NCBI GenBank assembly: GCA_019670725.1
Contig: AP024629.1
Span: 992,001-1,056,000, forward strand
Direction of reading: 5' to 3'
Origin: Alphaproteobacteria bacterium SO-S41
GTDB lineage: Bacteria > Pseudomonadota > Alphaproteobacteria > Micropepsales > Micropepsaceae
Length of the DNA: 64,000 bases
In this document: positions 1-64,000 of the stretch, piece after piece
Layout of the letters: every line of letters starts with the position of its first letter
Position numbering within the stretch: the stretch's first letter is position 1
Notes under the pieces: model-generated
The model's database searches: none
What the model was told of the DNA's origin: nothing
Seen by the model: only the letters and a program-made list of their open reading frames with translations
Translations under genes and position numbers: made by a program

Positions 1-2
1 AC

Positions 3-1397
3 GCTAAGGACGAGGCGACCTTCGTCAAATTCCACTGGCGCCCAAAGCTGGGAACGCAGTCGACCTGCTGGGACGAGGCGGTGAAGATCGCCGGCGCGGA
101 TCCCGACTATCACCGCCGTGACCTCTTCGAGTCGATCGCTATGGGCGATTTCCCCGAGTGGGATTTCGGCGTCCAGTTGCTTAGCCAGGAAGAAGCCGAC
201 GCGTTGCCCTTCGACATCCTCGATGCAACCAAGGTGATCCCGGAAGAACTCCACCCCATTACCTTTGTCGGTCGCATGGTACTGAACCGCAATCCTGACA
301 ACTTCTTTGCCGAAACCGAGCAGGTCGCCTTCCTGCCGACCAACATGCCGCCGGGTATCGATGTCTCGGAAGACCCCCTCCTGCAGGGACGTCTCTTCTC
401 CTACCAGGACACTCAGCTGTCGCGCCTAGGCACGGTCAACTTCCACCAGCTGCCGATCAACCAGCCCAAGGGCTGTCCGTTCCAGAACCTGCAGCGTGAC
501 GGCCATATGCAGACCATCGTCTTCAAGGGCCGGGCGAACTATGAGCCAAACAGTCTCGCCGAGGCCGGCGAGGTCGGGGGCCCCCGCGAAGATCCCCGTG
601 GCGGCGTCCGCACGTTCGCGGCACCGATGGAGGGCCAGAAGGTTCGCCTGCGCGCCGAGACCTTCGCGGATCACTACAGTCATGCGCGGCTATTCTACCA
701 TTCGCAGACGAGCATCGAGCAGGCGCATATCGCGAGCGCGCTGGTTTTCGAACTGTCGAAGGTCGTGCTCGAGCCGATCCGCGAACGCGTCATGGGCAAT
801 CTGCGCAATGTCGATGAAAGCCTCGCGCGCCGCGTCGCCGATGGGTTGAACATGGCACTCCCCGCCAAGTCTCAGGCCGTCGTCGAGCCGCAGGACATGG
901 AGCCTTCGCCGGCCCTTCGGATCATCGGCAAATATCCCGAAACGCTGCAGGGCCGCGCCGTCGGGATCCTCGTGACGGACGGCGCTGACGGCCGCATTGT
1001 AGCTGCGGTGAAGAAAGCCGTAGAGGCCGAGGGCGCGACCGTGAAGATCGTGGCGCCCAAGATCGGTGGCGTCACCCTGAAAGGCGGCCGCAAGCTCAAA
1101 GCCGACGGCCAGCTGGCCGGCACGCCGTCCGTCCTTTTCGACGCCGTCGCGTTGGTCCTCTCGGATGAGGGTTGCGCAGAGTTGCTGAACGAGGGCGCGG
1201 CTGTCGACTTTGCAGCACATGCCTTCGGCCACCTGAAAGCGATCGGCTTTACGTCGGAGGCACAGCCGCTGCTCGACAAGGCGGGCGTCCAGCCTGACGA
1301 CGGCATCGTCGATCTTGGCGACGGTGCCGACGCCTTCATCGCGCCGGCCAGTACGCGCCAGTGGGATCGCGAACCAAAGGTGCGAATGCTCGCCTGA
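3..1397 (+). CDS. katE: Large-subunit catalase (HPII type), 5'-truncated by the window
   Basis: Heme catalase that converts hydrogen peroxide to water and oxygen in the cytoplasm. The reading frame is open from base 3, so the gene begins before the window; the GTG at 81 lies inside conserved sequence (FVKFHWRPKLGTQS just upstream) and is not the start. About 464 residues are visible. The proximal heme-tyrosine motif RLFSYQDTQLSRLG is present. After the catalase core comes a flavodoxin/DJ-1-like C-terminal domain (from about GRAVGILVTDGADG), which marks the large-subunit clade. The N-terminal arm and distal His are outside the window. A hairpin with a short T run follows the stop. Family assignment is secure. 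Confidence 0.95.
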   Translation, partial: AKDEATFVKFHWRPKLGTQSTCWDEAVKIAGADPDYHRRDLFESIAMGDFPEWDFGVQLLSQEEADALPFDILDATKVIPEELHPITFVGRMVLNRNPDNFFAETEQVAFLPTNMPPGIDVSEDPLLQGRLFSYQDTQLSRLGTVNFHQLPINQPKGCPFQNLQRDGHMQTIVFKGRANYEPNSLAEAGEVGGPREDPRGGVRTFAAPMEGQKVRLRAETFADHYSHARLFYHSQTSIEQAHIASALVFELSKVVLEPIRERVMGNLRNVDESLARRVADGLNMALPAKSQAVVEPQDMEPSPALRIIGKYPETLQGRAVGILVTDGADGRIVAAVKKAVEAEGATVKIVAPKIGGVTLKGGRKLKADGQLAGTPSVLFDAVALVLSDEGCAELLNEGAAVDFAAHAFGHLKAIGFTSEAQPLLDKAGVQPDDGIVDLGDGADAFIAPASTRQWDREPKVRMLA

Positions 1398-1414
1398 GCG
1401 GAACCTGTGCGGGT

Positions 1415-1441
1415 GGTGGCGGTTAGACCGCCACCCCCGTT
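1415..1441 (+). terminator. Putative terminator hairpin after katE
   Basis: A perfect 9-bp inverted repeat GGTGGCGGT / ACCGCCACC with a 3-base loop lies 18 bases after the katE stop and is followed by CCCGTTT. The T run is short, so termination may be partial, and the next gene begins only 13 bases later. Confidence 0.5.
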
Positions 1442-1453
1442 TGGAGTTTCCCC

Positions 1454-2503
1454 ATGAAAACCCGCCATCTCCTTGGCAGCGCCGCGCTCGCTGCCGTCTT
1501 CGCCTTTGCGCCGCTATCCTATGCCGCGACACCGGCCAAGCCCGACGCCGACATGCAGGCGGTGCTCGACAAGCTCGCCTCGCTCGGCGGCAAGCCGATC
1601 GAGACGTTGACGCCTGAGGAAGCGCGCGACCAGCCGACGCCCGCCGAAGCCGTCGCCGCGATCCTTAAGGATCAGGGCAAGCCCGCAATGGACGACAGCG
1701 TTGAGACCGACGACACCACCTATACCGCCGCCGACGGCAACACGCAGAACGCCCGCATCTACAAGCCCAAAGGCGCCGAAGGTCCCCTGCCCGTCATCCT
1801 CTACATCCATGGCGGCGGCTGGGTGATCGCCGACATCGACGTTTACGATTCGAGCCCGCGCGCGCTCGCCAAAATGGCGAACGCCATCGTCGTCTCCGTC
1901 GAATACCGCAAGGCGCCGGAAGCGAAATTCCCCGCCGCGCATGACGACGTGCTCGCCGCCTATCAGTGGATCGTGAAGGACGCGCCCTCCTGGGGCGGCG
2001 ATCTGAAGAAGCTCGCGATCGTCGGTGAAAGCGCCGGCGGCAATATGGCGATCGACACCGCCATCGCGGTTCGCGATAAGAAATGGCCGGTCCCGGTCCA
2101 CGTCGTCGCGGTCTATCCGGTCGCCGATACCGGCGATACCGAGGCCAAGGTGACCTATGCCGCGGCGAAGCCGTTGAACACGCCGATGCTTGACTGGTTC
2201 TTCAAGAACACGCTGGCCTCGCCCGACCAGGGCAAGGACCCGCGCCTCAACCTCGTGGCGGCCGATCTCAAGGGTCTGCCGCCGACGACCATTATCCTCG
2301 CCGAGATCGACCCGCTGCATGACGACGGCGCGCATCTCGCCGATAAGCTGAAGACTGCGGGCGTGACCACCGACCTCAAGGAATATGAGGGCGTGACGCA
2401 CGAGTTCTTCGGCATGGGCGCCGTCGTTGCCGACGCGGCGGCGGCGGAGACCTACGCCGCGGACAAGCTGAAGGCCGCCTTCGCCGCAGCACCGCAGAAC
2501 TAG
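1454..2503 (+). CDS. Secreted alpha/beta hydrolase (HSL/acetyl-esterase family)
   Basis: Carboxylic-ester hydrolase of 349 aa, probably periplasmic. Residues 1-25 form a signal peptide ending near SYAATPA. The oxyanion motif HGGGW is at 119-123, the nucleophile elbow GESAGG at 191-196 (Ser193), the acid residue lies in EIDPLHDDG and the His in GVTHEFFGM, which is the full hormone-sensitive-lipase-type triad. The roughly 80-residue segment between signal peptide and catalytic fold is Ala/Pro-rich. The start is supported by GGAG at 1443-1446. It is followed by a strong terminator. The natural substrate is unknown. A cytoplasmic family relative lies at 51091-52026. Confidence 0.9.
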   Translation: MKTRHLLGSAALAAVFAFAPLSYAATPAKPDADMQAVLDKLASLGGKPIETLTPEEARDQPTPAEAVAAILKDQGKPAMDDSVETDDTTYTAADGNTQNARIYKPKGAEGPLPVILYIHGGGWVIADIDVYDSSPRALAKMANAIVVSVEYRKAPEAKFPAAHDDVLAAYQWIVKDAPSWGGDLKKLAIVGESAGGNMAIDTAIAVRDKKWPVPVHVVAVYPVADTGDTEAKVTYAAAKPLNTPMLDWFFKNTLASPDQGKDPRLNLVAADLKGLPPTTIILAEIDPLHDDGAHLADKLKTAGVTTDLKEYEGVTHEFFGMGAVVADAAAAETYAADKLKAAFAAAPQN

Positions 2504-2522
2504 CTAGGGCTCATCACGAAAG

Positions 2523-2555
2523 CCGCCCTCCGCCAAACGGTGGAGGGCGGTTTTT
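2523..2555 (+). terminator. Rho-independent terminator, convergent junction
   Basis: The stem CCGCCCTCC (2523-2531) pairs with GGAGGGCGG (2542-2550) and extends inward by three pairs, with TTTTT directly after it. It terminates the esterase transcript; the opposing gene's TAG stop begins at the next base, so it also separates the converging units. Confidence 0.9.
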
Positions 2556-4211
2556 CTATGCGGCTGACTTGACGACCTTCACGGGATCGAAGCTCTCGGC
2601 CCGCGCCATGTCCCAGAGCGAGGCGTAGAATGAATTCGAGCAGTTGCCGCCCAGCAATTCGCCGGGCTGCAGGAACGGGAAGATCTTGGAATAAAGCCTG
2701 ACCTCGTTGGCGTTGATGCGCCGCACGATGTGGTGCGGGCCGAGGTCAGACGGCTCGTCCAGTCCCGCCGCCGCCAGCATGTCCGACAGCGCCTTCACGG
2801 TGTTGCGGTGGAAGCTCGCGACGCGCTCCGCCTTGTCGGGCACGACGAGGGCGCGCTGGCGAAGCTGGTCCTGGGTCGCGACGCCGGTCGGGCATTTGTT
2901 CGTGTTGCAGCTGCGCGACTGGACGCAGCCGACCGCAAACATGAAGCCGCGGGCCGAATTCGTCCAATCTGCGCCTAGCGCGAGCACGCGGGCAATGTCG
3001 AAGGCGCTGACGATCTTGCCGGCGACGCCGATCTTGATGTGCTTGCGCAGATTGGTCGCGACCAGCGTGTTGTGGACGAAGAGCAGGCCTTCGCGCATGG
3101 GCACGCCGACATGGTCGCTGAACTCGACCGGCGCGGCGCCCGTGCCGCCTTCGGCGCCGTCGACGACGATGAAGTCGGGACGGATGCCGGTCTCCAGCAT
3201 CGCCTTGACGATGCCCATGAACTCCCAGGGATGGCCGAGGCAGAACTTGAAGCCGACCGGCTTGCCGCCGGAAAGGCGACGCAGTTCCGCGATGAACTGC
3301 ATCATCTCGGTCGGCGTCGAGAACGCGCTGTGCCGTGAGGGCGAGACGCAATCCTGGCCCATCGGCACGCCGCGTGTCGCAGCGATTTCGGCGCTGACCT
3401 TTTCCGCCGGCAATATGCCGCCATGGCCGGGCTTCGCGCCCTGGCTCAGTTTGATCTCGATCATCTTCACCTGGGGATCGGTCGCCTGCCTGGCGAAGCC
3501 TTCAGGATCGAATTTTCCCTCCGCTGTGCGGCAGCCGAAATAGCCGCTCGCGACCTCCCACACGATGTCACCGCCGAATTCGCGGTGATAGGGGCTGATG
3601 CTGCCCTCGCCGGTGTCATGGCTGAAACCGCCCAGCTTCGCACCCTTGTTGAGCGCGCGGATCGCATTGGCGCTGAGCGAACCGAAGCTCATGGCCGAGA
3701 CGTTGAAGATCGAGGACGAATAAGGCTGCGTGCACTGGTCGCCGCCGATCGTGATGCGGAAGGTCTTGGGGTCGCCCGGTGTCACCGGCCGGTGGGAATG
3801 GCCGATGAACTCGTAGTTGTCGCCATAGACCTCCATCATCGTGCCGAACGGGCGCTCGCTGCCCTCGTTCTTGGCGCGGGCATAGACGAGGCTGCGCTGC
3901 GAGCGCGAGAAGGGCGCCGCCTCATCATCGTCCTCCAGCAGATATTGCCGGATCTCCGGCCGGATCATCTCGACGAGATAGCGGACGTGGCCCAGCACCG
4001 GATAATTGCGCAGGATCGCATGCCGGGTCTGGGTCAGGTCGTAGAGGCCGATCAGCACGAGGACCAACGCGATCCCCGCCACCACGGCCGCCCAGGGATG
4101 GCGCGGCGCGAAATACCCGGCGACCGCCAGGATCAGGATGCAAATGGCGAGGGTAGTGTAGCGGCTGGGGCGGAAGGCAAGGCGGGAAAAAGACCGGACG
4201 GGTGTCGACAA
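2556..4211 (-). CDS. FMN-binding glutamate synthase-family protein, membrane-anchored
   Basis: A 551-aa protein homologous to the FMN/FeS synthase domain of glutamate synthase (GltB/GltS). Two N-terminal hydrophobic helices (about residues 18-58) suggest membrane attachment. Conserved features include the glycine-rich GEGSISPYHREFGGDIVWEV region, the FMN-site run VDGAEGGTGAAP and the cysteine cluster CVQSRSCNTNKCPTG expected to hold a 3Fe-4S cluster. It lacks the amidotransferase domain, and no small subunit is adjacent, so glutamate synthesis is unproven. It is monocistronic and divergent from the thiolase gene. It is a stand-alone family common in proteobacteria with unclear physiology. Confidence 0.88.
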   Translation of the reverse strand: MSTPVRSFSRLAFRPSRYTTLAICILILAVAGYFAPRHPWAAVVAGIALVLVLIGLYDLTQTRHAILRNYPVLGHVRYLVEMIRPEIRQYLLEDDDEAAPFSRSQRSLVYARAKNEGSERPFGTMMEVYGDNYEFIGHSHRPVTPGDPKTFRITIGGDQCTQPYSSSIFNVSAMSFGSLSANAIRALNKGAKLGGFSHDTGEGSISPYHREFGGDIVWEVASGYFGCRTAEGKFDPEGFARQATDPQVKMIEIKLSQGAKPGHGGILPAEKVSAEIAATRGVPMGQDCVSPSRHSAFSTPTEMMQFIAELRRLSGGKPVGFKFCLGHPWEFMGIVKAMLETGIRPDFIVVDGAEGGTGAAPVEFSDHVGVPMREGLLFVHNTLVATNLRKHIKIGVAGKIVSAFDIARVLALGADWTNSARGFMFAVGCVQSRSCNTNKCPTGVATQDQLRQRALVVPDKAERVASFHRNTVKALSDMLAAAGLDEPSDLGPHHIVRRINANEVRLYSKIFPFLQPGELLGGNCSNSFYASLWDMARAESFDPVKVVKSAA

Positions 4212-4391
4212 GGGAGGGGACCTGGGTACGGAAATGCTGCGCCGACCCTAGTCCGATTGGACGCCCGGTAAAGCGGCACTGCCCCCGCCTGGCCTTCCGA
4301 TGCGTCAGGCTGGCGCTTTGCCGGGCGCGGTATTACCTCTTCCCCATGCGCCCGAAGGGGCCGCCGCCTTTCCAAACCGGAGGAGTTCAAT

Positions 4392-5564
4392 ATGGGTGAA
4401 GCGTATATCGTCGCCATCGCGCGCACGGCCGGCGGCCGCAAGGGCGGTCGTCTGAAGGACTGGCATCCCGTCGATCTCGCCGCGGCGATCATCGACAATC
4501 TGGTCGAGCAGACCAAGGCCGACCCGGCCCTCATCGACGATGTCATCATGGGCTGCGTCAGCCAGGCCGGCGAGCAGGCGATGAACATCGCCCGCAATGC
4601 GGTGATGGCCTCCAAGCTGCCCGAAAGCGTTCCCGCCACTTCGGTCGACCGCCAGTGCGGTTCTTCGCAGCAGGCGCTCCACTTCGCGGCGCAGGCCGTG
4701 ATGTCCGGCACGATGGATTGCGTCATCGCCTCGGGCGTCGAGAGCATGACGCGCGTCCCCATGGGCCTCGCCATCACGCTGCCCGCCAAGAACGGCTTTG
4801 GCATCTACAAGAGCCCACGCCTTGAGGAGCGTTATCCCGGCATCATGTTCAGCCAGTTCGACGGCGCCGAGATGATCGCCAAGAAATACGACCTGACCAA
4901 GGATGTGCTCGACGAGTTCGGCTACAACTCGCACCGCAAGGGCAAGGAAGCGACAGAGTCCGGCGCGTTCGACGGCGAGATCCTGCCGCTCGAGATCGTC
5001 GATGCCGAGGGCAACAAGGTGCTCCACACCGTCGATGAGGGCATCCGCTTCAACGCCTCGCTCGATGCGATGAAGGGCGTGAAGCTGATCAAGGAAGACG
5101 GCCGCCTGACCGCCGCGACCTCCAGCCAGATCACCGACGGCGCTTCGGGTGTCATGGTCGTCAACGAGAAGGGCCTGAAGGCGCTCGGCGTGAAGCCGCT
5201 CGCGCGCATCCACCACATGACGGTGATCGGCGCCGATCCCATCATCATGCTGGAAGCGCCCATCCCCGCGACCCAGCGCGCGCTGCAGCGCGCCGGCATG
5301 AAGATCGACGACATCGATCTCTATGAAGTGAACGAGGCGTTCGCCTCCGTGCCGCTCGCCTGGCAGCAGACGCTGGGCGCCGACCCGGCGCGCCTCAACG
5401 TCAATGGCGGCGCGATCGCCCTCGGCCACCCGCTGGGCGGCTCGGGCACCAAGCTGATGTCGACCCTGGTCAACGCCCTCCACAAGCGCGGCAAGCGCTA
5501 CGGTCTCCAGACCATGTGCGAAGGCGGCGGTCTCGCGAACGTCACGATCGTCGAGCGGCTCTAG
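4392..5564 (+). CDS. Acetyl-CoA C-acyltransferase (thiolase)
   Basis: A 390-aa thiolase, the usual family length. It cleaves 3-ketoacyl-CoA with CoA (or condenses two acyl-CoAs) in the cytoplasm. The nucleophilic Cys89 is in DRQCGSSQQA, the catalytic His is in GGAIALGHPLGGSG, and the second Cys is in CEGGG near the C terminus. GGAGG at 4380-4384 supports the ATG. The gene stands alone with its own terminator, so the pathway is not given by context; fatty-acid, aromatic or sterol side-chain breakdown all fit, in keeping with the acyl-CoA ligases elsewhere in the window. Confidence 0.93.
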   Translation: MGEAYIVAIARTAGGRKGGRLKDWHPVDLAAAIIDNLVEQTKADPALIDDVIMGCVSQAGEQAMNIARNAVMASKLPESVPATSVDRQCGSSQQALHFAAQAVMSGTMDCVIASGVESMTRVPMGLAITLPAKNGFGIYKSPRLEERYPGIMFSQFDGAEMIAKKYDLTKDVLDEFGYNSHRKGKEATESGAFDGEILPLEIVDAEGNKVLHTVDEGIRFNASLDAMKGVKLIKEDGRLTAATSSQITDGASGVMVVNEKGLKALGVKPLARIHHMTVIGADPIIMLEAPIPATQRALQRAGMKIDDIDLYEVNEAFASVPLAWQQTLGADPARLNVNGGAIALGHPLGGSGTKLMSTLVNALHKRGKRYGLQTMCEGGGLANVTIVERL

Positions 5565-5606
5565 ACCTCAAGATCCTCACGGCCGGGCACGACCCGGCCA
5601 TTTCAG

Positions 5607-5638
5607 CGGCGGCCTTCATCGGCCGCCGTTTTCTTTTT
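5607..5638 (+). terminator. Rho-independent terminator after the thiolase
   Basis: The stem CGGCGGCC (5607-5614) pairs with GGCCGCCG (5621-5628), with a 6-base loop, followed by TTTTCTTTTT. A classic intrinsic terminator. Confidence 0.9.
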
Positions 5639-5658
5639 GTTGGCGGGCTATCGAGCAT

Positions 5659-5674
5659 TGTGTTAAATCACACA
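5659..5674. promoter_or_regulatory. Imperfect palindrome at the hicB-like start (candidate operator)
   Basis: TGTGTTAAATCACACA reads 12 of 16 positions the same on both strands and ends two bases before the ATG at 5677. TTAAAT within it could serve as a -10 box, which would give a very short or leaderless transcript. No Shine-Dalgarno sequence is visible. HicB proteins bind such palindromes through their ribbon-helix-helix domain; autorepression here is inferred. Confidence 0.45.
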
Positions 5675-5676
5675 CC

Positions 5677-6183
5677 ATGACACGCCGCTATTATCCTGCC
5701 GTGCTGGAGCGTGGGGCCAAGGGCGCCCTCGGCCTCTGGTTCCCGGATTTTCCCGACGCCGTCGCGGCCGGAGCGTCCAACGAAGCCGTCATGCAGCGCG
5801 GGGAAGAGGTCCTGCGCCGTGCGGTGGAGAAGCATGCGGAGCGCGATCTGCCGCTGCCGGCCGCCACGTCGATCGAGGCGATCGTCCTGCCGAAGAACTG
5901 CCCCTTCGTCGCTTTCGTGGTGATCGGCGTCGATCCGCCCGACGCGTCAGAGCGCGTGAACGTCTATCTGCCGCGCAGCCTGATCGCGCGGATCGACAGC
6001 CGCGCTGCCGAACTCGGCATGAGCCGCTCCAGCTTTTTCGGTCTCGCCGCGACGACGGCGCTGGAGGCCTTCGGCGCAGGACACGGGTTTTCCGCGATCG
6101 CGGCCTGGTGGTCCGGCCGGTCGGAGGCGGAAAAGACGGCGATGCTGCAGCATCCCATTGCCCGCAAGCGCCTCGGCGGCTGA
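5677..6183 (+). CDS. HicB-like antitoxin-family protein, no adjacent hicA
   Basis: A 168-aa protein with an N-terminal HicB-like partly degraded RNase-H fold (YYPAVLERGAKGALGLWF...FPDAVAAGASNEAVMQRGEEVLRRAVE) and a C-terminal ribbon-helix-helix DNA-binding segment (ERVNVYLPRSLIARIDSRAA..GMSRSSFF). In toxin-antitoxin pairs HicB neutralises the small RNase HicA. The 112 bases upstream are too short for hicA, and the downstream gene is an oxidoreductase, so this is an orphan that may act only as a regulator. A palindrome just upstream of the ATG is a plausible self-binding site. Confidence 0.8.
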   Translation: MTRRYYPAVLERGAKGALGLWFPDFPDAVAAGASNEAVMQRGEEVLRRAVEKHAERDLPLPAATSIEAIVLPKNCPFVAFVVIGVDPPDASERVNVYLPRSLIARIDSRAAELGMSRSSFFGLAATTALEAFGAGHGFSAIAAWWSGRSEAEKTAMLQHPIARKRLGG

Positions 6184-6261
6184 TATCGCCGTGCCGTTTC
6201 CTTTTGCGCCCCGCCGTATAGGCTGAGCGCAACAAGAACCAGAACGGCCCGAGGAACCCCC

Positions 6262-7494
6262 ATGCGTTTCGGCGTCTTCTACGAACTCCAGCTCCCCAAG
6301 CCCTGGCTGCCCGGCGATGAATCCCGCCTCTTCCACGAGGCGCTCGACCAGGTCGTGCTGGCCGACAGCCTCGGCTACGACCATGCCTGGGAGGTCGAGC
6401 ATCATTTCCTCGAGGAGTATTCGCACTCCTCCGCGCCCGAGATTTTCCTCGCCGCCGCTGCGGCGCGCACGAAAAACATCCGTGTCGGCCATGGCATCCG
6501 GCAGGTGATCCCCAACTACAACCACCCCGCCCGCACGGCGGAGGGCATCGCGACGCTCGACATCATCTCGAACGGCCGCGTCGATTTCGGCATCGGCGAG
6601 GGCGCGACGCGCCTGGAACTCGGCGCGTTCAAGATCCCTGCCCGCGAGAAGCGCGCGATGGCGTTGGAGGCAGCCGAGCAGATCGCCAACATGCTGGTGC
6701 TCGATCCCTATCCCGGTTTCGAGGGCCAATACTTCTCGATGCCCTGCCGCAACATCGTGCCGAAGCCGGTGCAGGCGCCGCATCCGCCGATGTGGATGGC
6801 CTGCACCAATCGCGATACGATCAAGGTCGCGGCGCAGAACGGCATCGGCGCGCTCGCCTTCTCGTTCCTCGATCCTGACGAAGCGCGCGCCTGGGCCGAC
6901 ATTTATTACGGTATCATCAAGTCGGACGCGTGCGTGCCGCTCGGCCACAGCGTCAACGCCAATATCGCGATGGTTTCGAACTTCTCGCTGCACCACGACC
7001 GCGCCGAGGCGATCCGCCGCGGGCATGAGGGGTTCGAGTTCTTCGGCTATGCGCTGAACGCGCTCGTTGCGCACGACACGATCCCCGGCCGCACCAATCT
7101 GTGGGGCGAATATATCGAAAAGCGCGGCCAGCGGACCGAGGAGATCATCGATGCGATGAAGCGCGCCGAACGCAACGCGTCGGGCATCGGCACGCCCGAC
7201 GACATGCGCGCGCATCTCCGCGCCTTCCAGGCCTCAGGCATTGACCAGGTCATCTTCATGCAGCAGGCCGGCCGCAACAAGCACGCCGATATCTGTGCCT
7301 CGCTGGAACTCTTCGCCGCCGAGGTGATGCCGGAGTTCAAGGCCGAGGTCGCGGCGCGCGAAGCGAAGAAGGCGGCCGAGCTCGCGCCGTTCATCGCCGC
7401 GGCGCTGAAGCGCAAAAAATGGATGACGCCGCTCGCCGATGCCGACATTCCGCCGGTGAAGGCCTCCGTCGCCAAGGCGCAGGTCGGCGGTTAG
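6262..7494 (+). CDS. LLM-class flavin-dependent oxidoreductase
   Basis: A 410-aa bacterial-luciferase-like monooxygenase that would use reduced FMN and oxygen on an unknown organic substrate. The N-terminal TIM-barrel start MRFGVFYELQLP, the conserved GYDHAWEVEHHF segment and GRVDFGIGEGATRLELGAF are typical of the class. A Lys/Ala-rich C-terminal extension follows the barrel. GAGGAA sits ahead of the ATG at 6262. No flavin reductase gene is adjacent. A second LLM protein lies at 34457-35629; the two share class motifs but are not close copies. Confidence 0.88.
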   Translation: MRFGVFYELQLPKPWLPGDESRLFHEALDQVVLADSLGYDHAWEVEHHFLEEYSHSSAPEIFLAAAAARTKNIRVGHGIRQVIPNYNHPARTAEGIATLDIISNGRVDFGIGEGATRLELGAFKIPAREKRAMALEAAEQIANMLVLDPYPGFEGQYFSMPCRNIVPKPVQAPHPPMWMACTNRDTIKVAAQNGIGALAFSFLDPDEARAWADIYYGIIKSDACVPLGHSVNANIAMVSNFSLHHDRAEAIRRGHEGFEFFGYALNALVAHDTIPGRTNLWGEYIEKRGQRTEEIIDAMKRAERNASGIGTPDDMRAHLRAFQASGIDQVIFMQQAGRNKHADICASLELFAAEVMPEFKAEVAAREAKKAAELAPFIAAALKRKKWMTPLADADIPPVKASVAKAQVGG

Positions 7495-7565
7495 ACACTG
7501 ACATATTGGTGATCACGCTGGCCGTTCGCCCACGCTAGGATCGCCGTACCAAGGGAGAGAAACAC

Positions 7566-8315
7566 ATGCGTTCCACGATCCTCGCCGCCCTGCTCGCGGG
7601 CCTGCTCGCTGCGCCTGCCGCCGTTGCGCTGTCGGTGCCCACACCGATCTCAACCGCGATCGCCGATCCCTCGCGCCCTGCCGAGGATGTCGAGCGCGAC
7701 GCTACGCGCCACCCCGCCGAACTCCTCGCTTTCGCGGGCGTTCAGGAGGGCAATGTCGTGGTCGACTGGATTCCGGGCGGCGGCTATTTCACGCGCCTGT
7801 TCTCCGGTGCCGTCGGCGAAAACGGCAAGGTCTATGCCTGGGTGCCGAAGGAGATCGAAGCGGCCCATGATATGGGTGCGGCTGCGACCGCGCTCGGGGC
7901 CGAGCGCAAGAACGTTCAGACGGTGATCGAGCCGTTCCTGGCGACCACGACGATCAAGGACGCCGACATCGTCTGGACCTCGCAGAACTATCACGACCTT
8001 TACGCCGACTTCATGGGCCATCCCGATGTCGCCGCCTTCAACAAGGAGGTCTTCGGCATGCTGAAGCCGGGCGGCGTCTATGTCATCGTCGACCATGTCG
8101 CCGCGGCCGGCGCGCCGCCGGAAACCGGCAACACGCTGCACCGCATCGACCCGGCGCTGGTGAAGAAGGAAGTGGAAGCCGCCGGCTTTGTCTTCGAGGA
8201 AGAGAGCAAGGTCCTCGCCAATCCCGACGATGCGCATGACCTCGCCGTCTTCGACGACAAGATCCGCGGCAAGACCGACCAGTTCGTCTACAAGTTCCGC
8301 AAGCCGGCGGCGTAA
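7566..8315 (+). CDS. Exported methyltransferase-like protein (COG4798 type)
   Basis: A 249-aa protein with a clear Sec signal peptide (residues 1-21, cut near AVALS) and a class I SAM-methyltransferase fold. The motif I equivalent is VVVDWIPGGGYF (64-75), which departs from the usual acidic-GxGxG loop. Further typical blocks are ADIVWTSQNYHDLY and GMLKPGGVYVIVDH. SAM is not normally present in the periplasm, so either the domain has another role or substrate is met before export. AAGGGAGAG precedes the ATG. The VOC gene starts two bases after its stop, so they are co-transcribed. Confidence 0.82.
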   Translation: MRSTILAALLAGLLAAPAAVALSVPTPISTAIADPSRPAEDVERDATRHPAELLAFAGVQEGNVVVDWIPGGGYFTRLFSGAVGENGKVYAWVPKEIEAAHDMGAAATALGAERKNVQTVIEPFLATTTIKDADIVWTSQNYHDLYADFMGHPDVAAFNKEVFGMLKPGGVYVIVDHVAAAGAPPETGNTLHRIDPALVKKEVEAAGFVFEEESKVLANPDDAHDLAVFDDKIRGKTDQFVYKFRKPAA

Positions 8316-8317
8316 CG

Positions 8318-9007
8318 GTGCAGCTCGCGAAGCCGCGCTTCGACGTCGGTCTTGCCGTCGCCGACGCCGCGGCAACGCTCGCCTTCTGGCAGGATGAGAT
8401 CGGGCTAAAACTCGATCACGTCCTGCCCATCGGCAACGGCCTGCATCAGCACCGCCACGAGCTGTTGGGATCGGTGCTGAAGGTAAATGTCACGCGCGAC
8501 GGCCATCCGCAGCGGTCCGCCAGCGGCTATCGCGAATTGCTGATCGCCCGCGAGGGTCTTGCGGCGCCGCGCGCGCTTGCCGATCCCGAAGGCAACCGCG
8601 TTATGCTGGTGCCGTCCGGCCATCGCGGGGTCACCCGGATCGGCATGGTGATCGGCGTACGCGACCTCGCTGCGCATCGCGCCTTCTACGAAACCGCGCT
8701 CGGCCTGCCGTCGCGTGATGGAGCGAGCGACAACTTTCTCTGCGGCGATTCCATCGTCTTTCTGGAACCCGATGCCGGCGCGCCGGCAGATGCGGCACTC
8801 GACGGCCTCGGCTATCGCTATCTCACCATCCAGGTCGCGAGCTGCGACACCGAACATGCCGGCATCGTCGCGCGCGGCGGCCGTGAAGGACGCCCGGCGA
8901 TCACGCTCGGCGATGTCGCGCGCTTCTCGTTTGTTCGCGATCCCGACGGCAACTGGATCGAAATCTCGCAGCGCAAATCGCTGACGGGATCGCTGGCACC
9001 CGGCTAG
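8318..9007 (+). CDS. VOC-family (glyoxalase/dioxygenase-like) protein, two domains
   Basis: A 229-aa protein with two vicinal-oxygen-chelate half-domains: residues about 8-105 (FDVGLAVADAAATLAFWQDEIG) and about 112-218 (GMVIGVRDLAAHRAFYETALG). Metal-ligand positions are suggested by EISQ in the second half, but not all ligands are evident. It starts with GTG two bases after the methyltransferase-like stop. Its TAG stop overlaps the stop of the convergent GST gene within CTAG (9004-9007). The substrate cannot be predicted; family roles include glyoxalase, extradiol dioxygenase and resistance proteins. Confidence 0.8.
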   Translation: MQLAKPRFDVGLAVADAAATLAFWQDEIGLKLDHVLPIGNGLHQHRHELLGSVLKVNVTRDGHPQRSASGYRELLIAREGLAAPRALADPEGNRVMLVPSGHRGVTRIGMVIGVRDLAAHRAFYETALGLPSRDGASDNFLCGDSIVFLEPDAGAPADAALDGLGYRYLTIQVASCDTEHAGIVARGGREGRPAITLGDVARFSFVRDPDGNWIEISQRKSLTGSLAPG

Positions 9008-9612
9008 CTCCGCTCATCCGCCCGCTTGAACGCGTCGCGCGCGGTGATGCGGGCGAACCAGTCGAGAACGCGGGGGGAGAGTTCCTTCTCGATGTTCAGC
9101 CGCCGCGCGAGATAGACGGCATAGCCAACCGTGATGTCCGCCGCGGTGAAGCGCCCGGCGGCGAGATAGTCGCGCCCCTCCAGCCCGAGATCGACGAAAC
9201 GCATCCGCCCCAGGAACCACTTGCGGTAGTCCTCGGCGACCTGCGGCACGCGGCGTTCCTCGGGCTCAAGCTGCGTGTAGCGCAGCACCAGCGTTTGCGG
9301 GAACGTCGCCGTCGCGTCGGAAAAGAACATCCAGTTGAGATAAGCGGCATAGTCCGCCTCGCCGGGATGGACGATGAGGTCGGTCGGCCCATAGGTCTCG
9401 CCGAGATACTGGCAGATCGCGGAGGACTCGCTCAACCGCGCCTCGCCATCGACCAGCCAGGGGATGGTGCCCAGCGGGTTGATGCCCAGATACTCCTTCT
9501 GGAACATCCGGGGCGGGAAGGGCAGGACGGTCAACTCGTAATCGAGCCCCATCTCCTCCAGCATCCACACCGCGCGCAGTGAGCGTGCACCCTTGCAATG
9601 ATACAATTTCAT
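9004..9612 (-). CDS. Glutathione S-transferase
   Basis: A 202-aa cytosolic GST. The N-terminal thioredoxin-like domain begins MKLYHCKGARSLRAVWMLEE, with Ser11 in the glutathione-activating position, and contains GTIPWLVDGEARLSESSAI (the cis-Pro and glutathione gamma-glutamyl site). An all-alpha C-terminal domain carries FTAADITVGYA. GGGGAA upstream supports the ATG. It conjugates glutathione to electrophiles or acts as a thiol isomerase. It is convergent with the VOC gene and overlaps it by four bases. Confidence 0.9.
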   Translation of the reverse strand: MKLYHCKGARSLRAVWMLEEMGLDYELTVLPFPPRMFQKEYLGINPLGTIPWLVDGEARLSESSAICQYLGETYGPTDLIVHPGEADYAAYLNWMFFSDATATFPQTLVLRYTQLEPEERRVPQVAEDYRKWFLGRMRFVDLGLEGRDYLAAGRFTAADITVGYAVYLARRLNIEKELSPRVLDWFARITARDAFKRADERS

Positions 9613-9753
9613 CGGCGTTCCCCGTTTTCTGTGTTGGACCCGATGGCCGCCAGGTCGTCAACGGGCTTGAGGGAGCGGTCGTCATACGGTTGAATTGGTT
9701 TCGGACTGTGATGGCCCCGGCCCACAAGCAATCCCCCTTAAGGAACCGCCTTC

Positions 9754-10377
9754 ATGCTGCTGCCCGGCACCATCGTCCAATCCAATTCGACGCTCACGCT
9801 CGAGAAGTTCAAGCTGGCCGCGCGGGCGCTTGACCGCGAGCGGACCCTGCTCTGGATCAAGGCGCTGTTCTTCGGTGGTTTCGCATCGGTCGCGCTGGGC
9901 GGCTATGCGCTGTCCGCCGTCTATCAGGCGCCGCTCGGTCAGGTTTTCAGCGCCGCCGGCGGCCTCTTCATCACCGTCTGCTGGATCGCGACCTGCATGG
10001 CGGCGCGGTATTGGGAATCCGTCTGGGAGGCGCGTGTTCACTTTCTTGAAGATCAGGCCATCGGCATCTTGTTCAAGGTCGATGAAGGCGGCGGCCGCCG
10101 CCATCCGCTGAAAACCGGCCTGCGCCTTTCGGTGCCGGTCATCCTGATCGTGTTCTGCAGCGTGCTGCTGGCGGCGTTCGGTGCATTGCTGCTCTATCCG
10201 CTGGTCATGAACGGCGGCGCATGGCGCCCCGAAGCCGGGTGGCGCATTGCGCTCGCCATCCTGGTCGTCGCGCTGTTCGCCGTCGCGTCCTATGGCGTGC
10301 TCCGCCTGTCGCGTACCGCGACGCGTCAGCCGCCCCAGGGGCTTATCGAGGCGAGCGTCTATCTGGATCGCCTGTAG
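9754..10377 (+). CDS. Hypothetical four-helix membrane protein
   Basis: A 207-aa protein I do not recognise. Hydrophobic segments at about 34-55, 62-84, 126-150 and 163-184 predict four transmembrane helices with a soluble central segment (85-125) containing RYWESVWEARVHFLEDQ and a basic GGGRRHPLK stretch. AAGGA lies 9 bases ahead of the ATG. It sits 72 bases before an MFS transporter on the same strand and may be co-transcribed. No catalytic motif is visible. Confidence 0.75.
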   Translation: MLLPGTIVQSNSTLTLEKFKLAARALDRERTLLWIKALFFGGFASVALGGYALSAVYQAPLGQVFSAAGGLFITVCWIATCMAARYWESVWEARVHFLEDQAIGILFKVDEGGGRRHPLKTGLRLSVPVILIVFCSVLLAAFGALLLYPLVMNGGAWRPEAGWRIALAILVVALFAVASYGVLRLSRTATRQPPQGLIEASVYLDRL

Positions 10378-10422
10378 CGCCATCACGGGGGCGTTGCGCG
10401 CGGGCGACCGCCGCTCCATATC

Positions 10423-10449
10423 GGACGGACCCGCCATCCGGATCCGTCC
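10423..10449 (+). promoter_or_regulatory. Inverted repeat abutting the MFS start codon
   Basis: GGACGGA (10423-10429) and TCCGTCC (10443-10449) form a perfect 7-bp stem with a 13-base loop ending at the base before the ATG. No Shine-Dalgarno sequence is visible. It could be an RNA hairpin that limits initiation, an operator, or chance in GC-rich DNA. Confidence 0.35.
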
Positions 10450-11718
10450 ATGACTGCGCCGACCCGCCGCCGCCCATTCGGGCAGAACTACGCCTTCGTC
10501 GTGGCCGCGGTGATCTTCTTCGCGCTGCTGGCCTCGGCGGGGTTACGGGCCGCGCCCGGCGTGTTGATGCTGCCGCTGGAGCGCGCCTTCGGCTGGGATC
10601 GCGCCTCGATTTCCATGGCCGCGGGCATCGGCATCTTCCTCTACGGCCTGACCGGCCCGTTCGCCGCGGCGCTGATGCAGTCGTTCGGCATCCGCCGCAC
10701 GGTGACGCTGGCGCTGCTCTTGATGAGCGGCGCCACGGCGCTTTCCACGCTGATGGCCGCGCCCTGGCACTACATCGCGACCTGGGGCGTCCTCTCGGGC
10801 GTCGGCACCGGCGCGGTTGCGGGGGTGCTGGGCGCGACGGTCGTCAATCGCTGGTTCGTCCGGAATCGCGGGCTGATGCTTGGCCTCCTGACGGCCAGCA
10901 CCGCGACGGGCACGCTCGTCTTCCTGCCGCTCTTCGCCTATCTCGCCTCGGAGTTCGGGTGGCAGACGGTCGCCTTCACCGTTGCCGGCGTCACTTTCGC
11001 CCTCGCGCCCCTCGTGTGGCTCTTCGTGCCGGACAGCCCGGCCTCGATCGGCCTCGTTCCCTATGGCGCGGCGGACGACTACGTGCCGGCGCCGGGCGTG
11101 TCCGGCCGCAACGCGATCGGCAATGCGTTCGGCGCGCTCGGCCGCGCCTCGACGACGCAGACCTTCTGGCTGCTCTTCGCGGGCTTCTTCGTCTGCGGCC
11201 TCACCACCAACGGCCTCGTCGGCACGCATATGATCGCGCTCTGCTCGGAACGCGGGCTGACGCAGCTTGAAGCCTCCGGGCTGCTCGCGGTGATGGGGAT
11301 TTTCGATCTGATCGGGACGACCGCGTCGGGCTGGCTCACCGATCGCTACGATCCACGCAAGCTGCTTTTCGCCTATTACGCGTTGCGCGGCCTGTCGCTC
11401 ATCTACCTGCCGTTCTCGGACTTCTCGCTGATCTCGCTCAACGTCTTCGCCGTCTTCTACGGCCTCGACTGGATCGCCACCGTGCCGCCGACCGCGCGCC
11501 TCGCCAATGAACGCTTCGGCGACCGCGACGGCCCCCTCGTCTTCGGCTGGGTTCTGGTCGGCCACCAGGCGGGCGCCGCGACGGCGGCGATCGGCGCCGG
11601 ACTGCTGCATACCGAGTTCGGCGGCTACCTCGAAGCCTTCGTCCTAGCTGGGACGGCAGGCATCATCGCCGCGATCATCTCGTTGCTGATCCAGCGGCCG
11701 GCGGTTGCGGCGGCCTAG
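10450..11718 (+). CDS. MFS transporter
   Basis: A 422-aa major facilitator with about 12 hydrophobic helices, resembling the monocarboxylate/oxalate-formate antiporter branch. The cytoplasmic loop between helices 2 and 3 is short (QSFGIRRTVT), and helix 4 carries GVGTGAVAGVLGATVVNRWFVRNRG, typical of that branch. The substrate is probably a small carboxylate or drug-like acid. The start has no clear Shine-Dalgarno but abuts an inverted repeat. The TAG stop overlaps that of the convergent DsbA-like gene in CTAG (11715-11718). Confidence 0.88.
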   Translation: MTAPTRRRPFGQNYAFVVAAVIFFALLASAGLRAAPGVLMLPLERAFGWDRASISMAAGIGIFLYGLTGPFAAALMQSFGIRRTVTLALLLMSGATALSTLMAAPWHYIATWGVLSGVGTGAVAGVLGATVVNRWFVRNRGLMLGLLTASTATGTLVFLPLFAYLASEFGWQTVAFTVAGVTFALAPLVWLFVPDSPASIGLVPYGAADDYVPAPGVSGRNAIGNAFGALGRASTTQTFWLLFAGFFVCGLTTNGLVGTHMIALCSERGLTQLEASGLLAVMGIFDLIGTTASGWLTDRYDPRKLLFAYYALRGLSLIYLPFSDFSLISLNVFAVFYGLDWIATVPPTARLANERFGDRDGPLVFGWVLVGHQAGAATAAIGAGLLHTEFGGYLEAFVLAGTAGIIAAIISLLIQRPAVAAA

Positions 11719-12362
11719 GGAAACTCCCGCACCGGCTCGTGAGCGGCGTCGTCCTGCTGGGCGTGGACGATGGCGTCCTCGACATCGCGCAGCGTGTCCT
11801 TGCCGAACCAGATCTCGTCGCCGATGAACATGGTGGGAATGCCGAACGTGCCGCGCTTGACGCTCGCCTCGGTATTCGCCGCGAGCTTCGCCTTCACCTC
11901 GGGCGATTGCGACCTGGCGATCAGCGCGTCGGCGTCGAGGCCCGCATCTTTCAGCGTTGTGGCGATGACGGCGGGGTCATCCATCTTCAGCGATTTTTCC
12001 CACATCGCCGCGAACACAGCTTCGATATAGGAGGGCGCAACGCCCAGTTCTTCCGCCGCCACCGCGCCGCGCATGATCTGCAGCGTGTTGACGGGGAAAT
12101 GCGTGTTCATCGTGAACGCCGTGAGGTCGTGCTTCGCGATGAAGCGGCGGATCTCCAGCGACTGATAGGCAAGCTTCGAGGGGATGCCCGCGAAGGCCAG
12201 CATCGGCGCCTGGTTGCCCGTCGCCTTGAAGACCCCGCCCAGCAACACGGGCACGTAGTCAAACGTCGCGCCGGTGCGCAGTTCGATCTCGGGGATCAGG
12301 CGATGGACGAAATAGGCATTCGGGCTGCCGAAATCGAAATGGAATTCAACCTTGGTCGTCAT
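11715..12362 (-). CDS. 2-hydroxychromene-2-carboxylate isomerase-like (DsbA/kappa-GST) protein
   Basis: A 215-aa DsbA-fold protein. Residues 7-18 (FHFDFGSPNAYF) match the family's N-terminal FxSPxxY motif, where Ser replaces the DsbA cysteine pair. The GTFGIPTMFIGDEIWFG segment is the conserved cis-Pro region. Family members isomerise 2-hydroxychromene-2-carboxylate in naphthalene breakdown or act as kappa-class GSTs. It begins 6 bases after the stop of the upstream SDR gene, with GAGG spanning that gap, so the two form one operon next to an HxlR regulator. Confidence 0.87.
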   Translation of the reverse strand: MTTKVEFHFDFGSPNAYFVHRLIPEIELRTGATFDYVPVLLGGVFKATGNQAPMLAFAGIPSKLAYQSLEIRRFIAKHDLTAFTMNTHFPVNTLQIMRGAVAAEELGVAPSYIEAVFAAMWEKSLKMDDPAVIATTLKDAGLDADALIARSQSPEVKAKLAANTEASVKRGTFGIPTMFIGDEIWFGKDTLRDVEDAIVHAQQDDAAHEPVREFP

Positions 12363-12368
12363 GGGGCC

Positions 12369-13112
12369 TCACCAGGTTTCGCCATAGGGGCGGAGGTCGA
12401 GCTCGTGCGTCCACCCGTCACGCGTCTGAGTATGGAGCATCCAATAGGCGTTCGCGATGCTGTCAGGATTCATCAACACATCGGGTTCCAGGTTCGCCGC
12501 CGCTTCCGCCCCGCGCGCTTCCGCGATGCGGCCGCGCACGAAGGCGGTATCGACGCCGGCATCGATGATGAGATGCGCGACATGGATGTTCTGCGGTCCC
12601 AGCTCGCGCGCCATCGCCTGCGCCGTCGCGCGCAGTCCCGCCTTCGCGCTGGCGAAGGCCGCATAGCCGCTCGCGCCGCGCACCGAGGCGGTCGCGCCCG
12701 TGAAGAAGATCGAGCCCTGGCCGCGCGGCAGCATCAGCCGCGCCGCCTCGCGTCCGGCGAGGAAGCCGGCATAGGTCGCCATCTCCCACACCTTGCGGAA
12801 GACGCGCTCGGTCGTCTCCAGCAGTGGAAAGCGCACATTGGCGCCGACATTGAAGATGCAGACCTCCAGCGGAGCAGCGGCATCGGCCTCCGCGAGGAAC
12901 GCGGTCACGGCCTCCTCGCGGCGGGCATCCAACGTGCGGGCTTCGCAGCGCCCGCCGGCGGCTTCGATCTCAGCTTTCAACGGCGCCAGCTTCTCGCCGT
13001 TGCGCCGTCCGGCGAAGACCTGAAAGCCCTCGGCCGCGAACTTCTTGGCGATCGCGCCGCCGATATAATCGCCCGCGCCGATCACCGCGCAGCTCGCGTT
13101 CCGCATCGCCAT
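12369..13112 (-). CDS. SDR-family oxidoreductase
   Basis: A Rossmann-fold short-chain dehydrogenase of 247 aa. The cofactor loop is the atypical GAGDYIGGAI. Where most SDRs have YxxxK, this one reads FASAK, so the catalytic Tyr is Phe, and the Ser position lies in FFTGATAS. This Phe form occurs in a subgroup of SDRs and suggests altered or lost chemistry. The start at 13112 is chosen because AGGAA stands 9 bases upstream; a longer frame to 13172 would run through the operator. It is first in an operon with the DsbA-like gene and divergent from an HxlR regulator. Confidence 0.88.
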   Translation of the reverse strand: MAMRNASCAVIGAGDYIGGAIAKKFAAEGFQVFAGRRNGEKLAPLKAEIEAAGGRCEARTLDARREEAVTAFLAEADAAAPLEVCIFNVGANVRFPLLETTERVFRKVWEMATYAGFLAGREAARLMLPRGQGSIFFTGATASVRGASGYAAFASAKAGLRATAQAMARELGPQNIHVAHLIIDAGVDTAFVRGRIAEARGAEAAANLEPDVLMNPDSIANAYWMLHTQTRDGWTHELDLRPYGETW

Positions 13113-13128
13113 GGGGAGTTCCTGCCAC

Positions 13129-13158
13129 TTGAGTTCCAAAACAGAACTCACATAGAAT
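13129..13158 (+). promoter_or_regulatory. hxlR promoter with embedded operator
   Basis: The -35-like TTGAGT (13129-13134) and -10-like TAGAAT (13153-13158) are 18 bp apart and read toward the HxlR gene. Between them sits the perfect inverted repeat TGAGTTC (13130-13136) N7 GAACTCA (13144-13150). It lies between the divergent SDR and HxlR genes, the usual place for an HxlR operator controlling both. Confidence 0.65.
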
Positions 13159-13183
13159 GACGAGTGACGCAAGAGGGCCGCCC

Positions 13184-13639
13184 ATGCGCTGGGACGAGAT
13201 CGGAAACGAAGCCTGCTCGGTCGCCCGCACGGTCGGCGTGATCGGCGACCGCTGGACGCTGCTGATCCTGCGCGACTGTTTTCTCGGCGTGCGCCGCTTC
13301 GACGATTTCCAGGCGCGCCTCGGCGTCACGCGGCATGTGCTGGCCGACCGGCTGAAGAAGCTGGTGGAGGAGGGCATCCTCGCCAAGGTGAAATACGAGG
13401 ATCGCCCGCCGCGCTATGACTACCGCCTCACCGATGACGGCCGCGCGCTGCATCCCGTCATCATGGCGATCGTCCATTGGGGCGACACGCATCGCGTCAC
13501 CAAGAAGGGCCGCCCTCTGCTCCACACCCACAAGACCTGCGGCCACGTCTTCGATCCGGTGATGACGTGTTCACACTGCGCCGAACCGCTTACTGCGCGG
13601 GCGGTAGAGGTCAGGCCGGGTCCGGGGGCTGCTGCCTAG
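13184..13639 (+). CDS. HxlR-family winged-helix transcriptional regulator
   Basis: A 151-aa protein with the HxlR core: SVARTVGVIGDRWTLLILRD, FDDFQARLGVTRHVLADRLKKL (recognition helix), then the wing VKYEDRPPRYDYRLTDDGRAL. A short C-terminal extension carries paired cysteines (CGHVFDPVMTCSHC), possibly a redox or metal site; another Cys lies in helix 1 (NEACSVAR). The start at 13184 is preferred because GAGGG is 7 bases upstream; the ATG at 13157 has none. It is divergent from the SDR gene across a perfect inverted repeat. It probably represses both directions in response to an electrophile or oxidant. Confidence 0.88.
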   Translation: MRWDEIGNEACSVARTVGVIGDRWTLLILRDCFLGVRRFDDFQARLGVTRHVLADRLKKLVEEGILAKVKYEDRPPRYDYRLTDDGRALHPVIMAIVHWGDTHRVTKKGRPLLHTHKTCGHVFDPVMTCSHCAEPLTARAVEVRPGPGAAA

Positions 13640-14640
13640 GCGTTCACCGGTTCGAAGTTCAGCACGCCCGCCGCGCCGTCTTCGCAGCCGAACGCCAGAC
13701 GCCCGCCATCCGCGCGCCACGCCAAAGCGCTGACCGGCGCGTCGCCGGGGGTGCGGATGCAGGCGGCCTTGTCGTCGTCGAAGCGGGTCAGATACAGCGA
13801 GCCGTCGGCATGGCCTGACGCGATCAGGCCACGCAACGGATGCGCGGCGACGGCAGTGCAGATCGAGCCCTGCGGGCCGATCTCGCGCGCGTTGCGGCCC
13901 ATCGGGCCCTTGCCGTCGAAGGGCCAGCAGATGACGCTTTCCGAGCCCGCCGTCGCCAGCCACTTGCCCTTGTTGAAGAAGGCCATCGCCTTGATCTTGG
14001 CGGGGTAGCCCGCCATGCGCATGTGCTGCTTGTCGCTGAGGCGCCAGCCATGCATGGCGTTTTCCTGCATGGAGGTGACGATGAAGTCGCCGCCGGGATG
14101 CCACCAGACGCCGGTATGCGAGCCCTTCCAGTCGAGCGCGGTGCCGGTCGCGTTCTCGGCGCCCAGCCACCACAGCGTGACGCCATTATAGTGCGCGGCG
14201 GCGATGCGCTTGCCCTTGGGATCGAAGGCGAGGCCCATCACCGTCGTCGCATGGGTGAAGCGGCGCGGCTCGGTGCTGCCTTTGGCCCAGACCAGCACCT
14301 CCTTGCCTACCGAACAGACCAGTGCGCCCGACACCGGGCTCACCGCGACATGTTCGATCCACTTGCCGCGCGCCTTGAACAGCTCGGTCACCGCGCCGTC
14401 GAACGCGATGTGCAGCAGCCGCCCGTCATCGCCGCCGCTGACGAAGCCCGCGCCGTGGACGGCGAGGCTCAGCACCGTGCCGTCATGGGCGGCGACGATC
14501 GTCTCCTCGGCATCATCGCGGATCAGCCGTACCGTGCCGTCGCCCAGCGCCAGCGCCGCGACGCCATCGCCATAGGCCGCGGCCGTGACGAAGGCGTCGC
14601 AATCGAGAAAACGGGCAGGGGCGGGCGCGGTGGAACTCAT
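13636..14640 (-). CDS. WD40-repeat protein
   Basis: A 334-aa protein made of degenerate WD40 repeats, likely a seven-bladed propeller. Repeat edges are visible at DGTVRLIRDD, VSGGDDGRLLHI, KEVLVWAKG, YNGVTLWWLG, NAMHGWRL, ESVICWPFDG, DGSLYLTRF and DGAAGVLNF. There is no signal peptide, so it is probably cytoplasmic and a protein-binding scaffold. It starts one base after the stop of the upstream gene (TGATATG), so the two are translationally coupled. The stop overlaps that of hxlR in CTAG. Confidence 0.85.
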   Translation of the reverse strand: MSSTAPAPARFLDCDAFVTAAAYGDGVAALALGDGTVRLIRDDAEETIVAAHDGTVLSLAVHGAGFVSGGDDGRLLHIAFDGAVTELFKARGKWIEHVAVSPVSGALVCSVGKEVLVWAKGSTEPRRFTHATTVMGLAFDPKGKRIAAAHYNGVTLWWLGAENATGTALDWKGSHTGVWWHPGGDFIVTSMQENAMHGWRLSDKQHMRMAGYPAKIKAMAFFNKGKWLATAGSESVICWPFDGKGPMGRNAREIGPQGSICTAVAAHPLRGLIASGHADGSLYLTRFDDDKAACIRTPGDAPVSALAWRADGGRLAFGCEDGAAGVLNFEPVNA

Positions 14641-14641
14641 A

Positions 14642-15058
14642 TCAGGCGGCGGCTCCGAGCTGGGTCTTCAATTGACCGACGAACACTTGATGGATCTTGG
14701 TGACGGCGGCGCCCCACATATAGGAGCGGCTGACCGCGCCGACCTCGACCTTGGTGCCGTTGCCGGCAGCGGTGAGGTAGACAGGGAAGAAGAAGCCCCA
14801 ATTGTTGAAGGTCGCGGGCTGCGCCAGCAGCAGGCGATGCGTCGCTGGATCGCTCGCGGCGAGGTCCGCCTTGGCGACCGGCACGCCGCCGGCCAGCGCG
14901 GCCATCACCTCGTCGGGGCTCTTCGCCACCTCGAAGCTCGCCACGCGCTTGGGCATGGCCTTGAGATACTCCAAACCTTTCGCGGACTTCGCTTTGGTGT
15001 AGGCGAAGATGGCATAGAGCAGGCCGATGACGGCCCCGATAATCGCACCCTGAAGCAT
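14642..15058 (-). CDS. Hypothetical membrane-anchored protein
   Basis: A 138-aa protein, not recognised. One N-terminal helix (about residues 4-20, GAIIGAVIGLLYAIFAY) anchors a soluble domain of about 115 residues containing NNWGFFFPVYLT and SRSYMWGAAVTKIH. The ATG is preceded by GAGGGGA. It is coupled to the WD40 gene by a one-base gap, so the propeller may be its partner. It is 87 bases downstream of arr. Confidence 0.75.
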   Translation of the reverse strand: MLQGAIIGAVIGLLYAIFAYTKAKSAKGLEYLKAMPKRVASFEVAKSPDEVMAALAGGVPVAKADLAASDPATHRLLLAQPATFNNWGFFFPVYLTAAGNGTKVEVGAVSRSYMWGAAVTKIHQVFVGQLKTQLGAAA

Positions 15059-15145
15059 GACGATCCCCTCGGCAGAAAGATGAGAGACTCATAGAACCCG
15101 CACGCACCGGAAGCGACCCCCTCATTGCCGCAGCCCTGAGCGGCG

Positions 15146-15544
15146 TCAGTCGATCGCCTCGATGCCCTCGGCCTTCAGGCGGGCGAGATGGTCCCGCATC
15201 TCCTTCAGCCGCGCGGGAGAATGGCCCTCCCATTCCGCGACCTCCCCCAGGACGCGTAGCGGCGCGCGCGAACGATAGGACTGGGTGGGATTGCCGGGGA
15301 ATTTCTTGTCGGTGAGGTTCGGATCGTCGACGAATTCGCCGGTGGGCTCGACGCGGTAGATCCGCTCCTGCGCCTCGCCGGCGGCGAGTTCGGCGCCCCA
15401 GATGGCGGCCTCCAGCGTGCCGGTGAAATAGATCCAGGACATCGGTTTCCCGGTCCCGTAGTTCGAATTGTACCCGGCGACGAGCAGGTCTCCCGCTCTC
15501 AGGTCGGCCTTGGTGCCGTGATAGAAGTCCCGCGGGTTCGCCAT
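15146..15544 (-). CDS. arr: Arr-type rifamycin ADP-ribosyltransferase homologue
   Basis: A 132-aa protein aligning along its length with NAD-dependent rifampin ADP-ribosyltransferases (Arr-ms, Arr-2). The family triad is present: His9 in FYHGTKADL, Tyr39 in SWIYFTGTLEAAIWGAELA, and Asp in DDPNLT (about 73-74). The signature KKFPGNPTQSYRS follows. The enzyme would ADP-ribosylate the ansa-chain hydroxyl of rifamycins; a native cellular role is also possible. It starts 5 bases after the stop of the zinc GTPase gene, with AGGAC overlapping that stop, so it belongs to the zinc operon. Resistance itself is not shown by sequence. Confidence 0.9.
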   Translation of the reverse strand: MANPRDFYHGTKADLRAGDLLVAGYNSNYGTGKPMSWIYFTGTLEAAIWGAELAAGEAQERIYRVEPTGEFVDDPNLTDKKFPGNPTQSYRSRAPLRVLGEVAEWEGHSPARLKEMRDHLARLKAEGIEAID

Positions 15545-15549
15545 GCGTC

Positions 15550-16533
15550 CTAGGCGGCGATGCAGGACTCAAAGCCGCGCTTCAGCTCGGCCTGGTCGAG
15601 ATTGCGGCCGATGAACACCATGCGGCTGCGGCGCGCCTCGTCGGCCTTCCACGGGCCGGTCAGGTCGCCGTCCATCAGCATGTGGACGCCTTGGAAGACG
15701 AAGCGCTTGGTCTCGCCCTTGATGTCGAAAATGCCCTTGGAGCGCAGGATGTCCTGCCCCTTGGTCTGCAGCGTCGTCTGCAGCCAGTGGGTCAGCGCCT
15801 CGCCGTTCATCGGCTTCGTCGTTTCGAACGAGAAGGATTCGATGTCTTCGTTGTGGTCGTGGTGATGCTTGCCGTCCAGGAAGGTCGGCTCGATCTTCAG
15901 GATGCGGTCGAGATCGAACGCCCCGCGGTCGAGGATCTCGTCCAGCGCGACCTGGCTGTTGGTCGTGCGGTGGATCACCGCCAGCGGATTGATCTTGCGA
16001 ATCGCGACCTCGGTCTCGGCCAGCGCCTCGGCGCTGACGAGATCGGTCTTGTTCAGCAGGATCACGTCGGCGAAGGCGATCTGCTCGCGCGCTTCCTTGG
16101 CGTCCTTCAGGCTGCCCGCGATATGCATCGCGTCGACCACGGTGACGATCGCGTCCAGCTTGGTCTTCGAGCGCACGTCGTCGTCGACAAAGAAGGTCTG
16201 CGCCACTGGCGAAGGATCGGCGAGGCCGGTCGTCTCGATCAGGATCGCGTCGAACTTGCCCTTGCGCTTCATCAGGTTGGCGAGGATGCGAATGAGATCG
16301 CCGCGCACGGTGCAGCAGATGCACCCGTTGTTCATCTCGAAGACTTCCTCGTCGCTGTCCACGACGAGGTCGTTGTCGATGCCGATCTCGCCGAACTCGT
16401 TGACGATGACCGCGTATTTCTTGCCGTGCTGCTCGGTCAGGATGCGGTTCAGCAGCGTCGTCTTGCCGGCGCCGAGGTAGCCGGTGAGCACGGTGACGGG
16501 AACGGCGTCGGTGTCGGTCATGGTCTCATCCAA
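15550..16533 (-). CDS. COG0523 (CobW/ZigA-type) zinc GTPase metallochaperone
   Basis: A 327-aa G3E GTPase. The Walker A motif GYLGAGKT is at 18-25, NEFGEIGID at 45-53, the metal-binding CICC at 71-74, GLADPSP follows, and NKTD gives guanine specificity. A histidine stretch (KHHHDHNED) precedes the CobW C-terminal domain. Family members pass zinc to client enzymes during zinc shortage, or serve cobalamin synthesis. Lying behind znuCB, with no cob genes near, it is most likely a zinc chaperone. Two in-frame ATGs compete (16533 and 16521); the choice is uncertain. Hairpins separate it from znuB. Confidence 0.9.
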
Positions 16534-16542
16534 AAGCGTGGG

Positions 16543-16591
16543 GGCCTCACTTAAGAGGCCGGAGGCCGTGCGGCAAGGCGGTCAGGCCTCC
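16543..16591 (-). promoter_or_regulatory. Competing hairpins between znuB and the zinc GTPase gene
   Basis: On the minus strand four complementary blocks follow each other: GGAGGCC (16591-16585), GGCCTCC (16567-16561), GGCCTC (16560-16555) and GAGGCC (16548-16543). Blocks 1+2 and 3+4 form two hairpins, or 1 with 3 and 2 with 4, which exclude the first pair. The first hairpin overlaps the znuB stop. This may be a processing or attenuation site that sets GTPase expression relative to the transporter. Confidence 0.4.
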
Positions 16592-17451
16592 AGATGCCTC
16601 AGGCGGATCAGCCTTGCGGCGATGCTGTCGCGGGGGCCGACGGCGAGCGAGACGACGTAGAAGACGCCGGCCACCAGCACGATCGAGGCCTCGGGCTGGG
16701 TCGCCGCGTGGAACGAGGCGAGGAGGCCGGTGACGGCCGCTGCGACGGTGAGGCCGACGGCAACGGCGATCTGGCCCCCCGCCGTTTCCGCCCAGAAGCG
16801 CGCGGTCACCGCGGGCAGCATCATCAGGCCGACGGCCATCAGCGTGCCCAGCGCCTGGAAGCCCCCGACGAGGTTCAGCACGACGAGGCTGAGGAACACG
16901 GCATGGACCAGCGCGCCCGCGCGGCCGGCGCTGCGCAGGAAGCCGGGATCGAAGCATTCCGCGATCAGCGGGCGGTAAATGAGGGCGAGAATGGCCATCG
17001 AGCCCGTCGCGATGCTGGCGATGGTCAGCACCGCCTGCGGGGTCAGTTCGCGCACCTTGCCGAACAGGACATGCAGCAGGTCCTCGTCCGTCCCGAAGGC
17101 GGAGACCAGCAACGTCCCGATGGCGAGTGAGATGATGAAGAACGCCGCCAGACTGGCGTCTTCTTTCACCGGCGTCAGCCGCGCCGTCGCTCCCGCAAGC
17201 AGCGCAACGGCAAGCCCGGCCAGCACACCGCCGACGGTCATCCACAACAGCGAGAAGCCCGCGAAGACGAAGGCGATGGCGACACCGGGCAGGATCGCGT
17301 GGCTGAGGGCATCGCCGATCAGCGCGGTCCGCCGCAGCACCAGGAAGACCCCGATAGGCGCCCCGCCAAAAGCGAGCGCAATGCAGGCCGCCAGCGCATG
17401 GCGCATCGCGGCGTCCTCGGCAAAGGGCGCGATGAGAAGATCGTAGATCAT
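16582..17451 (-). CDS. znuB: Zinc/manganese ABC transporter permease
   Basis: A 289-aa ABC-3 family permease with about eight hydrophobic helices. GAPIGVFLVLRRTALIGDALSHAILPG is the family signature for ZnuB/MntB, and the EEA-like coupling segment includes FDPGFLRSAGRAG. The start is at 17451, where ATG overlaps the znuC stop as ATGA (17448-17451); a longer open frame to 17649 lies within znuC and is spurious. It imports zinc with ZnuC and a periplasmic ZnuA, which is not in this window. The operon order suggests zinc over manganese because of the GTPase and the Zur-like site. Confidence 0.92.
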   Translation of the reverse strand: MIYDLLIAPFAEDAAMRHALAACIALAFGGAPIGVFLVLRRTALIGDALSHAILPGVAIAFVFAGFSLLWMTVGGVLAGLAVALLAGATARLTPVKEDASLAAFFIISLAIGTLLVSAFGTDEDLLHVLFGKVRELTPQAVLTIASIATGSMAILALIYRPLIAECFDPGFLRSAGRAGALVHAVFLSLVVLNLVGGFQALGTLMAVGLMMLPAVTARFWAETAGGQIAVAVGLTVAAAVTGLLASFHAATQPEASIVLVAGVFYVVSLAVGPRDSIAARLIRLRHLEA

Positions 17452-18185
17452 GCCGCGCACACCGCGGCGTCGTCGTGGAAGGCCTCGCACATGCGGCGGG
17501 CTTCCAGCAGGTGCTCGGCGTTCAGCGCCTCGGCCGTCGCGCCCCATGCCACGCATTCGCGCGCCAGCAACAGGGTCTGGGGGAAGTGCGCCCTGACCGC
17601 CTCGTGATCGTGCAGCACGGCGATCACGGTGCGTCCTTCGCTCCCCCAACGCTGCAGGATGGCCAGCAGGTCGCTTGTCGTATGCTGGTCGATGGCGGCG
17701 AAGGGCTCGTCCAGCAGGATCACCTTCGCATCCTGCACCAGCACCCGCGCGAACAGCGCACGCTGCAGCTGGCCGCCGGACAGCGTGCCGACCGTGCGCG
17801 CCTCGAACCCGCCAAGCCCCACCGTCTCGATGGCGCGCAACACGCGGGCCATGTCCGCCTTGCCGATCGCGCCGAAGAGGCCCGCCGAGCGCCAGGCCCC
17901 GAGCGCCACGAGATCGAGCACCGTCATCGGAAATGTCCGGTCGATGGCGGCGAGCTGGGGGAGATAGGCGATATCGCGCCGTCTCACGCCGTCGAGCCGG
18001 ATGCGACCGGAAAGCGGCTTCAGCTCGCCCGCCAGCGCTTTCAGCAAGGTCGACTTGCCCGCCCCGTTCGGCCCGGCGATCGCGGTCAGCGAGCCCGGCG
18101 CGAAACTACCGGTCACGTGATGCACGGCGGGGTGGCGGCGATAGCCGAGGGTCAGATTGTCCAGCGAAACGACGGGCCCAACCAT
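17448..18185 (-). CDS. znuC: Zinc ABC transporter ATP-binding protein
   Basis: A 245-aa ABC ATPase: Walker A GPNGAGKST, Q-loop LPQLAAIDRTFP (typical for the Zn/Mn group), signature LSGGQLQRALFARVL, Walker B VILLDEPFAAID and the H-loop VLHDHE. The start ATG at 18185 lies two bases after the TGA of a newly called 49-aa gene; an upstream GTG-type extension to 18224 would overlap that gene and adds no conserved sequence. A C-terminal tail with Cys and His (ARRMCEAFHDDAAVCAA) could bind metal. It energises ZnuB. Confidence 0.92.
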   Translation of the reverse strand: MVGPVVSLDNLTLGYRRHPAVHHVTGSFAPGSLTAIAGPNGAGKSTLLKALAGELKPLSGRIRLDGVRRRDIAYLPQLAAIDRTFPMTVLDLVALGAWRSAGLFGAIGKADMARVLRAIETVGLGGFEARTVGTLSGGQLQRALFARVLVQDAKVILLDEPFAAIDQHTTSDLLAILQRWGSEGRTVIAVLHDHEAVRAHFPQTLLLARECVAWGATAEALNAEHLLEARRMCEAFHDDAAVCAA

Positions 18186-18187
18186 GG

Positions 18188-18337
18188 TCACACCCAGCCC
18201 AGCGCCCAGCCGACGCTCAGCCACAGCACGCCGGCGCTCAGCGCCACGATGCCGAGCCGCGTCACCGCGCTCGCCCGCAGCAGGGAAAACCCGGCGCGGG
18301 GCGCGTGGTGGTGATGGTGGACACGCCCATGAGCCAT
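18188..18337 (-). CDS. 49-aa His-rich single-span membrane peptide heading the zinc operon
   Basis: A small gene read from the raw sequence. ATG at 18337 opens a 49-codon frame ending TGA at 18188, two bases before the znuC ATG. The peptide has a histidine-rich N terminus (HGRVHHHHH, residues 3-11), an Arg-containing linker, and one hydrophobic helix (about residues 28-48, Leu/Val/Trp/Gly-rich). This is like a metal-gathering tail on a membrane anchor, comparable in design but not sequence to CbtB-type small subunits. No Shine-Dalgarno is seen; a perfect TATAAT at 18352-18347 places the transcript start only a few bases before the ATG. Function is inferred from context. Confidence 0.7.
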   Translation of the reverse strand: MAHGRVHHHHHAPRAGFSLLRASAVTRLGIVALSAGVLWLSVGWALGWV

Positions 18338-18339
18338 GA

Positions 18340-18374
18340 CTGTTACATTATATCAGTTGTCGCCCCGGCGCAAA
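18340..18374 (-). promoter_or_regulatory. Zinc operon promoter with Zur-like palindrome
   Basis: Reading leftward: a -35-like TTTGCG (18374-18369), a 16-bp spacer and the perfect -10 TATAAT (18352-18347). An imperfect 17-bp palindrome CTGATATAATGTAACAG (18356-18340) covers the -10, resembling alphaproteobacterial Zur boxes built on TGTTATAATATAACA. Zinc-bound Zur there would block transcription. The transcript start would fall within about 5 bases of the ATG at 18337, so the message is likely near-leaderless. Confidence 0.6.
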
Positions 18375-18572
18375 CCCGGCGGCGTTCTTGCGCTATGTGG
18401 ATAGTATTCCCATGCCCGGGGTAACGGGCAGGGGCAACCGAAATGAACAATGCCGCGGAATCAACGTTCGAATAGGGATGATGGGGTTCAAAGGCGGGTT
18501 GGGAGGCTGGATTCCTGCGGTCGCCATCGCCACATTGGGATTTGAACCTGCCAACAAGAAGGACGCCACGCC

Positions 18573-19235
18573 ATGCTCGGCCTGAAGCGCAAGAAGCTCG
18601 AACTCCCGACGCCCGAAGAAGCCCTGCCCGGCCGTACCGACCGCCAGATGCGTGTCGCCGACCAGCACACCGTGCTCGGCCACCCGCTGAAGGGCCCCTG
18701 GCCCGACGGCATCGAAACCGCGCTGTTCGGCCTTGGCTGTTTCTGGGGCGCCGAACGCAAGTTCTGGCAGCAGCCGGGCGTCTACTCGACCGCCGTCGGC
18801 TATCTCGGCGGCCACACCCCGAACGCGACCTATGAGGAGGTCTGCTCCGGCATGACCGGCCATAACGAGGTCGTGCTCGTCGCCTATGACCCCAAGGTCA
18901 TTTCCTACGGCCAGCTCCTCAAGGTCTTCTTCGAAAGCCATGACCCGACCCAGGGCATGCGCCAGGGCGGCGATATCGGCACGCAGTATCGCTCCGGCAT
19001 CTATACGCTGAACGACGAGCAGGCTGTGGCGGCCAACGAAGCCAAGGCGACCTACGGCGCCGCGTTGCGCGCCAAGGGCTTCGACGCCATCACGACCGAG
19101 GTGCTGCCCGCGCCGGACTTCTTCTATGCCGAGGACTACCACCAGCAATATCTCGACAAGGATCCGCAGGGCTATTGCGGCCTCGGCGGCACCGGCGTCG
19201 CCTGCCAGATCGGCACTGGCGTCGCGGCCGAATAG
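18573..19235 (+). CDS. msrA: Peptide-methionine (S)-S-oxide reductase
   Basis: A 220-aa MsrA that reduces methionine-S-sulfoxide in proteins. The catalytic cysteine is in [13 protein letters not shown]; the family blocks [26 protein letters not shown] and [22 protein letters not shown] are intact. The N terminus carries the 40-residue extension common in proteobacterial MsrA. Recycling Cys residues near the C terminus ([12 protein letters not shown]) are present. There is no obvious Shine-Dalgarno; ACGCC precedes the ATG. The 235 bases upstream are shared with the divergent zinc operon promoter and hold no other gene I can support. msrB is unlinked, at 61085. Confidence 0.95.
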
Positions 19236-19252
19236 GCTTTACGGGCGGCCTC

Positions 19253-20770
19253 ATGTTCATTGACGGCCGCTCCCTTTCCACCAACGACCTGCCCGCTGTC
19301 GACATCGCGATCGTCGGCGCGGGCGCGGCGGGCATCACGCTCGCCCGCGCCCTCGCGGGCAGTGGCGCGAAGATCGCGCTGATCGAGAGCGGCGGGCTCG
19401 ACTGGGCCGAGGATGCGCAGGACCTCGCGGCCGGCGATCTCGGCGAGCAGACCTATGGCGCGCTCGACGCGGTGCGCCTGCGCCAGTTCGGCGGCACGAC
19501 GGGGCATTGGGGCGGCTGGTGCCGCGAGCTCGACGCGATCGACTTCGAGGCGCGCGACCACATCCCGTTCAGCGGCTGGCCGATCGCCAAGACGGATCTC
19601 GATCCCTACTACGTCGAGGCGCAGGACATCCTGCATCTCGGCACGGCCCGCTATCACGACAGCGAAGGCGTCGCGGCCGAGAACAAGGTGACACTCCCGG
19701 TCGCGCGCGATGCGGCGGTCGAACCGGTGCTGTTCGAATTCTCGCCGCCCATCCGCATGGGCGAGGTCTATCGCGACGAACTCGGCAATGGCCCCGTCGC
19801 GGTCTATCTCAACACGACGGTCGCGGACATCCGCGTCAGCGACGACAGGCGCAGCGTCACGACGCTCAGGCTCGCGCGCGACGGCGGGTCGCCGGTGGCG
19901 CTCGCCGCGCGCCATGTCGTGATCGCCTGCGGCGGCCTCTCCAACGCGCAGATCCTGCTCCAGTCGGATCAGCAGATGGCGGGCGGCGTCGGCAATGCGA
20001 ACGACCAGGTCGGGCGCTATTTCGCCGAACACCCGATCCTCATCGGCTATGCCGCGATCCTCTCGCTCGGCGATGCCGCGGGCGGGCCGTTCGCCTTCGC
20101 CGATATCGGCGCATCGGGCCGCCGCTACCGCCTCGCCTTCCAGCCGAGCGAGGCGACGCGCCGCCGCGAAAGCCGGCTCTCGACCCTGATTACGATCGAG
20201 CCGCCCGGCCCGACCTTCGATCCCGCGACGGGTCTCTTCGACCGCGCCGATGCGCGCTGGTTCGGTCCGCCCGAAACCATCCAGGCGATCGCCCAGCTCC
20301 AGGCCAAGGGCAAGGCGCGCATCCACATGCTGAATGCCGGACTGGAGACGCGGCCTAATCCCGATAGCCGGGTGTTGCTTTCCGCCGACCGCGACCGCTT
20401 CGGCCTCCGCCGCATTAAGCTCGACTGGCGGCTGACCGATAAGGACCTGGAAGACTATCTCGCCAATCTCGCGGACTTCGCGAAAGGACTCGCCAAGGCG
20501 GGCACGGCGGTGCTGCGCATCGCGCCCGACGCCCGTGAGCGCTTCCCGGGCGAGACCTCGTGGGGCAACCACCATATGGGCACGACGCGGATGGGGACCG
20601 ATCCCACGGTCAGCGTCTGCGACCGCGACTGCCGGGTCCACGGCCTGGCGAATCTGTGGATCGCGGGCTCCTCGGTCTATCCGACGCCGGGCGCGGCCAA
20701 TCCGACGCTGACCCTCGTCGCGCTGGCGCTGCGCCTCGCCGACAGGCTGAAGGCGGAGCTCGCGGCATGA
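19253..20770 (+). CDS. GMC-family FAD oxidoreductase, large subunit
   Basis: A 505-aa glucose-methanol-choline oxidoreductase. The FAD-binding GAGAAGITLARALAG stands near the N terminus, and the C-terminal GMC block contains NHHMGTTRMG (active His) and GAANPT (active Asn). The start at 19253 gives a proper Rossmann N terminus; the frame from 19175 lies within msrA. It has no signal peptide. Its stop overlaps the start of a Tat-signal small protein (ATGA), the arrangement seen in membrane-bound sugar dehydrogenases such as gluconate or fructose dehydrogenase, where the small subunit carries the large one out. The substrate is unknown, and no cytochrome subunit is adjacent. Confidence 0.87.
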   Translation: MFIDGRSLSTNDLPAVDIAIVGAGAAGITLARALAGSGAKIALIESGGLDWAEDAQDLAAGDLGEQTYGALDAVRLRQFGGTTGHWGGWCRELDAIDFEARDHIPFSGWPIAKTDLDPYYVEAQDILHLGTARYHDSEGVAAENKVTLPVARDAAVEPVLFEFSPPIRMGEVYRDELGNGPVAVYLNTTVADIRVSDDRRSVTTLRLARDGGSPVALAARHVVIACGGLSNAQILLQSDQQMAGGVGNANDQVGRYFAEHPILIGYAAILSLGDAAGGPFAFADIGASGRRYRLAFQPSEATRRRESRLSTLITIEPPGPTFDPATGLFDRADARWFGPPETIQAIAQLQAKGKARIHMLNAGLETRPNPDSRVLLSADRDRFGLRRIKLDWRLTDKDLEDYLANLADFAKGLAKAGTAVLRIAPDARERFPGETSWGNHHMGTTRMGTDPTVSVCDRDCRVHGLANLWIAGSSVYPTPGAANPTLTLVALALRLADRLKAELAA

Positions 20771-21144
20771 CCGACGCCGTCGCACGTTCCTCCCGCATCA
20801 CGCGGCGCACCTTCGGCGTCGCGTTTCTCGCCGGCGCTGCATGGGCCGGTGCCGAGACCTGGCCGCGCTGGGCGTTCTGGCAGGGCAGCGCAGGGGCCTC
20901 GGCGGCGGCCCTGAACGAGCTGCCGCAGGCCGCAGCGCTGAAGGCGTTGGGCGTGCGCGTGCTTGCCGCCACACCCGCGACGCGCGCTGAGATCGAAGCC
21001 AAGCTTGGCCCCCGCCTCGCCGAGGGCGGCTACGACGCTGCCGTGGCGCGCGACCAGGCGAACGGCAATCTCATCGCCGTCGACGGCTGGCTGATCGCAG
21101 AAACGACAACGCTCGCGGCCGGGTGGCTCGCGAGCGCTGCGTAG
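20767..21144 (+). CDS. Tat-exported small subunit of the GMC dehydrogenase (probable)
   Basis: A 125-aa protein starting with the ATG that overlaps the upstream stop. Residues 8-30 hold a twin-arginine signal (TRRTFGVAF followed by a hydrophobic stretch AGAAWAGA). The rest is an Ala-rich small domain without metal motifs, resembling gluconate-2-dehydrogenase subunit 3 proteins. It likely forms a complex with the GMC protein and escorts it through Tat. An open frame begins upstream at 20560 but lies within the large subunit gene. Identification rests on signal, size and position more than on sequence. Confidence 0.75.
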   Translation: MTDAVARSSRITRRTFGVAFLAGAAWAGAETWPRWAFWQGSAGASAAALNELPQAAALKALGVRVLAATPATRAEIEAKLGPRLAEGGYDAAVARDQANGNLIAVDGWLIAETTTLAAGWLASAA

Positions 21145-21159
21145 CTTGATTTCGCTGGA

Positions 21160-22443
21160 TTAGCGGAAGGTCGCGACGCTCGCGGGCTTGCCGCTGGGCA
21201 CGAAGGCCGTCTCGGTCGAACCGTTGGTGGTTTCGCCCTTGGCGACCAGCGCGGCGGCGGTGCCACCGAGATTGGCAGGCTTCGCGCTGGGGACGATCGT
21301 ATCGACATAGGTCGCGGCGGCGACGACGGCCGGGGCGGCGGGCTCGGCCGAGGCCATCGCCATCGGGGCGCTGACGCCGGCGGGCTTGGCGCCGGGGACG
21401 ATCGTGTCGACATAGGTCGGCGTCGCGGCGGCGACGGTCACCGGCGCTTCGACGGCGGCAACGGCCATCGGCGCGCTGACGGCGGCGGGCTTGGCGCCCG
21501 GGACGATCGTGTTGACGTAGACGGGCTTCGCCTCGGCGACCTCGGTCGCGGCGGCGCGCAGCGTGACCGTTTCCGGCTTCGCGGGCGGCACGATCTTGGC
21601 TTCGTAGGCGGCCGGAACGGCGGCGGCGACCACGACAGGCGCGGGGGCCGGGGTGGCGGCGGCAACGACGACCGGAGCCGCGACGACGGCGGCCGGCGCG
21701 GCCTTGGGCGTCGCGAAGCTCGCGTCGGCGTACTGGATGTTGGCGGTCAGCGACGACGGCACGTCGTTGAGGCTGGCATAGACGGTGGAATTGCCGTGGG
21801 CGGGGGCGTCGACGATGAAGCCTGAGACGCCGAGGGCGCGCTTGCCGTACATCGCGAGATTGGGGTGCCACACGACGACCTTCGACCAGTCGTTGTTGGC
21901 GGAGACGTCGAGGACGGGCTGGTCGAGATAGATCTGCCCGTTGCTCAGCCAGTTGGCGTGGTCGATGACGATCTGGCGCTTGTCGATGATCTTCGTGACA
22001 ACGGCGACATGGCCGCGGCGGGTCTGCATGACCATGACGGCGCCGACGGTCGGGGCCTTCACGCGGACGAAGTCGCCCGAGGCCTGGTTCCACCAGGTAT
22101 TGGCATTGCCGCGGATCGCCACGCCCGAACGCTCGCGGGCGAAGGGCACGCATTGCAGGCCGTGGCTGATCAGCACGGTTCGCGGCTGGATGTCGGCGGA
22201 GGCGAGCGTCGCGCTGGTCGGCGCGCCGGTGACCTTGATCTGGCGGATGTTGACGTCGAGCGCGGCGGTCACGCGATTGAGCGCGGCGGACGCGGGCACG
22301 ATTTCAGGCTGGCGTTCGGCCGCGGTCTGAACCGGGGCGACGGTCGGATAGCGCGAGGCGCTGATGTTGGAAGTCGAGCAGGCGGTCAGAGCAGATACCG
22401 CGCACAGTACGCTAGCGTGCGCGAGAATGCCTCGTGCCGTCAT
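21160..22443 (-). CDS. CHAP-domain lipoprotein with C-terminal VPxAKP repeats
   Basis: A 427-aa protein. A lipoprotein signal ends in SALTAC (Cys22). A CHAP amidase-like domain follows: Cys98 in LQCVPFARE, WW in ANTWWNQ, and His145 in GHVAVV with a downstream DHANW. Such enzymes cut peptidoglycan peptides. The C-terminal 170 residues are Ala/Val/Pro-rich and contain five copies of a short motif (IVPPAKP, IVPGAKP twice, IVPSAKP, FVPSGKP) spaced about 20-45 residues apart. The start at 22443 (ATG) is preferred to an upstream TTG. Its neighbour at 22625 is a paralogue lacking the tail. Confidence 0.85.
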   Translation of the reverse strand: MTARGILAHASVLCAVSALTACSTSNISASRYPTVAPVQTAAERQPEIVPASAALNRVTAALDVNIRQIKVTGAPTSATLASADIQPRTVLISHGLQCVPFARERSGVAIRGNANTWWNQASGDFVRVKAPTVGAVMVMQTRRGHVAVVTKIIDKRQIVIDHANWLSNGQIYLDQPVLDVSANNDWSKVVVWHPNLAMYGKRALGVSGFIVDAPAHGNSTVYASLNDVPSSLTANIQYADASFATPKAAPAAVVAAPVVVAAATPAPAPVVVAAAVPAAYEAKIVPPAKPETVTLRAAATEVAEAKPVYVNTIVPGAKPAAVSAPMAVAAVEAPVTVAAATPTYVDTIVPGAKPAGVSAPMAMASAEPAAPAVVAAATYVDTIVPSAKPANLGGTAAALVAKGETTNGSTETAFVPSGKPASVATFR

Positions 22444-22580
22444 GAACCCAGCCCCTAGATACTTGTCCCTAGGCAAATGGATGTTTCAGCTTGGCGGGAG
22501 CGTCAACTTAAATGTCGCGTAATGTTAGCAACAATTGCGGAACATGCGCTCTAAGTCATTGGTTCTGTTTGGGAATGTTT

Positions 22581-22602
22581 TTGGTTAAAATGTGATAACC
22601 AA
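22581..22602. promoter_or_regulatory. Perfect inverted repeat between the CHAP genes
   Basis: TTGGTTA (22581-22587) and TAACCAA (22596-22602) are perfect 7-bp arms separated by 8 bases, in an AT-rich 180-bp intergenic stretch that must hold the promoter of the downstream CHAP gene. No T run follows on either strand, so an operator is more likely than a terminator. Confidence 0.45.
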
Positions 22603-22624
22603 CACGGAACACAAACTGTTTCAG

Positions 22625-23152
22625 CTAGAAATGTCGGCCCGCGGAGCCCGCATATCGCAGATGCGGGATGATAAAGCCTTGCACGGTGTAGACTCGGGCA
22701 CCGTATTGGTGGCCCGGCGCGTACCACACCCGGACCGCCGACCAGTCATTGTCTTCGGACACGTCCACGACGGGCTGGTCGAGATAGACCTTGCCGTCAT
22801 TCAGCCAGTTCGCGTGGTCGACCACGATCTCGCGGTCCGAGACCACCCGGCGCACCACGGCGACATGGCCGCGGTCCGAGCGCTTGTAGCCGCGGAGGAC
22901 CATGACGGAGCCCTCTTCGGGCTCTTCCTCGCGGTCGTAGTCTTCCTTGCCGGCCTTGTCCCACCAGGTATGGGCGTCGCCATAGATCTCAACGCCCGAT
23001 TCCGCACGTGCGAAGGTGACGCACTGCATCTTGGTGCCCTTGTCGATGACCCGGGGGTCGGCAAAGCCCTCGTGAAACTCCGAGGTGCTGCCGCAGGCGG
23101 CGAGCAGCAGGCCGGCGGCCAGGAGGGCGAGTCGGGCGGCGATTTTCGACAT
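22625..23152 (-). CDS. CHAP-domain lipoprotein (short paralogue)
   Basis: A 175-aa lipoprotein. The signal ends LLLAAC (Cys20). The CHAP domain has Cys44 in MQCVTFARAESG, TWWDK, His96 in DRGHVAVV, and VDHANWLNDGKVYLDQPVVDV, closely matching the neighbouring long protein through this region. An acidic insert (YDREEEPEE) precedes the His block. It is a predicted peptidoglycan amidase/endopeptidase attached to a membrane. The two genes arose by tandem duplication and then diverged, since only the other carries the repeat tail. Confidence 0.87.
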   Translation of the reverse strand: MSKIAARLALLAAGLLLAACGSTSEFHEGFADPRVIDKGTKMQCVTFARAESGVEIYGDAHTWWDKAGKEDYDREEEPEEGSVMVLRGYKRSDRGHVAVVRRVVSDREIVVDHANWLNDGKVYLDQPVVDVSEDNDWSAVRVWYAPGHQYGARVYTVQGFIIPHLRYAGSAGRHF

Positions 23153-23233
23153 CGTGAAAGGGGTCCAGGAGCGTTCTGCTGACTGGAATTCTACCCATCA
23201 CCTCTTAAATATTGTTTTGCACCCCTGCTGGCC

Positions 23234-23276
23234 AAAACCGCGCTTCGGCGCGATAGTCCGGAGGCGGGGTTTTTTC
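23234..23276 (+). promoter_or_regulatory. Leader hairpin with T run just ahead of the lipoprotein gene
   Basis: A CGCGC-TTCG-GCGCG hairpin (23239-23252, UUCG loop) sits inside a possible outer stem AAAACC...GGGGTTTTTT (23234-23275), ending in six T residues 12 bases before the ATG at 23288. It looks like an intrinsic terminator within a 5' leader. No + strand gene ends nearby, so attenuation or insulation from antisense-side transcription is possible. Confidence 0.4.
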
Positions 23277-23287
23277 GGGAGATCGCC

Positions 23288-23833
23288 ATGATCCGTCACA
23301 CAGGTCTCGCAGCAGCGGCGGCACTCAGCCTCGCGCTGGGCGCGTGCGCCACGACGCCGCTTTACGCCCCCCAGGTCAGCGAACGCTCCGCGGGCTATGC
23401 CGAGCAGAAGCTCGACAACAACCAGTACCGCGTCAGCTTCACGGGCCGCCGCAGCACGTCGCGCGCCCGGGTCGAGGATGGCCTGATGCTGCGCGCCGCC
23501 GAAGTGACGCAGCAGTCCGGCTTCAGCCATTTCATCATCGCCACCCGCGAGACGGAGCAGGAGCGCACCGGGCCGCGCCGCACCTTCATGGGCGGGCCGG
23601 AGTTCTTCGGCATGTACGGCTTCGGTTATGGCCGCGGCCGCTACGGCTGGTACGACCCCTTCTGGTACAATGTCGGCTGGTACGACAACGACCGCTACGA
23701 CGACCGCTTCGTGGCAACCGCCGATATCGCGATGCTCAGCACGGCCGAGGCGCGGGGCAATCCGCAGGCGGTCGATGCCGCGGAAGTGATTGCCAATCTG
23801 CGCGACAAGGTCTCGCCGCCCGGCAAGCCGTAA
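23288..23833 (+). CDS. CC0125/CC1285-family lipoprotein
   Basis: A 181-aa outer-envelope lipoprotein. The signal ends LGAC (Cys20). The mature part contains YRVSFTGRRSTSRARVEDGLMLRAAEVTQQSGFSHF, characteristic of this alphaproteobacterial family, followed by a low-complexity Gly/Tyr/Trp-rich stretch (GMYGFGYGRGRYGWYDPFWY) and a C-terminal domain ending VIANLRDKV. GGGAGA precedes the ATG. The function of the family is unknown. A terminator-like hairpin lies directly upstream. Confidence 0.82.
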   Translation: MIRHTGLAAAAALSLALGACATTPLYAPQVSERSAGYAEQKLDNNQYRVSFTGRRSTSRARVEDGLMLRAAEVTQQSGFSHFIIATRETEQERTGPRRTFMGGPEFFGMYGFGYGRGRYGWYDPFWYNVGWYDNDRYDDRFVATADIAMLSTAEARGNPQAVDAAEVIANLRDKVSPPGKP

Positions 23834-23930
23834 TCCAGGTATCTGCATTCCTTGACGCCGCACCATCGCGGCGGCTTCTATCCACGCCAAGGCCGCAGGC
23901 GACCAGGCGCGGCGATCAGGGAGCGGCACC

Positions 23931-25730
23931 GTGGGATTCTTCGACGCGATCACGCGCGAGGCGACATATCTGCGCACCGGTCTCCGCCTCACGCGGCGGG
24001 TGCGCGACATCAAGCCGGACAGCGCCTTCACGACGGCCGATCTCTTCGAACAGTGGGTGAAGAAGACCCCCGACGCGCCCGCGATCTATTTCGAGGACCG
24101 GGTCGTCACGTGGAAAGAACTCGACCAGGGCGCGGCGCGCTACACACGCTGGGCGATGGATCAGGGCGTCGGCAAAGGGGATGCCGTCGCTGTTCTCATG
24201 GAGAATCGGCCTGAATTCATCATGGCCTGGTTCGGCCTCATCAAGATCGGCGCGATCGGCGCGCTCATCAACACCAACCAGACCGCGGCGCCGCTCGCCC
24301 ATTCGCTAAACATCTCCGGCGCCAAGCATCTGGTGCTGGGCGCGGAACTGGCGGCGCAGTACGCGACCGCCGCCGAGCGGATCGAAACGCTGCTGACGGT
24401 GTGGGCGACCGGCGGCGCGGTCGCCGGCGCCAACGATCTCGACGCCGTGCTGGCGGAGAAGAGCCCCGCGCCGATCCCGCCGACCTTCCGCGACGGCCTC
24501 ACCTGCGCCGACAAGGCGCTCTACATCTATACGTCCGGCACGACGGGGATGCCGAAAGCGGCGAATATCAGCCATCTGCGCATGCAGATGATGATGCAGG
24601 CCTTTTCGGTCTCCACCGGCGCGACGTCCAAGGACATCATGTATGACGTCCTGCCGCTCTATCACTCCGCCGGTGGCATCTGCGCGCTCGGCGCGGTCTT
24701 TGCGGTCGGCGGCTCCGTCGTGCTGCGGCGGAAATTCTCGGCGACCCAGTTCTGGGACGACTGCGCGAAGTACAAGCCGACGCTCTTCCAGTATATCGGC
24801 GAACTCTGCCGCTACTTGTTGAACGCGCCCCCGCACCCGCTGGAAACGTCGCATTCCATCCGCCTCATCATCGGCAACGGCCTTCGCCCCGAAATCTGGC
24901 CGGTCTTCCAGGCGCGCTTCAAGATTCCGCGGATCGTCGAGTTCTACGGCGCAACCGAGGGCAATGTCGCGCTGCTGAATTTCGACGGCACGGTCGGCGC
25001 GGTCGGGCGCATCCCGAGCTATATGCGCAAGCGCATGCCGGTCTTCGTCATCAAGTTCGATGTCGAGACCGAACAGCCGGTGCGCGACCCCGCCACCGGC
25101 TTCTGCATCGAATGCGCGCCGGGCGAAGTCGGCGAGGCCGTCGGCAAGATCGACGAGAAGGAACCGCGCACGCGCTTTGAGGGCTATTCCAAGGGCGCGG
25201 ACACCGAGAAGAAGCTGCTGCGCGACGTGTTCGAGAAGGGCGATGTCTTCTTCCGCACCGGCGACCTGCTGAAGCGCGACAAGCTCGGCTATTTCTATTT
25301 CGTCGACCGCATCGGCGACACCTTCCGCTGGAAGGGCGAGAATGTCGCGACCTCCGAAGTCGCCGAGGCGCTCTCGCTCTATCCCGGTATCAAGGAAGCC
25401 AATGTCTACGGCGTGAAGGTCGGCGGGCTCGACGGCAAGGCCGGCATGGCGGCGATCGTGGCGGGACCGGAACTCGATCTCGCAGGCCTCACCGCCTATC
25501 TCGAACAGCATCTCGCCGCCTATGCGCGCCCGGTCTTCATCCGGATGCTGCAGCATGAGATGGAAATCACCGGCACCTTCAAGCACCGCAAGGTCGAACT
25601 GGTGAAGGACGGCTTCGATCCCGCGACCGTCACGGATCCGCTCTATTGGCTCGACCCCGCCGACAAGACCTATAAACCGCTCTGCGCGCCTGACTACGCG
25701 AAGCTGATCTCGGGCGACGTGAAGCTGTGA
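23931..25730 (+). CDS. Long-chain acyl-CoA synthetase (FATP/FadD6-like)
   Basis: A 599-aa adenylate-forming enzyme that activates long-chain fatty acids to CoA esters. The AMP-binding P-loop is IYTSGTTGMPKAA; VEFYGATEGN and RTGDLLKRDKLGYFYFVDRIGDTFRWKGEN are typical of the fatty-acid-transport-protein branch, as is the C-terminal GTFKHRKVELVKDGF. The start is GTG at 23931 with GGGAG upstream. It is coupled to the following SDR by a GTGA overlap, so a fatty acyl or related alcohol/ketone pathway is likely. Confidence 0.9.
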   Translation: MGFFDAITREATYLRTGLRLTRRVRDIKPDSAFTTADLFEQWVKKTPDAPAIYFEDRVVTWKELDQGAARYTRWAMDQGVGKGDAVAVLMENRPEFIMAWFGLIKIGAIGALINTNQTAAPLAHSLNISGAKHLVLGAELAAQYATAAERIETLLTVWATGGAVAGANDLDAVLAEKSPAPIPPTFRDGLTCADKALYIYTSGTTGMPKAANISHLRMQMMMQAFSVSTGATSKDIMYDVLPLYHSAGGICALGAVFAVGGSVVLRRKFSATQFWDDCAKYKPTLFQYIGELCRYLLNAPPHPLETSHSIRLIIGNGLRPEIWPVFQARFKIPRIVEFYGATEGNVALLNFDGTVGAVGRIPSYMRKRMPVFVIKFDVETEQPVRDPATGFCIECAPGEVGEAVGKIDEKEPRTRFEGYSKGADTEKKLLRDVFEKGDVFFRTGDLLKRDKLGYFYFVDRIGDTFRWKGENVATSEVAEALSLYPGIKEANVYGVKVGGLDGKAGMAAIVAGPELDLAGLTAYLEQHLAAYARPVFIRMLQHEMEITGTFKHRKVELVKDGFDPATVTDPLYWLDPADKTYKPLCAPDYAKLISGDVKL

Positions 25731-26554
25731 GCGACCTGGCCGGCCAGAGCGCGGTCATCACCGGCGGCGCGGGCGGTATCGGCCTCGGGATTGCGGAGGC
25801 GCTCGCGCGCCGCGGCGTTCGCGTCCTCATCGCCGATGTCGATATCGCCACGGCCGAGACGGAAGCCGCGCGGCTGCGCACGGACGGCTTCGATGTCGCG
25901 GCGCATGCGGTCGATGTCACCGAAGAAGCCAGCATCGCAGCGCTCGCCGATGCCGCCTTCGCGCGGTTCGGCGCGGTCAATTTCCTCTTCAACAATGCCG
26001 GCGTCGGCGTGCCCGGGCCGCTGGAGAAACTGCACCCGCGCAATTGGGACTGGGCTTTCGCGGTCAATGTGCACGCGATCTACTATGCCGCGCGCGCCTT
26101 CGTGCCGCGCATGCTGGCCTCGCCCGCGCCGGCCCATATCGTCAATACCGCGTCGGAACATGCGCTCGGCCTGCCCGCGATGGGCGGCTTCATCACGCCC
26201 TACACCGCCACCAAGCATGCCGTGCTGGGCCTCACCCTCGGCATGCGCCGCGACTATGCGCAGACGCATCTGAAGGTTTCGGTGATCTGCCCGGCGCTGG
26301 TGCGCAGCCGCATCTGGAAGGCCGCCAATGTGCGTCCCGCCGCCTTTGGCGGCGCGCGCGAGGTCGATCCCCGCTACGGCGAACAGAACGCCAAAGGCCT
26401 CGATGCCGCCGTGGCCGGCGAGCGCATCGTGCGTCAGCTCGAAGCCGGCGCTTTCTACATCTTCACCCACGGCCCTGATGAGCGCGGCGTCGCCGAGGAG
26501 AAGGCCGCCGAGATCGCCGCGGCTTTTGCGGCGTTCGACGCGCTCGATCTCTAG
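25727..26554 (+). CDS. SDR-family NAD(P) oxidoreductase
   Basis: A 275-aa short-chain dehydrogenase starting GTG in a GTGA overlap with the acyl-CoA synthetase gene. The cofactor loop is GGAGGIGLGIAEAL, NNAG follows, and the active residues are Ser in NTASEHA and Tyr/Lys in YTATK. Asp in the IADVDI segment after strand 2 suggests NAD preference. It is probably a dehydrogenase for a hydroxyacyl or alcohol intermediate. The frameshifted gene follows after three bases, so these three form one operon. Confidence 0.9.
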   Translation: MSDLAGQSAVITGGAGGIGLGIAEALARRGVRVLIADVDIATAETEAARLRTDGFDVAAHAVDVTEEASIAALADAAFARFGAVNFLFNNAGVGVPGPLEKLHPRNWDWAFAVNVHAIYYAARAFVPRMLASPAPAHIVNTASEHALGLPAMGGFITPYTATKHAVLGLTLGMRRDYAQTHLKVSVICPALVRSRIWKAANVRPAAFGGAREVDPRYGEQNAKGLDAAVAGERIVRQLEAGAFYIFTHGPDERGVAEEKAAEIAAAFAAFDALDL

Positions 26555-26557
26555 CGC

Positions 26558-27204
26558 ATGGGCCGGTTCGACGGCGACGACGCGGCGCAGGCTTTTTCGC
26601 GCATCCTCCACAGCCTCATGCAGATCTCGCGCGGCGCTTCGTTCTGCGAGGATCGCGGCTTCGGCTGGGCGATAGACGATGAGATGAAGGAAGGTCGCGC
26701 GTTCATCGCCGAGGCCTTCGCCGCCTTCCCCGAACTTCGCGAACGCATGCCGCAACGCGCCAAGGCGTTGGCGGAGGACACGTTGCTCGCCAATGTGTCC
26801 TCGAGCGAGCTTGAAGAGACCCGCGCATATTTCCGCGCGGTGCGGCCCCGAGAACCCGCGACGCCGATCCCCGCCACGCTCGCCGCCGAAATCGGCGCGC
26901 TTGATGAGGCGGCGGCTTTGCGCGTATTCGGAGCGATCTCTGGAAGATCGCCGAGTTGTCCGGCTATTGCCACGACCAGGGTTTCGAATGGTCCCTGGTC
27001 CAAGAGAACTATGTCGGCCGCGCCTTTATCGCAGCCGCCTTCGTTTTGCATTCGCGGCTCGCGCAGCTGATGCCGCTCCGCGCGGCCTGCCTCGCCGACG
27101 GCTTGCCGATCGGAGATGTGCGCGATTGGGCCGAGCTTGAGGCGGCGAAAGCGGCCCTGGCGCCCGAGCGCCCGAAGCTGCGCCGCCGAAAAGCGAAACC
27201 CTGA
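26558..27204 (+). pseudogene. Two-repeat protein of unknown function, single-base frameshift
   Basis: The frame opening at 26558 loses similarity near 26930, and the expected continuation lies in another frame up to 27204. Adding one base near 26929-26930 (for example ttcgg to ttccgg) joins them into about 215 aa. The two halves are then gap-free repeats: CEDRGFGW and GRAFIAEAF in the first, CHDQGFEW and GRAFIAAAF in the second, both with 16 residues from Cys to the Gly of GRAF. It follows the SDR by 3 bases. It may be a true pseudogene, a sequencing error or programmed slippage. No function can be assigned. Confidence 0.75.
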
Positions 27205-27284
27205 ACAGTCTTCGATGGCCTCGCGAGCGGTTGGCGCAAGCCGCCCGCGCGCCTAGATTGGCGAGAGAACAAGGAGACATATCC

Positions 27285-28229
27285 ATGGACCAGCGCCCCC
27301 TCGGCAAAACCGGCCTTAAAATCGCGCCCCTCGTGCTCGGCGGCAATGTCTTCGGCTGGACGTCGGACAAGGCGGCGTCCTTCGCCGTGCTCGATGCCTT
27401 CCTCGCGGCAGGCTTCAACGCCATCGACACGGCGGACGTCTATTCGCGCTGGATCCCCGGTCATGTCGGCGGCGAATCCGAAACCGTGATCGGCGAGTGG
27501 ATCAAGGCGCGCGGCAATCGCGACCAGATCGTGCTCATCACCAAGGTCGGCCAGGACATGGGCGAGGGCGGCAAGGGCCTCACCGCCAAGCATATCGCCG
27601 AAGGCGCCGAGGCGTCACTCAAGCGTCTGCAGACCGATCATATCGATCTCTATTTCTCGCATTTCCCCGATGCGGAGACGCCGATCGAGGAAACGCTGGA
27701 AGCGCATCAGCGTCTCGTCGATGCCGGCAAGGTCCGCGCGGTCGGCGGTTCGAACTACGATGCGCCGGGCCTCGCCGCGGCGCTGAAGGCGGGCGAGGGC
27801 GCAGGCCGCGCCCACTACGGCGTCATCCAGCCGCATTACAATCTTTATGAGCGCAAAAGCTATGAAGGGCCGCTGGAGGATCTCGCGGCGGCGGAGGGGC
27901 TTGGCGTCATCCCCTATTTCGCGCTGGCCAGCGGCTTCCTCACCGGCAAATACCGGTCCGAAGCGGATTTGAGCAAAAGCCCGCGCGGCGGCGGCATGAA
28001 GCGCTATCTCGGCGATCGCGGCCACGCGATTCTGACGGCGCTCGACACCGTCGCGGCGCGCCATCAGGCGACGCCGGCGCAGATCGCGCTCGCCTGGATG
28101 ATGACGCGGCCGAGCGTGACCGCGCCGATCGCCAGCGCCACCAGCGTCGATCAGCTCACCGACATCGCGAAGTCTGCCAGCGTGAAGCTGGCCGCCGACG
28201 ATATCGCCACGCTCGACGCGACGGCCTAG
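27285..28229 (+). CDS. Aldo/keto reductase
   Basis: A 314-aa TIM-barrel NADPH-dependent oxidoreductase. The catalytic tetrad is visible as Asp/Tyr in DTADVYSRW, Lys in ITKVGQDM and His in LYFSHFPD; the coenzyme phosphate-binding C-terminal region reads APIASATSVDQLTDI. The ATG at 27285 is preceded by AAGGAG, so the longer frame from 27231 is rejected. The substrate is an aldehyde or ketone, not predictable further. The stop overlaps that of the convergent gene in CTAG (28226-28229). Confidence 0.9.
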   Translation: MDQRPLGKTGLKIAPLVLGGNVFGWTSDKAASFAVLDAFLAAGFNAIDTADVYSRWIPGHVGGESETVIGEWIKARGNRDQIVLITKVGQDMGEGGKGLTAKHIAEGAEASLKRLQTDHIDLYFSHFPDAETPIEETLEAHQRLVDAGKVRAVGGSNYDAPGLAAALKAGEGAGRAHYGVIQPHYNLYERKSYEGPLEDLAAAEGLGVIPYFALASGFLTGKYRSEADLSKSPRGGGMKRYLGDRGHAILTALDTVAARHQATPAQIALAWMMTRPSVTAPIASATSVDQLTDIAKSASVKLAADDIATLDATA

Positions 28230-28771
28230 CCGCCGCCGAGCGAGGTGTCGCAGAGGCCGCCTTTGCTGGTCTCCAGCAGGAAGGCGGCCTGGTCGTCCTT
28301 CGACTCGATATGGACGTATTCCTCGCCCTTGCCGGCCATCGCCGCTTCATCGTTGATGAGGGTGAAGTAGTCGGCATTGCTCAGCAGGACCTTGCCGTCC
28401 GCCTGCTTGGTCAATGTGACAACGCCGCCATCGCCTTCGAGCTCGCAGATCAACTCATCCGCCGCCTTGCCCGCATGGCAGGTGCCGGAATTGGCGATCA
28501 CCGGCCTAAGGCCCGTCAGGGTCGCGCTCAGGATGTAGCCGAACCGGTTGCGGCCATCGCTGTCGACGATCAGCTCGGTCGGCTCATAGGCGAGGGCGAT
28601 GGCGCTCACCTTCTGCTTGGGATGCGCCTTCAGATGGGCGGCGTCATAGGTCCGGGCAAGGCAGAAGGGCTTCGCGGTTTCTGCGAAGCCGACCTTCGGG
28701 AAGGGGTTCTCGGCGGCGTGGGCGACCGGAAGGGCGAGCAGGGCAAGGGTCGCGGCGGCGATGCGGTACAT
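28226..28771 (-). CDS. Hypothetical secreted protein
   Basis: A 181-aa protein with a Sec signal peptide (residues 1-19, cut after AHA). The mature part has four cysteines (KPFCLARTY, SGTCHAG, LICELEG, GLCDTS), enough for two disulfides, and no known catalytic motif. The ATG at 28771 is chosen because the upstream in-frame start gives no signal sequence. I do not recognise the family. It is convergent with the aldo/keto reductase and 98 bases downstream of the next leftward gene. Confidence 0.75.
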   Translation of the reverse strand: MYRIAAATLALLALPVAHAAENPFPKVGFAETAKPFCLARTYDAAHLKAHPKQKVSAIALAYEPTELIVDSDGRNRFGYILSATLTGLRPVIANSGTCHAGKAADELICELEGDGGVVTLTKQADGKVLLSNADYFTLINDEAAMAGKGEEYVHIESKDDQAAFLLETSKGGLCDTSLGGG

Positions 28772-28869
28772 GAACTCACTTTCTGTAAGGAAAATCGGCA
28801 CGCCTGATCGCGCACGCGGGAGGAGCCTCGCATGGTTGCATGCCCGATGTGTCGGAAATGTGCCCGGGT

Positions 28870-29682
28870 CTAGACGGCGCAGCCCGTGGTGTAGGCGACA
28901 TGCGGCGTGCCGTCCGGGGCGAACGACCAGGCGACGACATCCATCTGCTCATAGCCCCAGATAACCGCGACGACTTCCATCGCGCCGTCGCCGTCGAAAT
29001 CGGCGATGGCGACGAGCTGGGGAATGTCCCAATTGACCTCGCCGTAGTCGGCATTCTCCGCAGTGACGGCCTGGGTGGCGAGCGGCACGACCGTGCTCTT
29101 GCCGTCCTTCACCCATTCGACCGCCAGCAGCGTGTATTCGCCGGGCGCCCGCTTTTCGGCGCCTTCTTCCATGTTGGAGACGCTGAAGATCGTCTCGTCA
29201 ACGCCGTCCCCGTTGAGGTCGGCCTTCAGCGCCGTTCCGCGTTTCACGGCCGGGTTCTTGACCGTTTCCGCCTTCAAGCCCGCCGCGATGAGCGGCAGCA
29301 GCCAGGCCTCGGTCGCGTTTACCGGCGTAATGGTCTTGGGCATCGCCGGCCATGTGCCGGGCACCAGCATGATGGGCTCTTCGAAGGCGGGCAGCGTGTC
29401 GAACGGGATCGTCGGCAGCTCCTCGCCGGCACAGCCTGGCCTCAGCGCGCCGCCGTCGTCGGAGGCCGTGACCGCCGCACCAAGGCCCTTCAGATCGGCG
29501 ATGCGATAGGGTTCGCCCTTCTTCACGCCGGTCCAGGCGGGCGGCGGCGGGTCGGAGCCGTCCGTCGGCGGTTCGGCCACGCGCTCCATCACCATGCGCT
29601 CGCCCTCCGGGCTCAGCACGAAGACGGCGGGCGGGGCGGCCTGCGCGGCAGCGGCGAGGACGAGCGTGACGGCGAACGACAT
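28870..29682 (-). CDS. Exported protein with Asp-rich (VCBS/EF-like) motifs, paralogue B
   Basis: A 270-aa protein with a signal peptide (MSFAVTLVLAAAAQAAPP). Two Ca-binding-like motifs occur: DLNGDGVDETIF and DFDGDGAMEVV, as in VCBS/FG-GAP repeats. Between them lies a soluble domain with conserved Trp and Pro. AGGAG precedes the ATG, which lies 8 bases after the stop of the upstream paralogue. Both share the plan signal - APPAVFxL - KKGxPYR - DxDGDG - final Cys. They probably bind calcium in the periplasm; the function is unknown. Confidence 0.8.
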   Translation of the reverse strand: MSFAVTLVLAAAAQAAPPAVFVLSPEGERMVMERVAEPPTDGSDPPPPAWTGVKKGEPYRIADLKGLGAAVTASDDGGALRPGCAGEELPTIPFDTLPAFEEPIMLVPGTWPAMPKTITPVNATEAWLLPLIAAGLKAETVKNPAVKRGTALKADLNGDGVDETIFSVSNMEEGAEKRAPGEYTLLAVEWVKDGKSTVVPLATQAVTAENADYGEVNWDIPQLVAIADFDGDGAMEVVAVIWGYEQMDVVAWSFAPDGTPHVAYTTGCAV

Positions 29683-29690
29683 GAAGGCTC

Positions 29691-30515
29691 CTAGACGCCG
29701 CAATAACCCTGATAGGTGATGTTGAAGGTGCCGTCGGGGGCGATCGACCAGACGTCGACATAGTGCTCTTCCGAGCCGAACCCGACCGTCACCAGTTCGA
29801 ACTTCCCGTCGCCGTCGATGTCCGCGATCGCGACGATGTTGAGCAGCACGGGCGGGCCGCCTTCGGGATCCGGGTTTTCGGTGTTCGAGGTCTGGATCAT
29901 CAACGGCACCGACACTTCCTTGCCGTTGTTCGACATGATCGCGATCAGCGCGGAATATTGATTGCCGGTAAGCTCCGCGCCTTCGGCGGCGTTGGTGACG
30001 TTGAGGATCGTGTCCGGCTTGCCGTCACCGTCGATGTCGGCTTCGACCTTCGCGCCGCGCACGATCTTGGCGTCGGGCATGCCGTAGTCGGCCATGACCT
30101 TCGCGACGAGCGCCTCGTTCGCCGCGCCGGCTCCGTCGGAGACCGTGACGGTCGCGGGTGTCGCCGCCCACGCACCGGGGATCAGCAGATAGGGCGCGCC
30201 GCCCTCGGGCAGGCCGGTGAACGGTACGATCGCCCGCTGCGCCTCGCCGCAGCCGTACGCGCCGACCTTGCCGTCGCCGGAGGTCGCGAACGTGCCCTGG
30301 ATGCCGCTCAGCGTCACCGCGCGGTAGGGCGTGCCCTTCTTGACGGCGGGCGCGACGGGCGGCGGCGCTTCGCCGCCATCGGTGCCGGGGTTTTCGGGGG
30401 CGACGACGGTCTTCTCCAGCACCAGCGCCTCTGTATCGCCGCCCAGCGTGAAGACGGCGGGCGGTGTTGCATTGGCCGCCGCTGCGGCGAGCAGGGAGAC
30501 GAGAACGAGCGACAT
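29691..30515 (-). CDS. Exported protein with Asp-rich (VCBS/EF-like) motifs, paralogue A
   Basis: A 274-aa protein with a signal peptide (MSLVLVSLLAAAAANATPP). It has Ca-type motifs DIDGDGKPDTIL and DIDGDGKFELV. The same plan as the next gene downstream (shared TPPAVFTL/APPAVFVL start, VKKGTPYR, WSIAPDGTFN versus WSFAPDGTPH, and a Cys at the C terminus) shows tandem duplication with strong divergence. The start at 30515 is supported by GAGG. A terminator for the S9 peptidase lies within its leader. Confidence 0.8.
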   Translation of the reverse strand: MSLVLVSLLAAAAANATPPAVFTLGGDTEALVLEKTVVAPENPGTDGGEAPPPVAPAVKKGTPYRAVTLSGIQGTFATSGDGKVGAYGCGEAQRAIVPFTGLPEGGAPYLLIPGAWAATPATVTVSDGAGAANEALVAKVMADYGMPDAKIVRGAKVEADIDGDGKPDTILNVTNAAEGAELTGNQYSALIAIMSNNGKEVSVPLMIQTSNTENPDPEGGPPVLLNIVAIADIDGDGKFELVTVGFGSEEHYVDVWSIAPDGTFNITYQGYCGV

Positions 30516-30529
30516 GCGGGACCTCAAGC

Positions 30530-30564
30530 AAAAGGGGCGGCGGGCACGTAAGCCCGGCCGCCCC
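30530..30564 (-). terminator. Rho-independent terminator after the S9 peptidase
   Basis: On the minus strand GGGGCGGC (30564-30557) pairs with GCCGCCCC (30541-30534), with an inner GGGC/GCCC extension, followed by TTTTGCTT. It ends the peptidase transcript 20 bases after its stop. Confidence 0.8.
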
Positions 30565-30583
30565 TGAAGCTCAATGCGGCGTT

Positions 30584-32776
30584 TCAGCCCGGCTGGAAGC
30601 CAGGCTCGCCCGCCTGCCACAAAGCGAACGCGAAGAGATCGGCCCATTCCCGGTCGCGCTGCGCCCGCGTGCTGCCGAGCCCGTGGCCGCCGTCATATTC
30701 GACGCGCAGCAGGACCGGCTTGCCGGAACTGGTCGCGGCCTGGAGATGCGCCGTCATCTTGGCGGCATGCCAGGGATCGACGCGCGGATCGGTCATGCCG
30801 GTCGTCAGCAGCACGCCGGGATAGGCGGTGCCGGCCTTCACATGCTGGGTCGAATCCATCGCGTAGAGGCCTTTGAAGCCCTCCTCGGTCGTGACACTGC
30901 CGAACTCCGGAATGTTCGGCGGGCCGTTCTGGCCGAACTCGGCGCGCAGATTGTTGGAGACGCCGACCTGGCTGATCACCGCGCTGAAGAGGTCGGGCCG
31001 GTCGGTCAGCGAGCGCCCGACCGTGATGCCGCCGGCCGAGCCGCCATTGATCGCCATCTTGCCCGGCGCCGACCAGCCCGCCCCGATGATCGCCTCGGCC
31101 GAGGCGATCATGTCGCCCCAGGTATTGGGCTTGTTCAGCAGCCGGCCCTGTTCGTGCCATTCGCGGCCGTATTCGCCGCCGCCGCGCACATTGGCGGTCG
31201 CCCAGATGCCGCCGCGCTCCATCCAGGCGATGTAGCGCGTGCCGAAATAGGGCTCGGAGTTGATGCCGTAGCTGCCATAGGCCTGCAGGTAGACGGGCGC
31301 GGTGCCGTCCTTGGCGCGGTCCTTCTTGTAGACGATCGAGACCGGCACCTTGGTGCCGTCCTTGGCCGTCGCGAAGAGCCGCTCGGAGGTGAAGAGGCTG
31401 ACATCGATGTTCGGCTTGGCGACCAGTCTGGTCTCGGTCAGCGCACCGTCCGCCTTTATCTCGTAGATCGTCGCAGGGACGACCCAGCTCTGCAGGTTGA
31501 TGAATGCGCCGTCGCGTCCGGAATCGGCGTAGAGCCCGCCGATCGCGCCGTCGAAGGGCAGCGCGATATCGCTCAGCGTCCCGCCGTTGAGCTTCTTCAG
31601 CCGCCCGACGCCGCCGTCGAGATATTGCGCGTAGACGCCGTCCTTGGCGGTGTAGAGGCCTTGCAGCACGGCCTCGCTCTGCGGGATGACCTCCGTACCA
31701 CCGGCCACAGCGGGGGCGGCTAGGGTGACATGCAGCGCGCGATAGCGCGGCGCGTCCTTGTAGGTAACGAGATAGATGTCGGCGCCACTGACCGTGAAGC
31801 CCGTCACCTGGTCGGCGGCGACGCAGATCTTCTGCCAGCCCCCTTCGCCCGATACCGCCTTGGCCAGCGTGTTGACGTAGAGCGTGATCTCATTCTGGAC
31901 GCCCGCGAAGAGGCCGCCGATCGCGATGTCCGATCCGGTCTGGGCGAAGACATTGGGGAAGTCGATTTCGTCGGCTTCCACCTCGGGAAACTGGCCGCGC
32001 GAGAAGACCTTCTTGTCGGTCGCGGGATCGGCGCCGACCTGGTGCAGCCAGCAGACGGAGTTCTTGTAGTAATCGGTCGACTTCTTCGCCGCGCCTTCCG
32101 CGAGGCGGTTGAAGAAGAAGCTGGTGGAATCCGGCAGCCACGAGATCGCGGGATATTGCGCGCGGTCGATCTTCTCGGGCCCGACTTTGCCGTTCGCGGT
32201 CTCCAGCACATGCAGCACGGAATCTTCCGAGCCCTGGGTGGAGAGGCCGTAGGCGACATATTTGCCGTCCGGCGACGCCAGCCAGTAGTCCATCGAATAG
32301 TGGACGTCGCCCTCGGTCATCGCGGTGGGGTCGATCAGCACGCGTTCGGCGCCGTCGATGCCCTCGCGCACCGTCAGCATGAAATTGTCGGCGCCGACCG
32401 GCCGCTTGTTGATGAAGACATAGGGACCGGCGACCTGCACGCCGTTGACGATTTCCAGATCGCCCGCGAGCTCAGAGACGCGCTTCTGCAGCTCGGCATT
32501 GCCGGGAATCGTTTCCAGAACGTGCCGCGTGACATCGTTCTGCCCCTTCATGAAGGGCTCCCAGTCGGCGTCCTTGGCGTCTTCCATCCAGCGGTAATTG
32601 TCGGTGACCGAAGCGCCGAAGAAATCCTCCGTCACCGGCGTGATACGGGCCACTGGCAAAGCGGGTGTCGCGGGCGGCGGCGGGGTGAGATCGGCAAAGG
32701 CGGTGCGGGGCAGTAGGCCGGCGACGGCGGTCGCGGCGGCAGAGACAAGCAGAGTGCGGCGGTCGATTGCGGGCAT
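30584..32776 (-). CDS. Prolyl oligopeptidase-family serine peptidase (S9A), exported
   Basis: A 730-aa peptidase, close to the usual prolyl oligopeptidase length plus a leader. The N terminus has RRTLLVSAAATAVAGLLP, a possible Tat or Sec signal. A beta-propeller domain follows (NYRWMEDAKD near its start), then the catalytic domain: Ser in NGGSAGGITVGR, Asp in TGMTDPRVDPWH, His in DGGHGLGSTR. It cuts after Pro in short peptides, probably in the periplasm. The start at 32776 has GAGGAC upstream; an open frame extends to 32995 without coding character. Confidence 0.93.
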   Translation of the reverse strand: MPAIDRRTLLVSAAATAVAGLLPRTAFADLTPPPPATPALPVARITPVTEDFFGASVTDNYRWMEDAKDADWEPFMKGQNDVTRHVLETIPGNAELQKRVSELAGDLEIVNGVQVAGPYVFINKRPVGADNFMLTVREGIDGAERVLIDPTAMTEGDVHYSMDYWLASPDGKYVAYGLSTQGSEDSVLHVLETANGKVGPEKIDRAQYPAISWLPDSTSFFFNRLAEGAAKKSTDYYKNSVCWLHQVGADPATDKKVFSRGQFPEVEADEIDFPNVFAQTGSDIAIGGLFAGVQNEITLYVNTLAKAVSGEGGWQKICVAADQVTGFTVSGADIYLVTYKDAPRYRALHVTLAAPAVAGGTEVIPQSEAVLQGLYTAKDGVYAQYLDGGVGRLKKLNGGTLSDIALPFDGAIGGLYADSGRDGAFINLQSWVVPATIYEIKADGALTETRLVAKPNIDVSLFTSERLFATAKDGTKVPVSIVYKKDRAKDGTAPVYLQAYGSYGINSEPYFGTRYIAWMERGGIWATANVRGGGEYGREWHEQGRLLNKPNTWGDMIASAEAIIGAGWSAPGKMAINGGSAGGITVGRSLTDRPDLFSAVISQVGVSNNLRAEFGQNGPPNIPEFGSVTTEEGFKGLYAMDSTQHVKAGTAYPGVLLTTGMTDPRVDPWHAAKMTAHLQAATSSGKPVLLRVEYDGGHGLGSTRAQRDREWADLFAFALWQAGEPGFQPG

Positions 32777-32865
32777 GACGGTCCTCGTAAAAGGTCTGGC
32801 GCGAGGCTGCGCCAGCCGCGCCCCTTGATCAATCGGTCCCGCCGTCACGGCATGGTGAGGGACAA

Positions 32866-32897
32866 GAAAAAGGCGGCGGTCGGTGACGACCGCCGCC
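32866..32897 (-). terminator. Rho-independent terminator after the thioesterase gene
   Basis: On the minus strand GGCGGCGGTC (32897-32888) pairs with GACCGCCGCC (32881-32872), with a 6-base loop, followed by TTTTTCTTGTCC. Strong stem and T run; it ends the MarR-controlled thioesterase unit. Confidence 0.9.
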
Positions 32898-32930
32898 CAA
32901 GTGGGGGCGAATGCGCCTGTTAGGACGCCT

Positions 32931-33440
32931 TCATCGGCCCGCCGCGAAGACCATGCAGGTCGTCGTGCCGTGGGCGAGAAGTCGCCCCTCGGCATCGCGG
33001 AGGAAACCCTCGGCGGTCGCCACCCGGCCGCCGGAATGGATGATGCGGCCCTCGACCGTGACCTTGCCGGTCGTCTCGGTCATGGCGCGGACGAAATTCG
33101 TCTTGAGCTCCAGCGTCGTGTAGCTGCGCCCGGCGGGCAGGGTGGAGTGCACCGCGCAGCCCATTGCGGTGTCGAGCAGCGTCGCGGCATAGCCGCCATG
33201 CACGGTGCCGAGCGTGTTGTAGAAGCTGGCGTCGGGATGCCCCTCGAACACGATGCGGCCGAATTCGACCTCGACGGGCCGCACGGGGATGATGCCCGCC
33301 ATCGGCGGCATGGGCCGCTCGCCGTCACCGATGCTGCGCAGGAAATCGAGCCCGCTGAGGCTCACCACCTCGGCCGGCGGTACGGTCCCGGTCTCACGAG
33401 GCGGCAGCCCGATATCGATCGCCTTGTAAATCTCGCCCAC
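32931..33440 (-). CDS. PaaI-family hotdog thioesterase
   Basis: A 169-aa acyl/aryl-CoA thioesterase. GTVHGGYAATLLDTAMGCAV is the PaaI-type active-site block, followed by YTTLELKTNFVRAM and GRVATAEGFLRDAEGRLLAHGT. It releases CoA from aromatic or medium-chain acyl-CoAs. The start is GTG at 33440 with GGGG 6 bases upstream. The promoter (TTGACA, 18 bp, TTATCT) has its spacer occupied by a copy of the operator found ahead of the neighbouring marR, so it is very likely repressed by that regulator. Confidence 0.88.
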   Translation of the reverse strand: MGEIYKAIDIGLPPRETGTVPPAEVVSLSGLDFLRSIGDGERPMPPMAGIIPVRPVEVEFGRIVFEGHPDASFYNTLGTVHGGYAATLLDTAMGCAVHSTLPAGRSYTTLELKTNFVRAMTETTGKVTVEGRIIHSGGRVATAEGFLRDAEGRLLAHGTTTCMVFAAGR

Positions 33441-33453
33441 GCTTGCCCCATAA

Positions 33454-33465
33454 GTGCATATGCAC
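33454..33465. promoter_or_regulatory. MarR operator candidate 2 (start region of thioesterase promoter)
   Basis: GTGCATATGCAC is a perfect 12-bp palindrome lying directly downstream of the -10 box, over the predicted transcript start. It shares the TGCA/GTGCA core with the other sites in this unit. Confidence 0.6.
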
Positions 33466-33495
33466 AGATAATGCGTGCAACTACACGAATGTCAA
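33466..33495 (-). promoter_or_regulatory. Thioesterase promoter with operator candidate 1 in its spacer
   Basis: On the minus strand TTGACA (33495-33490) and TTATCT (33471-33466) are separated by 18 bp (33489-33472). The + strand spacer TGCGTGCAACTACACGAA matches the palindrome ahead of marR at 14 of 18 positions. A repressor bound here would occlude both promoter elements. Confidence 0.7.
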
Positions 33496-33593
33496 CATCT
33501 CCCCCTGCGCTTGCGGGGGGAGACAGCCATGCTGATCGCGGAGCGAACGGCATGGCAGAGGGGGGCATGTGATCGCGTGAAGCGCCGGTGCGC

Positions 33594-34022
33594 CTAGACC
33601 GCCTCGCGCAGCGCCCGCAGTTTCTTGCGCGTGTCGGCCCAGGCGGGGGCGCCGAGCTTGTCGATCAGCCCATTTTGAGCGGCCCGCCACAGCGGCAGGG
33701 CCTCCGCCAGCACGCCATCGCCCTTGCGGGTCAGCGTCTTCCGGCGCGCCCGGCCGTCGGTCTCCGTCTTGATCAGGCCGTCCCGCTCCAGCAGGTCGAG
33801 ATTGCGCACCAGCGTCGTGCGGTCGATCCCCATGCGCTCCGCCAGATCGGTGGCGGAGAGGCCGGGATCGGCGCTGAGCGAGACCAACAGCGAGAATTGC
33901 GGCCCCTTCAGGCCAGAGGGCCTGAGCGCGTCCTCATAATGCTTGGTGATCGCGCGCGCGGTCAGGCGCACGCGGAACATCACGCATTCGCGCCCGACAT
34001 CCTCAGCCGTGATTTTCGCCAT
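33594..34022 (-). CDS. MarR-family transcriptional regulator
   Basis: A 142-aa winged-helix regulator: helices LRPSGLKGPQFSLLVSL and LSATDLAERMGIDRTTLVRNLDLL, wing RDGLIKTETDGRARRKTLTRKG, and the dimerisation helices at both ends. Cys14 in GRECVMF could sense oxidants, but MarR proteins near CoA thioesterases often sense aromatic acids or their CoA esters. A perfect palindrome overlaps its own promoter, and related sites cover the thioesterase promoter downstream, so autorepression plus control of that gene is likely. Confidence 0.9.
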   Translation of the reverse strand: MAKITAEDVGRECVMFRVRLTARAITKHYEDALRPSGLKGPQFSLLVSLSADPGLSATDLAERMGIDRTTLVRNLDLLERDGLIKTETDGRARRKTLTRKGDGVLAEALPLWRAAQNGLIDKLGAPAWADTRKKLRALREAV

Positions 34023-34034
34023 ATCCCGAACTCA

Positions 34035-34080
34035 TGCGTGCAGATGCACGCAATCTAGGTGCGTGCGCCGCGGCCCGCAA
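34035..34080 (-). promoter_or_regulatory. marR promoter and autoregulatory palindrome
   Basis: On the minus strand TTGCGG (34080-34075), 17-bp spacer, TAGATT (34057-34052), then the palindrome TGCGTGCA GA TGCACGCA (34035-34052), 18 bp with perfect 8-bp arms, ending 12 bases before the ATG. A third half-site TGCGTGC is at 34060-34066. Its placement over the transcript start fits autorepression. Confidence 0.72.
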
Positions 34081-34088
34081 GGCGCGGC

Positions 34089-34451
34089 CTACACGACCTC
34101 GGCGTCGGCCCCGGCATTGCGCAGCAATTCCACCGCCTGTTCGGCCGACGCCCGCGCGCGGCCGGAGAGGACGATGCCGGGTGCGCCGTCCGCCATATCC
34201 TTGGTCTCCTTGAGGCCAAGCCCCGTCAGCTCCCGCAGCGCCTTGATGACGGCGATCTTGTTACGGCCCGCGCTGCGGAGGTTGACCTGATACGGACCGC
34301 TCTCTGCGGCCACCGGCGCCCGTGTTGCCAGACGCGGGGCAGCAAGCGGGGCGGACGGTGCGCTGCCGCCCCGCGCACCAAAGCCGCGACCGATGATCAG
34401 ACCGATGATGAAGACGCCCGCGATGATCGCGAGCGTCTGCCAGCCGAGCAC
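34089..34451 (-). CDS. Membrane-anchored protein with ribosomal bL12 C-terminal-like domain
   Basis: A 120-aa protein. The N-terminal helix (residues 6-23) is followed by an Ala/Pro linker and a C-terminal domain (about 52-120) matching the bL12 CTD: NKIAVIKALRELTGLGLKE then TKDMADGAPG and AEQAVELLRNAGADAEV. It is not a ribosomal protein because of the membrane helix and the missing N-terminal dimerisation domain. It starts GTG 5 bases after the LLM oxidoreductase stop, with GGAG overlapping the stop. Its role is unknown; family members occur widely as orphan bL12-like proteins. Confidence 0.83.
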   Translation of the reverse strand: MLGWQTLAIIAGVFIIGLIIGRGFGARGGSAPSAPLAAPRLATRAPVAAESGPYQVNLRSAGRNKIAVIKALRELTGLGLKETKDMADGAPGIVLSGRARASAEQAVELLRNAGADAEVV

Positions 34452-34456
34452 TGCGC

Positions 34457-35629
34457 CTACTCCGCCGCGTCCTTCTTCTTCGCGGCTTCGTCGACGGCGT
34501 GCTTCTGCAGCGTCTGCATGACCGCGTTCATCGCCGCGCCCATGTATTTCTCGCGCCCACCCTTGACCTCTTCATAGCTGTCGATGCGCGCGGAGTTGGT
34601 GTTGTTGATCACCGGCGAAACGTGCCGCGCCCACAGCTCGTAGGACTTCTTGGTCTTGTCCCACTGCGCCCAGTTATGGGCGAGCTGCAGGAAGGCGCCG
34701 AATTCGCCCTGCTTGGCCTGCAGGCGGCGGATCTGGGCGATCGCCTCGTCGGGCGTCCCGACCACGATCGTGCCTTCGCGGATGCCCCGCTCCAGCGGGT
34801 CCTCGTTGGGATCCTGGTTGACGTTCAGGGGCGACAGATTAGCGAAATAGGTCGCCCATTTGTCGTAGCCGTAACGCACGTTGGCCATCGCCTCTTCCTT
34901 GGTCTCGGCGATATGCACCGGACCGACAAGGCGCAGCTTTTCGGGGTCCATGGCGCGGCCGTTCTCGGCGGCGACCTCGTTGGCGATTTTCCAGTTGATG
35001 CCGAGCGCGTCATAGCCGCCGGCCTGGGTCGCGGCGACGCACAGCATGCCGAAGCCATGCTTGCCCGCCAGCTTGCCGCCCGAGGGGGTCACCGACGACG
35101 CCACCGAAATTTCGGGATGCGGCCAGGTATAGGGCTTCAGCTGGCAGATCGCGTTGTCGAGCGTGAACCAGTCGGTCTTCTTCGTGACCCGCTCGCCGTT
35201 GAACAGGCGCACGATCACCTCGATCGCCTCGACCATGCGGTCGCGCTGGACCGATGGGTCGATGCCGAGCTGGAACGCGTCGGAGGGCAGCAGGCCCGGG
35301 CCGACGCCGAACATCACGCGGCCGCGCGTCTGGTGGTCGAGCTGGATGATGCGGTTCGCGATGGTCAGCGGCGAGTGGTAGGGCAGCGAGACCACGCCCG
35401 TGCCGAACTTGATGCGCTTGGTGCGCTCGGCGGCGGCGGCGATGAAGACTTCGGGGCTCGGGATGATCTCGAAGCCCGCCGAATGATGCTCGCCGACCCA
35501 GGCCTCGTCGTAACCGAGGCGATCGAGATGCTCCATCAGCTCCAGGTCGCGATGGATGGCGAGCGTGGGGTCCTCGTCCAGCGGGTGGAACGGCGCGAGG
35601 AAAATACCGTTGCGCAGCTTGATCGTCAT
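34457..35629 (-). CDS. LLM-class flavin-dependent oxidoreductase (limonene monooxygenase-like)
   Basis: A 390-aa luciferase-like monooxygenase beginning KLRNGIFLAPFHPLDEDP. Segments GYDEAWVGEHHSAG, RIKFGTGVVSLPYHSP and GRVMFGVGPGLLPSDA mark the class, and the closest named relatives are limonene 1,2-monooxygenase-like proteins. It would oxidise a small organic molecule using FMNH2 and oxygen. The start at 35629 has GGGAGA upstream; the longer frame to 35830 is not coding. It is coupled to the bL12-like membrane protein gene. Confidence 0.88.
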   Translation of the reverse strand: MTIKLRNGIFLAPFHPLDEDPTLAIHRDLELMEHLDRLGYDEAWVGEHHSAGFEIIPSPEVFIAAAAERTKRIKFGTGVVSLPYHSPLTIANRIIQLDHQTRGRVMFGVGPGLLPSDAFQLGIDPSVQRDRMVEAIEVIVRLFNGERVTKKTDWFTLDNAICQLKPYTWPHPEISVASSVTPSGGKLAGKHGFGMLCVAATQAGGYDALGINWKIANEVAAENGRAMDPEKLRLVGPVHIAETKEEAMANVRYGYDKWATYFANLSPLNVNQDPNEDPLERGIREGTIVVGTPDEAIAQIRRLQAKQGEFGAFLQLAHNWAQWDKTKKSYELWARHVSPVINNTNSARIDSYEEVKGGREKYMGAAMNAVMQTLQKHAVDEAAKKKDAAE

Positions 35630-35744
35630 GGTGGTCTCCCGGCCGGCCGGCCGACTGACGCGGCCTTTGTTGGATGTCGATGCCGGGATTGGCGCACTGG
35701 TTGCGGTCCGGTGCAAGCCTAACCGTGCGTAAGCCCCGGCGCCG

Positions 35745-36611
35745 TCAGGCGGCCCGGCGTGCGCGCAGATGGAAGACGAGAGCGACGAGCAGCGCGGGGA
35801 TAGCGAGGAACGCGCCCAGGCCCACGCCAAGGGTGACGAAATCGATGCCCGGATCCGGCTGCTCCCAGGCGCGCGCGACGGGCGGCTCGGCCTGCGAGAT
35901 CGCCATGGCCGCGAGCGCGGCGCCGATGGCGGCGACGATCAGCGCGATATTGCGCGCCTTGCGCGGATTGCGCCGGGCGGCCTGGCCGGGAACCATGAGC
36001 GCCCGGGCGATCGGCCCATACGCGATCGGCTTGTTGTAGTGGGCCAGCGCCGCTTTTGCTTTCTGCTCCGCCCCGGCTTCGACGGGAAAGCGCACGATGA
36101 AGGGGGTCGGGGCGCCGCGCGGCTTGATGATCTTGAAATAGAACTCCAGCATGACGGGCGTGCCCGGCATGTAGCGCGTGCCGAGCATGATATCGCGATC
36201 CAGCTCGTGATAGGCCTCGCCGATCCGCATCGCCTGCTGCGATACCACCACCTCGACCGGCGCGCCGATCTCCGGTGGAATGGCCAGCACGTTCTCGCCC
36301 CACTGGCGGTCCAGCCCGGCCTGACGCTCGGCGTCCGCGCGCACGAATGCGGCCCAGGTCGGCGGATCGATCCACCAGCGCGCCAGTTCCTGGGTGCCGC
36401 TCTCCAGCAGCTCGAAGCGTCTGACCGCCCACATCAGTTGATAGGCGGCGATGAAAGATCCCGCAGCGATCGCCAGGCTGACCGTGGCCAACGCGATATA
36501 GGGTTTGGATCCGGTGCCGTGCTCGGGCAGGAGAAGCGCCGCCAGCCCGATCAAGACACCGGCGACGCCGACGGCGGTCCAGAGGTTGCGCCAGAACCGC
36601 CACGTCCGCAT
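35745..36611 (-). CDS. Hypothetical membrane protein
   Basis: A 288-aa protein with two N-terminal helices (about 13-29 and 38-60) and two C-terminal helices (about 222-240 and 256-283) flanking a soluble middle region that includes ELDRDIMLGTRYMPGTPVMLEFYFKI. I do not recognise the family. It begins 6 bases after the stop of the acyl-CoA ligase gene, so it is co-transcribed with it and may serve acid uptake or membrane sensing, but no motif supports a specific role. Confidence 0.75.
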   Translation of the reverse strand: MRTWRFWRNLWTAVGVAGVLIGLAALLLPEHGTGSKPYIALATVSLAIAAGSFIAAYQLMWAVRRFELLESGTQELARWWIDPPTWAAFVRADAERQAGLDRQWGENVLAIPPEIGAPVEVVVSQQAMRIGEAYHELDRDIMLGTRYMPGTPVMLEFYFKIIKPRGAPTPFIVRFPVEAGAEQKAKAALAHYNKPIAYGPIARALMVPGQAARRNPRKARNIALIVAAIGAALAAMAISQAEPPVARAWEQPDPGIDFVTLGVGLGAFLAIPALLVALVFHLRARRAA

Positions 36612-36617
36612 CGCGTC

Positions 36618-38186
36618 TTAGTTCACCCGGCGCTCGCGGCCGGCCCAATAGGGATCGCGCAATTCCCGGCGCAGGATCTTGCCCGAGGGATTGCGCGGCA
36701 GCGCCTCGACGAGGTCGAGCGATTTCGGCGCCTTGTAGCCGGCGATGCGCGTCTTGGTGAAAGCGATGATGTCCTCGATGCTTGCATCTGCGCCGGGTTT
36801 CAGCACGACGATGCCCTTCACAGCCTCGCCCCATTTGGGGTCCGGCACGCCGATGACCGCGGCGTCGGCGATGGCGGGATGGCTCATCAGCGCGTTCTCG
36901 ACCTCGGCGGGATAGACGTTCTCGCCGCCCGTCACGATCATGTCCTTCACCCGGTCGTGGATGAAGAGATAGCCGTCCTTGTCGAAGAAGCCGGCATCGC
37001 CGGAATAGAACCACTGATCGACCACCGCCTTGGCGGTCGCCTCAGGCTTGTTCCAATAGCCCTTCATCGTGCAGGGCGACTTGATCAGGATCTCGCCGAC
37101 CGCGCCGGTCGGCACGGTGTTGCCTTCGCCATCGACGACCTTGATCTCGAAACCGGGATAGGGGAGGCCGCAGGAGCGCAGTTTGCCGCGCGCGGGGTCG
37201 TGGTCCTCTGCGGGCAGATAGGTGCCGCCGCCGACGGTTTCGGTGAGGCCGTAAAGCTGGGTGAAGCCCGCGCCGAGCAGGTCCTTCGCCTTCAGCAGCA
37301 CCTCGTCGGAAATCGGCGATGCGCCGTAGAAAACGCGCTTCAGGGTCGAGAGATTGCGGCTCTTGATGTCCGGCACGGTGATGACGAACTGGATGACCGC
37401 CGGCACCAGGAACATGTTGTTGATGCCGTACTGCTCGATCATGTCGAGCACCTTCACGGGATCGACCTGCTTCATGATGATGCCCTTGGCGCCCGCCGCC
37501 ACGGTCAGCACACCCATGTTCAGCCCGGCGACATGGAAGTTCGGCATGGCGACGAGATTGACCTCGCCCGCATCGTAATTGGCCCAGCCCGCATCCTGGG
37601 CGGTCGCCATGAACTTGACGTAGTTGCCGTTGGTGAGCTGCACGCCCTTGGGATGGCCGGTCGTGCCGGAGGTGTAGAGCTGAATCGCATCGTCATCGGC
37701 CGCAACCGTGACATCGGGGTCCTTGGTCGACTGCCCGTCGCGCCAGGCGTCGAACACCGGCCAGTTTGCCGCCGGACCGTCCACCGCGATGAAGGTCTTC
37801 ACCGTCTTCAGTTCCGCTTTCAGCGGCTCGATCATCTTCACGAACTCGGCGCCGACGAACAGCACCTCGGCCCCCGCATCGTTCAGGACATAGGCGACTT
37901 CCGGCGGGGCCAGCCGCCAGTTCACGCCCACCATCACGGTGTTCGACTTGAAGCAGCCATAGACGACTTCGAAGAAGCGGTCCGAGTTCATGCCGATATA
38001 GCCGACCCGCGCCTGCGGCTTCAGGCCGAGCGCGATCAGGCCATTCGCGATCTGGGTCGCGCGCGTGTCGAGTTCGCCGAACGTCGTCGTGCGGTCCTCG
38101 AAGACATGGGCGATCTCGTCCGGGCGCCGGCGCGCCTGGATACGCGTGATGTCACCCAGGTTCCGCATGGCCTCAAGCTCGAACAT
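36618..38186 (-). CDS. Fatty-acid/aryl-acid CoA ligase
   Basis: A 522-aa AMP-forming ligase. The P-loop is LYTSGTTGHPKGVQ, the A5 block LYGLTETVGGG, the A8 region YSGDAGFFDKDGYLFIHDRV with GGENVYPAEVE, and the catalytic Lys is in NPSGKILRRELR. It activates a medium-chain or aromatic carboxylic acid. AAGGA and GGGAC precede the ATG. It leads a two-gene unit with a membrane protein and is divergent from an M20 amidohydrolase across 108 bp that includes TGACGTCA at 38218-38225. Confidence 0.92.
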   Translation of the reverse strand: MFELEAMRNLGDITRIQARRRPDEIAHVFEDRTTTFGELDTRATQIANGLIALGLKPQARVGYIGMNSDRFFEVVYGCFKSNTVMVGVNWRLAPPEVAYVLNDAGAEVLFVGAEFVKMIEPLKAELKTVKTFIAVDGPAANWPVFDAWRDGQSTKDPDVTVAADDDAIQLYTSGTTGHPKGVQLTNGNYVKFMATAQDAGWANYDAGEVNLVAMPNFHVAGLNMGVLTVAAGAKGIIMKQVDPVKVLDMIEQYGINNMFLVPAVIQFVITVPDIKSRNLSTLKRVFYGASPISDEVLLKAKDLLGAGFTQLYGLTETVGGGTYLPAEDHDPARGKLRSCGLPYPGFEIKVVDGEGNTVPTGAVGEILIKSPCTMKGYWNKPEATAKAVVDQWFYSGDAGFFDKDGYLFIHDRVKDMIVTGGENVYPAEVENALMSHPAIADAAVIGVPDPKWGEAVKGIVVLKPGADASIEDIIAFTKTRIAGYKAPKSLDLVEALPRNPSGKILRRELRDPYWAGRERRVN

Positions 38187-38294
38187 GTCCCGTGTTCCTT
38201 CCCAGAAATTTCTTGATTGACGTCATGTTAGCGGCGTGGCCCGCTGCCGCCAACCCGCCTAACTGGCATCAATTAGCGCCCTAAGGAATATGAG

Positions 38295-39506
38295 ATGAAG
38301 GACGATCTCGGCATCTGGCTCGACGGCGCCAAGGACCTGCTGCCCGAGGCGATCGATCTCAGGCGGCGGGTGCATGCCTATCCCGAACTCGGTCTGTTCC
38401 TGCCGGAAACCGTGAAGGCGGTGAAGGAATCACTGTCCGGGCTCGATGTCAGCATTGAAGAAGGCCCGTCCTCCTCCGGCATGATCGTCACGCTGAAAGG
38501 CCCCTCGCAGGGGCGCACCGTGCTGCTGCGCGGCGACATGGATGCGCTGCCGATGCCTGAAGATACCGACGTGCCCTTCAAGTCGCGCGTGCCGAACGCC
38601 ATGCATGCCTGCGGCCACGACTCGCACACCGCGATGCTCGCCTCTGCCGTGCATCTGCTGCACGCCAAGCGCGACCGACTCGCCGGGACCGTGAAGTTCA
38701 TGTTCCAGCCGGGCGAGGAGGGGCATTTCGGCGCGGTGAAGATGATCGAGGACGGCCTCATCGATCGCGGCCCCAAGCCCGACGGCGCCTTCGCGCTGCA
38801 CATCACGCCGAACATTCCGACCGGCGTGTTCTCCTCGCGCCCCGGCCCGTTCATGGCTTCGACCGACACGATCGAGATCACCGTCTGGGGCAAAGGCGGC
38901 CACGCCTCCTCGCCCCAGCACGCGCTCGATCCCATCCCGATCGCCTGCGAGATCGTGCTGGCGCTGCAGTCGATGGTGACCCGCCGCATCAACGCGTTCG
39001 AACCCGTCGTCCTCACCATCTCCAAGATCGAGGCCGGCACGACCAGCAATGTCATCCCCGAAACCGTGAAGCTGCTGGGCACGCTGCGCTCGGTCAGCGA
39101 ACACGCCCGCAAGACCGCGAAGGAAGCGATCCCGCGCGTCGCCACCAATATCGCCAAGGCGCACGGCGCCTGGGCCGAGGTGACGCTGACCGAGGGCTAC
39201 GCCGTCACCGTCAATGACGGCCGCATGGTCGATCTCGCGGGCACCGCAGCGCGCGAGATGCTGGGCGAGCACGGCTTCGCCCCGATGCCCAGCGCCATCA
39301 TGGGCGCCGAGGACTGGTCCTATGTGCTGCAGAAGATCCCGGGCTGCATGGTCTTCCTCGGCGTCGCCCCGCCCGGCTGCGACCATCACAGCGCCGCGCC
39401 CTGCCATTCCAACCGCATGCTGCTTGATGAACCCGCCATGGCGCACGGCATCGCGCTCTATGCCGCGGTGGCGGAGCGGTTCCTGGAGCGCGGCTTCGCG
39501 GCCTAG
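38295..39506 (+). CDS. M20-family amidohydrolase (hippurate/N-acyl-amino-acid type)
   Basis: A 403-aa metallo-amidohydrolase. Metal ligands appear in HACGHDSHTAML, GEEGHFGAVKM (Glu pair), ALHITPN and the C-terminal HSAAPCHSNRM. A small dimerisation domain lies in the middle (TIEITVWGKGGHASSPQHALDP). It hydrolyses N-acyl amino acids such as hippurate or IAA conjugates. AAGGAA precedes the ATG. Products (an acid plus an amino acid) would suit the divergent acyl/aryl-CoA ligase. The stop overlaps that of the GNAT gene in CTAG. Confidence 0.92.
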   Translation: MKDDLGIWLDGAKDLLPEAIDLRRRVHAYPELGLFLPETVKAVKESLSGLDVSIEEGPSSSGMIVTLKGPSQGRTVLLRGDMDALPMPEDTDVPFKSRVPNAMHACGHDSHTAMLASAVHLLHAKRDRLAGTVKFMFQPGEEGHFGAVKMIEDGLIDRGPKPDGAFALHITPNIPTGVFSSRPGPFMASTDTIEITVWGKGGHASSPQHALDPIPIACEIVLALQSMVTRRINAFEPVVLTISKIEAGTTSNVIPETVKLLGTLRSVSEHARKTAKEAIPRVATNIAKAHGAWAEVTLTEGYAVTVNDGRMVDLAGTAAREMLGEHGFAPMPSAIMGAEDWSYVLQKIPGCMVFLGVAPPGCDHHSAAPCHSNRMLLDEPAMAHGIALYAAVAERFLERGFAA

Positions 39507-40000
39507 AGCGCCTGCACGTACTGGATGAACCCGCTTTCATCAGCGATGCGGTCGTAGAGGCGGCGCGCCACGACGTTGTCGTGCTTGGTCAGCCAGTGCA
39601 CGCGCGCCGAGCCCGCCGCCTTGGCCACGGCATCGACATGCTCGATCAGCGCGCGGCCGACGCCGGTGTCGCGCACTTCGGGGTCGGCATAGAGGTCCTG
39701 GAGATAGCAGCTCGGCCCTTCCAACCAGAACGAGCGGTGGAAAATGATGTGGACGAGGCCGACGGCCTTGCCGTCCTGCTCGGCGATGAAGCCGAAGACC
39801 GGCTCGGCCGGGTCGAACAGCCGCGCCCAGTTGAGGTCGTACTGCGCCTCTTTCAGCGTCGTTTCGTAGAAGACGAGATAGGCGGTCCAGAGCCGCGCCC
39901 ATTCGTCCCGGTCGCCCGTCGTCAGCGGCCGCACCATCACCACGCCGCGCGCGGTAACGACCGAAAAGGCTTCGGTCTTCAGATCATAGGGCAGGGACAT
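39503..40000 (-). CDS. GNAT-family N-acetyltransferase
   Basis: A 165-aa acetyltransferase resembling the diamine/HPA2 acetyltransferase type: VMVRPLTTGDRDEWARLWTAY, then DLYADPEVRDTGVGRALIEHV (acetyl-CoA pyrophosphate loop, RxTGxG) and a C-terminal NVVARRLYDRIADESGFI. The start at 40000 has AGAGG 9 bases upstream. The substrate is unknown. Convergent with the M20 gene. Confidence 0.87.
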   Translation of the reverse strand: MSLPYDLKTEAFSVVTARGVVMVRPLTTGDRDEWARLWTAYLVFYETTLKEAQYDLNWARLFDPAEPVFGFIAEQDGKAVGLVHIIFHRSFWLEGPSCYLQDLYADPEVRDTGVGRALIEHVDAVAKAAGSARVHWLTKHDNVVARRLYDRIADESGFIQYVQAL

Positions 40001-40051
40001 CGGCGGCACCTCTTGCGGAGAGGCCGGTATAGCGAATCCGCTGCCGGGGCG

Positions 40052-40345
40052 TCAGTCGCGATCGGGGAGCGTGTCTTCACCGGCGAGGATCACGGCGAAC
40101 AGATCTTTCGCCTGATCCAGCAACTGCGCCACGACTGATTTGCCGGGTTCGAAGACGACCGACTTGAGGCCGGTGATCTCGATGCGTGGACCGCCTGGAC
40201 GCGGGACCAAGATCAGCGATGCGGTGCCGTCGGAAACATTGTTCGTAAAATCCGTAAACTCAAAACGCATACCGCTCCCCGCGACCTGCAAAGTCACCCC
40301 GACTTTGTTCGCAGCTATACGTTTGGTCGCAAAGATTGGTTTCAT
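40052..40345 (-). CDS. Hypothetical small protein
   Basis: A 97-aa protein with a beta-rich first half (VGVTLQVAGSGMRFEFTDFT...ASLILVPRP) and an alpha-helical end. Not recognised. Its 5' third uses AT-richer codons than its neighbours (for example aaa, gtt, ttt, aca), so transfer or weak expression is possible. No clear Shine-Dalgarno precedes the ATG. The alternative + strand frame over the same bases has poorer codon use. Confidence 0.55.
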   Translation of the reverse strand: MKPIFATKRIAANKVGVTLQVAGSGMRFEFTDFTNNVSDGTASLILVPRPGGPRIEITGLKSVVFEPGKSVVAQLLDQAKDLFAVILAGEDTLPDRD

Positions 40346-40467
40346 AGCTAAGCGATAATTTCTTCGGACAGGCGTTTCGTAGCGTCAAGGCGCGACTCTG
40401 AGACGCGACACACGCCGGCGGCTTGCGCCTATACTCGGCTCAACCAGAAAACATGGGAGAGACCGCC

Positions 40468-41256
40468 TTGGCCATCGTGCTCTACGAACACCCGCTCAGT
40501 CCTTACGCGCAGAAGTGCAAGATCTCGCTCGCCGAGAAGAATGTTTCGTTCGAGACCCGCATGCCGAACGCGATCGGCACCGGCACGCGCGACGAGCCGT
40601 TTCTCGACGCCAACCCGCGCGGCGAGGTCCCGGCGCTGATCGAGGGCGACGTGCGCCTGTTCGATTCGACGATCATCCTTGAATATATCGAGGACCGCTG
40701 GCCGAGCCCGGCCATGCTGCCCGCGACCGCCTATGCCCGCGCCCGCGCCCGCATGATCGAGGAGGTCATGGACACCCAATACGAGGCGATCACCTGGGCG
40801 ATGGGCGAGGTCAGCTGGTTCAAGCGCGCCGAGGGCGAGAAGGCGGCCGAGCTGCGCAGCCGCGCCGCCGGTCAGCTCGCCGGTCTCCATCAGTGGCTCG
40901 GTCGCCAGCTCGGCGACGCCCAGTGGTTCAACGGCGAGAGCTTCGGCTGGGGCGATCTTTCGGTCATTCCCTATCTCAACGGCGCGACCGGTCAGGGGCT
41001 CGGCCCCGATCCCGCTTCGCCGCTCGGCCAGTGGCAGAAGCGCGCCAATGCGCGACCCTCGGTCGCCGCCTGCAATGACAGCATCAAGGCGATCCAGGGC
41101 GCGATGGTCGATGTCGCAGGCGCGGTGAAGGCAGGGCTCTTCAAGCGCGAATATCGCGACCATCGCCTGGAATGGATGATGCGCTCAGGCGGCGCCGACA
41201 TCGTGCGCGCCGGCATCGAGACCGGCACGATCCGCTTCTCCAACGAATTGAGCTGA
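40468..41256 (+). CDS. Glutathione S-transferase-like protein
   Basis: A 262-aa protein with an N-terminal thioredoxin-type domain beginning AIVLYEHPLSPYAQKCKI and containing GEVPALIEGDVRLFDSTIILEYIEDRW, then an alpha C-terminal domain. TTG at 40468 is preferred as the start because GGGAGAG stands 6 bases before it and the protein then begins like its family; an ATG at 40453 lies on the far side of that signal. It is followed after 3 bases by a second, longer GST-like gene. Confidence 0.85.
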   Translation: MAIVLYEHPLSPYAQKCKISLAEKNVSFETRMPNAIGTGTRDEPFLDANPRGEVPALIEGDVRLFDSTIILEYIEDRWPSPAMLPATAYARARARMIEEVMDTQYEAITWAMGEVSWFKRAEGEKAAELRSRAAGQLAGLHQWLGRQLGDAQWFNGESFGWGDLSVIPYLNGATGQGLGPDPASPLGQWQKRANARPSVAACNDSIKAIQGAMVDVAGAVKAGLFKREYRDHRLEWMMRSGGADIVRAGIETGTIRFSNELS

Positions 41257-41259
41257 ACC

Positions 41260-42177
41260 ATGGCCGAGATCATCTTCCACCACTACTGGACCTCGCCCTT
41301 CAGCGAGAAGATTCGCCTCGCCTTCGGCCTCAAGGGGCTGAGTTGGCGTTCGGTCGAGCAGCCGACCATCATGCCGAAGCCGCATCTGATCCCGCTCACC
41401 GGCGGCTACCGGAAGATTCCGGTGATGCAGATCGGCGCTGATATCTATTGCGATTCGCAGCTCATCCTCGCTGAGCTGGAGCGCCGCTATCCCGCCGTTC
41501 CGCTGATGCCGAATGGCGGGCTCAGCCACGCCGTCGGCTTCTGGGCGGATCGCGTGGTCTTCCAGGCTTCGGTCGCCGTTATTTTCGGCAGCCTCGGCGA
41601 CAAGGTCGATCCGGCCTTCATCAAGGACCGCGAGGCGCTGTCGGGCCGTCCCTTCGACCCCGCGCAGATGGCCGCCGCCGTGCCGCTGATGCGCGAACAG
41701 TTCCGCGCCCATACCAGCTTCCTCGAAGCGCAGCTGAAGGCGCGGGGCCCCTATCTCGCCGGCGAGAAGGCGACCGTCACCGACATCCATGCCCATATGA
41801 ATGTCTGGTTCCTCTCCAGCTTCACGCCGGCGGAGGCCGCTGGCCTTCTCGCCGAGTTCCCGCTGGTGCGTGCCTGGTATGCGCTGATGAACACCGCCGG
41901 CTACGGCACGCATGAGAAGATGACGCCGGACGAAGCGCTCGCCGTCGCCAAGGACGCGACCAGCATCGCGCAAGAAGAAACCGATCCGAACGAGCCGAAC
42001 GGCCTGAAGGCCGGCATGGCGGTCAGCGTCATGGCCGACGATTACGGCCGCGACCCGATCAAGGGCACGCTCGTCGCGTCATCCGCCCAGCGCATCGCCA
42101 TCAAGCGCAGCGATCCGGCGGTCGGCGAGGTCGTCGTGCATTTCCCACGCGCCGGTTTCTGGGTCCTGCCGGGGTGA
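41260..42177 (+). CDS. Glutathione S-transferase-like protein with C-terminal extension
   Basis: A 305-aa protein. Residues 4-85 form the thioredoxin-like domain (IIFHHYWTSPFSEKIRLAFG, RKIPVMQIGADIYCDSQLILAEL), followed by a helical GST C-domain (about 95-215) and an extra domain of about 85 residues (GLKAGMAVSVMADDYGRDPIKGTLV...) that looks like a small beta barrel. Such two-part proteins are known but uncharacterised. The GNAT gene starts in its stop (GTGA). Confidence 0.83.
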   Translation: MAEIIFHHYWTSPFSEKIRLAFGLKGLSWRSVEQPTIMPKPHLIPLTGGYRKIPVMQIGADIYCDSQLILAELERRYPAVPLMPNGGLSHAVGFWADRVVFQASVAVIFGSLGDKVDPAFIKDREALSGRPFDPAQMAAAVPLMREQFRAHTSFLEAQLKARGPYLAGEKATVTDIHAHMNVWFLSSFTPAEAAGLLAEFPLVRAWYALMNTAGYGTHEKMTPDEALAVAKDATSIAQEETDPNEPNGLKAGMAVSVMADDYGRDPIKGTLVASSAQRIAIKRSDPAVGEVVVHFPRAGFWVLPG

Positions 42178-42692
42178 ACCCGTTCGATGCGCATTTCGCG
42201 CATGTTCTCGATGCGGGCGAAGGGTTGATTCTTCGCCCGCTCGAGCATGCCGACATGCCCGCCGTGAGAGCGATGTTCGACGATCCCGAAGTCGCGCGCT
42301 GGTGGACCTCGCCGCCGGCGGAGATCGCGGACATCATCGACGAGCCAACGGTGTGGCCGTATCTCGCACTGCTCGCCGGCGCGCCCGTCGGCTATGTCCA
42401 GATCTACCACGCCAATCCCGAGCCGTTCTGGCGCGCGTTCGGCGTGCCCACCGAAACCTTCGGCCTCGATATGTTCCTGACCCGCCGCGGCGAAGGAATC
42501 GGCACGCGCCTCACCCGCGCGGCCGTTTTGCATGTGTGGGCACTGTCCGAGGTCGCGCGCATCCAGATCGACCCCGATCCGGCCAATCCCCGCGCCATTC
42601 GCGCCTACGAGAAAGCCGGCTTCACCGCGCGCGGCGCGATGCCCGGCTATGACGGTGATCCCATGCTCTACATGACCATCGAACGCGGCTAG
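42174..42692 (+). CDS. AAC(6')-type GNAT acetyltransferase
   Basis: A 172-aa acetyltransferase similar in plan to aminoglycoside 6'-N-acetyltransferases: LILRPLEHADMPAVRAMFDDP, PVGYVQIYHA, GLDMFLTRRGEGIGTRLTRA (acetyl-CoA loop) and the highly similar IQIDPDPANPRAIRAYEKAGF near the end. Chromosomal family members often have other amine substrates, so resistance is only a possibility. The start is GTG overlapping the GST stop, so it ends a three-gene operon of two GSTs and an acetyltransferase. Confidence 0.83.
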   Translation: MNPFDAHFAHVLDAGEGLILRPLEHADMPAVRAMFDDPEVARWWTSPPAEIADIIDEPTVWPYLALLAGAPVGYVQIYHANPEPFWRAFGVPTETFGLDMFLTRRGEGIGTRLTRAAVLHVWALSEVARIQIDPDPANPRAIRAYEKAGFTARGAMPGYDGDPMLYMTIERG

Positions 42693-42724
42693 CATCGCGC
42701 CACAAGAAAATCCGGAGGACTCCC

Positions 42725-43960
42725 ATGCAGCCCATCTCGCGCACCACCAGGACCGGCACGATCGAAGGCGAGGCCGATCCGCGCTTCGCCGCCGTCGTCG
42801 ATGCCTTCGCGGAAAACTTCGATAGTCGCGACGAGGTCGGCGCGTCCTGTGCCATCACGCTGGACGGCGAACCCGTCGTCGATCTCTGGGGTGGCAAGAC
42901 GACGCGCGATGGCGCGGCGTGGCAGCGCGACACGGTCTCCATCGTCTTCTCCTGCACCAAGGGCGCGCAGGCGCTGACCGCGCATATGGCGGCGGATCGC
43001 GGCCTGCTCGATCTCGATGCGCTGGTCGCCAAATACTGGCCAGAATTCGCGACCAACGGCAAGGAAGAGGCGCGCGTCTCGATGATGCTCGACCACTCCG
43101 TCGGCCTGCCGCATCCGAAGGACCTGCTGCCGCCGGGCTCGGTCTACGACTACGACTATATGTGCGACGTGATGGCGAAGCATGCGCCGTTCTGGAAGCC
43201 CGGCACGCGCAACGGCTATCACGGCCTTTCCTGCGCCTGGACCGTCGCGCCGCTCGTCCACAGGACGACCGGCAAGCGCATGGGCCAGTTCTTCCAGGAC
43301 GAAGTCGCAAAGCCCCTCGGCATCGATTTCTGGATCGGGACGCCCGAGGCGATCGAACCGCGCATCGCTCCGATCATACCGACCTTGCCCGATCCTGCTC
43401 TGCCGCCCTCGCGGCTCGTCGCTGCGGCGCTGGCGGATCGCCAGAGTCCGCCCGCGCTGTTCCTCTTCAACGGCGGCGGCTTCAATCCGAACAGCCGCGA
43501 AGCGCATGCCGCCGAAATCGGTTCGGGCAACGGTATCTCGAACGCGCGGGGCCTCGCCGGTCTCTACGCGCCGCTCGCCAATGGCGGCGCGCTGAACGGC
43601 CGGCGCTATGTCGGCGCGGAGACGCTGACCCGCATGTCCCGCGTCTCGGTCGCGACGCACGAGGATGCGACGCTGATGATCCCGACGCGCTTCTCGCTCG
43701 GCTACATGAAGTCGATGGACAACCGCGCGCTCGACAATGCCGAGAACTGCTCGGTGGTGATGTCGGAAGCCGCCTTCGGCCATGTCGGCGCGGGCGGCTC
43801 GCTCGGCTTCGCGGACCCCGAGGCGAAGCTGAGCTTCGGCTATTCCATGAACCGCATGGGTCTCGGCATCCTCCTCAACGATCGCGGCCAGAGCCTGGTC
43901 GATGCCGCGTATCAGTCGCTCGGCTACCGCACCAACAAAGGCGGAGCGTGGACCTGCTGA
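42725..43960 (+). CDS. Serine hydrolase, class C beta-lactamase/EstB family
   Basis: A 411-aa protein with the active Ser-x-x-Lys as SCTK (76-79) and a Tyr in the NGYHGLSCAW block serving as the YxN equivalent. GHVGAGGSLGFADPE resembles the third motif (HxG) region. The family contains carboxylesterases and D-aminopeptidases more than true lactamases. There is no signal peptide, which argues for a cytoplasmic esterase. GGAGGA lies upstream. The photolyase gene starts 10 bases after the stop. Confidence 0.88.
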   Translation: MQPISRTTRTGTIEGEADPRFAAVVDAFAENFDSRDEVGASCAITLDGEPVVDLWGGKTTRDGAAWQRDTVSIVFSCTKGAQALTAHMAADRGLLDLDALVAKYWPEFATNGKEEARVSMMLDHSVGLPHPKDLLPPGSVYDYDYMCDVMAKHAPFWKPGTRNGYHGLSCAWTVAPLVHRTTGKRMGQFFQDEVAKPLGIDFWIGTPEAIEPRIAPIIPTLPDPALPPSRLVAAALADRQSPPALFLFNGGGFNPNSREAHAAEIGSGNGISNARGLAGLYAPLANGGALNGRRYVGAETLTRMSRVSVATHEDATLMIPTRFSLGYMKSMDNRALDNAENCSVVMSEAAFGHVGAGGSLGFADPEAKLSFGYSMNRMGLGILLNDRGQSLVDAAYQSLGYRTNKGGAWTC

Positions 43961-43970
43961 GCGGGCCTCG

Positions 43971-45500
43971 ATGAAGACCCTGCGCGTCGTCCTCGGCGAT
44001 CAACTGACGCGCACGCTCGCCGCACTGCGAGACTACCAGGACGTCGACGTCGTCCTGATGGTCGAGGTGCATGACGAGACCGTCTATGTCCGTCACCACA
44101 AGCAGAAGATCGCTTTCATCCTCGCCGCCATGCGCCACTTCGCGGCGGCGCTGCAGGCCGAGGGTGTCACCGTCGACTATGTGAAGCTCGACGCCCCCGG
44201 CAATACCGGCTCCTTCCCCGACGAGGTGACCCGCGCCGTCGCCCGCCACCGGCCGGACCGTATCGTCGTCACCGAGCCCGGCGAATACCGCGTCCGCCGT
44301 CTCTTCGACGACTGGGCTGCGACCGCCGCTGTGCCGCTGGAAATGCGTGCCGACGACCGCTTCCTTTGTCCGTCCGAAGTCTTCGCGGACTGGCTCGGCG
44401 ACAAGCGCTCGCCGACGATGGAGTATTTCTACCGCCTCATGCGGCGCCGCACCGGCTATCTGATGAATGGCGACGAACCGCTGGGCGGCCAGTGGAATTT
44501 CGACGCCGAGAACCGCAAGCGCTACCCGCGCAATGCGATTCCGCCCCAGCGCCTCGTCTTCGCGCCCGACGCGACGACGCAGGAGGTCCTTGCCCTCGTC
44601 GCCGCGCGCTTCGGCGAGCACTTCGGCGATCTCGAACCCTTCGCGTGGCCGGTCACCCGCCCACAGGCCGAGGCCGCACTCGCGCATTTCATCGAACACG
44701 TCCTCCCCGGCTTCGGCGACTACCAGGACGCGATGGTGCAGGGCGCGCCCTTCCTCCATCACGCGCTGCTCTCGCCCTGCCTCAATGCCGGGCTGCTGAC
44801 GGCGAAGGAAGTCTGCGATGCCGCCGAGGCCGCCTATGGCGCGAGGCTCGTGCCGCTGAATGCCGCCGAAGGTTTTATCCGCCAGGTCATCGGCTGGCGC
44901 GAATATGTCCGCGGCCTCTACTGGCGGCTGATGCCCGCCTACGCCGACAGCAATGCGCTGAACGCAACGCGCGACCTGCCGTGGTTCTACTGGTCCGGCG
45001 AAACCGACCTAAACTGCCTGAAGCAGGTGATCGGCGAAACCCGCGCCCACGCCTATGCCCACCACATCCAGCGCTTGATGGTCACCGGCAATTTCGCACT
45101 GCTCGCAGGTGTCGCGCCGCGCCAGATCGAGGAGTGGTACCTCATCGTCTACGCCGACGCCTATGACTGGGTCGAACTGCCGAATGTCCACGGCATGGTC
45201 ATGTGGGCCGATGGCGGCGTGCTCGGGACCAAGCCCTATGCGGCGTCGGGCGCCTATATCGATCGCATGTCCGACTATTGCCGCGGATGCCGCTACGACG
45301 TGAAGCAGAAGACAGGCCCGGACGCCTGTCCCTTCAACTATCTCTACTGGAATTTCCTCAGCGAGAACGAGCAGCGGCTCGCCGGCAATCCTCGCCTCGC
45401 CATGCCCTACCGCAACCTCGCACGCATGGACAAAACCCAGCGCGCCACCATCGCCGCCGACAGCCGCCGCTTCTTCGAGCGCATCGGTCTGAAGCCCTAG
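43971..45500 (+). CDS. FeS bacterial cryptochrome/(6-4) photolyase (PhrB type)
   Basis: A 509-aa photolyase of the FeS-BCP group, which repairs (6-4) photoproducts with light using FAD and a ribolumazine antenna. It starts KTLRVVLGDQLTRTL. The four cluster cysteines fall at 349 (LNCLKQ), 437 and 440 (YCRGCRYD) and 453 (DACPFNY), one position off those of Agrobacterium PhrB, so a 4Fe-4S cluster is expected. The start at 43971 avoids a spurious frame from 43902 inside the upstream gene. The stop overlaps the convergent MaoC-like gene in CTAG. Confidence 0.93.
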   Translation: MKTLRVVLGDQLTRTLAALRDYQDVDVVLMVEVHDETVYVRHHKQKIAFILAAMRHFAAALQAEGVTVDYVKLDAPGNTGSFPDEVTRAVARHRPDRIVVTEPGEYRVRRLFDDWAATAAVPLEMRADDRFLCPSEVFADWLGDKRSPTMEYFYRLMRRRTGYLMNGDEPLGGQWNFDAENRKRYPRNAIPPQRLVFAPDATTQEVLALVAARFGEHFGDLEPFAWPVTRPQAEAALAHFIEHVLPGFGDYQDAMVQGAPFLHHALLSPCLNAGLLTAKEVCDAAEAAYGARLVPLNAAEGFIRQVIGWREYVRGLYWRLMPAYADSNALNATRDLPWFYWSGETDLNCLKQVIGETRAHAYAHHIQRLMVTGNFALLAGVAPRQIEEWYLIVYADAYDWVELPNVHGMVMWADGGVLGTKPYAASGAYIDRMSDYCRGCRYDVKQKTGPDACPFNYLYWNFLSENEQRLAGNPRLAMPYRNLARMDKTQRATIAADSRRFFERIGLKP

Positions 45501-46291
45501 AGCCCCCGCACCTGCCGCGGCTCGTAGATCGCCCAGTGCCGCCCGCTCATCGCCAGCCGCTCGTGATGCGCGATCGTGAAGTCGAACGCGACGATCAGGT
45601 GGCCGCCCTTCTCGACAGTCTCCACCACGACACCCCGCGTCTCGAACGCCTCGCCGTCACGGATCAGGCCGTGCAGGCGGATGCGGCTTTCGGTGTGGAT
45701 CCACGGTCCCAGCCGCACGTTGAGCGCCAGGATGTAGTTCACCCGGCGCAGCAGGAAGGCGGGGTTGGCGATCGCCCCGCCGTCGAACAGCGCAGCGTCC
45801 TCGCGCACGTCGGCCAGATGCTGCGCGCCCTCCTCATGCAGATAAACCTCATGCAGCGCGCCGAACACCGTGCCCGCGGCCAGCGTCTCGGGTGACGCCT
45901 TCGGCCGCGTCGCGGCATCGGGCATGACGCCTGCGGGCAGGATCGCCGGCGCCGGCCCCTCGATTCGTCGCACCGCGCTGCCCGTCGCGCAGGTGACGCC
46001 GCGCGCGGTGACGCTCAGCGCCATCTCGTCGCCATTCAGGTCGCCATGCGCGGTCGTCGCATCGCCGTCATAGACGGGCTTGGCAAACCGCGCGTGCATC
46101 CCGCCCTCGCTCAGCCAGTCACGACCCCACTGCGCCGCCGGCAGATGCGCGAGATAGGCGAAGACATCGACTCCCGGCACCAGCCCGCCGGTAAACCCGA
46201 AGCGGCCCGCCACTTCGTCGTCATGCATCTTGTTCTCGCTCGCCGTCGCGGTGTTGAAGGCGGTGAGTTGGTGGGCGAGGGTTTCTGTCAT
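45497..46291 (-). CDS. MaoC-like hotdog protein
   Basis: A 264-aa double-hotdog-sized protein. The N-terminal block ENKMHDDEVAGRFGFTGGLVPGVDVFAYL resembles the hydratase-like motif (D-x(4)-H region) of MaoC enzymes, but the order of Asp and His is not canonical, so it may be a dehydratase or a thioesterase. The leader is only a few bases from a 114-bp palindromic repeat, so its promoter must lie in or beyond that repeat. Confidence 0.75.
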   Translation of the reverse strand: MTETLAHQLTAFNTATASENKMHDDEVAGRFGFTGGLVPGVDVFAYLAHLPAAQWGRDWLSEGGMHARFAKPVYDGDATTAHGDLNGDEMALSVTARGVTCATGSAVRRIEGPAPAILPAGVMPDAATRPKASPETLAAGTVFGALHEVYLHEEGAQHLADVREDAALFDGGAIANPAFLLRRVNYILALNVRLGPWIHTESRIRLHGLIRDGEAFETRGVVVETVEKGGHLIVAFDFTIAHHERLAMSGRHWAIYEPRQVRGL

Positions 46292-46299
46292 CTCACATC

Positions 46300-46413
46300 G
46301 TCATCCCGGCCGGAGCGAAGCGGAGAGCCGGGACCCAGGGGCCCCAAGCTCGGCGTATGCGGCCCCTGGGTCCCCGGGTCTCGGACGCCAGCGGCGGCCT
46401 CGCCCGGGATGAC
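46300..46413. repeat. 114-bp interspersed-type palindromic element
   Basis: Outer arms GTCATCCCGG (46300-46309) and CCGGGATGAC (46404-46413) are perfect complements. An inner pair GGACCCAGGGGCC (46331-46343) / GGCCCCTGGGTCC (46361-46373) forms a second perfect 13-bp stem. The arrangement and the motif GTCATCCCGG...GGGACCC are those of short palindromic intergenic repeats scattered in alphaproteobacterial genomes. It sits between two tandem leftward genes and would fold strongly in their transcript. No second copy was noticed in this window. Confidence 0.8.
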
Positions 46414-46428
46414 AGGAGCGGGTGGCGG

Positions 46429-47457
46429 CTAGAATCCCACCATCACCTTGCACTGTGTGGTCGGCTTGCGCAGTGCCTCGAACGCGGCGGGCAACTGGTC
46501 GATGGTCACGCGGTCGGTGATCATGTGCGCGACATCGACGCGGTCCTTGGCGATCATCTCGATGACATAGTCGAAATCGGCGGGGCGATAGCCGAGCACG
46601 AATTGCAGCGTCAGTTCCTTGACGATGCCGATGACCGGCAGGATGGAGTCCATCTGCTGGCAGACGCCGGCAACGACGATCTTCGCGCCGCGCGGGGCTT
46701 CCATCATCAGGCTGTTGAGCACGCCGGGCACGCCGACGCATTCGAAGATGAGGTCCGGCCCCTTGCCCGCGATCGCCTCGACCTGCGGGGTCAGCGGCTT
46801 CTTGGGATCGATCGCGTCCGTTGCACCGAATCGCGCCGCTGTCTCACGGCGGTTCTCCGCCATCTCGCTGACGATCACATGCCGTGCGCCCAGGAAGCGC
46901 GCCCACAGGATGACCGAGAGGCCGACCGGCCCCGCGCCGATCACCAGCACGGTCGCACCGCGCTCCATCCGCGCCATGTCCACCGCGTGCAGGCCGACGC
47001 AGAGCGGCTCGACCAGCGCGCCCTCCTCGAACGAGACGCTGTCGGGCAACAGATGCGCGCCGTTGCCGCCGATGGTCACGAGTTCGGCGTAAGCGCCGTG
47101 ATGCTGGCCGAGACCGACGCCCTTCGCCCCGGTGCAAGCGCCGAACGTCGTGTCGCCGCGCACGCAGGCGGCGCAGACGCCGCACTGGATATAGGGGAAG
47201 CCCGCGACCCGCTGGCCTTCCTTGAACTTGCCCTTCAGCGCGGTGCCGATGCCGACGATCTCGCCGGAGAATTCGTGGCCCATCACGGCGCCGGAGGGGA
47301 GCTGCGAGATCGAGTGGCTCTCGGTCATGTGCAGGTCGGAGCCGCAAATGCCGCAGTGATGCACCTTCAGCAGCAGCTGGTGCGCCTCGGGCACGGGATC
47401 GGCGATGGTCTCGATTTCAAGCGGTCGGCCCGCGGCTTTGAAGACGGCTGCACGCAT
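46429..47457 (-). CDS. Zinc-dependent alcohol dehydrogenase (MDR family)
   Basis: A 342-aa medium-chain dehydrogenase. The catalytic zinc site is in HHCGICGSDLHM and GHEFSGEIVG; the structural-zinc lobe is modified, with CGVCAACVRGDTTFGAC. The Rossmann loop is GAGPVGLSV. It oxidises an alcohol, threonine-like or sugar-alcohol substrate, using NAD(P). The start at 47457 has GGAGGAA upstream. It is divergent from the feruloyl-CoA synthase-like gene, so the two may share control. Confidence 0.9.
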   Translation of the reverse strand: MRAAVFKAAGRPLEIETIADPVPEAHQLLLKVHHCGICGSDLHMTESHSISQLPSGAVMGHEFSGEIVGIGTALKGKFKEGQRVAGFPYIQCGVCAACVRGDTTFGACTGAKGVGLGQHHGAYAELVTIGGNGAHLLPDSVSFEEGALVEPLCVGLHAVDMARMERGATVLVIGAGPVGLSVILWARFLGARHVIVSEMAENRRETAARFGATDAIDPKKPLTPQVEAIAGKGPDLIFECVGVPGVLNSLMMEAPRGAKIVVAGVCQQMDSILPVIGIVKELTLQFVLGYRPADFDYVIEMIAKDRVDVAHMITDRVTIDQLPAAFEALRKPTTQCKVMVGF

Positions 47458-47842
47458 GACGGTATTCCTCCGGATCGGTTTCTTGTTGCGGGGGAGCAAA
47501 CATGAGCGCGGGGATGGGGACAAGTGAGGCGGCGGATTTTCCGCTTGCCCCTGCGCCAACCTGTCACCTTGCGGGTCGAGATAATATTCCTATATACGGT
47601 TTGTAGGGATCGGAGCCGATGTAGTGACGGGCAGTACGATGATGTTGAGCGAATAAGTCCGAAATTGATCGGGCGGGGCAGGGGTACACCCCCAAAAAAA
47701 AATCCCGAAACAATTCCACCCCATGGCCGGGGAAGGCGGGGAAATCGCGTGCGGCGCCTGAGCGGGGGTGTCCCTTTCTCGCCTGCGGCCGGGGGCGTAA
47801 GCTCAGGCCACAAGCCATTTCAAGAAACGCCGAGGAAACCTC
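47458..47842. other. 385-bp intergenic region between divergent genes
   Basis: There is no supportable gene here. It holds the leader of the alcohol dehydrogenase (GGAGG near 47467) and the control region of the CoA ligase, and it is AT-richer in the middle. A possible rightward promoter is TTGCGG (47569-47574), 16 bp, TATATA (47591-47596), which would leave a leader of roughly 240 bases. An A9 tract lies near 47695. Short frames here have poor codon use. Confidence 0.5.
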
Positions 47843-49720
47843 ATGAACACCACCGTCGCGGAGGCGGAGCTGCCGCCGTTCAAGCCGCTCCCCATGCTGC
47901 CGCCCCGCACCGTCGCCGAAAAGCGCGCCGACGGCTCCTGGCTGGTCTCCAACGCCTACGAGTTGGGCCCGATGCACCGCTCGATCGCGCATCTGCTGGA
48001 GCAGCGCGCTGCCGAACACCCAGAACGCAATCTCATCGCCCAGCGTGAGATCGGGCCGGATCTCAAGACCGGCGCTTGGCGCTTTATGACCTATGGCGAG
48101 GCGAACAGCCGCGCCAACCAGGTCGCCCAGGCGCTGCTCGACCGCGGCATGGGTGCGGATGACGGGATCATGATCCTGTCGGCCAATTCGATCGAGCACA
48201 TGGTGATGATGCTCGGCGCGATGAAAGCGCGGGTGCCCGTGGCGCCGGTCTCGGTCGCCTATTCGCTGTTCTCGTCCGACCACGGCAAGCTGAAGCACGT
48301 CTTCAACCAGGTGAAGCCGAAAATGGTCTTCGCCGATCACGGACCGATGTTCGCCAAGGCGCTGACCGCCCTGGCGCTGGAGGGCGTCGAGGTCGTGACC
48401 GTCGTCCCCGCGCCGGGTCTTGAGCAGACCAGCTACGCCTCGCTCTTCGACACCAATGTCGGCCCCGCCGTCGCGGCCAGCGTTGAGGCGATCGACCACG
48501 CGACCGTCGCCAAATATCTCTTCACATCGGGCTCCACCGGCATGCCCAAGGGCGTCATCCAGACCCACGGCATGATGTGCGCCACGATCGCCGCCGGCGA
48601 AACCCAGCGCGCCGAGCCGCCGGATCCGAACGAGATTCCCGAAGGGCTGGAATGGATGCCGTGGAATCACATCTCCGCCGGCAACATCTCGTTCAACGGC
48701 AACCTCAATGCCGGCGGCACGGTCTATCTCGATGCCGGCAAGCCGGTGCCGGGCCTCTTCGACGAAACCATCCGCAACCTGCGCGAGGTGTCACCGCTGG
48801 TGTTCGGCAGCGCGCCGATCGCCTTCACTATGCTCTGCGACGCGATGGAAAAGGACGCGACGCTGCGCGCCAGCTTCTTCAAGAAGATGAAGTATGTCGG
48901 CTATGGCGGCGCGACGCTCAGCCAGGACATCTATGAGCGCTTCCAGGCGCTCGCCATTGCCGAGACCGGCCAGCGCCTCGGCTTCACCACCATGTACGGC
49001 GCGACGGAAACGCAGGGCGTCACCACGGTCTCCTGGCTCACCACCCGCGTCGGCCTGATCGGCCTGCCGGTGCCGGGCGTCACGCTGAAGCTGGTGCCGA
49101 ACGGACAGAAACTGGAAGTCCGCGCCAAGGGGCCGACCATCACGCCCGGCTACCTGAACCGCCCCGACCTCACCGAGGCGGCGTTCGACGAGGAAGGCTT
49201 CTACAAGCTTGGCGACGCCGCGAAATTCGTCGACGAAAGCGATCCGAACCAGGGTCTCGTCTTCGATGGCCGCGTGACCGAGGACTTCAAGCTGTCCAGC
49301 GGCACCTGGGTTTCCGTCGGCACGCTGCGCACCGATGTGCTCGCCGCCGCGACGCCGTTGCTGACGGACGCCGTCATCGCCGGGCAGGACAAGGACTATA
49401 TCGGCCTGCTGGCATGGCCGAGCATCCCCACTGCGCGCCATATTGCGGGTCTCGCCGTGGACGTGCCCGCGGCCGAGGTGCTCGCCCATCCCGCCGTCGT
49501 CGATTTCGTGCGCACGGCGTTTCGCGCGCACAACAAGGCGGCGGGCGGGTCTTCGGGCCGGATTGCGCGGGTTATCCTGCTGACCGAGCCGCCTTCGATC
49601 GACGGGCACGAGATCACCGACAAAGGCTACGTTAACCAGCGCGCCACGCTCGACCGCCGCGCGGCGCTGGTGACGGCGCTCTACACTGCGCAGCCGGGCG
49701 AGGGCGTTATTGTCGTCTGA
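47843..49720 (+). CDS. Feruloyl-CoA synthase-like AMP-dependent ligase
   Basis: A 625-aa adenylating enzyme with features of feruloyl-CoA synthetases: the RTVAEKRADGSWLVSN start, the P-loop FTSGSTGMPKGVI, the WMPWNHISAGN block and TMYGATETQGV. The DGRVTEDFKLSSGTWVSVG region and the C-terminal GRIARVILLTEPP are family traits. It activates hydroxycinnamic or similar aryl acids to CoA esters, the first step of side-chain removal. GAGGAAA precedes the ATG. No hydratase/lyase gene is adjacent, so the substrate remains open. Confidence 0.88.
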   Translation: MNTTVAEAELPPFKPLPMLPPRTVAEKRADGSWLVSNAYELGPMHRSIAHLLEQRAAEHPERNLIAQREIGPDLKTGAWRFMTYGEANSRANQVAQALLDRGMGADDGIMILSANSIEHMVMMLGAMKARVPVAPVSVAYSLFSSDHGKLKHVFNQVKPKMVFADHGPMFAKALTALALEGVEVVTVVPAPGLEQTSYASLFDTNVGPAVAASVEAIDHATVAKYLFTSGSTGMPKGVIQTHGMMCATIAAGETQRAEPPDPNEIPEGLEWMPWNHISAGNISFNGNLNAGGTVYLDAGKPVPGLFDETIRNLREVSPLVFGSAPIAFTMLCDAMEKDATLRASFFKKMKYVGYGGATLSQDIYERFQALAIAETGQRLGFTTMYGATETQGVTTVSWLTTRVGLIGLPVPGVTLKLVPNGQKLEVRAKGPTITPGYLNRPDLTEAAFDEEGFYKLGDAAKFVDESDPNQGLVFDGRVTEDFKLSSGTWVSVGTLRTDVLAAATPLLTDAVIAGQDKDYIGLLAWPSIPTARHIAGLAVDVPAAEVLAHPAVVDFVRTAFRAHNKAAGGSSGRIARVILLTEPPSIDGHEITDKGYVNQRATLDRRAALVTALYTAQPGEGVIVV

Positions 49721-49769
49721 TCGTCAAGATGACAAAACGCGGCCAGAAACCAGCCGCCATGAGTCACCG

Positions 49770-50297
49770 ATGAATCTCCCCGAAACAGTCACCGCCCAGT
49801 ACCAGCCCTGGGTCAGGGGCTGGTGGCTCGCCGTCTGGGCATTCGCGGCTTTGCTGTCGGCGGTGTTCTTTTATTTCGGCCTGGTGATGGGCTCGATCGT
49901 ACCGTGGCTGGCGCTGCCCATCACCGTCACCGGCTTCATCGCGCTCGTCGCCTGCGCCGTGATCTTCGGCATGGTCTGGCGGCGGCTGCGGCTCGACCGC
50001 GACGTCGTGACCGTCGGCCCCGCCGGCTATCACGACATCCGCATCGGCCATCCCGTACCATGGAGCGACGTCGTCCGCCTCGTTCGCCACCAGCCGGGCA
50101 CCCAGACTGCGCTCTTCATCGAGGCACGCGAGCCCAAGCGCTTCCTCCGCAAGACCTCGCGCCTCTACAAGGGCGCCGCGCGGCTCAATCCGGCGCTCGG
50201 CTTTCCCGGTCTGGCCTCCAGCCTCGGCGGCCTCAACGAGTCCTCCGACACGATCATCGCCGCCGCCGAAGCATGGCACGCGAAGGAGAAGGGGTGA
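49770..50297 (+). CDS. Hypothetical membrane protein
   Basis: A 175-aa protein with two helices (about residues 18-40 and 46-70) followed by a soluble C-terminal domain. The ending (RLNPALGFPGLASSLGGLNESSDTIIAAAEAWHAKEKG) resembles bacterial PH-like membrane proteins, but the match is weak. The start is uncertain: ATG at 49770 gives a normal N terminus, and no strong Shine-Dalgarno exists. Its stop overlaps the MOSC start (GTGA). Confidence 0.7.
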   Translation: MNLPETVTAQYQPWVRGWWLAVWAFAALLSAVFFYFGLVMGSIVPWLALPITVTGFIALVACAVIFGMVWRRLRLDRDVVTVGPAGYHDIRIGHPVPWSDVVRLVRHQPGTQTALFIEAREPKRFLRKTSRLYKGAARLNPALGFPGLASSLGGLNESSDTIIAAAEAWHAKEKG

Positions 50298-50731
50298 CCG
50301 GCACGCTCCGCGCCATTGCCCTCGCGCCCAAGAAGCGCGCGCCGATGGTCGAGGTCGATCACGCGACGATCACCCGCGAGAAGGGCATCACCGGCGATGC
50401 CCGCGGGCATTTCCCGGGCCGTCAGGTGACGGTCGTGTTCGAGGACGACTGGCAGGCGGCCTGCGATGTGCTCGACAAGGACCTCCCCTGGACAACTCGC
50501 CGTGCCAATCTCCTGGTCGGTGGGATCGACGTGCCCCGCCGCATCGGCGCGCAACTCCGCGTCGGCGAGGTGTTGCTCGAAGTCCGCGAGGAGACCAAAC
50601 CGTGCGGCCTCATGGAAAAGGCCGTGACCGGCCTCAAGGCGGCACTGAAGCCCGGCTGGCGCGGCGGCGTCTGCTGCGTGGTGCTGGAAGGGGGCGAGAT
50701 CGCGCCGGGCGATGACGTCGCCGTTCTGTGA
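50294..50731 (+). CDS. MOSC-domain protein
   Basis: A 145-aa stand-alone MOSC (molybdenum cofactor sulfurase C-terminal) domain protein. KGITGDARGHFPGRQVTVV is the MOSC entry block, and ETKPCGLMEK contains the conserved Cys. Stand-alone members are molybdenum-cofactor-binding or sulfur-transfer proteins (YiiM-like). The start is GTG overlapping the upstream stop; a longer frame from 49823 runs within that gene. Confidence 0.87.
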   Translation: MTGTLRAIALAPKKRAPMVEVDHATITREKGITGDARGHFPGRQVTVVFEDDWQAACDVLDKDLPWTTRRANLLVGGIDVPRRIGAQLRVGEVLLEVREETKPCGLMEKAVTGLKAALKPGWRGGVCCVVLEGGEIAPGDDVAVL

Positions 50732-50819
50732 CGCGTTAACGCTCGATAAACCTTCTCTGCGGCTAGACTGACGTGTGGCAACGCTCCCCCGCGTTTCGGG
50801 GATCGTCAGGAGACCCGCC

Positions 50820-51029
50820 ATGTTGAATGCCAACGATTTCCAGGACCTGGCCTACTGGCTGATCGACGCTCACGGCGCCGATGCGATCCGCTGGGCCGAT
50901 CGCGCCATTGCCGAGCTCTACCTCTCCGGCGACGACGAACGCGCCGATCTGTGGCGTATGCTCCGCTCGGTCGCGGACGATATGATCTCGGGCCGCATCG
51001 ATCCCAACCGCCGCCCGACGGTTCACTAG
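50820..51029 (+). CDS. Small hypothetical protein
   Basis: A 69-aa protein, mostly alpha-helical by composition: NANDFQDLAYWLIDAHGADAIRWADRAIAEL then DDERADLWRMLRSVADDMISGR. AGGAG stands 8 bases before the ATG at 50820. Similar short proteins are common in this bacterial group, but I know no function. It stands alone between the MOSC and esterase genes. Confidence 0.75.
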   Translation: MLNANDFQDLAYWLIDAHGADAIRWADRAIAELYLSGDDERADLWRMLRSVADDMISGRIDPNRRPTVH

Positions 51030-51090
51030 AAACGGCGGCTTGACGCTGCCGGTTTCGTGCTAGGTCTCTTCCAAAGTTCCGGGAGACGCC

Positions 51091-52026
51091 ATGCTCGACG
51101 CCACCTTAGACGCCATCATGAAACAGATGGCCGCGAACCCCACCCCCAAGCTCTGGGAAGTCAGCGCCCCCCAGGCGCGCAGCATGTTCCTTGCCATGCG
51201 CGACGCGTTCGACGCCAAGGGCACGCCCATCGGCAAGGTGGATTCGGTCGAGATCCCCGGCCCCGGCGGTCCGCTCGCCGCGCGCATCTATACGCCTGTC
51301 GGCCTCACCGGCCGCGTCACGCCGGCCTGCGTCTACTATCACGGCGGCGGCTGGGTGATCGGCGATCTCGACACCCATGACGCGATCTGTCGCATGCTTG
51401 CCAATGAAAGCGGCTGCCGCATCGTCGCGGTCGATTATCGCCTCGCCCCGGAAAACAAGTTCCCCGCCGCCTTCGAGGACGCCTATGCCGTGCTGGTGTG
51501 GACCGAGGCCAATGCGATGGACCATTCCATCAATCCCAATCGCCTTGCAGTCGCGGGTGACAGCGCCGGCGGCAATCTCGCCGCCGCCGTTGCGCTGCAC
51601 GCCAAGGCGAAGGGCACGCCCAAGCTTGCCTATCAGGTGCTGATCTATCCGGTGACGCAGGCACGCGCGCAGACCGCCTCGATGAACGATCTCGCCACCG
51701 GCTATTTCCTGGAAAAGGCGTCGATGGACTGGTTCTGCGACCAGTATCTGGAGCCGGGTGCCGATCTCGACGATCCCCGCCTCTCGCCCCTCGCCGCCAA
51801 GGATGTCACCGGCGTTGCGCCGGCCTTCGTGCTGACCGCCGGCTTCGATCCGCTGAAGGACGAGGGCAAGCAATACGCCATGAAGCTGAAAGCGGCGGGC
51901 GTGCAGGTCGAGTTCGTCGAATACGACTCGATGGTGCACGGCTTCCTTGCCATGGGCGGGCTGCTGCCACAGGCCGCGCAGGCGGCGAAGGAGATCGGCA
52001 AGGCTCTGGCGCGCGCGCTCGCCTAG
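51091..52026 (+). CDS. Alpha/beta hydrolase (HSL/acetyl-esterase family)
   Basis: A 311-aa cytoplasmic esterase with HGGGWVIGDLDTHD (oxyanion), GDSAGGNLAAAVAL (Ser nucleophile), Asp in GFDPLKDEG and His in MVHGFLAMG. There is no signal peptide. GGGAG precedes the ATG. It shares the family of the secreted esterase at 1454 but is a separate lineage. It hydrolyses short acyl esters or lactones; the exact substrate is unknown. The stop overlaps the GNAT gene in CTAG (52023-52026). Confidence 0.92.
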   Translation: MLDATLDAIMKQMAANPTPKLWEVSAPQARSMFLAMRDAFDAKGTPIGKVDSVEIPGPGGPLAARIYTPVGLTGRVTPACVYYHGGGWVIGDLDTHDAICRMLANESGCRIVAVDYRLAPENKFPAAFEDAYAVLVWTEANAMDHSINPNRLAVAGDSAGGNLAAAVALHAKAKGTPKLAYQVLIYPVTQARAQTASMNDLATGYFLEKASMDWFCDQYLEPGADLDDPRLSPLAAKDVTGVAPAFVLTAGFDPLKDEGKQYAMKLKAAGVQVEFVEYDSMVHGFLAMGGLLPQAAQAAKEIGKALARALA

Positions 52027-52520
52027 CCGGCCGGTCGCCGCCAGAGGATCACCGGGCCGTCGTCATCGTCGATGCGCTCGCCGCATTCGACGAAGCCGTT
52101 CTTGACGAGCACGGCTTTCGACGCGCGGTTGTCGTCGGCGGTCTCGGCGGTGAGGTCGAGCCCCAGCGCATTCGCCTCCGCGATCACCAACGCGACGGCG
52201 CGTGTCGCATGGCCGCGGCCCCGGCGGCTTTCGGTGACGCTGTAGCCGATCTCGACCTCGCCGTTCTCCGGCAGCTTCTTGAAGCTGATGATCCCGACCG
52301 CTTCCTGGCCCTCGACGATCAGCCAGATGCCGATGCCGATTGTCATCGGCACGGTTGCGGCGGTACGCTTCAGCCAACTCAGAACCTCGATCGACTCTAC
52401 ATCGCCCGGCGGTTGCAACAGGCCGTCGAAGGAGGGCAGATGGCCGTCCGCCGTATCGTAGACTGTCTCGTCCATCGCCCAAGCGAAATGCTCGAGCGTC
52501 ATCCGGACCAAATAGGTCAC
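52023..52520 (-). CDS. GNAT-family N-acetyltransferase
   Basis: A 165-aa acetyltransferase of the RimJ/RimL-like subgroup: GHLPSFDGLLQPPG, EIGYSVTESRRGRGHATRAV (acetyl-CoA loop) and NRASKAVLVKNGFVECGE. The GTG start at 52520 overlaps the stop of the FAD-oxidase gene (GTGA), so it ends the glycerol-lipid operon. An ATG at 52502 is an alternative. The substrate is unknown. Confidence 0.82.
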   Translation of the reverse strand: MTYLVRMTLEHFAWAMDETVYDTADGHLPSFDGLLQPPGDVESIEVLSWLKRTAATVPMTIGIGIWLIVEGQEAVGIISFKKLPENGEVEIGYSVTESRRGRGHATRAVALVIAEANALGLDLTAETADDNRASKAVLVKNGFVECGERIDDDDGPVILWRRPAG

Positions 52521-54190
52521 AGGCCGAGCTTGCCAGGGTTCATGATGCCCTTGGGATCGAGCGCCGACTTCAGGGCGCGCAGCACCTCCATCGACACCGG
52601 CCCTTTCTCGGCCGCCATCCATTTGGCGTGATCGGTACCCGCGCCATGATGGTGCGAGATCGTGCCGCCATTAGCCGCGATGGCGTCGGACGCCGCTGAC
52701 TTGATCGCCGTCCACTGTGCGATCTCGGCGTCCAGCCCGCCGCGGGCGCGCGGCCAGACATAGGTGAAATAGAGGCTCGCGCCGTCGACATAGGAATGGC
52801 TGATATGGGCGAGGCAGATGCCGCGCCCGCCCGCCACGCCGGCATTGGCCTTCATCGCGTCCAGCAAGGCGGCGCGCACGGCGTCGTAGAGCCGCTTCAA
52901 ATTCGACCATGAGGTCGCGGTCTCCAGCGTATCGACGCCGAGCCCGCGATCCATCAGGGGATCGCGCAGATAGGGGCCGTGGAAGCGCCCCTTGAACCAG
53001 CGATCGGCCGGGCTGGTGCCGACGCTGAGGCCGCCATGCTTGCGGGCGATCGACGCGATGCGCGACCGGGCATAGGCGACGAGTTCGGCGTCACCCTCCG
53101 CGCCGGTGATCATCGCGCATTTCGCGCCGCCGAAACCGCGCAGCTTCAGATAGGAGTCCTCGATCCTGCTCTTGAACTTGGGCGGCGCCTGCAGGCGGCC
53201 GAGCGCGCCGAAGAAATGCGTTTCGTCCTCGTCCGAGAGGCGCAGCGAGGCCGCGGGGATGCCGGCCTGGACGATTTCGCGCACCGCCTCGCGGCCGGCC
53301 GCAAACGAGCGGAAGAGATAGGCGCGGTAGTCCCGCGCCGCAGGGCACTCGTGCAGCGCGAAGGTCGCGTCCGTGATGATGCCGAGCGTGCCCTCCGACC
53401 CCGCAACGAGATCAGTCAGCCGTGCACCGGCGGCGGAGGCCGGATAGCCCTCGGTACTCCATGCGCCTGCCGGCGTCGCAAGCCTGGCCGAGACCAGCCA
53501 GTGTTCGGCCTTGCCATAGCGGTTCGACTGCTGGCCCGCACCGCGCGCCGCGATCCAGCCGCCCAGCGTCGAGAATTCGAAGCTCTGCGGGAAATGGCCG
53601 AGCATGACGCCCTCGGCGTTCAGTCTCTGCTCCAGGTCGGGGCCATAGATGCCGGCTTCCGCCGTCGCGACCATCGATTCCTTATCGACCGAGAGCAGCC
53701 GGTCCATCTTCGTCGTGTCGATGGCGACCACCGCGCGATGACTGCCGCGCAACGGCGAGACGCCGCCCACGACGCTGGTGCCGCCGCCGAAGGGCACGAC
53801 GGCGATGTCGGCGGCGTTTGCCGCTTGGATCGCGCCGCGACAGGCCTCGGCACTCTTGGGATAGACAATGGCGTCGGGCAGGGGATCGAGATGCCCGGCG
53901 CGGAGGGCCAGCAGGTCGCGATAGGAATCGCCGCGGGCGTGGAAGGCGCGGTCGGCGGCGTCGATGGCGACATCGCAGCCCGCGGTCTGGAACGGCGAGA
54001 TATCGCCGAACGCCAGCACGGGCGAGGCAAGGCGGCAATTGGCGAGTGGCGTTGCGGGTGTCGCGGGCAGCTCGACGCCACCGAGCGCCGTCCCGAGGAA
54101 GCGCCACAGCGCATTGTTCCTGGCGAACGCGTCTTCGTGCCGGAGAGGTCCCCAGCCGTTCCAGCGCAAAGTCGAACGGTCCAAACTCAT
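52517..54190 (-). CDS. FAD-linked oxidase-fold protein, alkylglycerone-phosphate synthase-like
   Basis: A 557-aa protein. The FAD-binding block VVPFGGGTSVVGGVSPL and GYGxGxDL-like IYGPDLEQRL are intact; the C-terminal half carries SHHHGAGTDHAKW, the His-rich motif of alkyl-dihydroxyacetonephosphate synthases (AGPS). AGPS swaps the acyl chain of acyl-DHAP for a fatty alcohol, giving ether lipids. The start at 54190 has AAGGAC upstream. It follows a glpD-like gene and a lipid kinase gene, a fitting lipid context, but family members also include D-lactate-type oxidases. Confidence 0.85.
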   Translation of the reverse strand: MSLDRSTLRWNGWGPLRHEDAFARNNALWRFLGTALGGVELPATPATPLANCRLASPVLAFGDISPFQTAGCDVAIDAADRAFHARGDSYRDLLALRAGHLDPLPDAIVYPKSAEACRGAIQAANAADIAVVPFGGGTSVVGGVSPLRGSHRAVVAIDTTKMDRLLSVDKESMVATAEAGIYGPDLEQRLNAEGVMLGHFPQSFEFSTLGGWIAARGAGQQSNRYGKAEHWLVSARLATPAGAWSTEGYPASAAGARLTDLVAGSEGTLGIITDATFALHECPAARDYRAYLFRSFAAGREAVREIVQAGIPAASLRLSDEDETHFFGALGRLQAPPKFKSRIEDSYLKLRGFGGAKCAMITGAEGDAELVAYARSRIASIARKHGGLSVGTSPADRWFKGRFHGPYLRDPLMDRGLGVDTLETATSWSNLKRLYDAVRAALLDAMKANAGVAGGRGICLAHISHSYVDGASLYFTYVWPRARGGLDAEIAQWTAIKSAASDAIAANGGTISHHHGAGTDHAKWMAAEKGPVSMEVLRALKSALDPKGIMNPGKLGL

Positions 54191-54200
54191 GACATGTCCT

Positions 54201-55130
54201 TCAGATGCGCAAGGTAAGCGCGCTTGGCAGGATCTCAAACGTCGCGGGCAATTGCATCGCGCCTTCGCCGTCGCGTTCGGCATAGACGGCGCGACCACCC
54301 AACGGGGATGCGATAACACGTCGCCCGCGCAACACCCGCACGTTCGGGTGCTTCACATGCGCGCCGGTGTAGATGTCGTTCATGCGCGCGATCATCTCGC
54401 GCGCCTTGGTCTCGGCGATGATGACGATGTCGAAGAGCCCGTCATCGGCCACCGCATCGGGCGCGATCTTCATGCCGCCGCCGAAGAAGCGGCCATTGCA
54501 GATCGCGACGGTGGAGGTCTCGATCTCTTCGTCGAAGGCGTCATCGACCTGCAGCCGCACGCGCCACGGCTTGAAGGTCAGCGCCGCCATCGTCGAGTGC
54601 CATTTGAAGGCGAACGGGCCGCCGAACCATTTGGCGATGCGCGCACGATTGACGCGGTTCACGACTTCGCCCGACAGGCCGAAGCTCGCGATGTTGATGA
54701 AATGACGCGTTTCCTCACTGCCCTTAGGCGTCGTGAAGGTGACGCGCCCCAGGTCGATCCGGCGTGGCGTCGCGGTCTTCAGGCCCGCAATGGCCTCCAG
54801 GGTGCTGCCGGCGATCTCGAACGTGCGGCGGAAATCGCCGCCCGAGCCGCTCATTGCGAAACTGAACTCCGCGCCCTCGGCACGCGGCGCGCCGTCGCGG
54901 AAGAACCCGTTGACCGTCTCGTTCAGCGTCCCGTCGCCGCCGACCGCGACGATGCGGCCATAGCCGTTGACGAGGGCTTCCGACGTGAGCCGGGTCGCAT
55001 CGCCGGGGCGCAGCGTCGCCACGACGACGACATCGCCGAGCGCCGCTTTCAGCGCGGCTTCGATCTCGTCCAGTTGGGCGCCGGTGCGGCCGCCGCCGGA
55101 ATGCGGATTAATGACCGCGAGCGTTCGCAT
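54201..55130 (-). CDS. Diacylglycerol kinase-family lipid kinase
   Basis: A 309-aa DAGK catalytic-fold protein of the DgkB/YegS type. The NPHSGGG start, the nucleotide motif AVGGDGTLNETVNGF and the SGSGGDF and GRFFGGGMKIAPDAVADDGLFD blocks are all typical. It phosphorylates diacylglycerol or a related lipid at the membrane face. The start at 55130 overlaps the glpD-like stop by one base; the longer frame to 55352 lies inside that gene. Confidence 0.9.
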   Translation of the reverse strand: MRTLAVINPHSGGGRTGAQLDEIEAALKAALGDVVVVATLRPGDATRLTSEALVNGYGRIVAVGGDGTLNETVNGFFRDGAPRAEGAEFSFAMSGSGGDFRRTFEIAGSTLEAIAGLKTATPRRIDLGRVTFTTPKGSEETRHFINIASFGLSGEVVNRVNRARIAKWFGGPFAFKWHSTMAALTFKPWRVRLQVDDAFDEEIETSTVAICNGRFFGGGMKIAPDAVADDGLFDIVIIAETKAREMIARMNDIYTGAHVKHPNVRVLRGRRVIASPLGGRAVYAERDGEGAMQLPATFEILPSALTLRI

Positions 55131-56836
55131 CAGGCGGCGCCGTGCCACTGGAAATGCGCCATGACGGTATCGATCTGGCGGGTCTGTTCCTCGGCGCTCC
55201 AGCCGCGCTCGGCCGCCATGATCCAGGCGCAGCGGGCGATGACATCCTCGCCGGGCGAGCCCAGCGTGCCGATGCCGGTGCGGCGGAAGATCACGTCCTC
55301 CAGCGTCGCGGCCATTTCGCGCCGGACGCCGTAGAGGATCTCCGCGCCGCAATCGGGCGACAGCGGGGACAGGCGGTCGAGCAGGTAGGCATCGCCGTTC
55401 GCCTCGGCGACCACGTCGTCATAGGCAGCGCCGTAATTGCGCACGAGATTGGCGATGACCGCCGGGTCGATGCGGCGATGCGCGGTGACGGCGTTCGCGA
55501 CGAAGCGCTTGAAGTTGCCGGTGGACTGCCCGCCCAGCGGCGTGCGGTCGGTCGCGGCGCGGCGCGGCGTGCGACCGAGCTTGCGCTCGATCATGTCCAC
55601 GGCTTGGGCCGCGACATGGCGCGAGGTCGTCCACTTGCCGCCGAGCGCCGAGATGAGCCCGGCCTCGCCGTCCTCTTCGTGGTCGATGATCTCCGCCTTG
55701 CGGCTCTTCTTGTAACTGCCGCCTTTGGCGCCCGGTTCGCTCTCGTCGATCAGCGGGCGCACCCCGGCATAGGCGTGGATCACGTCGTCGCGTGTCAGTT
55801 TCGCCGACGGCAGGCCGGTATTCACGGCGTCCAGCATCTTGGCGATGTCGTTATCGGTCGGCGTCACCGCATCCGGCGAGCCCTCGAACACATCGTCGGT
55901 CGTGCCGAGGATCGAATGCTCGCGCCATGGCAGCACGAAGAAATGCCCCTTGTCGACGAACATGGCGAGGGCTGCGCCCTCGGTCAGGCGGCGGGTGATC
56001 AGATGGATGCCCTTAGCCCGCACCAGCCGGTGCGAGGGCGTGCCGTCCTGCGCCAGCGCCATTACCTTGTCGGCCCAAGGCCCGGCCGCATTGACGGTGA
56101 CGCGCGCGCTCAGCGACACCTCCGCGCCGGTCAGCACGTCGCGCACCAGCGCGCCGGTTACCGCACCCTTGGCATCCTTGGTCAGCGCCAGCGCCTCGGC
56201 ATAGTTGGCGACCCGTGCACTCCGTGCCGCGGCATCCTGCAGGCAGGCGAGGCCCAGCCGCTCCGGCGAGTACATCTGGCAGTCGTGATATTCGAGCGCG
56301 GTCGGATAGCCGCTGTCGGTGGCGATCGCGGCGCGCTGCGTCAGTTCCTCGGTGCGCACGCTGCGATGACCGGGCAGGCGCTGGTCGCGGTCGTCCAGCC
56401 AGGTCCGGTCGTAGCTCAGCCAATCGTAGAGGGTGAGGCCGAGGCGCAGCTTGAACGTGCCTTTCCGGTTCGCGGGCTGCGGCACGAGGAAGGGCAGGGG
56501 ATAGACGAGGTGCGGCGCGATGCGCTGCCAAATGCGCCGCTCGCGCAGCGATTCGCGCACCAGACCCAGTTCGAAATTGGCGAGATAGCGCAGACCGCCA
56601 TGCACCAGCTTGGAGTTGGCCGCGCTCGTCGCGTGGCTGAAATCCTGCTTCTCGACCAGCGCGACCTTGAGCCCCCGCATGGCGGCGTCGCGCGCAATGC
56701 AGCTGCCGGTGATACCGCCGCCGATGATCAGCACGTCATAGGCCTGGCGGCCAAGGCTTGGAAAATCGCGGCGCACGAACGGCCCGGTCCTAGGAATACT
56801 GGGGCGCAAGAAAGGTGACGCCTCGGCCTCTGTCAA
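55130..56836 (-). CDS. glpD: FAD-dependent glycerol-3-phosphate dehydrogenase
   Basis: A 568-aa aerobic G3P dehydrogenase that converts glycerol-3-phosphate to DHAP and passes electrons to quinone. The FAD loop is IIGGGITGSCIARDAAMRG; SHATSAANSKLVHGGLRYL and LGGKWTTSR are family marks, and the C-terminal domain is present. The start is unsure: TTG at 56836 opens the frame, and GTG at 56776 is an alternative. It is first in an operon with the lipid kinase, AGPS-like protein and GNAT; DHAP is the precursor that an AGPS route would need. Confidence 0.92.
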   Translation of the reverse strand: MTEAEASPFLRPSIPRTGPFVRRDFPSLGRQAYDVLIIGGGITGSCIARDAAMRGLKVALVEKQDFSHATSAANSKLVHGGLRYLANFELGLVRESLRERRIWQRIAPHLVYPLPFLVPQPANRKGTFKLRLGLTLYDWLSYDRTWLDDRDQRLPGHRSVRTEELTQRAAIATDSGYPTALEYHDCQMYSPERLGLACLQDAAARSARVANYAEALALTKDAKGAVTGALVRDVLTGAEVSLSARVTVNAAGPWADKVMALAQDGTPSHRLVRAKGIHLITRRLTEGAALAMFVDKGHFFVLPWREHSILGTTDDVFEGSPDAVTPTDNDIAKMLDAVNTGLPSAKLTRDDVIHAYAGVRPLIDESEPGAKGGSYKKSRKAEIIDHEEDGEAGLISALGGKWTTSRHVAAQAVDMIERKLGRTPRRAATDRTPLGGQSTGNFKRFVANAVTAHRRIDPAVIANLVRNYGAAYDDVVAEANGDAYLLDRLSPLSPDCGAEILYGVRREMAATLEDVIFRRTGIGTLGSPGEDVIARCAWIMAAERGWSAEEQTRQIDTVMAHFQWHGAA

Positions 56837-56892
56837 TGCGCGGGGGCCGTGCTAGCCTTCGGGCGACCGGCACTCAAGAACGGCGAGGAAAC

Positions 56893-57804
56893 ATGTCCCA
56901 GATTGCAGCCAACGGAATCACGCTCGAATACGACATCCACGGCAAGGCGAGCGATCCCGCCGTCCTGCTGATCATGGGCTTTTCCGGCCAGATGGTGATG
57001 TGGCCGATGTCCTTCGTGACCGGCCTCGTCGAGCTCGGTTTCCGCGTCATCCGCTTCGACAATCGCGATGTCGGCCTCTCGACCCACCTGCACGACAAGG
57101 GCGTGCCTGATATCGGCGCCGCCATGGCCGCCCGCATGTCCGGCCAGACCTATGCCGGCGCCGCCTATGCGCTGGACGACATGGCCGCCGACGCGGCCGG
57201 CCTGCTCGACGCGCTCGGCATCGCCCAGGCCCATATCGTCGGCGCCTCGATGGGCGGGATGATCGCCCAGCTCTTCGCCGCCCACTATCCCGCCAAGACG
57301 CTCAGCCTCACCTCGATCATGTCCACGACGGGCAAGCCGACCCTGACCCAGGCGAAGCCTGAAATCATGGCCGTGCTGGTGACCCCGCCGGCCAGCGACT
57401 CGCGCGCCGACCGCATTGCGGCTTTCCTCAAGACCTTCCGCACCATCGGCTCGCCGGGCTTCCCGGGCACCGAGGAAGAGTTGACCGCCATTGCCTCGTC
57501 GCAGGTCGATCGCGGCCCCTATGACCCCGCCGGCATCGGCCGCCAGATGGTCGCCATCGTCACCGCCGACGCGCGCAACGAGATCCTGAAATCGGTCATC
57601 GCGCCGACGCTGGTCCTGCACGGCGCCGACGATCCGCTGGTGCCGGTCGACGGCGGCAAGGACACGGCCGAGTCCATCAAAGGCGCCGAACTCGTCATCG
57701 TGCCCGGCATGGGGCACGACTTCACCGAGGCGCTGATGCCGCAATTCATCACCCACGTCGGCGGCTTCCTGTCGCGCGTGCGGTCCCAGGCGAAGGCGGC
57801 CTGA
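56893..57804 (+). CDS. Alpha/beta hydrolase (tandem copy 1)
   Basis: A 303-aa hydrolase: the oxyanion region LLIMGFSGQM, the nucleophile GASMGGMIAQL (Ser), Asp in HGADDPLVPV and His in GMGHDFTEAL. GAGGAAA precedes the ATG at 56893. Members include haloperoxidase-like and lipase-like enzymes. It forms a tandem pair with the next gene (starts 3 bases after the stop), with strong similarity through VIRFDNRDVGLS and the nucleophile block. Confidence 0.9.
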   Translation: MSQIAANGITLEYDIHGKASDPAVLLIMGFSGQMVMWPMSFVTGLVELGFRVIRFDNRDVGLSTHLHDKGVPDIGAAMAARMSGQTYAGAAYALDDMAADAAGLLDALGIAQAHIVGASMGGMIAQLFAAHYPAKTLSLTSIMSTTGKPTLTQAKPEIMAVLVTPPASDSRADRIAAFLKTFRTIGSPGFPGTEEELTAIASSQVDRGPYDPAGIGRQMVAIVTADARNEILKSVIAPTLVLHGADDPLVPVDGGKDTAESIKGAELVIVPGMGHDFTEALMPQFITHVGGFLSRVRSQAKAA

Positions 57805-57807
57805 GCC

Positions 57808-58743
57808 ATGGCGCAGATCACGGCCAACGGCACCCAGCTCGAATATGATATCGCCGGACCCACTGATGGTCCGCCATTGCTGCTCATCATGGGCTTCGGC
57901 TCGCAGATGACCTCGTGGCCCATCGCCTTTCGCGACAGCCTTGCCGCGTCCGGTTTCCGCGTCATCCGTTTCGACAATCGCGATGTCGGCCTCAGCCAGC
58001 GCTTCATTGGTACGCCCTCGGCGCGCGATGTCGCCAAGACGATGGCGGAGGGCGGCAGGCCCGACGTGCCCTATGTCCTCAACGACATGGCGGCCGATGC
58101 GGCGGCGCTGCTCGATGGCCTCGGCATCGAAAGCGCCCATATCGCCGGCGCCTCGATGGGCGGGATGATCGCGCAACTCGTCGCGCTCAACCACCCCGCC
58201 AAGGCGCGTTCGCTGATCTCGATCTTCTCGACGACCAGCGATCCCTCGCTGCCGCGCTCGACGCCGGAAGCGCAGGCGGCGCTGGTCAGCCAGGCGCCGT
58301 CGCCGGCGCGGGCCGATGTCGTCGCCCATTCCGTCAAGAACCGCCGGATCTACGCCAGCACCCGCTGGCCGTTCGATGAGGAGGCGCTGGCGGGCCTCGC
58401 GGGCGCCAGCTACGACCGCGCCTTCTATCCCGAAGGCGCGGTCCGGCAATACGCCGCCATTCTCGCCTCCCCCCCACGCACCGAAGCACTGAAGCGCCTC
58501 CGCCTGCCGGCGCTCGTCATGCACGGCACGGCGGATACGCTGATCCCGTGGCAGGCGGGCGCGCATACCGCAGCGAGCATTAGTGGGTCCGAGTTTGTCC
58601 TTATCGACGGCTGGGGCCACGATCTGCCGGTGCCGGGCGTACCGCTGCTCACCGACTACATCGCCGCCTTCGTCCGCCGTGCCGAGGCGGCCAGGACCGA
58701 GGGGCTCGCGCGTCCCGCGGAGCCGGGCTGCAGCGCCGCGTGA
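57808..58743 (+). CDS. Alpha/beta hydrolase (tandem copy 2)
   Basis: A 311-aa hydrolase, paralogous to the upstream gene: MAQITANGTQLEYDI versus MSQIAANGITLEYDI, shared GFRVIRFDNRDVGLS and GASMGGMIAQL, then divergence in the cap region. Asp lies in HGTADTLIPW and His in GWGHDLPV. It begins 3 bases after the first copy's stop, so both are made together, probably with different substrate range. A C-terminal Ala/Pro-rich tail of about 15 residues is unique to it. Confidence 0.9.
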   Translation: MAQITANGTQLEYDIAGPTDGPPLLLIMGFGSQMTSWPIAFRDSLAASGFRVIRFDNRDVGLSQRFIGTPSARDVAKTMAEGGRPDVPYVLNDMAADAAALLDGLGIESAHIAGASMGGMIAQLVALNHPAKARSLISIFSTTSDPSLPRSTPEAQAALVSQAPSPARADVVAHSVKNRRIYASTRWPFDEEALAGLAGASYDRAFYPEGAVRQYAAILASPPRTEALKRLRLPALVMHGTADTLIPWQAGAHTAASISGSEFVLIDGWGHDLPVPGVPLLTDYIAAFVRRAEAARTEGLARPAEPGCSAA

Positions 58744-58766
58744 GGCGCGACGTTTCGTAGCGTTCC

Positions 58767-58803
58767 CCTGCACCGCGCCTTCGCCGACAAGCGGTGCAGG
58801 AGG
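58767..58803 (+). promoter_or_regulatory. 10-bp hairpin covering part of the Shine-Dalgarno
   Basis: CCTGCACCGC (58767-58776) pairs perfectly with GCGGTGCAGG (58791-58800). The ribosome-binding AGGAGG runs from 58798 to 58803, so its first half is in the stem. The ATG is at 58811. This could lower or temperature-tune translation of the CAP-domain gene. A short loop of 14 bases separates the arms. Confidence 0.5.
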
Positions 58804-58810
58804 ATCGATC

Positions 58811-59290
58811 ATGTCACGTTTTGCCGGTGCGGTTCTGACCGCCGCCCTGATGACCTTCGGCGCCGTGCTGACGGCGCCGCTGACCGCGCCTCAGGCCGTT
58901 GCCGCATCGGCCACCGCGAGCGACGCGCAGCAGGCGCTCGCGCAGCTCAATGCCTATCGCAAGTCCAAGGGTCTCGGTGCCGTACAGCTCGACGCCAAGC
59001 TGACGCAGATGGCGCAGGATCTCGCCAATGCCTGCGTCGCGGCGAAGGGCAAATGCGACCACACCACGGGCGGCAGCTTCTCCGCGCGGCTGCGCAAGGC
59101 GGGTGTCAATGCCGGCTATGGCGCGGAAAATCTGCGCAAGAACGAAACGACCCTCGACGGCGCCTTCGCCTGGTGGAAGGGCTCCAAGATCCACAATTCA
59201 AATATGCTGATTTCCCAGGTGAAGCGGCTCGGCTTCGCCAGGGCGCCCGCGACGGGCAAGGGGTTCTGGGTCCTGGTCGTCACCGATTAG
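58811..59290 (+). CDS. CAP-domain (SCP/PR1-like) secreted protein
   Basis: A 159-aa protein. Signal peptide residues 1-32 (cut near AVAAS). The CAP domain carries QQALAQLNAYRKSKGLGAVQLD, CDHTTGGSFSARLRKAG, YGAENLRKN and FAWWKGSKIHNSNM, the four family blocks. The function of bacterial CAP proteins is unclear (lipid or wall binding is proposed). AGGAGG precedes the ATG but is partly buried in a hairpin. A second CAP gene follows. Confidence 0.88.
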   Translation: MSRFAGAVLTAALMTFGAVLTAPLTAPQAVAASATASDAQQALAQLNAYRKSKGLGAVQLDAKLTQMAQDLANACVAAKGKCDHTTGGSFSARLRKAGVNAGYGAENLRKNETTLDGAFAWWKGSKIHNSNMLISQVKRLGFARAPATGKGFWVLVVTD

Positions 59291-59408
59291 CGGTAACCTT
59301 GACCTAACCTGAACGGGTATTTGGCAATCGTGATCTGCCCACGGTTGCAGGCGGGCTTTTCAGCGCCCAACTGGAATGAACCGGCCGTTTTGGTGGAACC
59401 GGCGGCGC

Positions 59409-59428
59409 TCAAATCGATTCAAATTGAT
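59409..59428. promoter_or_regulatory. Two 10-bp direct repeats ahead of the second CAP gene
   Basis: TCAAATCGAT (59409-59418) is followed at once by TCAAATTGAT (59419-59428), one base different and in phase with one helical turn. Response regulators often bind such pairs. It lies about 60 bases before the ATG at 59488, within an otherwise plain intergenic stretch. Confidence 0.35.
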
Positions 59429-59487
59429 GAGGCCGCTTTCAAGCTGCCCTAAGCGGCAAGGCGGAAACTCCTGTCCACGTTGGCGGG

Positions 59488-60039
59488 ATGATTCCGATGC
59501 AGAGCAAAACAATGGCACGTCTAGCGACCTATCTTTTCGCCGCCCCGGCGCTTGCGCTGGTGGCATGTGCGGCGCCCAGCGCCTCAACGAGCGGCCTCGC
59601 CGCCGCGACCTATGGCAGCGACGTGCGCGGCTCGTCCGTCGTCACGGCGCAGATGACCGGCGAACCAGCTCATATGACGCTGGCTCTGGTCAACCAGTAC
59701 CGCGCCGCCCAGGGGCTCGGTCCCGTCGAGCTCGACCCGCAGATGACGCAGGTCGCCTACCAGCAGGCGAAGGCGATGGCCGACGCCGACTTCATGGACC
59801 ACAATATCGTCGGCGATTTCAGCACGCGGCTGAAGGCCAACCACGTGCTGAACGTCTATGCGGGCGAGAATATCGGCCGCAACATCCGCAGCGCCGACAA
59901 GATGTTCGACTGGTGGATCCACTCGCCCATCCACGAGCGCAACATCGCCAACCCGCGCGTCACCCGCCTCGGCTTTGCGGTGGTCTATTCGCCGAAGTCG
60001 GGCAAACCCTATTACGCGATGGCGGTTGCGTCGCGCTAA
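59488..60039 (+). CDS. CAP-domain (SCP/PR1-like) lipoprotein
   Basis: A 183-aa protein. Lipoprotein signal ending LVAC (Cys27 from this start), then the CAP domain: ALVNQYRAAQGLGPVELD, FMDHNIVGDFSTRLKANH, YAGENIGRN, FDWWIHSPIHERNI. Starts at 59488, 59497 and 59512 are all in frame; none has a strong signal. It pairs with the upstream secreted CAP gene as an old duplication. Its stop is 3 bases from the convergent enoyl-CoA hydratase stop. Confidence 0.87.
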   Translation: MIPMQSKTMARLATYLFAAPALALVACAAPSASTSGLAAATYGSDVRGSSVVTAQMTGEPAHMTLALVNQYRAAQGLGPVELDPQMTQVAYQQAKAMADADFMDHNIVGDFSTRLKANHVLNVYAGENIGRNIRSADKMFDWWIHSPIHERNIANPRVTRLGFAVVYSPKSGKPYYAMAVASR

Positions 60040-60042
60040 GCC

Positions 60043-60855
60043 TCAGCGGTCGGCATAGACCGGCCGCCGTTTTTCGAGGAAGGCGCGCACGCCCTCTCCG
60101 ACGTCGGCGGTCTGCGAGCACAGGATCTGGTTGCGGTCTTCCATCGCGACGGCCGCCTCCAGTCCGCCCGCATCGATGTTCATGTTGAGGCACTCCTTGG
60201 TGAGGCGGAGGCCAAGCGGCGCGGTTGTCAGCATCTCGTCGATATAGGGCGCGGCGGCTTCGGCGAGCTTGTCGTCGGGCACGACTTCCGAGACGAGCCC
60301 GGTGCGTTCGGCGCGATCCGCCTTGATGAAGCGGCCGGTCAGCATCAATTCACTGGCGACCGAAACGCCGACGAGGCGCGGCAGGAAATAGCTGACCCCG
60401 ATATCGCAGGCCGAGAGGCCGATGCGGATGAAGGCGGCGTTCATCCGCGCGCTTTCCCCGGCAATGCGGATGTCGCTCGCCAGCGCCAGCGCGAAGCCGC
60501 CGCCGCAGGCCGGGCCGTGGACGAGGCTGATGATCGGCTGCGGGCAGCGGCGCATGCGCATCACGATTTCGCTGATGCGGCGCTGGGTCCGCAGGCCATG
60601 CTGCGGCGTATTCCCGCCGACCCCGCCGCCGCTGTTATTGCTGCCCTCCTTGAGATCCAGGCCGGCGCAAAAGGCACGGCCCGCGCCGCGCAGCACGACG
60701 ATGCGCACCGCCTGGTTCCAGTAGAGCTTGCCGAAATAGTCGAGCAGTTCATCGACCAGCGTCGTGTTCAGCGCGTTCATCTGGTCGGGCCGGTTCAGCG
60801 TCACCCAATCGACCGCGCCATCCTTTTCGATCTTAAGCGTCGTGTACTCGCTCAT
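60043..60855 (-). CDS. Enoyl-CoA hydratase/isomerase family protein
   Basis: A 270-aa crotonase-fold enzyme. The oxyanion hole is in GAGRAFCAGLDLKEG and ACGGGFALALASD; the active-site segment reads RIGLSACDIGVSYFLPRL, with Asp where classical hydratases have Glu, as in several EchA subgroups. It adds water to, or isomerises, an enoyl-CoA in acid breakdown. GAGGAGG precedes the ATG at 60855, so the longer frame to 60933 is dropped. Confidence 0.9.
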   Translation of the reverse strand: MSEYTTLKIEKDGAVDWVTLNRPDQMNALNTTLVDELLDYFGKLYWNQAVRIVVLRGAGRAFCAGLDLKEGSNNSGGGVGGNTPQHGLRTQRRISEIVMRMRRCPQPIISLVHGPACGGGFALALASDIRIAGESARMNAAFIRIGLSACDIGVSYFLPRLVGVSVASELMLTGRFIKADRAERTGLVSEVVPDDKLAEAAAPYIDEMLTTAPLGLRLTKECLNMNIDAGGLEAAVAMEDRNQILCSQTADVGEGVRAFLEKRRPVYADR

Positions 60856-60978
60856 GGCGTCCTCCTCGTTTCTTGATGAGGCGGACTCTAGAGAAGAAGG
60901 GCGGCCAAGGAAGCTGCCCCGCGCGTCAGGCACATTCCCTTTTACCGGCCCCCTTCATGCGCTAGGACACTCCGGCGC

Positions 60979-61055
60979 GACTCCGTAGCTCAGCAGGATA
61001 GAGCGGCTGCGTCCTAAGCAGCGGGTCGGGAGTTCGAATCTCTCCGGGGTCGCCA
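60979..61055 (+). tRNA. tRNA-Arg (anticodon CCT)
   Basis: A 77-base cloverleaf. The acceptor arm is GACTCCG / CGGGGTC, the D arm GCTC...GAGC, the anticodon stem GCTGC / GCAGC with loop GTCCTAA (anticodon CCT, reads AGG), the T arm GGGAG / CTCTC with loop TTCGAAT, and CCA is encoded at the 3' end (61053-61055). A TAGGAC -10-like box is upstream at 60963-60968. Confidence 0.95.
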
Positions 61056-61084
61056 TTTCGCTCCCATCCAGGAACGCGGGCCTC

Positions 61085-61534
61085 TCAGGCGACGTCTTCC
61101 ACCTGGTCGAGATAGGCGCCGTAGCCTTCGGCCGTCATGCTCTCGCGCGGCACGAAGCGCAGCGAGGCCGAATTGATGCAATAGCGCAGGCCGCCCCGGT
61201 CGCGCGGGCCGTCGTCGAAGACATGGCCGAGATGGCTGTCGCCATGCGCCGAGCGCACTTCGATGCGGACCATGCCGTGAGTCGTGTCGCGCAGCTCGTT
61301 GACATTGGCCGGCGCGATCGGCTTGGTGAAGCTCGGCCAGCCGCAGCCGGACTCGTACTTGTCGGACGAGGCGAAAAGCGGTTCGCCCGAGACGATGTCG
61401 ACATAGATGCCGGGTTTCTTGTTGTAGAGCAGCGGGCCGGTGCCGGGGCGTTCGGTGCCGCTCTGCTGGGTCACGCGAAACTGCTCGGGCGTCAGTCTGG
61501 CGATCGCCTCGTCCGTCTTGCGATAGTCCGTCAT
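61085..61534 (-). CDS. msrB: Peptide-methionine (R)-S-oxide reductase, zinc-free form
   Basis: A 149-aa MsrB that reduces methionine-R-sulfoxide in proteins. The catalytic Cys is in [11 protein letters not shown] and the resolving Cys in [24 protein letters not shown] is conserved. The two CxxC zinc pairs of the E. coli-type enzyme are absent ([10 protein letters not shown] and RSAHGDSH occupy those places), so it belongs to the zinc-free subgroup. The start at 61534 (ATG) is preceded by GAGG; TTG at 61546 is not needed. It is not linked to msrA. Confidence 0.93.
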
Positions 61535-61730
61535 GGTGAACCTCAAGGCTTTGAAGATGCGGGGTCAACGTTCAAAATGGTCCTTAGGGTGCGCCGCCGC
61601 AACGCCCCGGCGGCACAATCGGGCACCCAGAATGGCCTAGTCGGGCCGCCCGCTTTGATCAAAGATGGTGTCCTGCCAGAGCCGGGCAGACGCAGAAACC
61701 TCATAAGGCTCGCCCTCGGGAGAAACCAAC

Positions 61731-62705
61731 ATGCCCCTCGCTCAAGCGCCGATTGCGTCGCCCTTTGGTCACGGTTCGCAAGCTGGAGAGGTCATCAAGG
61801 GCATCGACCTCAAGGGCAAGACGGCGATCGTCACCGGGGGCTCCTCCGGGATCGGCGTCGAGACGGTGCGGGCGCTGGCCTCGGCAGGCGCCCGGGTCAT
61901 CATGCCGGTTCGCTCGCGCAAGGCCGGGGAAGACGCCGCCGCCGAGATCCGTGCCTCGACCGGCAATGACGCGGTCGAGGTCGCCGATATAGATCTCGCC
62001 GACTATGCCAGCGTACGGCGCTTCGCTGACGCGTTCGTCGCGACCGGCACGCCTTTGAATGTGCTGATCAACAATGCCGGCATCATGGCGACGCCGGAGC
62101 GCCGGATCATGGGCGGGATTGAGTCGCAGTTCGGCACCAACCATCTCGGCCACCTGCTGCTCGCCGCTCATCTCGCGCCCGCTCTGGCGAAGGGCGCGCG
62201 CGTCGTGGCGCTGTCCTCGATCGGCCATCGTCGCTCGCCGATCAAGTTCGACGACCCGAACTTCGAAACCACGCCCTACGACAAATGGGAGGCCTATGGT
62301 CAGGCGAAGACGGCGAACGCGCTCTTCGCCATCGAACTGAACCGGCGCCTGGAACCCAAGGGCATCACCGCCTTTGCCGTCCACCCCGGCGGGATCATGA
62401 CCAATCTCCAGCGCGACATGTCGAAGGCCGAGATCAAGGCCTTCGGCTGGGTCGACGATGACGGCAATGTCCGCGACGGCTTCAAGACGACGGCGGGCGG
62501 CGCCGCGACCTCGATCTGGTGCGCGACCTCGCCGCTGCTGGCCGGGGGCGGAGGGGTCTATTGCGAGGACTGCAACATTGCGAAGCTCGTGCCCGATGAT
62601 GATGCGAGCTTCGCGGGCGTGCGGTCCTGGGCCATCGATCCCGATGCGGCGCGGCGCCTGTGGACGCTGTCGGAAAAGATCCTGGACGAGAAACTAAGCG
62701 TCTAG
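61731..62705 (+). CDS. SDR-family oxidoreductase (WWOX/retinol-dehydrogenase-like)
   Basis: A 324-aa short-chain dehydrogenase. The cofactor loop is GGSSGIGVETVRAL, NNAGIM follows, and the catalytic residues are Ser in ALSSIGH and Tyr/Lys in YGQAK. The extended C terminus (VYCEDCNIAKLVPDDD) is typical of this branch. GGGAGA precedes the ATG. It would oxidise or reduce an alcohol/ketone; the substrate is unknown. It ends 5 bases before the convergent aldo/keto reductase stop. Confidence 0.9.
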   Translation: MPLAQAPIASPFGHGSQAGEVIKGIDLKGKTAIVTGGSSGIGVETVRALASAGARVIMPVRSRKAGEDAAAEIRASTGNDAVEVADIDLADYASVRRFADAFVATGTPLNVLINNAGIMATPERRIMGGIESQFGTNHLGHLLLAAHLAPALAKGARVVALSSIGHRRSPIKFDDPNFETTPYDKWEAYGQAKTANALFAIELNRRLEPKGITAFAVHPGGIMTNLQRDMSKAEIKAFGWVDDDGNVRDGFKTTAGGAATSIWCATSPLLAGGGGVYCEDCNIAKLVPDDDASFAGVRSWAIDPDAARRLWTLSEKILDEKLSV

Positions 62706-62710
62706 CGCGC

Positions 62711-63661
62711 TCAACCCGACCGGGTGGCGCCGGCGACGATCGCTTCCGCCTGCTTGAACAGAGCGGGATCGATCGTCAGGCCGGATGCGGCGGCATTTTC
62801 CGCGAGCTGCTCGGGCCGGCTGGCGCCGACGATGGCGGAGGCGACATTCGGCTCGCGCAGCACCCACGCCAGCGCGAATTGCGAGAGTGTGCAGCCCGCC
62901 TCGGCCGCCAGCGGCTTCAGCTTCTGCACGGCCTCGAGTACGCCCGGATTCAGCCATGACTGGATGAATGAGCCCATGCTGTCGCTCGTGGCGCGCGACT
63001 GCGGCGGCAGGGCAGCGCCCGGCAGATACTTGCCCGACAGAACGCCCTGGGCGAGCGGCGACCAGACGATCTGCGACACACCGTTCGCGGCACTCAGCGG
63101 AATGACCTTGTCCTCGGGGCGCCGCCACAGCAGCGAATATTGCGGCTGGCTGGAGACGAATTTCTCGCTGCCCGGCACGGCGAAGGCCGCCTCGATCTGG
63201 GCGGGCGCCCATTCGCTGAAGCCGATATAGCGAGCCTTGCCCTGGCGGACGACCTCGCTCAGCGCGCCCATCGTCTCCTCGATCGGCGTCTCGGTGTCGT
63301 AGCGATGGCACTGGTAGAGATCGACATAGTCGGTGCGCAGACGCTTCAGCGACGCGTCGATCTGCTTGAGGATCTGCGCCCGCGAGAGCCCCTTGTCAGT
63401 GTCGCTCATCGGGAAGAACAGCTTCGTCGCCATAATGTAGGACGAGCGCGGCCGGTCGGCGAGGACCTCGCCCAGCACCGTCTCCGCCGCGCCGCGGCCG
63501 TAGATATTGGCGGTGTCGATGAAATTGATGCCGAGGTCGAAGGCGCGGTTGATGCAGGCGACGGCGTTGTCGCGCTCCACGCCCACGCCATAGGTCAGCC
63601 ACGACCCCAGCGAGATTTCCGACACGTTGAGATCGCTCGCACCGAGCTTGCGGTATTTCAT
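62711..63661 (-). CDS. Aldo/keto reductase (Kv-beta/YghZ-like)
   Basis: A 316-aa NADPH-dependent reductase: MKYRKLGASDLNVSEISLGSWLTYGVGVE start, Asp/Tyr in DTANIYGRGAAE, Lys in TKLFFPMSD, His in LYQCHRYD, and a C-terminal coenzyme clasp SAIVGASRPEQLAENAA. This branch includes potassium-channel beta-subunit-like and methylglyoxal reductases. AAGGGAG stands upstream. It is divergent from the truncated alcohol dehydrogenase gene, a possible shared aldehyde-handling function. Confidence 0.92.
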   Translation of the reverse strand: MKYRKLGASDLNVSEISLGSWLTYGVGVERDNAVACINRAFDLGINFIDTANIYGRGAAETVLGEVLADRPRSSYIMATKLFFPMSDTDKGLSRAQILKQIDASLKRLRTDYVDLYQCHRYDTETPIEETMGALSEVVRQGKARYIGFSEWAPAQIEAAFAVPGSEKFVSSQPQYSLLWRRPEDKVIPLSAANGVSQIVWSPLAQGVLSGKYLPGAALPPQSRATSDSMGSFIQSWLNPGVLEAVQKLKPLAAEAGCTLSQFALAWVLREPNVASAIVGASRPEQLAENAAASGLTIDPALFKQAEAIVAGATRSG

Positions 63662-63817
63662 GATCGTCGCTCCCTTGTGGCGTGGGACTTCAGGGTTCCC
63701 GTCGCGGCCATCGCCTGCCTATCGCAGCCGATTGTCAACCTTGGATCGCCTTGGCGCGGCTCCGTCATTGCGCCTAGAGTGCCGTCCATCCACCGTCGCA
63801 GCCTTGCGGATATTCCC

Positions 63818-64000
63818 ATGCCCAAAGCCATCGGTTACGCCGCCCGGAGCGCCACCACGCCGCTCACGACCTTCCATTTCGATCGCCGGGCGCTGAGGCC
63901 CGAGGATGTCCAGATCGACATTCTCTATTGCGGCGTCTGCCATTCCGATCTGCATCAGACGCGCAATGACTGGAAGGGCACGATGTATCCGTGCTGTCCC
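63818..64000 (+). CDS. Zinc alcohol dehydrogenase (AdhC/YahK-like), 3'-truncated by the window
   Basis: The first 61 residues of an NADP-type medium-chain dehydrogenase. MPKAIGYAARSATTPL and DILYCGVCHSDLHQTRNDW match the cinnamyl-alcohol/YahK branch, with the catalytic zinc Cys in CGVCHSDLH. The gene runs off the window end in frame. No clear Shine-Dalgarno is seen before the ATG. It likely reduces aldehydes using NADPH. Confidence 0.88.
   Translation, partial: MPKAIGYAARSATTPLTTFHFDRRALRPEDVQIDILYCGVCHSDLHQTRNDWKGTMYPCCP

Follow-up and report, generated by a model that had tools for sequence, protein, structure and literature searches.

The window (the whole 64-kb stretch of DNA analyzed here) encodes a MarR-family regulator, and a gene for a hotdog-fold thioesterase (TE) sits 153 bp downstream of marR on the same (−) strand. 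Similar palindromes lie ahead of the two genes. Which promoters does this regulator control, through which of these sites, and in response to what signal? The features of the unit are as follows.

33594–34022, − strand: marR, encoding a MarR-family regulator of the MosR clade (ATG start, 142 amino acids)
32931–33440, − strand: TE, encoding the hotdog-fold thioesterase, predicted target of MarR (GTG start, 169 amino acids)
34052–34080, − strand: predicted marR promoter, TTGCGG-17-TAGATT (7 of 12 consensus positions; absent from the stricter scan)
34038–34049, − strand: predicted marR operator core, GTGCATCTGCAC (exact sequence, inside an 18-bp palindrome at 34035–34052)
33468–33495, − strand: predicted TE promoter, TTGACA-16-CATTAT (10 of 12 consensus positions, promoter scan)
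33454–33465, − strand: predicted TE operator O1, the perfect palindrome GTGCATATGCAC, 2 bp past the predicted −10
33475–33486, − strand: predicted TE operator O2, the weaker copy GTGTAGTTGCAC, within the −35/−10 spacer and fitting GTGYANNTRCAC

Operators and promoters of the marR–TE unit

The palindrome that the original prediction had described ahead of marR, TGCGTGCA-GA-TGCACGCA, is exact at 34035–34052, 12 nt from the marR ATG, and the perfect 12-bp palindrome said to follow the −10 of TE is likewise present (GTGCATATGCAC, 33465–33454, − strand). The reported match of the TE spacer to the marR site, at 14 of 18 positions, is correct provided that each is read in the orientation of its gene. 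This 18-bp comparison is weak by itself: the query TGCGTGCANNTGCACGCA, with up to three mismatches, was found at two places versus 0.70 expected, a number equaled by 17 of 100 shuffles. It is the 12-bp core that gives the strong signal. The marR core, O1 and O2 all conform to GTGYANNTRCAC, i.e., GTGYA-NN-TRCAC, and the core GTGCATCTGCAC also precedes marR in two other genomes of the genus (G002 and G004).

The spacer element had been regarded as the main TE operator. In this respect the prediction has to be revised, because the palindrome that follows the −10 is the closer copy of the marR core (11 of 12 positions alike, versus 9 of 12 for the spacer copy GTGTAGTTGCAC). By eye, a palindrome seems to lie in the spacer of the marR promoters of two relatives (L025 and L026), as would be expected if the spacer element alone were the TE operator and the post-−10 palindrome a product of chance. 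Such an arrangement is nevertheless very improbable, given the closer similarity of the latter, its occurrence at a single place in the genome (GTGCATCTGCAC occurs at two), and the position of the site after the −10 in other promoters of the genus.

The TE promoter also required partial correction. The elements originally proposed, TTGACA (33495–33490) and TTATCT separated by 18 nt, are present, but TTATCT is doubtful as a −10, with 2 of 6 consensus positions. The promoter scan prefers CATTAT (33473–33468) with a 16-nt spacer, and the weaker site O2 falls wholly within this shorter spacer too.

The distance between −10 and operator was compared in nine promoters from three genomes, comprising three of marR, three of a first thiolase gene, two of a second thiolase gene (both thiolases are described below) and that of TE, and a −10 was sought at gaps of 0–6 bp from the operator. 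A 2-bp gap was the best or equal-best in six of the nine, i.e., TE, marR of the window's own genome (G000) and of G002, the first thiolase of G002 and G004, and the second thiolase of G002. In marR of G004 the gap is 4 bp; the promoters of the G000 thiolase and of the second thiolase of G004 showed no convincing −10 at any gap of 0–6 bp. An operator located ∼2 bp past the predicted −10 would cover the transcript start; for marR, the start over the palindrome is a prediction. The comparison agrees with the earlier proposal that MarR occludes its promoters, the sites being placed where a bound dimer would be predicted to block RNA polymerase.

TE alone has another matching site, located 21 bp upstream of the first; none was observed in the eight other promoters. 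The distance between O1 and O2 corresponds to two helical turns, such that two dimers could share one face of the DNA. Occupancy by both would shut the TE promoter most tightly, and we infer that the two sites cooperate there.

In the window, GTGYANNTRCAC has three exact matches versus 0.06 expected, and none of 100 shuffles reached three, but these rarity figures alone overstate the case, since the degenerate pattern was drawn up after the sites were known and derives from the sites themselves; independent support is provided by other genomes. With one mismatch allowed, the four matches in the window (2.80 expected) are unremarkable. Within the 4.44-Mb genome the pattern occurs at six places, three of them inside the 596-bp marR–TE unit, and the reversed control pattern occurs at seven, so that placement rather than number is telling at the genome scale. 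Among the remaining three places, two are in coding frames (L084 and L077) and one (L089) is at a thiolase promoter. With one mismatch, GTGCATMTGCAC matches at 28 places in the genome. Of the contexts of the 24 places with loci, all but the last four were inspected; other than the sites at marR, TE and the thiolase, they seemed by eye to be coding, and these matches were rejected.

The thiolase sites and their distribution in the genus

The site at L089 (GTGTATCTGCAC) is followed after 30 bp by an acetyl-CoA acetyltransferase (thiolase) gene in G000, whose product scored 399 bits with TIGR01930 (cut-off 240.55). The neighboring gene products resemble an acyl-CoA dehydrogenase, a carboxyltransferase, an enoyl-CoA hydratase and a biotin carboxylase (best matches, mostly below cut-off), and we take this neighborhood to be a branched-chain (liu-type) degradation cluster.

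The genus was represented by five genomes, including G000. Orthologs of marR are present in three of these, namely G000, G002 (70%) and G004 (62%). In the two others, G001 and G003 (91% and 100% complete), the best match is a relative of 33–34% (E 8.0e-8 and 6.0e-9, respectively). Exact sites precede marR in all three genomes that have the gene. The first thiolase has an ortholog in all five genomes (86–89% in the four relatives), and an exact site is found 28–30 bp ahead of it in each of the three genomes with marR, as opposed to a best 12-mer with three mismatches within 200 bp in both genomes without it. The absence of the thiolase site from these marR-less near relatives renders the claim of MarR control open to a simple test.

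The distribution of sites at the second acetyl-CoA acetyltransferase gene (4392–5561 in the window) was different. Its orthologs in G002 and G004 (87–91% class) have the operator, while no site was found at this gene in G000, G001 or G003, indicating that the regulon differs between near species. In total, three sites are found in G002 (marR and both thiolases) and five in G004 (marR, both thiolases, one before an MFS-like gene and one at an apparently coding position). None of the three sites in G001 or the five in G003 is at either thiolase. The fourth of the G004 sites, GTGTATTTACAC (L129, 597–608), precedes what looks by eye like an MFS-transporter gene, a possible further target; this gene gave no NCBIfam match at E 1e-20.

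The product of TE scores as a hotdog-family protein (4HBT of Pfam, 56.1 bits versus a cut-off of 20.6; TIGR00369, 67.5 bits versus 36.6). Its best match in the four other genomes of the genus is 45%, and no close TE was seen there. Outside the genus, a distant alphaproteobacterium of another family (G091) encodes relatives of both MarR (46%) and TE (47%) in divergent orientation, and GTGYATATRCAC occurs once in its 6.2-Mb genome, between these two genes. This is the only one of 29 distinct TE homologs (30 matches, two of which represent one place, the window's own gene being excluded) that lies beside marR and has a site; the other 28 show at least two mismatches to both patterns, and TE homologs were abandoned as a guide to the operator. 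By these comparisons, TE appears to be linked to the window MarR in two lineages only.

The sites are short, and the genome encodes four other MarR-like matches (E ≤ 0.001), such that another regulator might bind the palindromes, their nearness to marR being incidental. This is quite unlikely, however, in view of the co-presence or co-absence of the thiolase site and marR in all five genomes of the genus, the position of the sole G091 site between marR and TE, and the occurrence of such palindromes ahead of marR relatives throughout the clade. On the features visible in the sequence (the sites, their rarity, placement and conservation, and their joint presence or absence with marR), the sites probably go with the window MarR and mark both autoregulation and control of TE. 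It is very likely, on the same grounds, that MarR represses marR, TE and the thiolase gene through shared sites. We propose that MarR acts as an autorepressor of the MosR clade, the dimer of which would bind the palindrome GTGYA-NN-TRCAC; bound over the transcript start, it would block initiation at marR, at TE and at the distant thiolase.

Relatives of the regulator, operator classes and candidate signals

The marR product carries a MarR winged-helix domain (MarR_2, 51.3 bits versus a Pfam cut-off of 27; a second Pfam family, MarR, 40 bits versus 24.6). In a PDB sequence search its top solved relative was MosR (E 3.9e-23). CouR, a regulator of aromatic-CoA genes, ranked next at a distant E 6.9e-8. 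A Foldseek comparison of the predicted model (pLDDT 89.4) likewise gave MosR (Rv1049 of Mycobacterium tuberculosis; 4fx0 and 4fx4) as the best match. MosR is thus nearest in both sequence and fold, and its recognition helix is nearly identical.

A scan of named genomes with the single protein found no marR relative, and one with a three-sequence alignment gave five loci, two of them in genomes already sampled. The set analyzed consisted of 44 marR-relative loci (L011–L040, L099–L109 and L112–L114, with L110 and L111 dropped as duplicates of L012 and L013), a subset of all matches found. In the 150 bp ahead of the marR relatives outside the genus, GTKNATATNMAC, a pattern derived from these same sequences, was exact in 19 of 41 leaders (shuffles average 0.02) and within one mismatch in 27 (shuffles average 0.56), leaving 14 without. 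The TE palindrome GTGCATATGCAC itself precedes three marR relatives (L019, L020 and L112). In L112, from a MAG labelled Gammaproteobacteria (upstream of 3001), both GTGCATATGCAC and GTGTATATACAC lie between the marR relative and a divergent gene that, by eye, resembles one for an RND-type exporter.

The type of palindrome was found to vary with the residue at the position of Arg73. GTG-type palindromes were observed at 12 loci with Arg, GTT-type palindromes at 16 loci with Ala and one with Gly, and GAG-type palindromes at seven loci with Lys; at eight further Arg loci the palindrome could not be classed. The classes were defined after the residues had been seen, and two changes of operator class suffice on a tree inferred with the recognition helix left out, so that the covariation with residue 73 rests on two events. 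Operator classes tied to this residue could serve to predict sites for many unstudied relatives.

As to the signal, MosR is reported to sense oxidation through a Cys10–Cys12 bond (PMC5823404). The window protein has a single cysteine, Cys13, which is kept in all nine sequences of the clade alignment. The Cys-x-Cys pair found at the start of helix 1 in MosR is missing, the window protein reading Cys13-Val-Met15 and its two genus orthologs CAM, with Met in place of the second redox Cys. Judged from its sequence, the window MarR belongs to the MosR clade yet lacks the defining redox pair of MosR, which precludes an intrachain bond of the MosR type. The reported MosR target, moreover, is a secreted oxidoreductase rather than a thioesterase or thiolase (PMC5823404).

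The predicted targets of the window MarR are acyl-CoA enzymes, from which the effector is tentatively taken to be a metabolite of the acyl-CoA type; the case for it falls somewhat short of even. MarR would be released by a metabolite arising in acyl-CoA turnover, an acyl- or 3-ketoacyl-CoA being the most likely candidate, and thiolysis and thioester hydrolysis would rise. The main rival to this signal is oxidation of the single Cys13, upon which the same repressor would leave the same sites. That the invariant Cys13 aligns with the first of the two redox cysteines in MosR, an oxidation sensor and the nearest solved relative, makes this conceivable, but Met at the second position, the lack of any other Cys in the window protein, and targets that are predicted acyl-CoA enzymes render it rather unlikely.

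An aromatic acid had originally been suggested as the effector, alternatively a CoA ester. The latter is possible, but no support was found for the former: the other predicted targets are acetyl-CoA acetyltransferases, and the nearest solved relative is MosR. Many MarR relatives bind aromatic ligands, and CouR (5cyv, p-coumaroyl-CoA) and Rv2887 (salicylate) are among the sequence or fold matches; the closest solved match of the TE product, 2pim, carries an annotation relating it to phenylacetic acid degradation. It is nonetheless improbable, and less likely than oxidation, that this repressor has an aromatic acid or an aromatic CoA ester as its ligand, because the predicted co-targets are not aromatic-pathway genes, models of 3-oxoadipyl-CoA thiolase score far under their cut-offs on the thiolases, and the equivalog model of the aromatic-responsive Saro_0803 (NF053777), although the best NCBIfam match of the marR product, gives only 45.2 bits versus a cut-off of 200.

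Among known systems, Saro_0803 of Novosphingobium aromaticivorans is likewise a MarR repressor, and its site is reported to lie at the −10 of the target, but its inverted repeat is GCAATA------TATTGC and its ligand is resveratrol (PMC10046596). CouR is a MarR repressor with a ligand of the acyl-CoA type (PDB titles 5cyv and 6c2s). In Proteobacteria, degradation of fatty acids and branched-chain amino acids is controlled by LiuR, LiuQ, FadR, PsrA and FadP, which belong to the MerR, TetR and GntR families; no MarR regulator is named in the available part of that source (PMC5343134).

Autorepression by a MarR protein that also has a local target is a known kind of control, and the set of genes in the proposed regulon is apparently undescribed. 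No MarR protein with a thioesterase/thiolase regulon was found in the literature searched (titles and starts of abstracts, mostly without subscription papers), nor was the operator found there in a bacterial setting; its strings occur in three papers, which judging by title deal with human material. The proposal would assign a small regulon (marR, TE and thiolase) to a clade in which the closest protein of solved structure, MosR, is a redox regulator. A broader and more speculative reading, less likely than not to be right, is that a widespread proteobacterial MosR-like clade reads its operator via residue 73 (Arg with GTG, Ala or Gly with GTT, Lys with GAG), and that the window branch may have lost the redox Cys pair and become an acyl-CoA sensor controlling thiolases and a thioesterase, with TE or a second thiolase joining or leaving by species.

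Neighboring repeats and gene order

The intergenic region between marR and TE contains one further element.

33498–33523, no strand assigned: GC-rich palindromic repeat, flanked by marR and the TE promoter, with a stable predicted hairpin

This repeat is just upstream of the TE −35. It is found at 13 places in the genome within three mismatches, five of them exact, and several of the genome copies cluster near 3.20 Mb. Its interpretation as an ordinary terminator was rejected, as it is a dispersed repeat, has no U tract by eye and was not listed by the scan. A second dispersed palindrome, TGCCTGCC(T/G)(T/G)CGCAGGCA-like, was observed in G000 (L002–L005, L009 and L010) and accounts for 10 of the 22 places obtained with a loose operator pattern.

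On the other side of marR (34089–35830), a luciferase-like monooxygenase neighbors a protein whose C-terminal domain is of the ribosomal L7/L12 type. G002 and G004 keep the order ligase, monooxygenase, L12-like protein and marR, but there an aldo-keto reductase gene is divergent to marR; in the window, a relative of the latter is located at 27231–28229, and TE follows marR instead.
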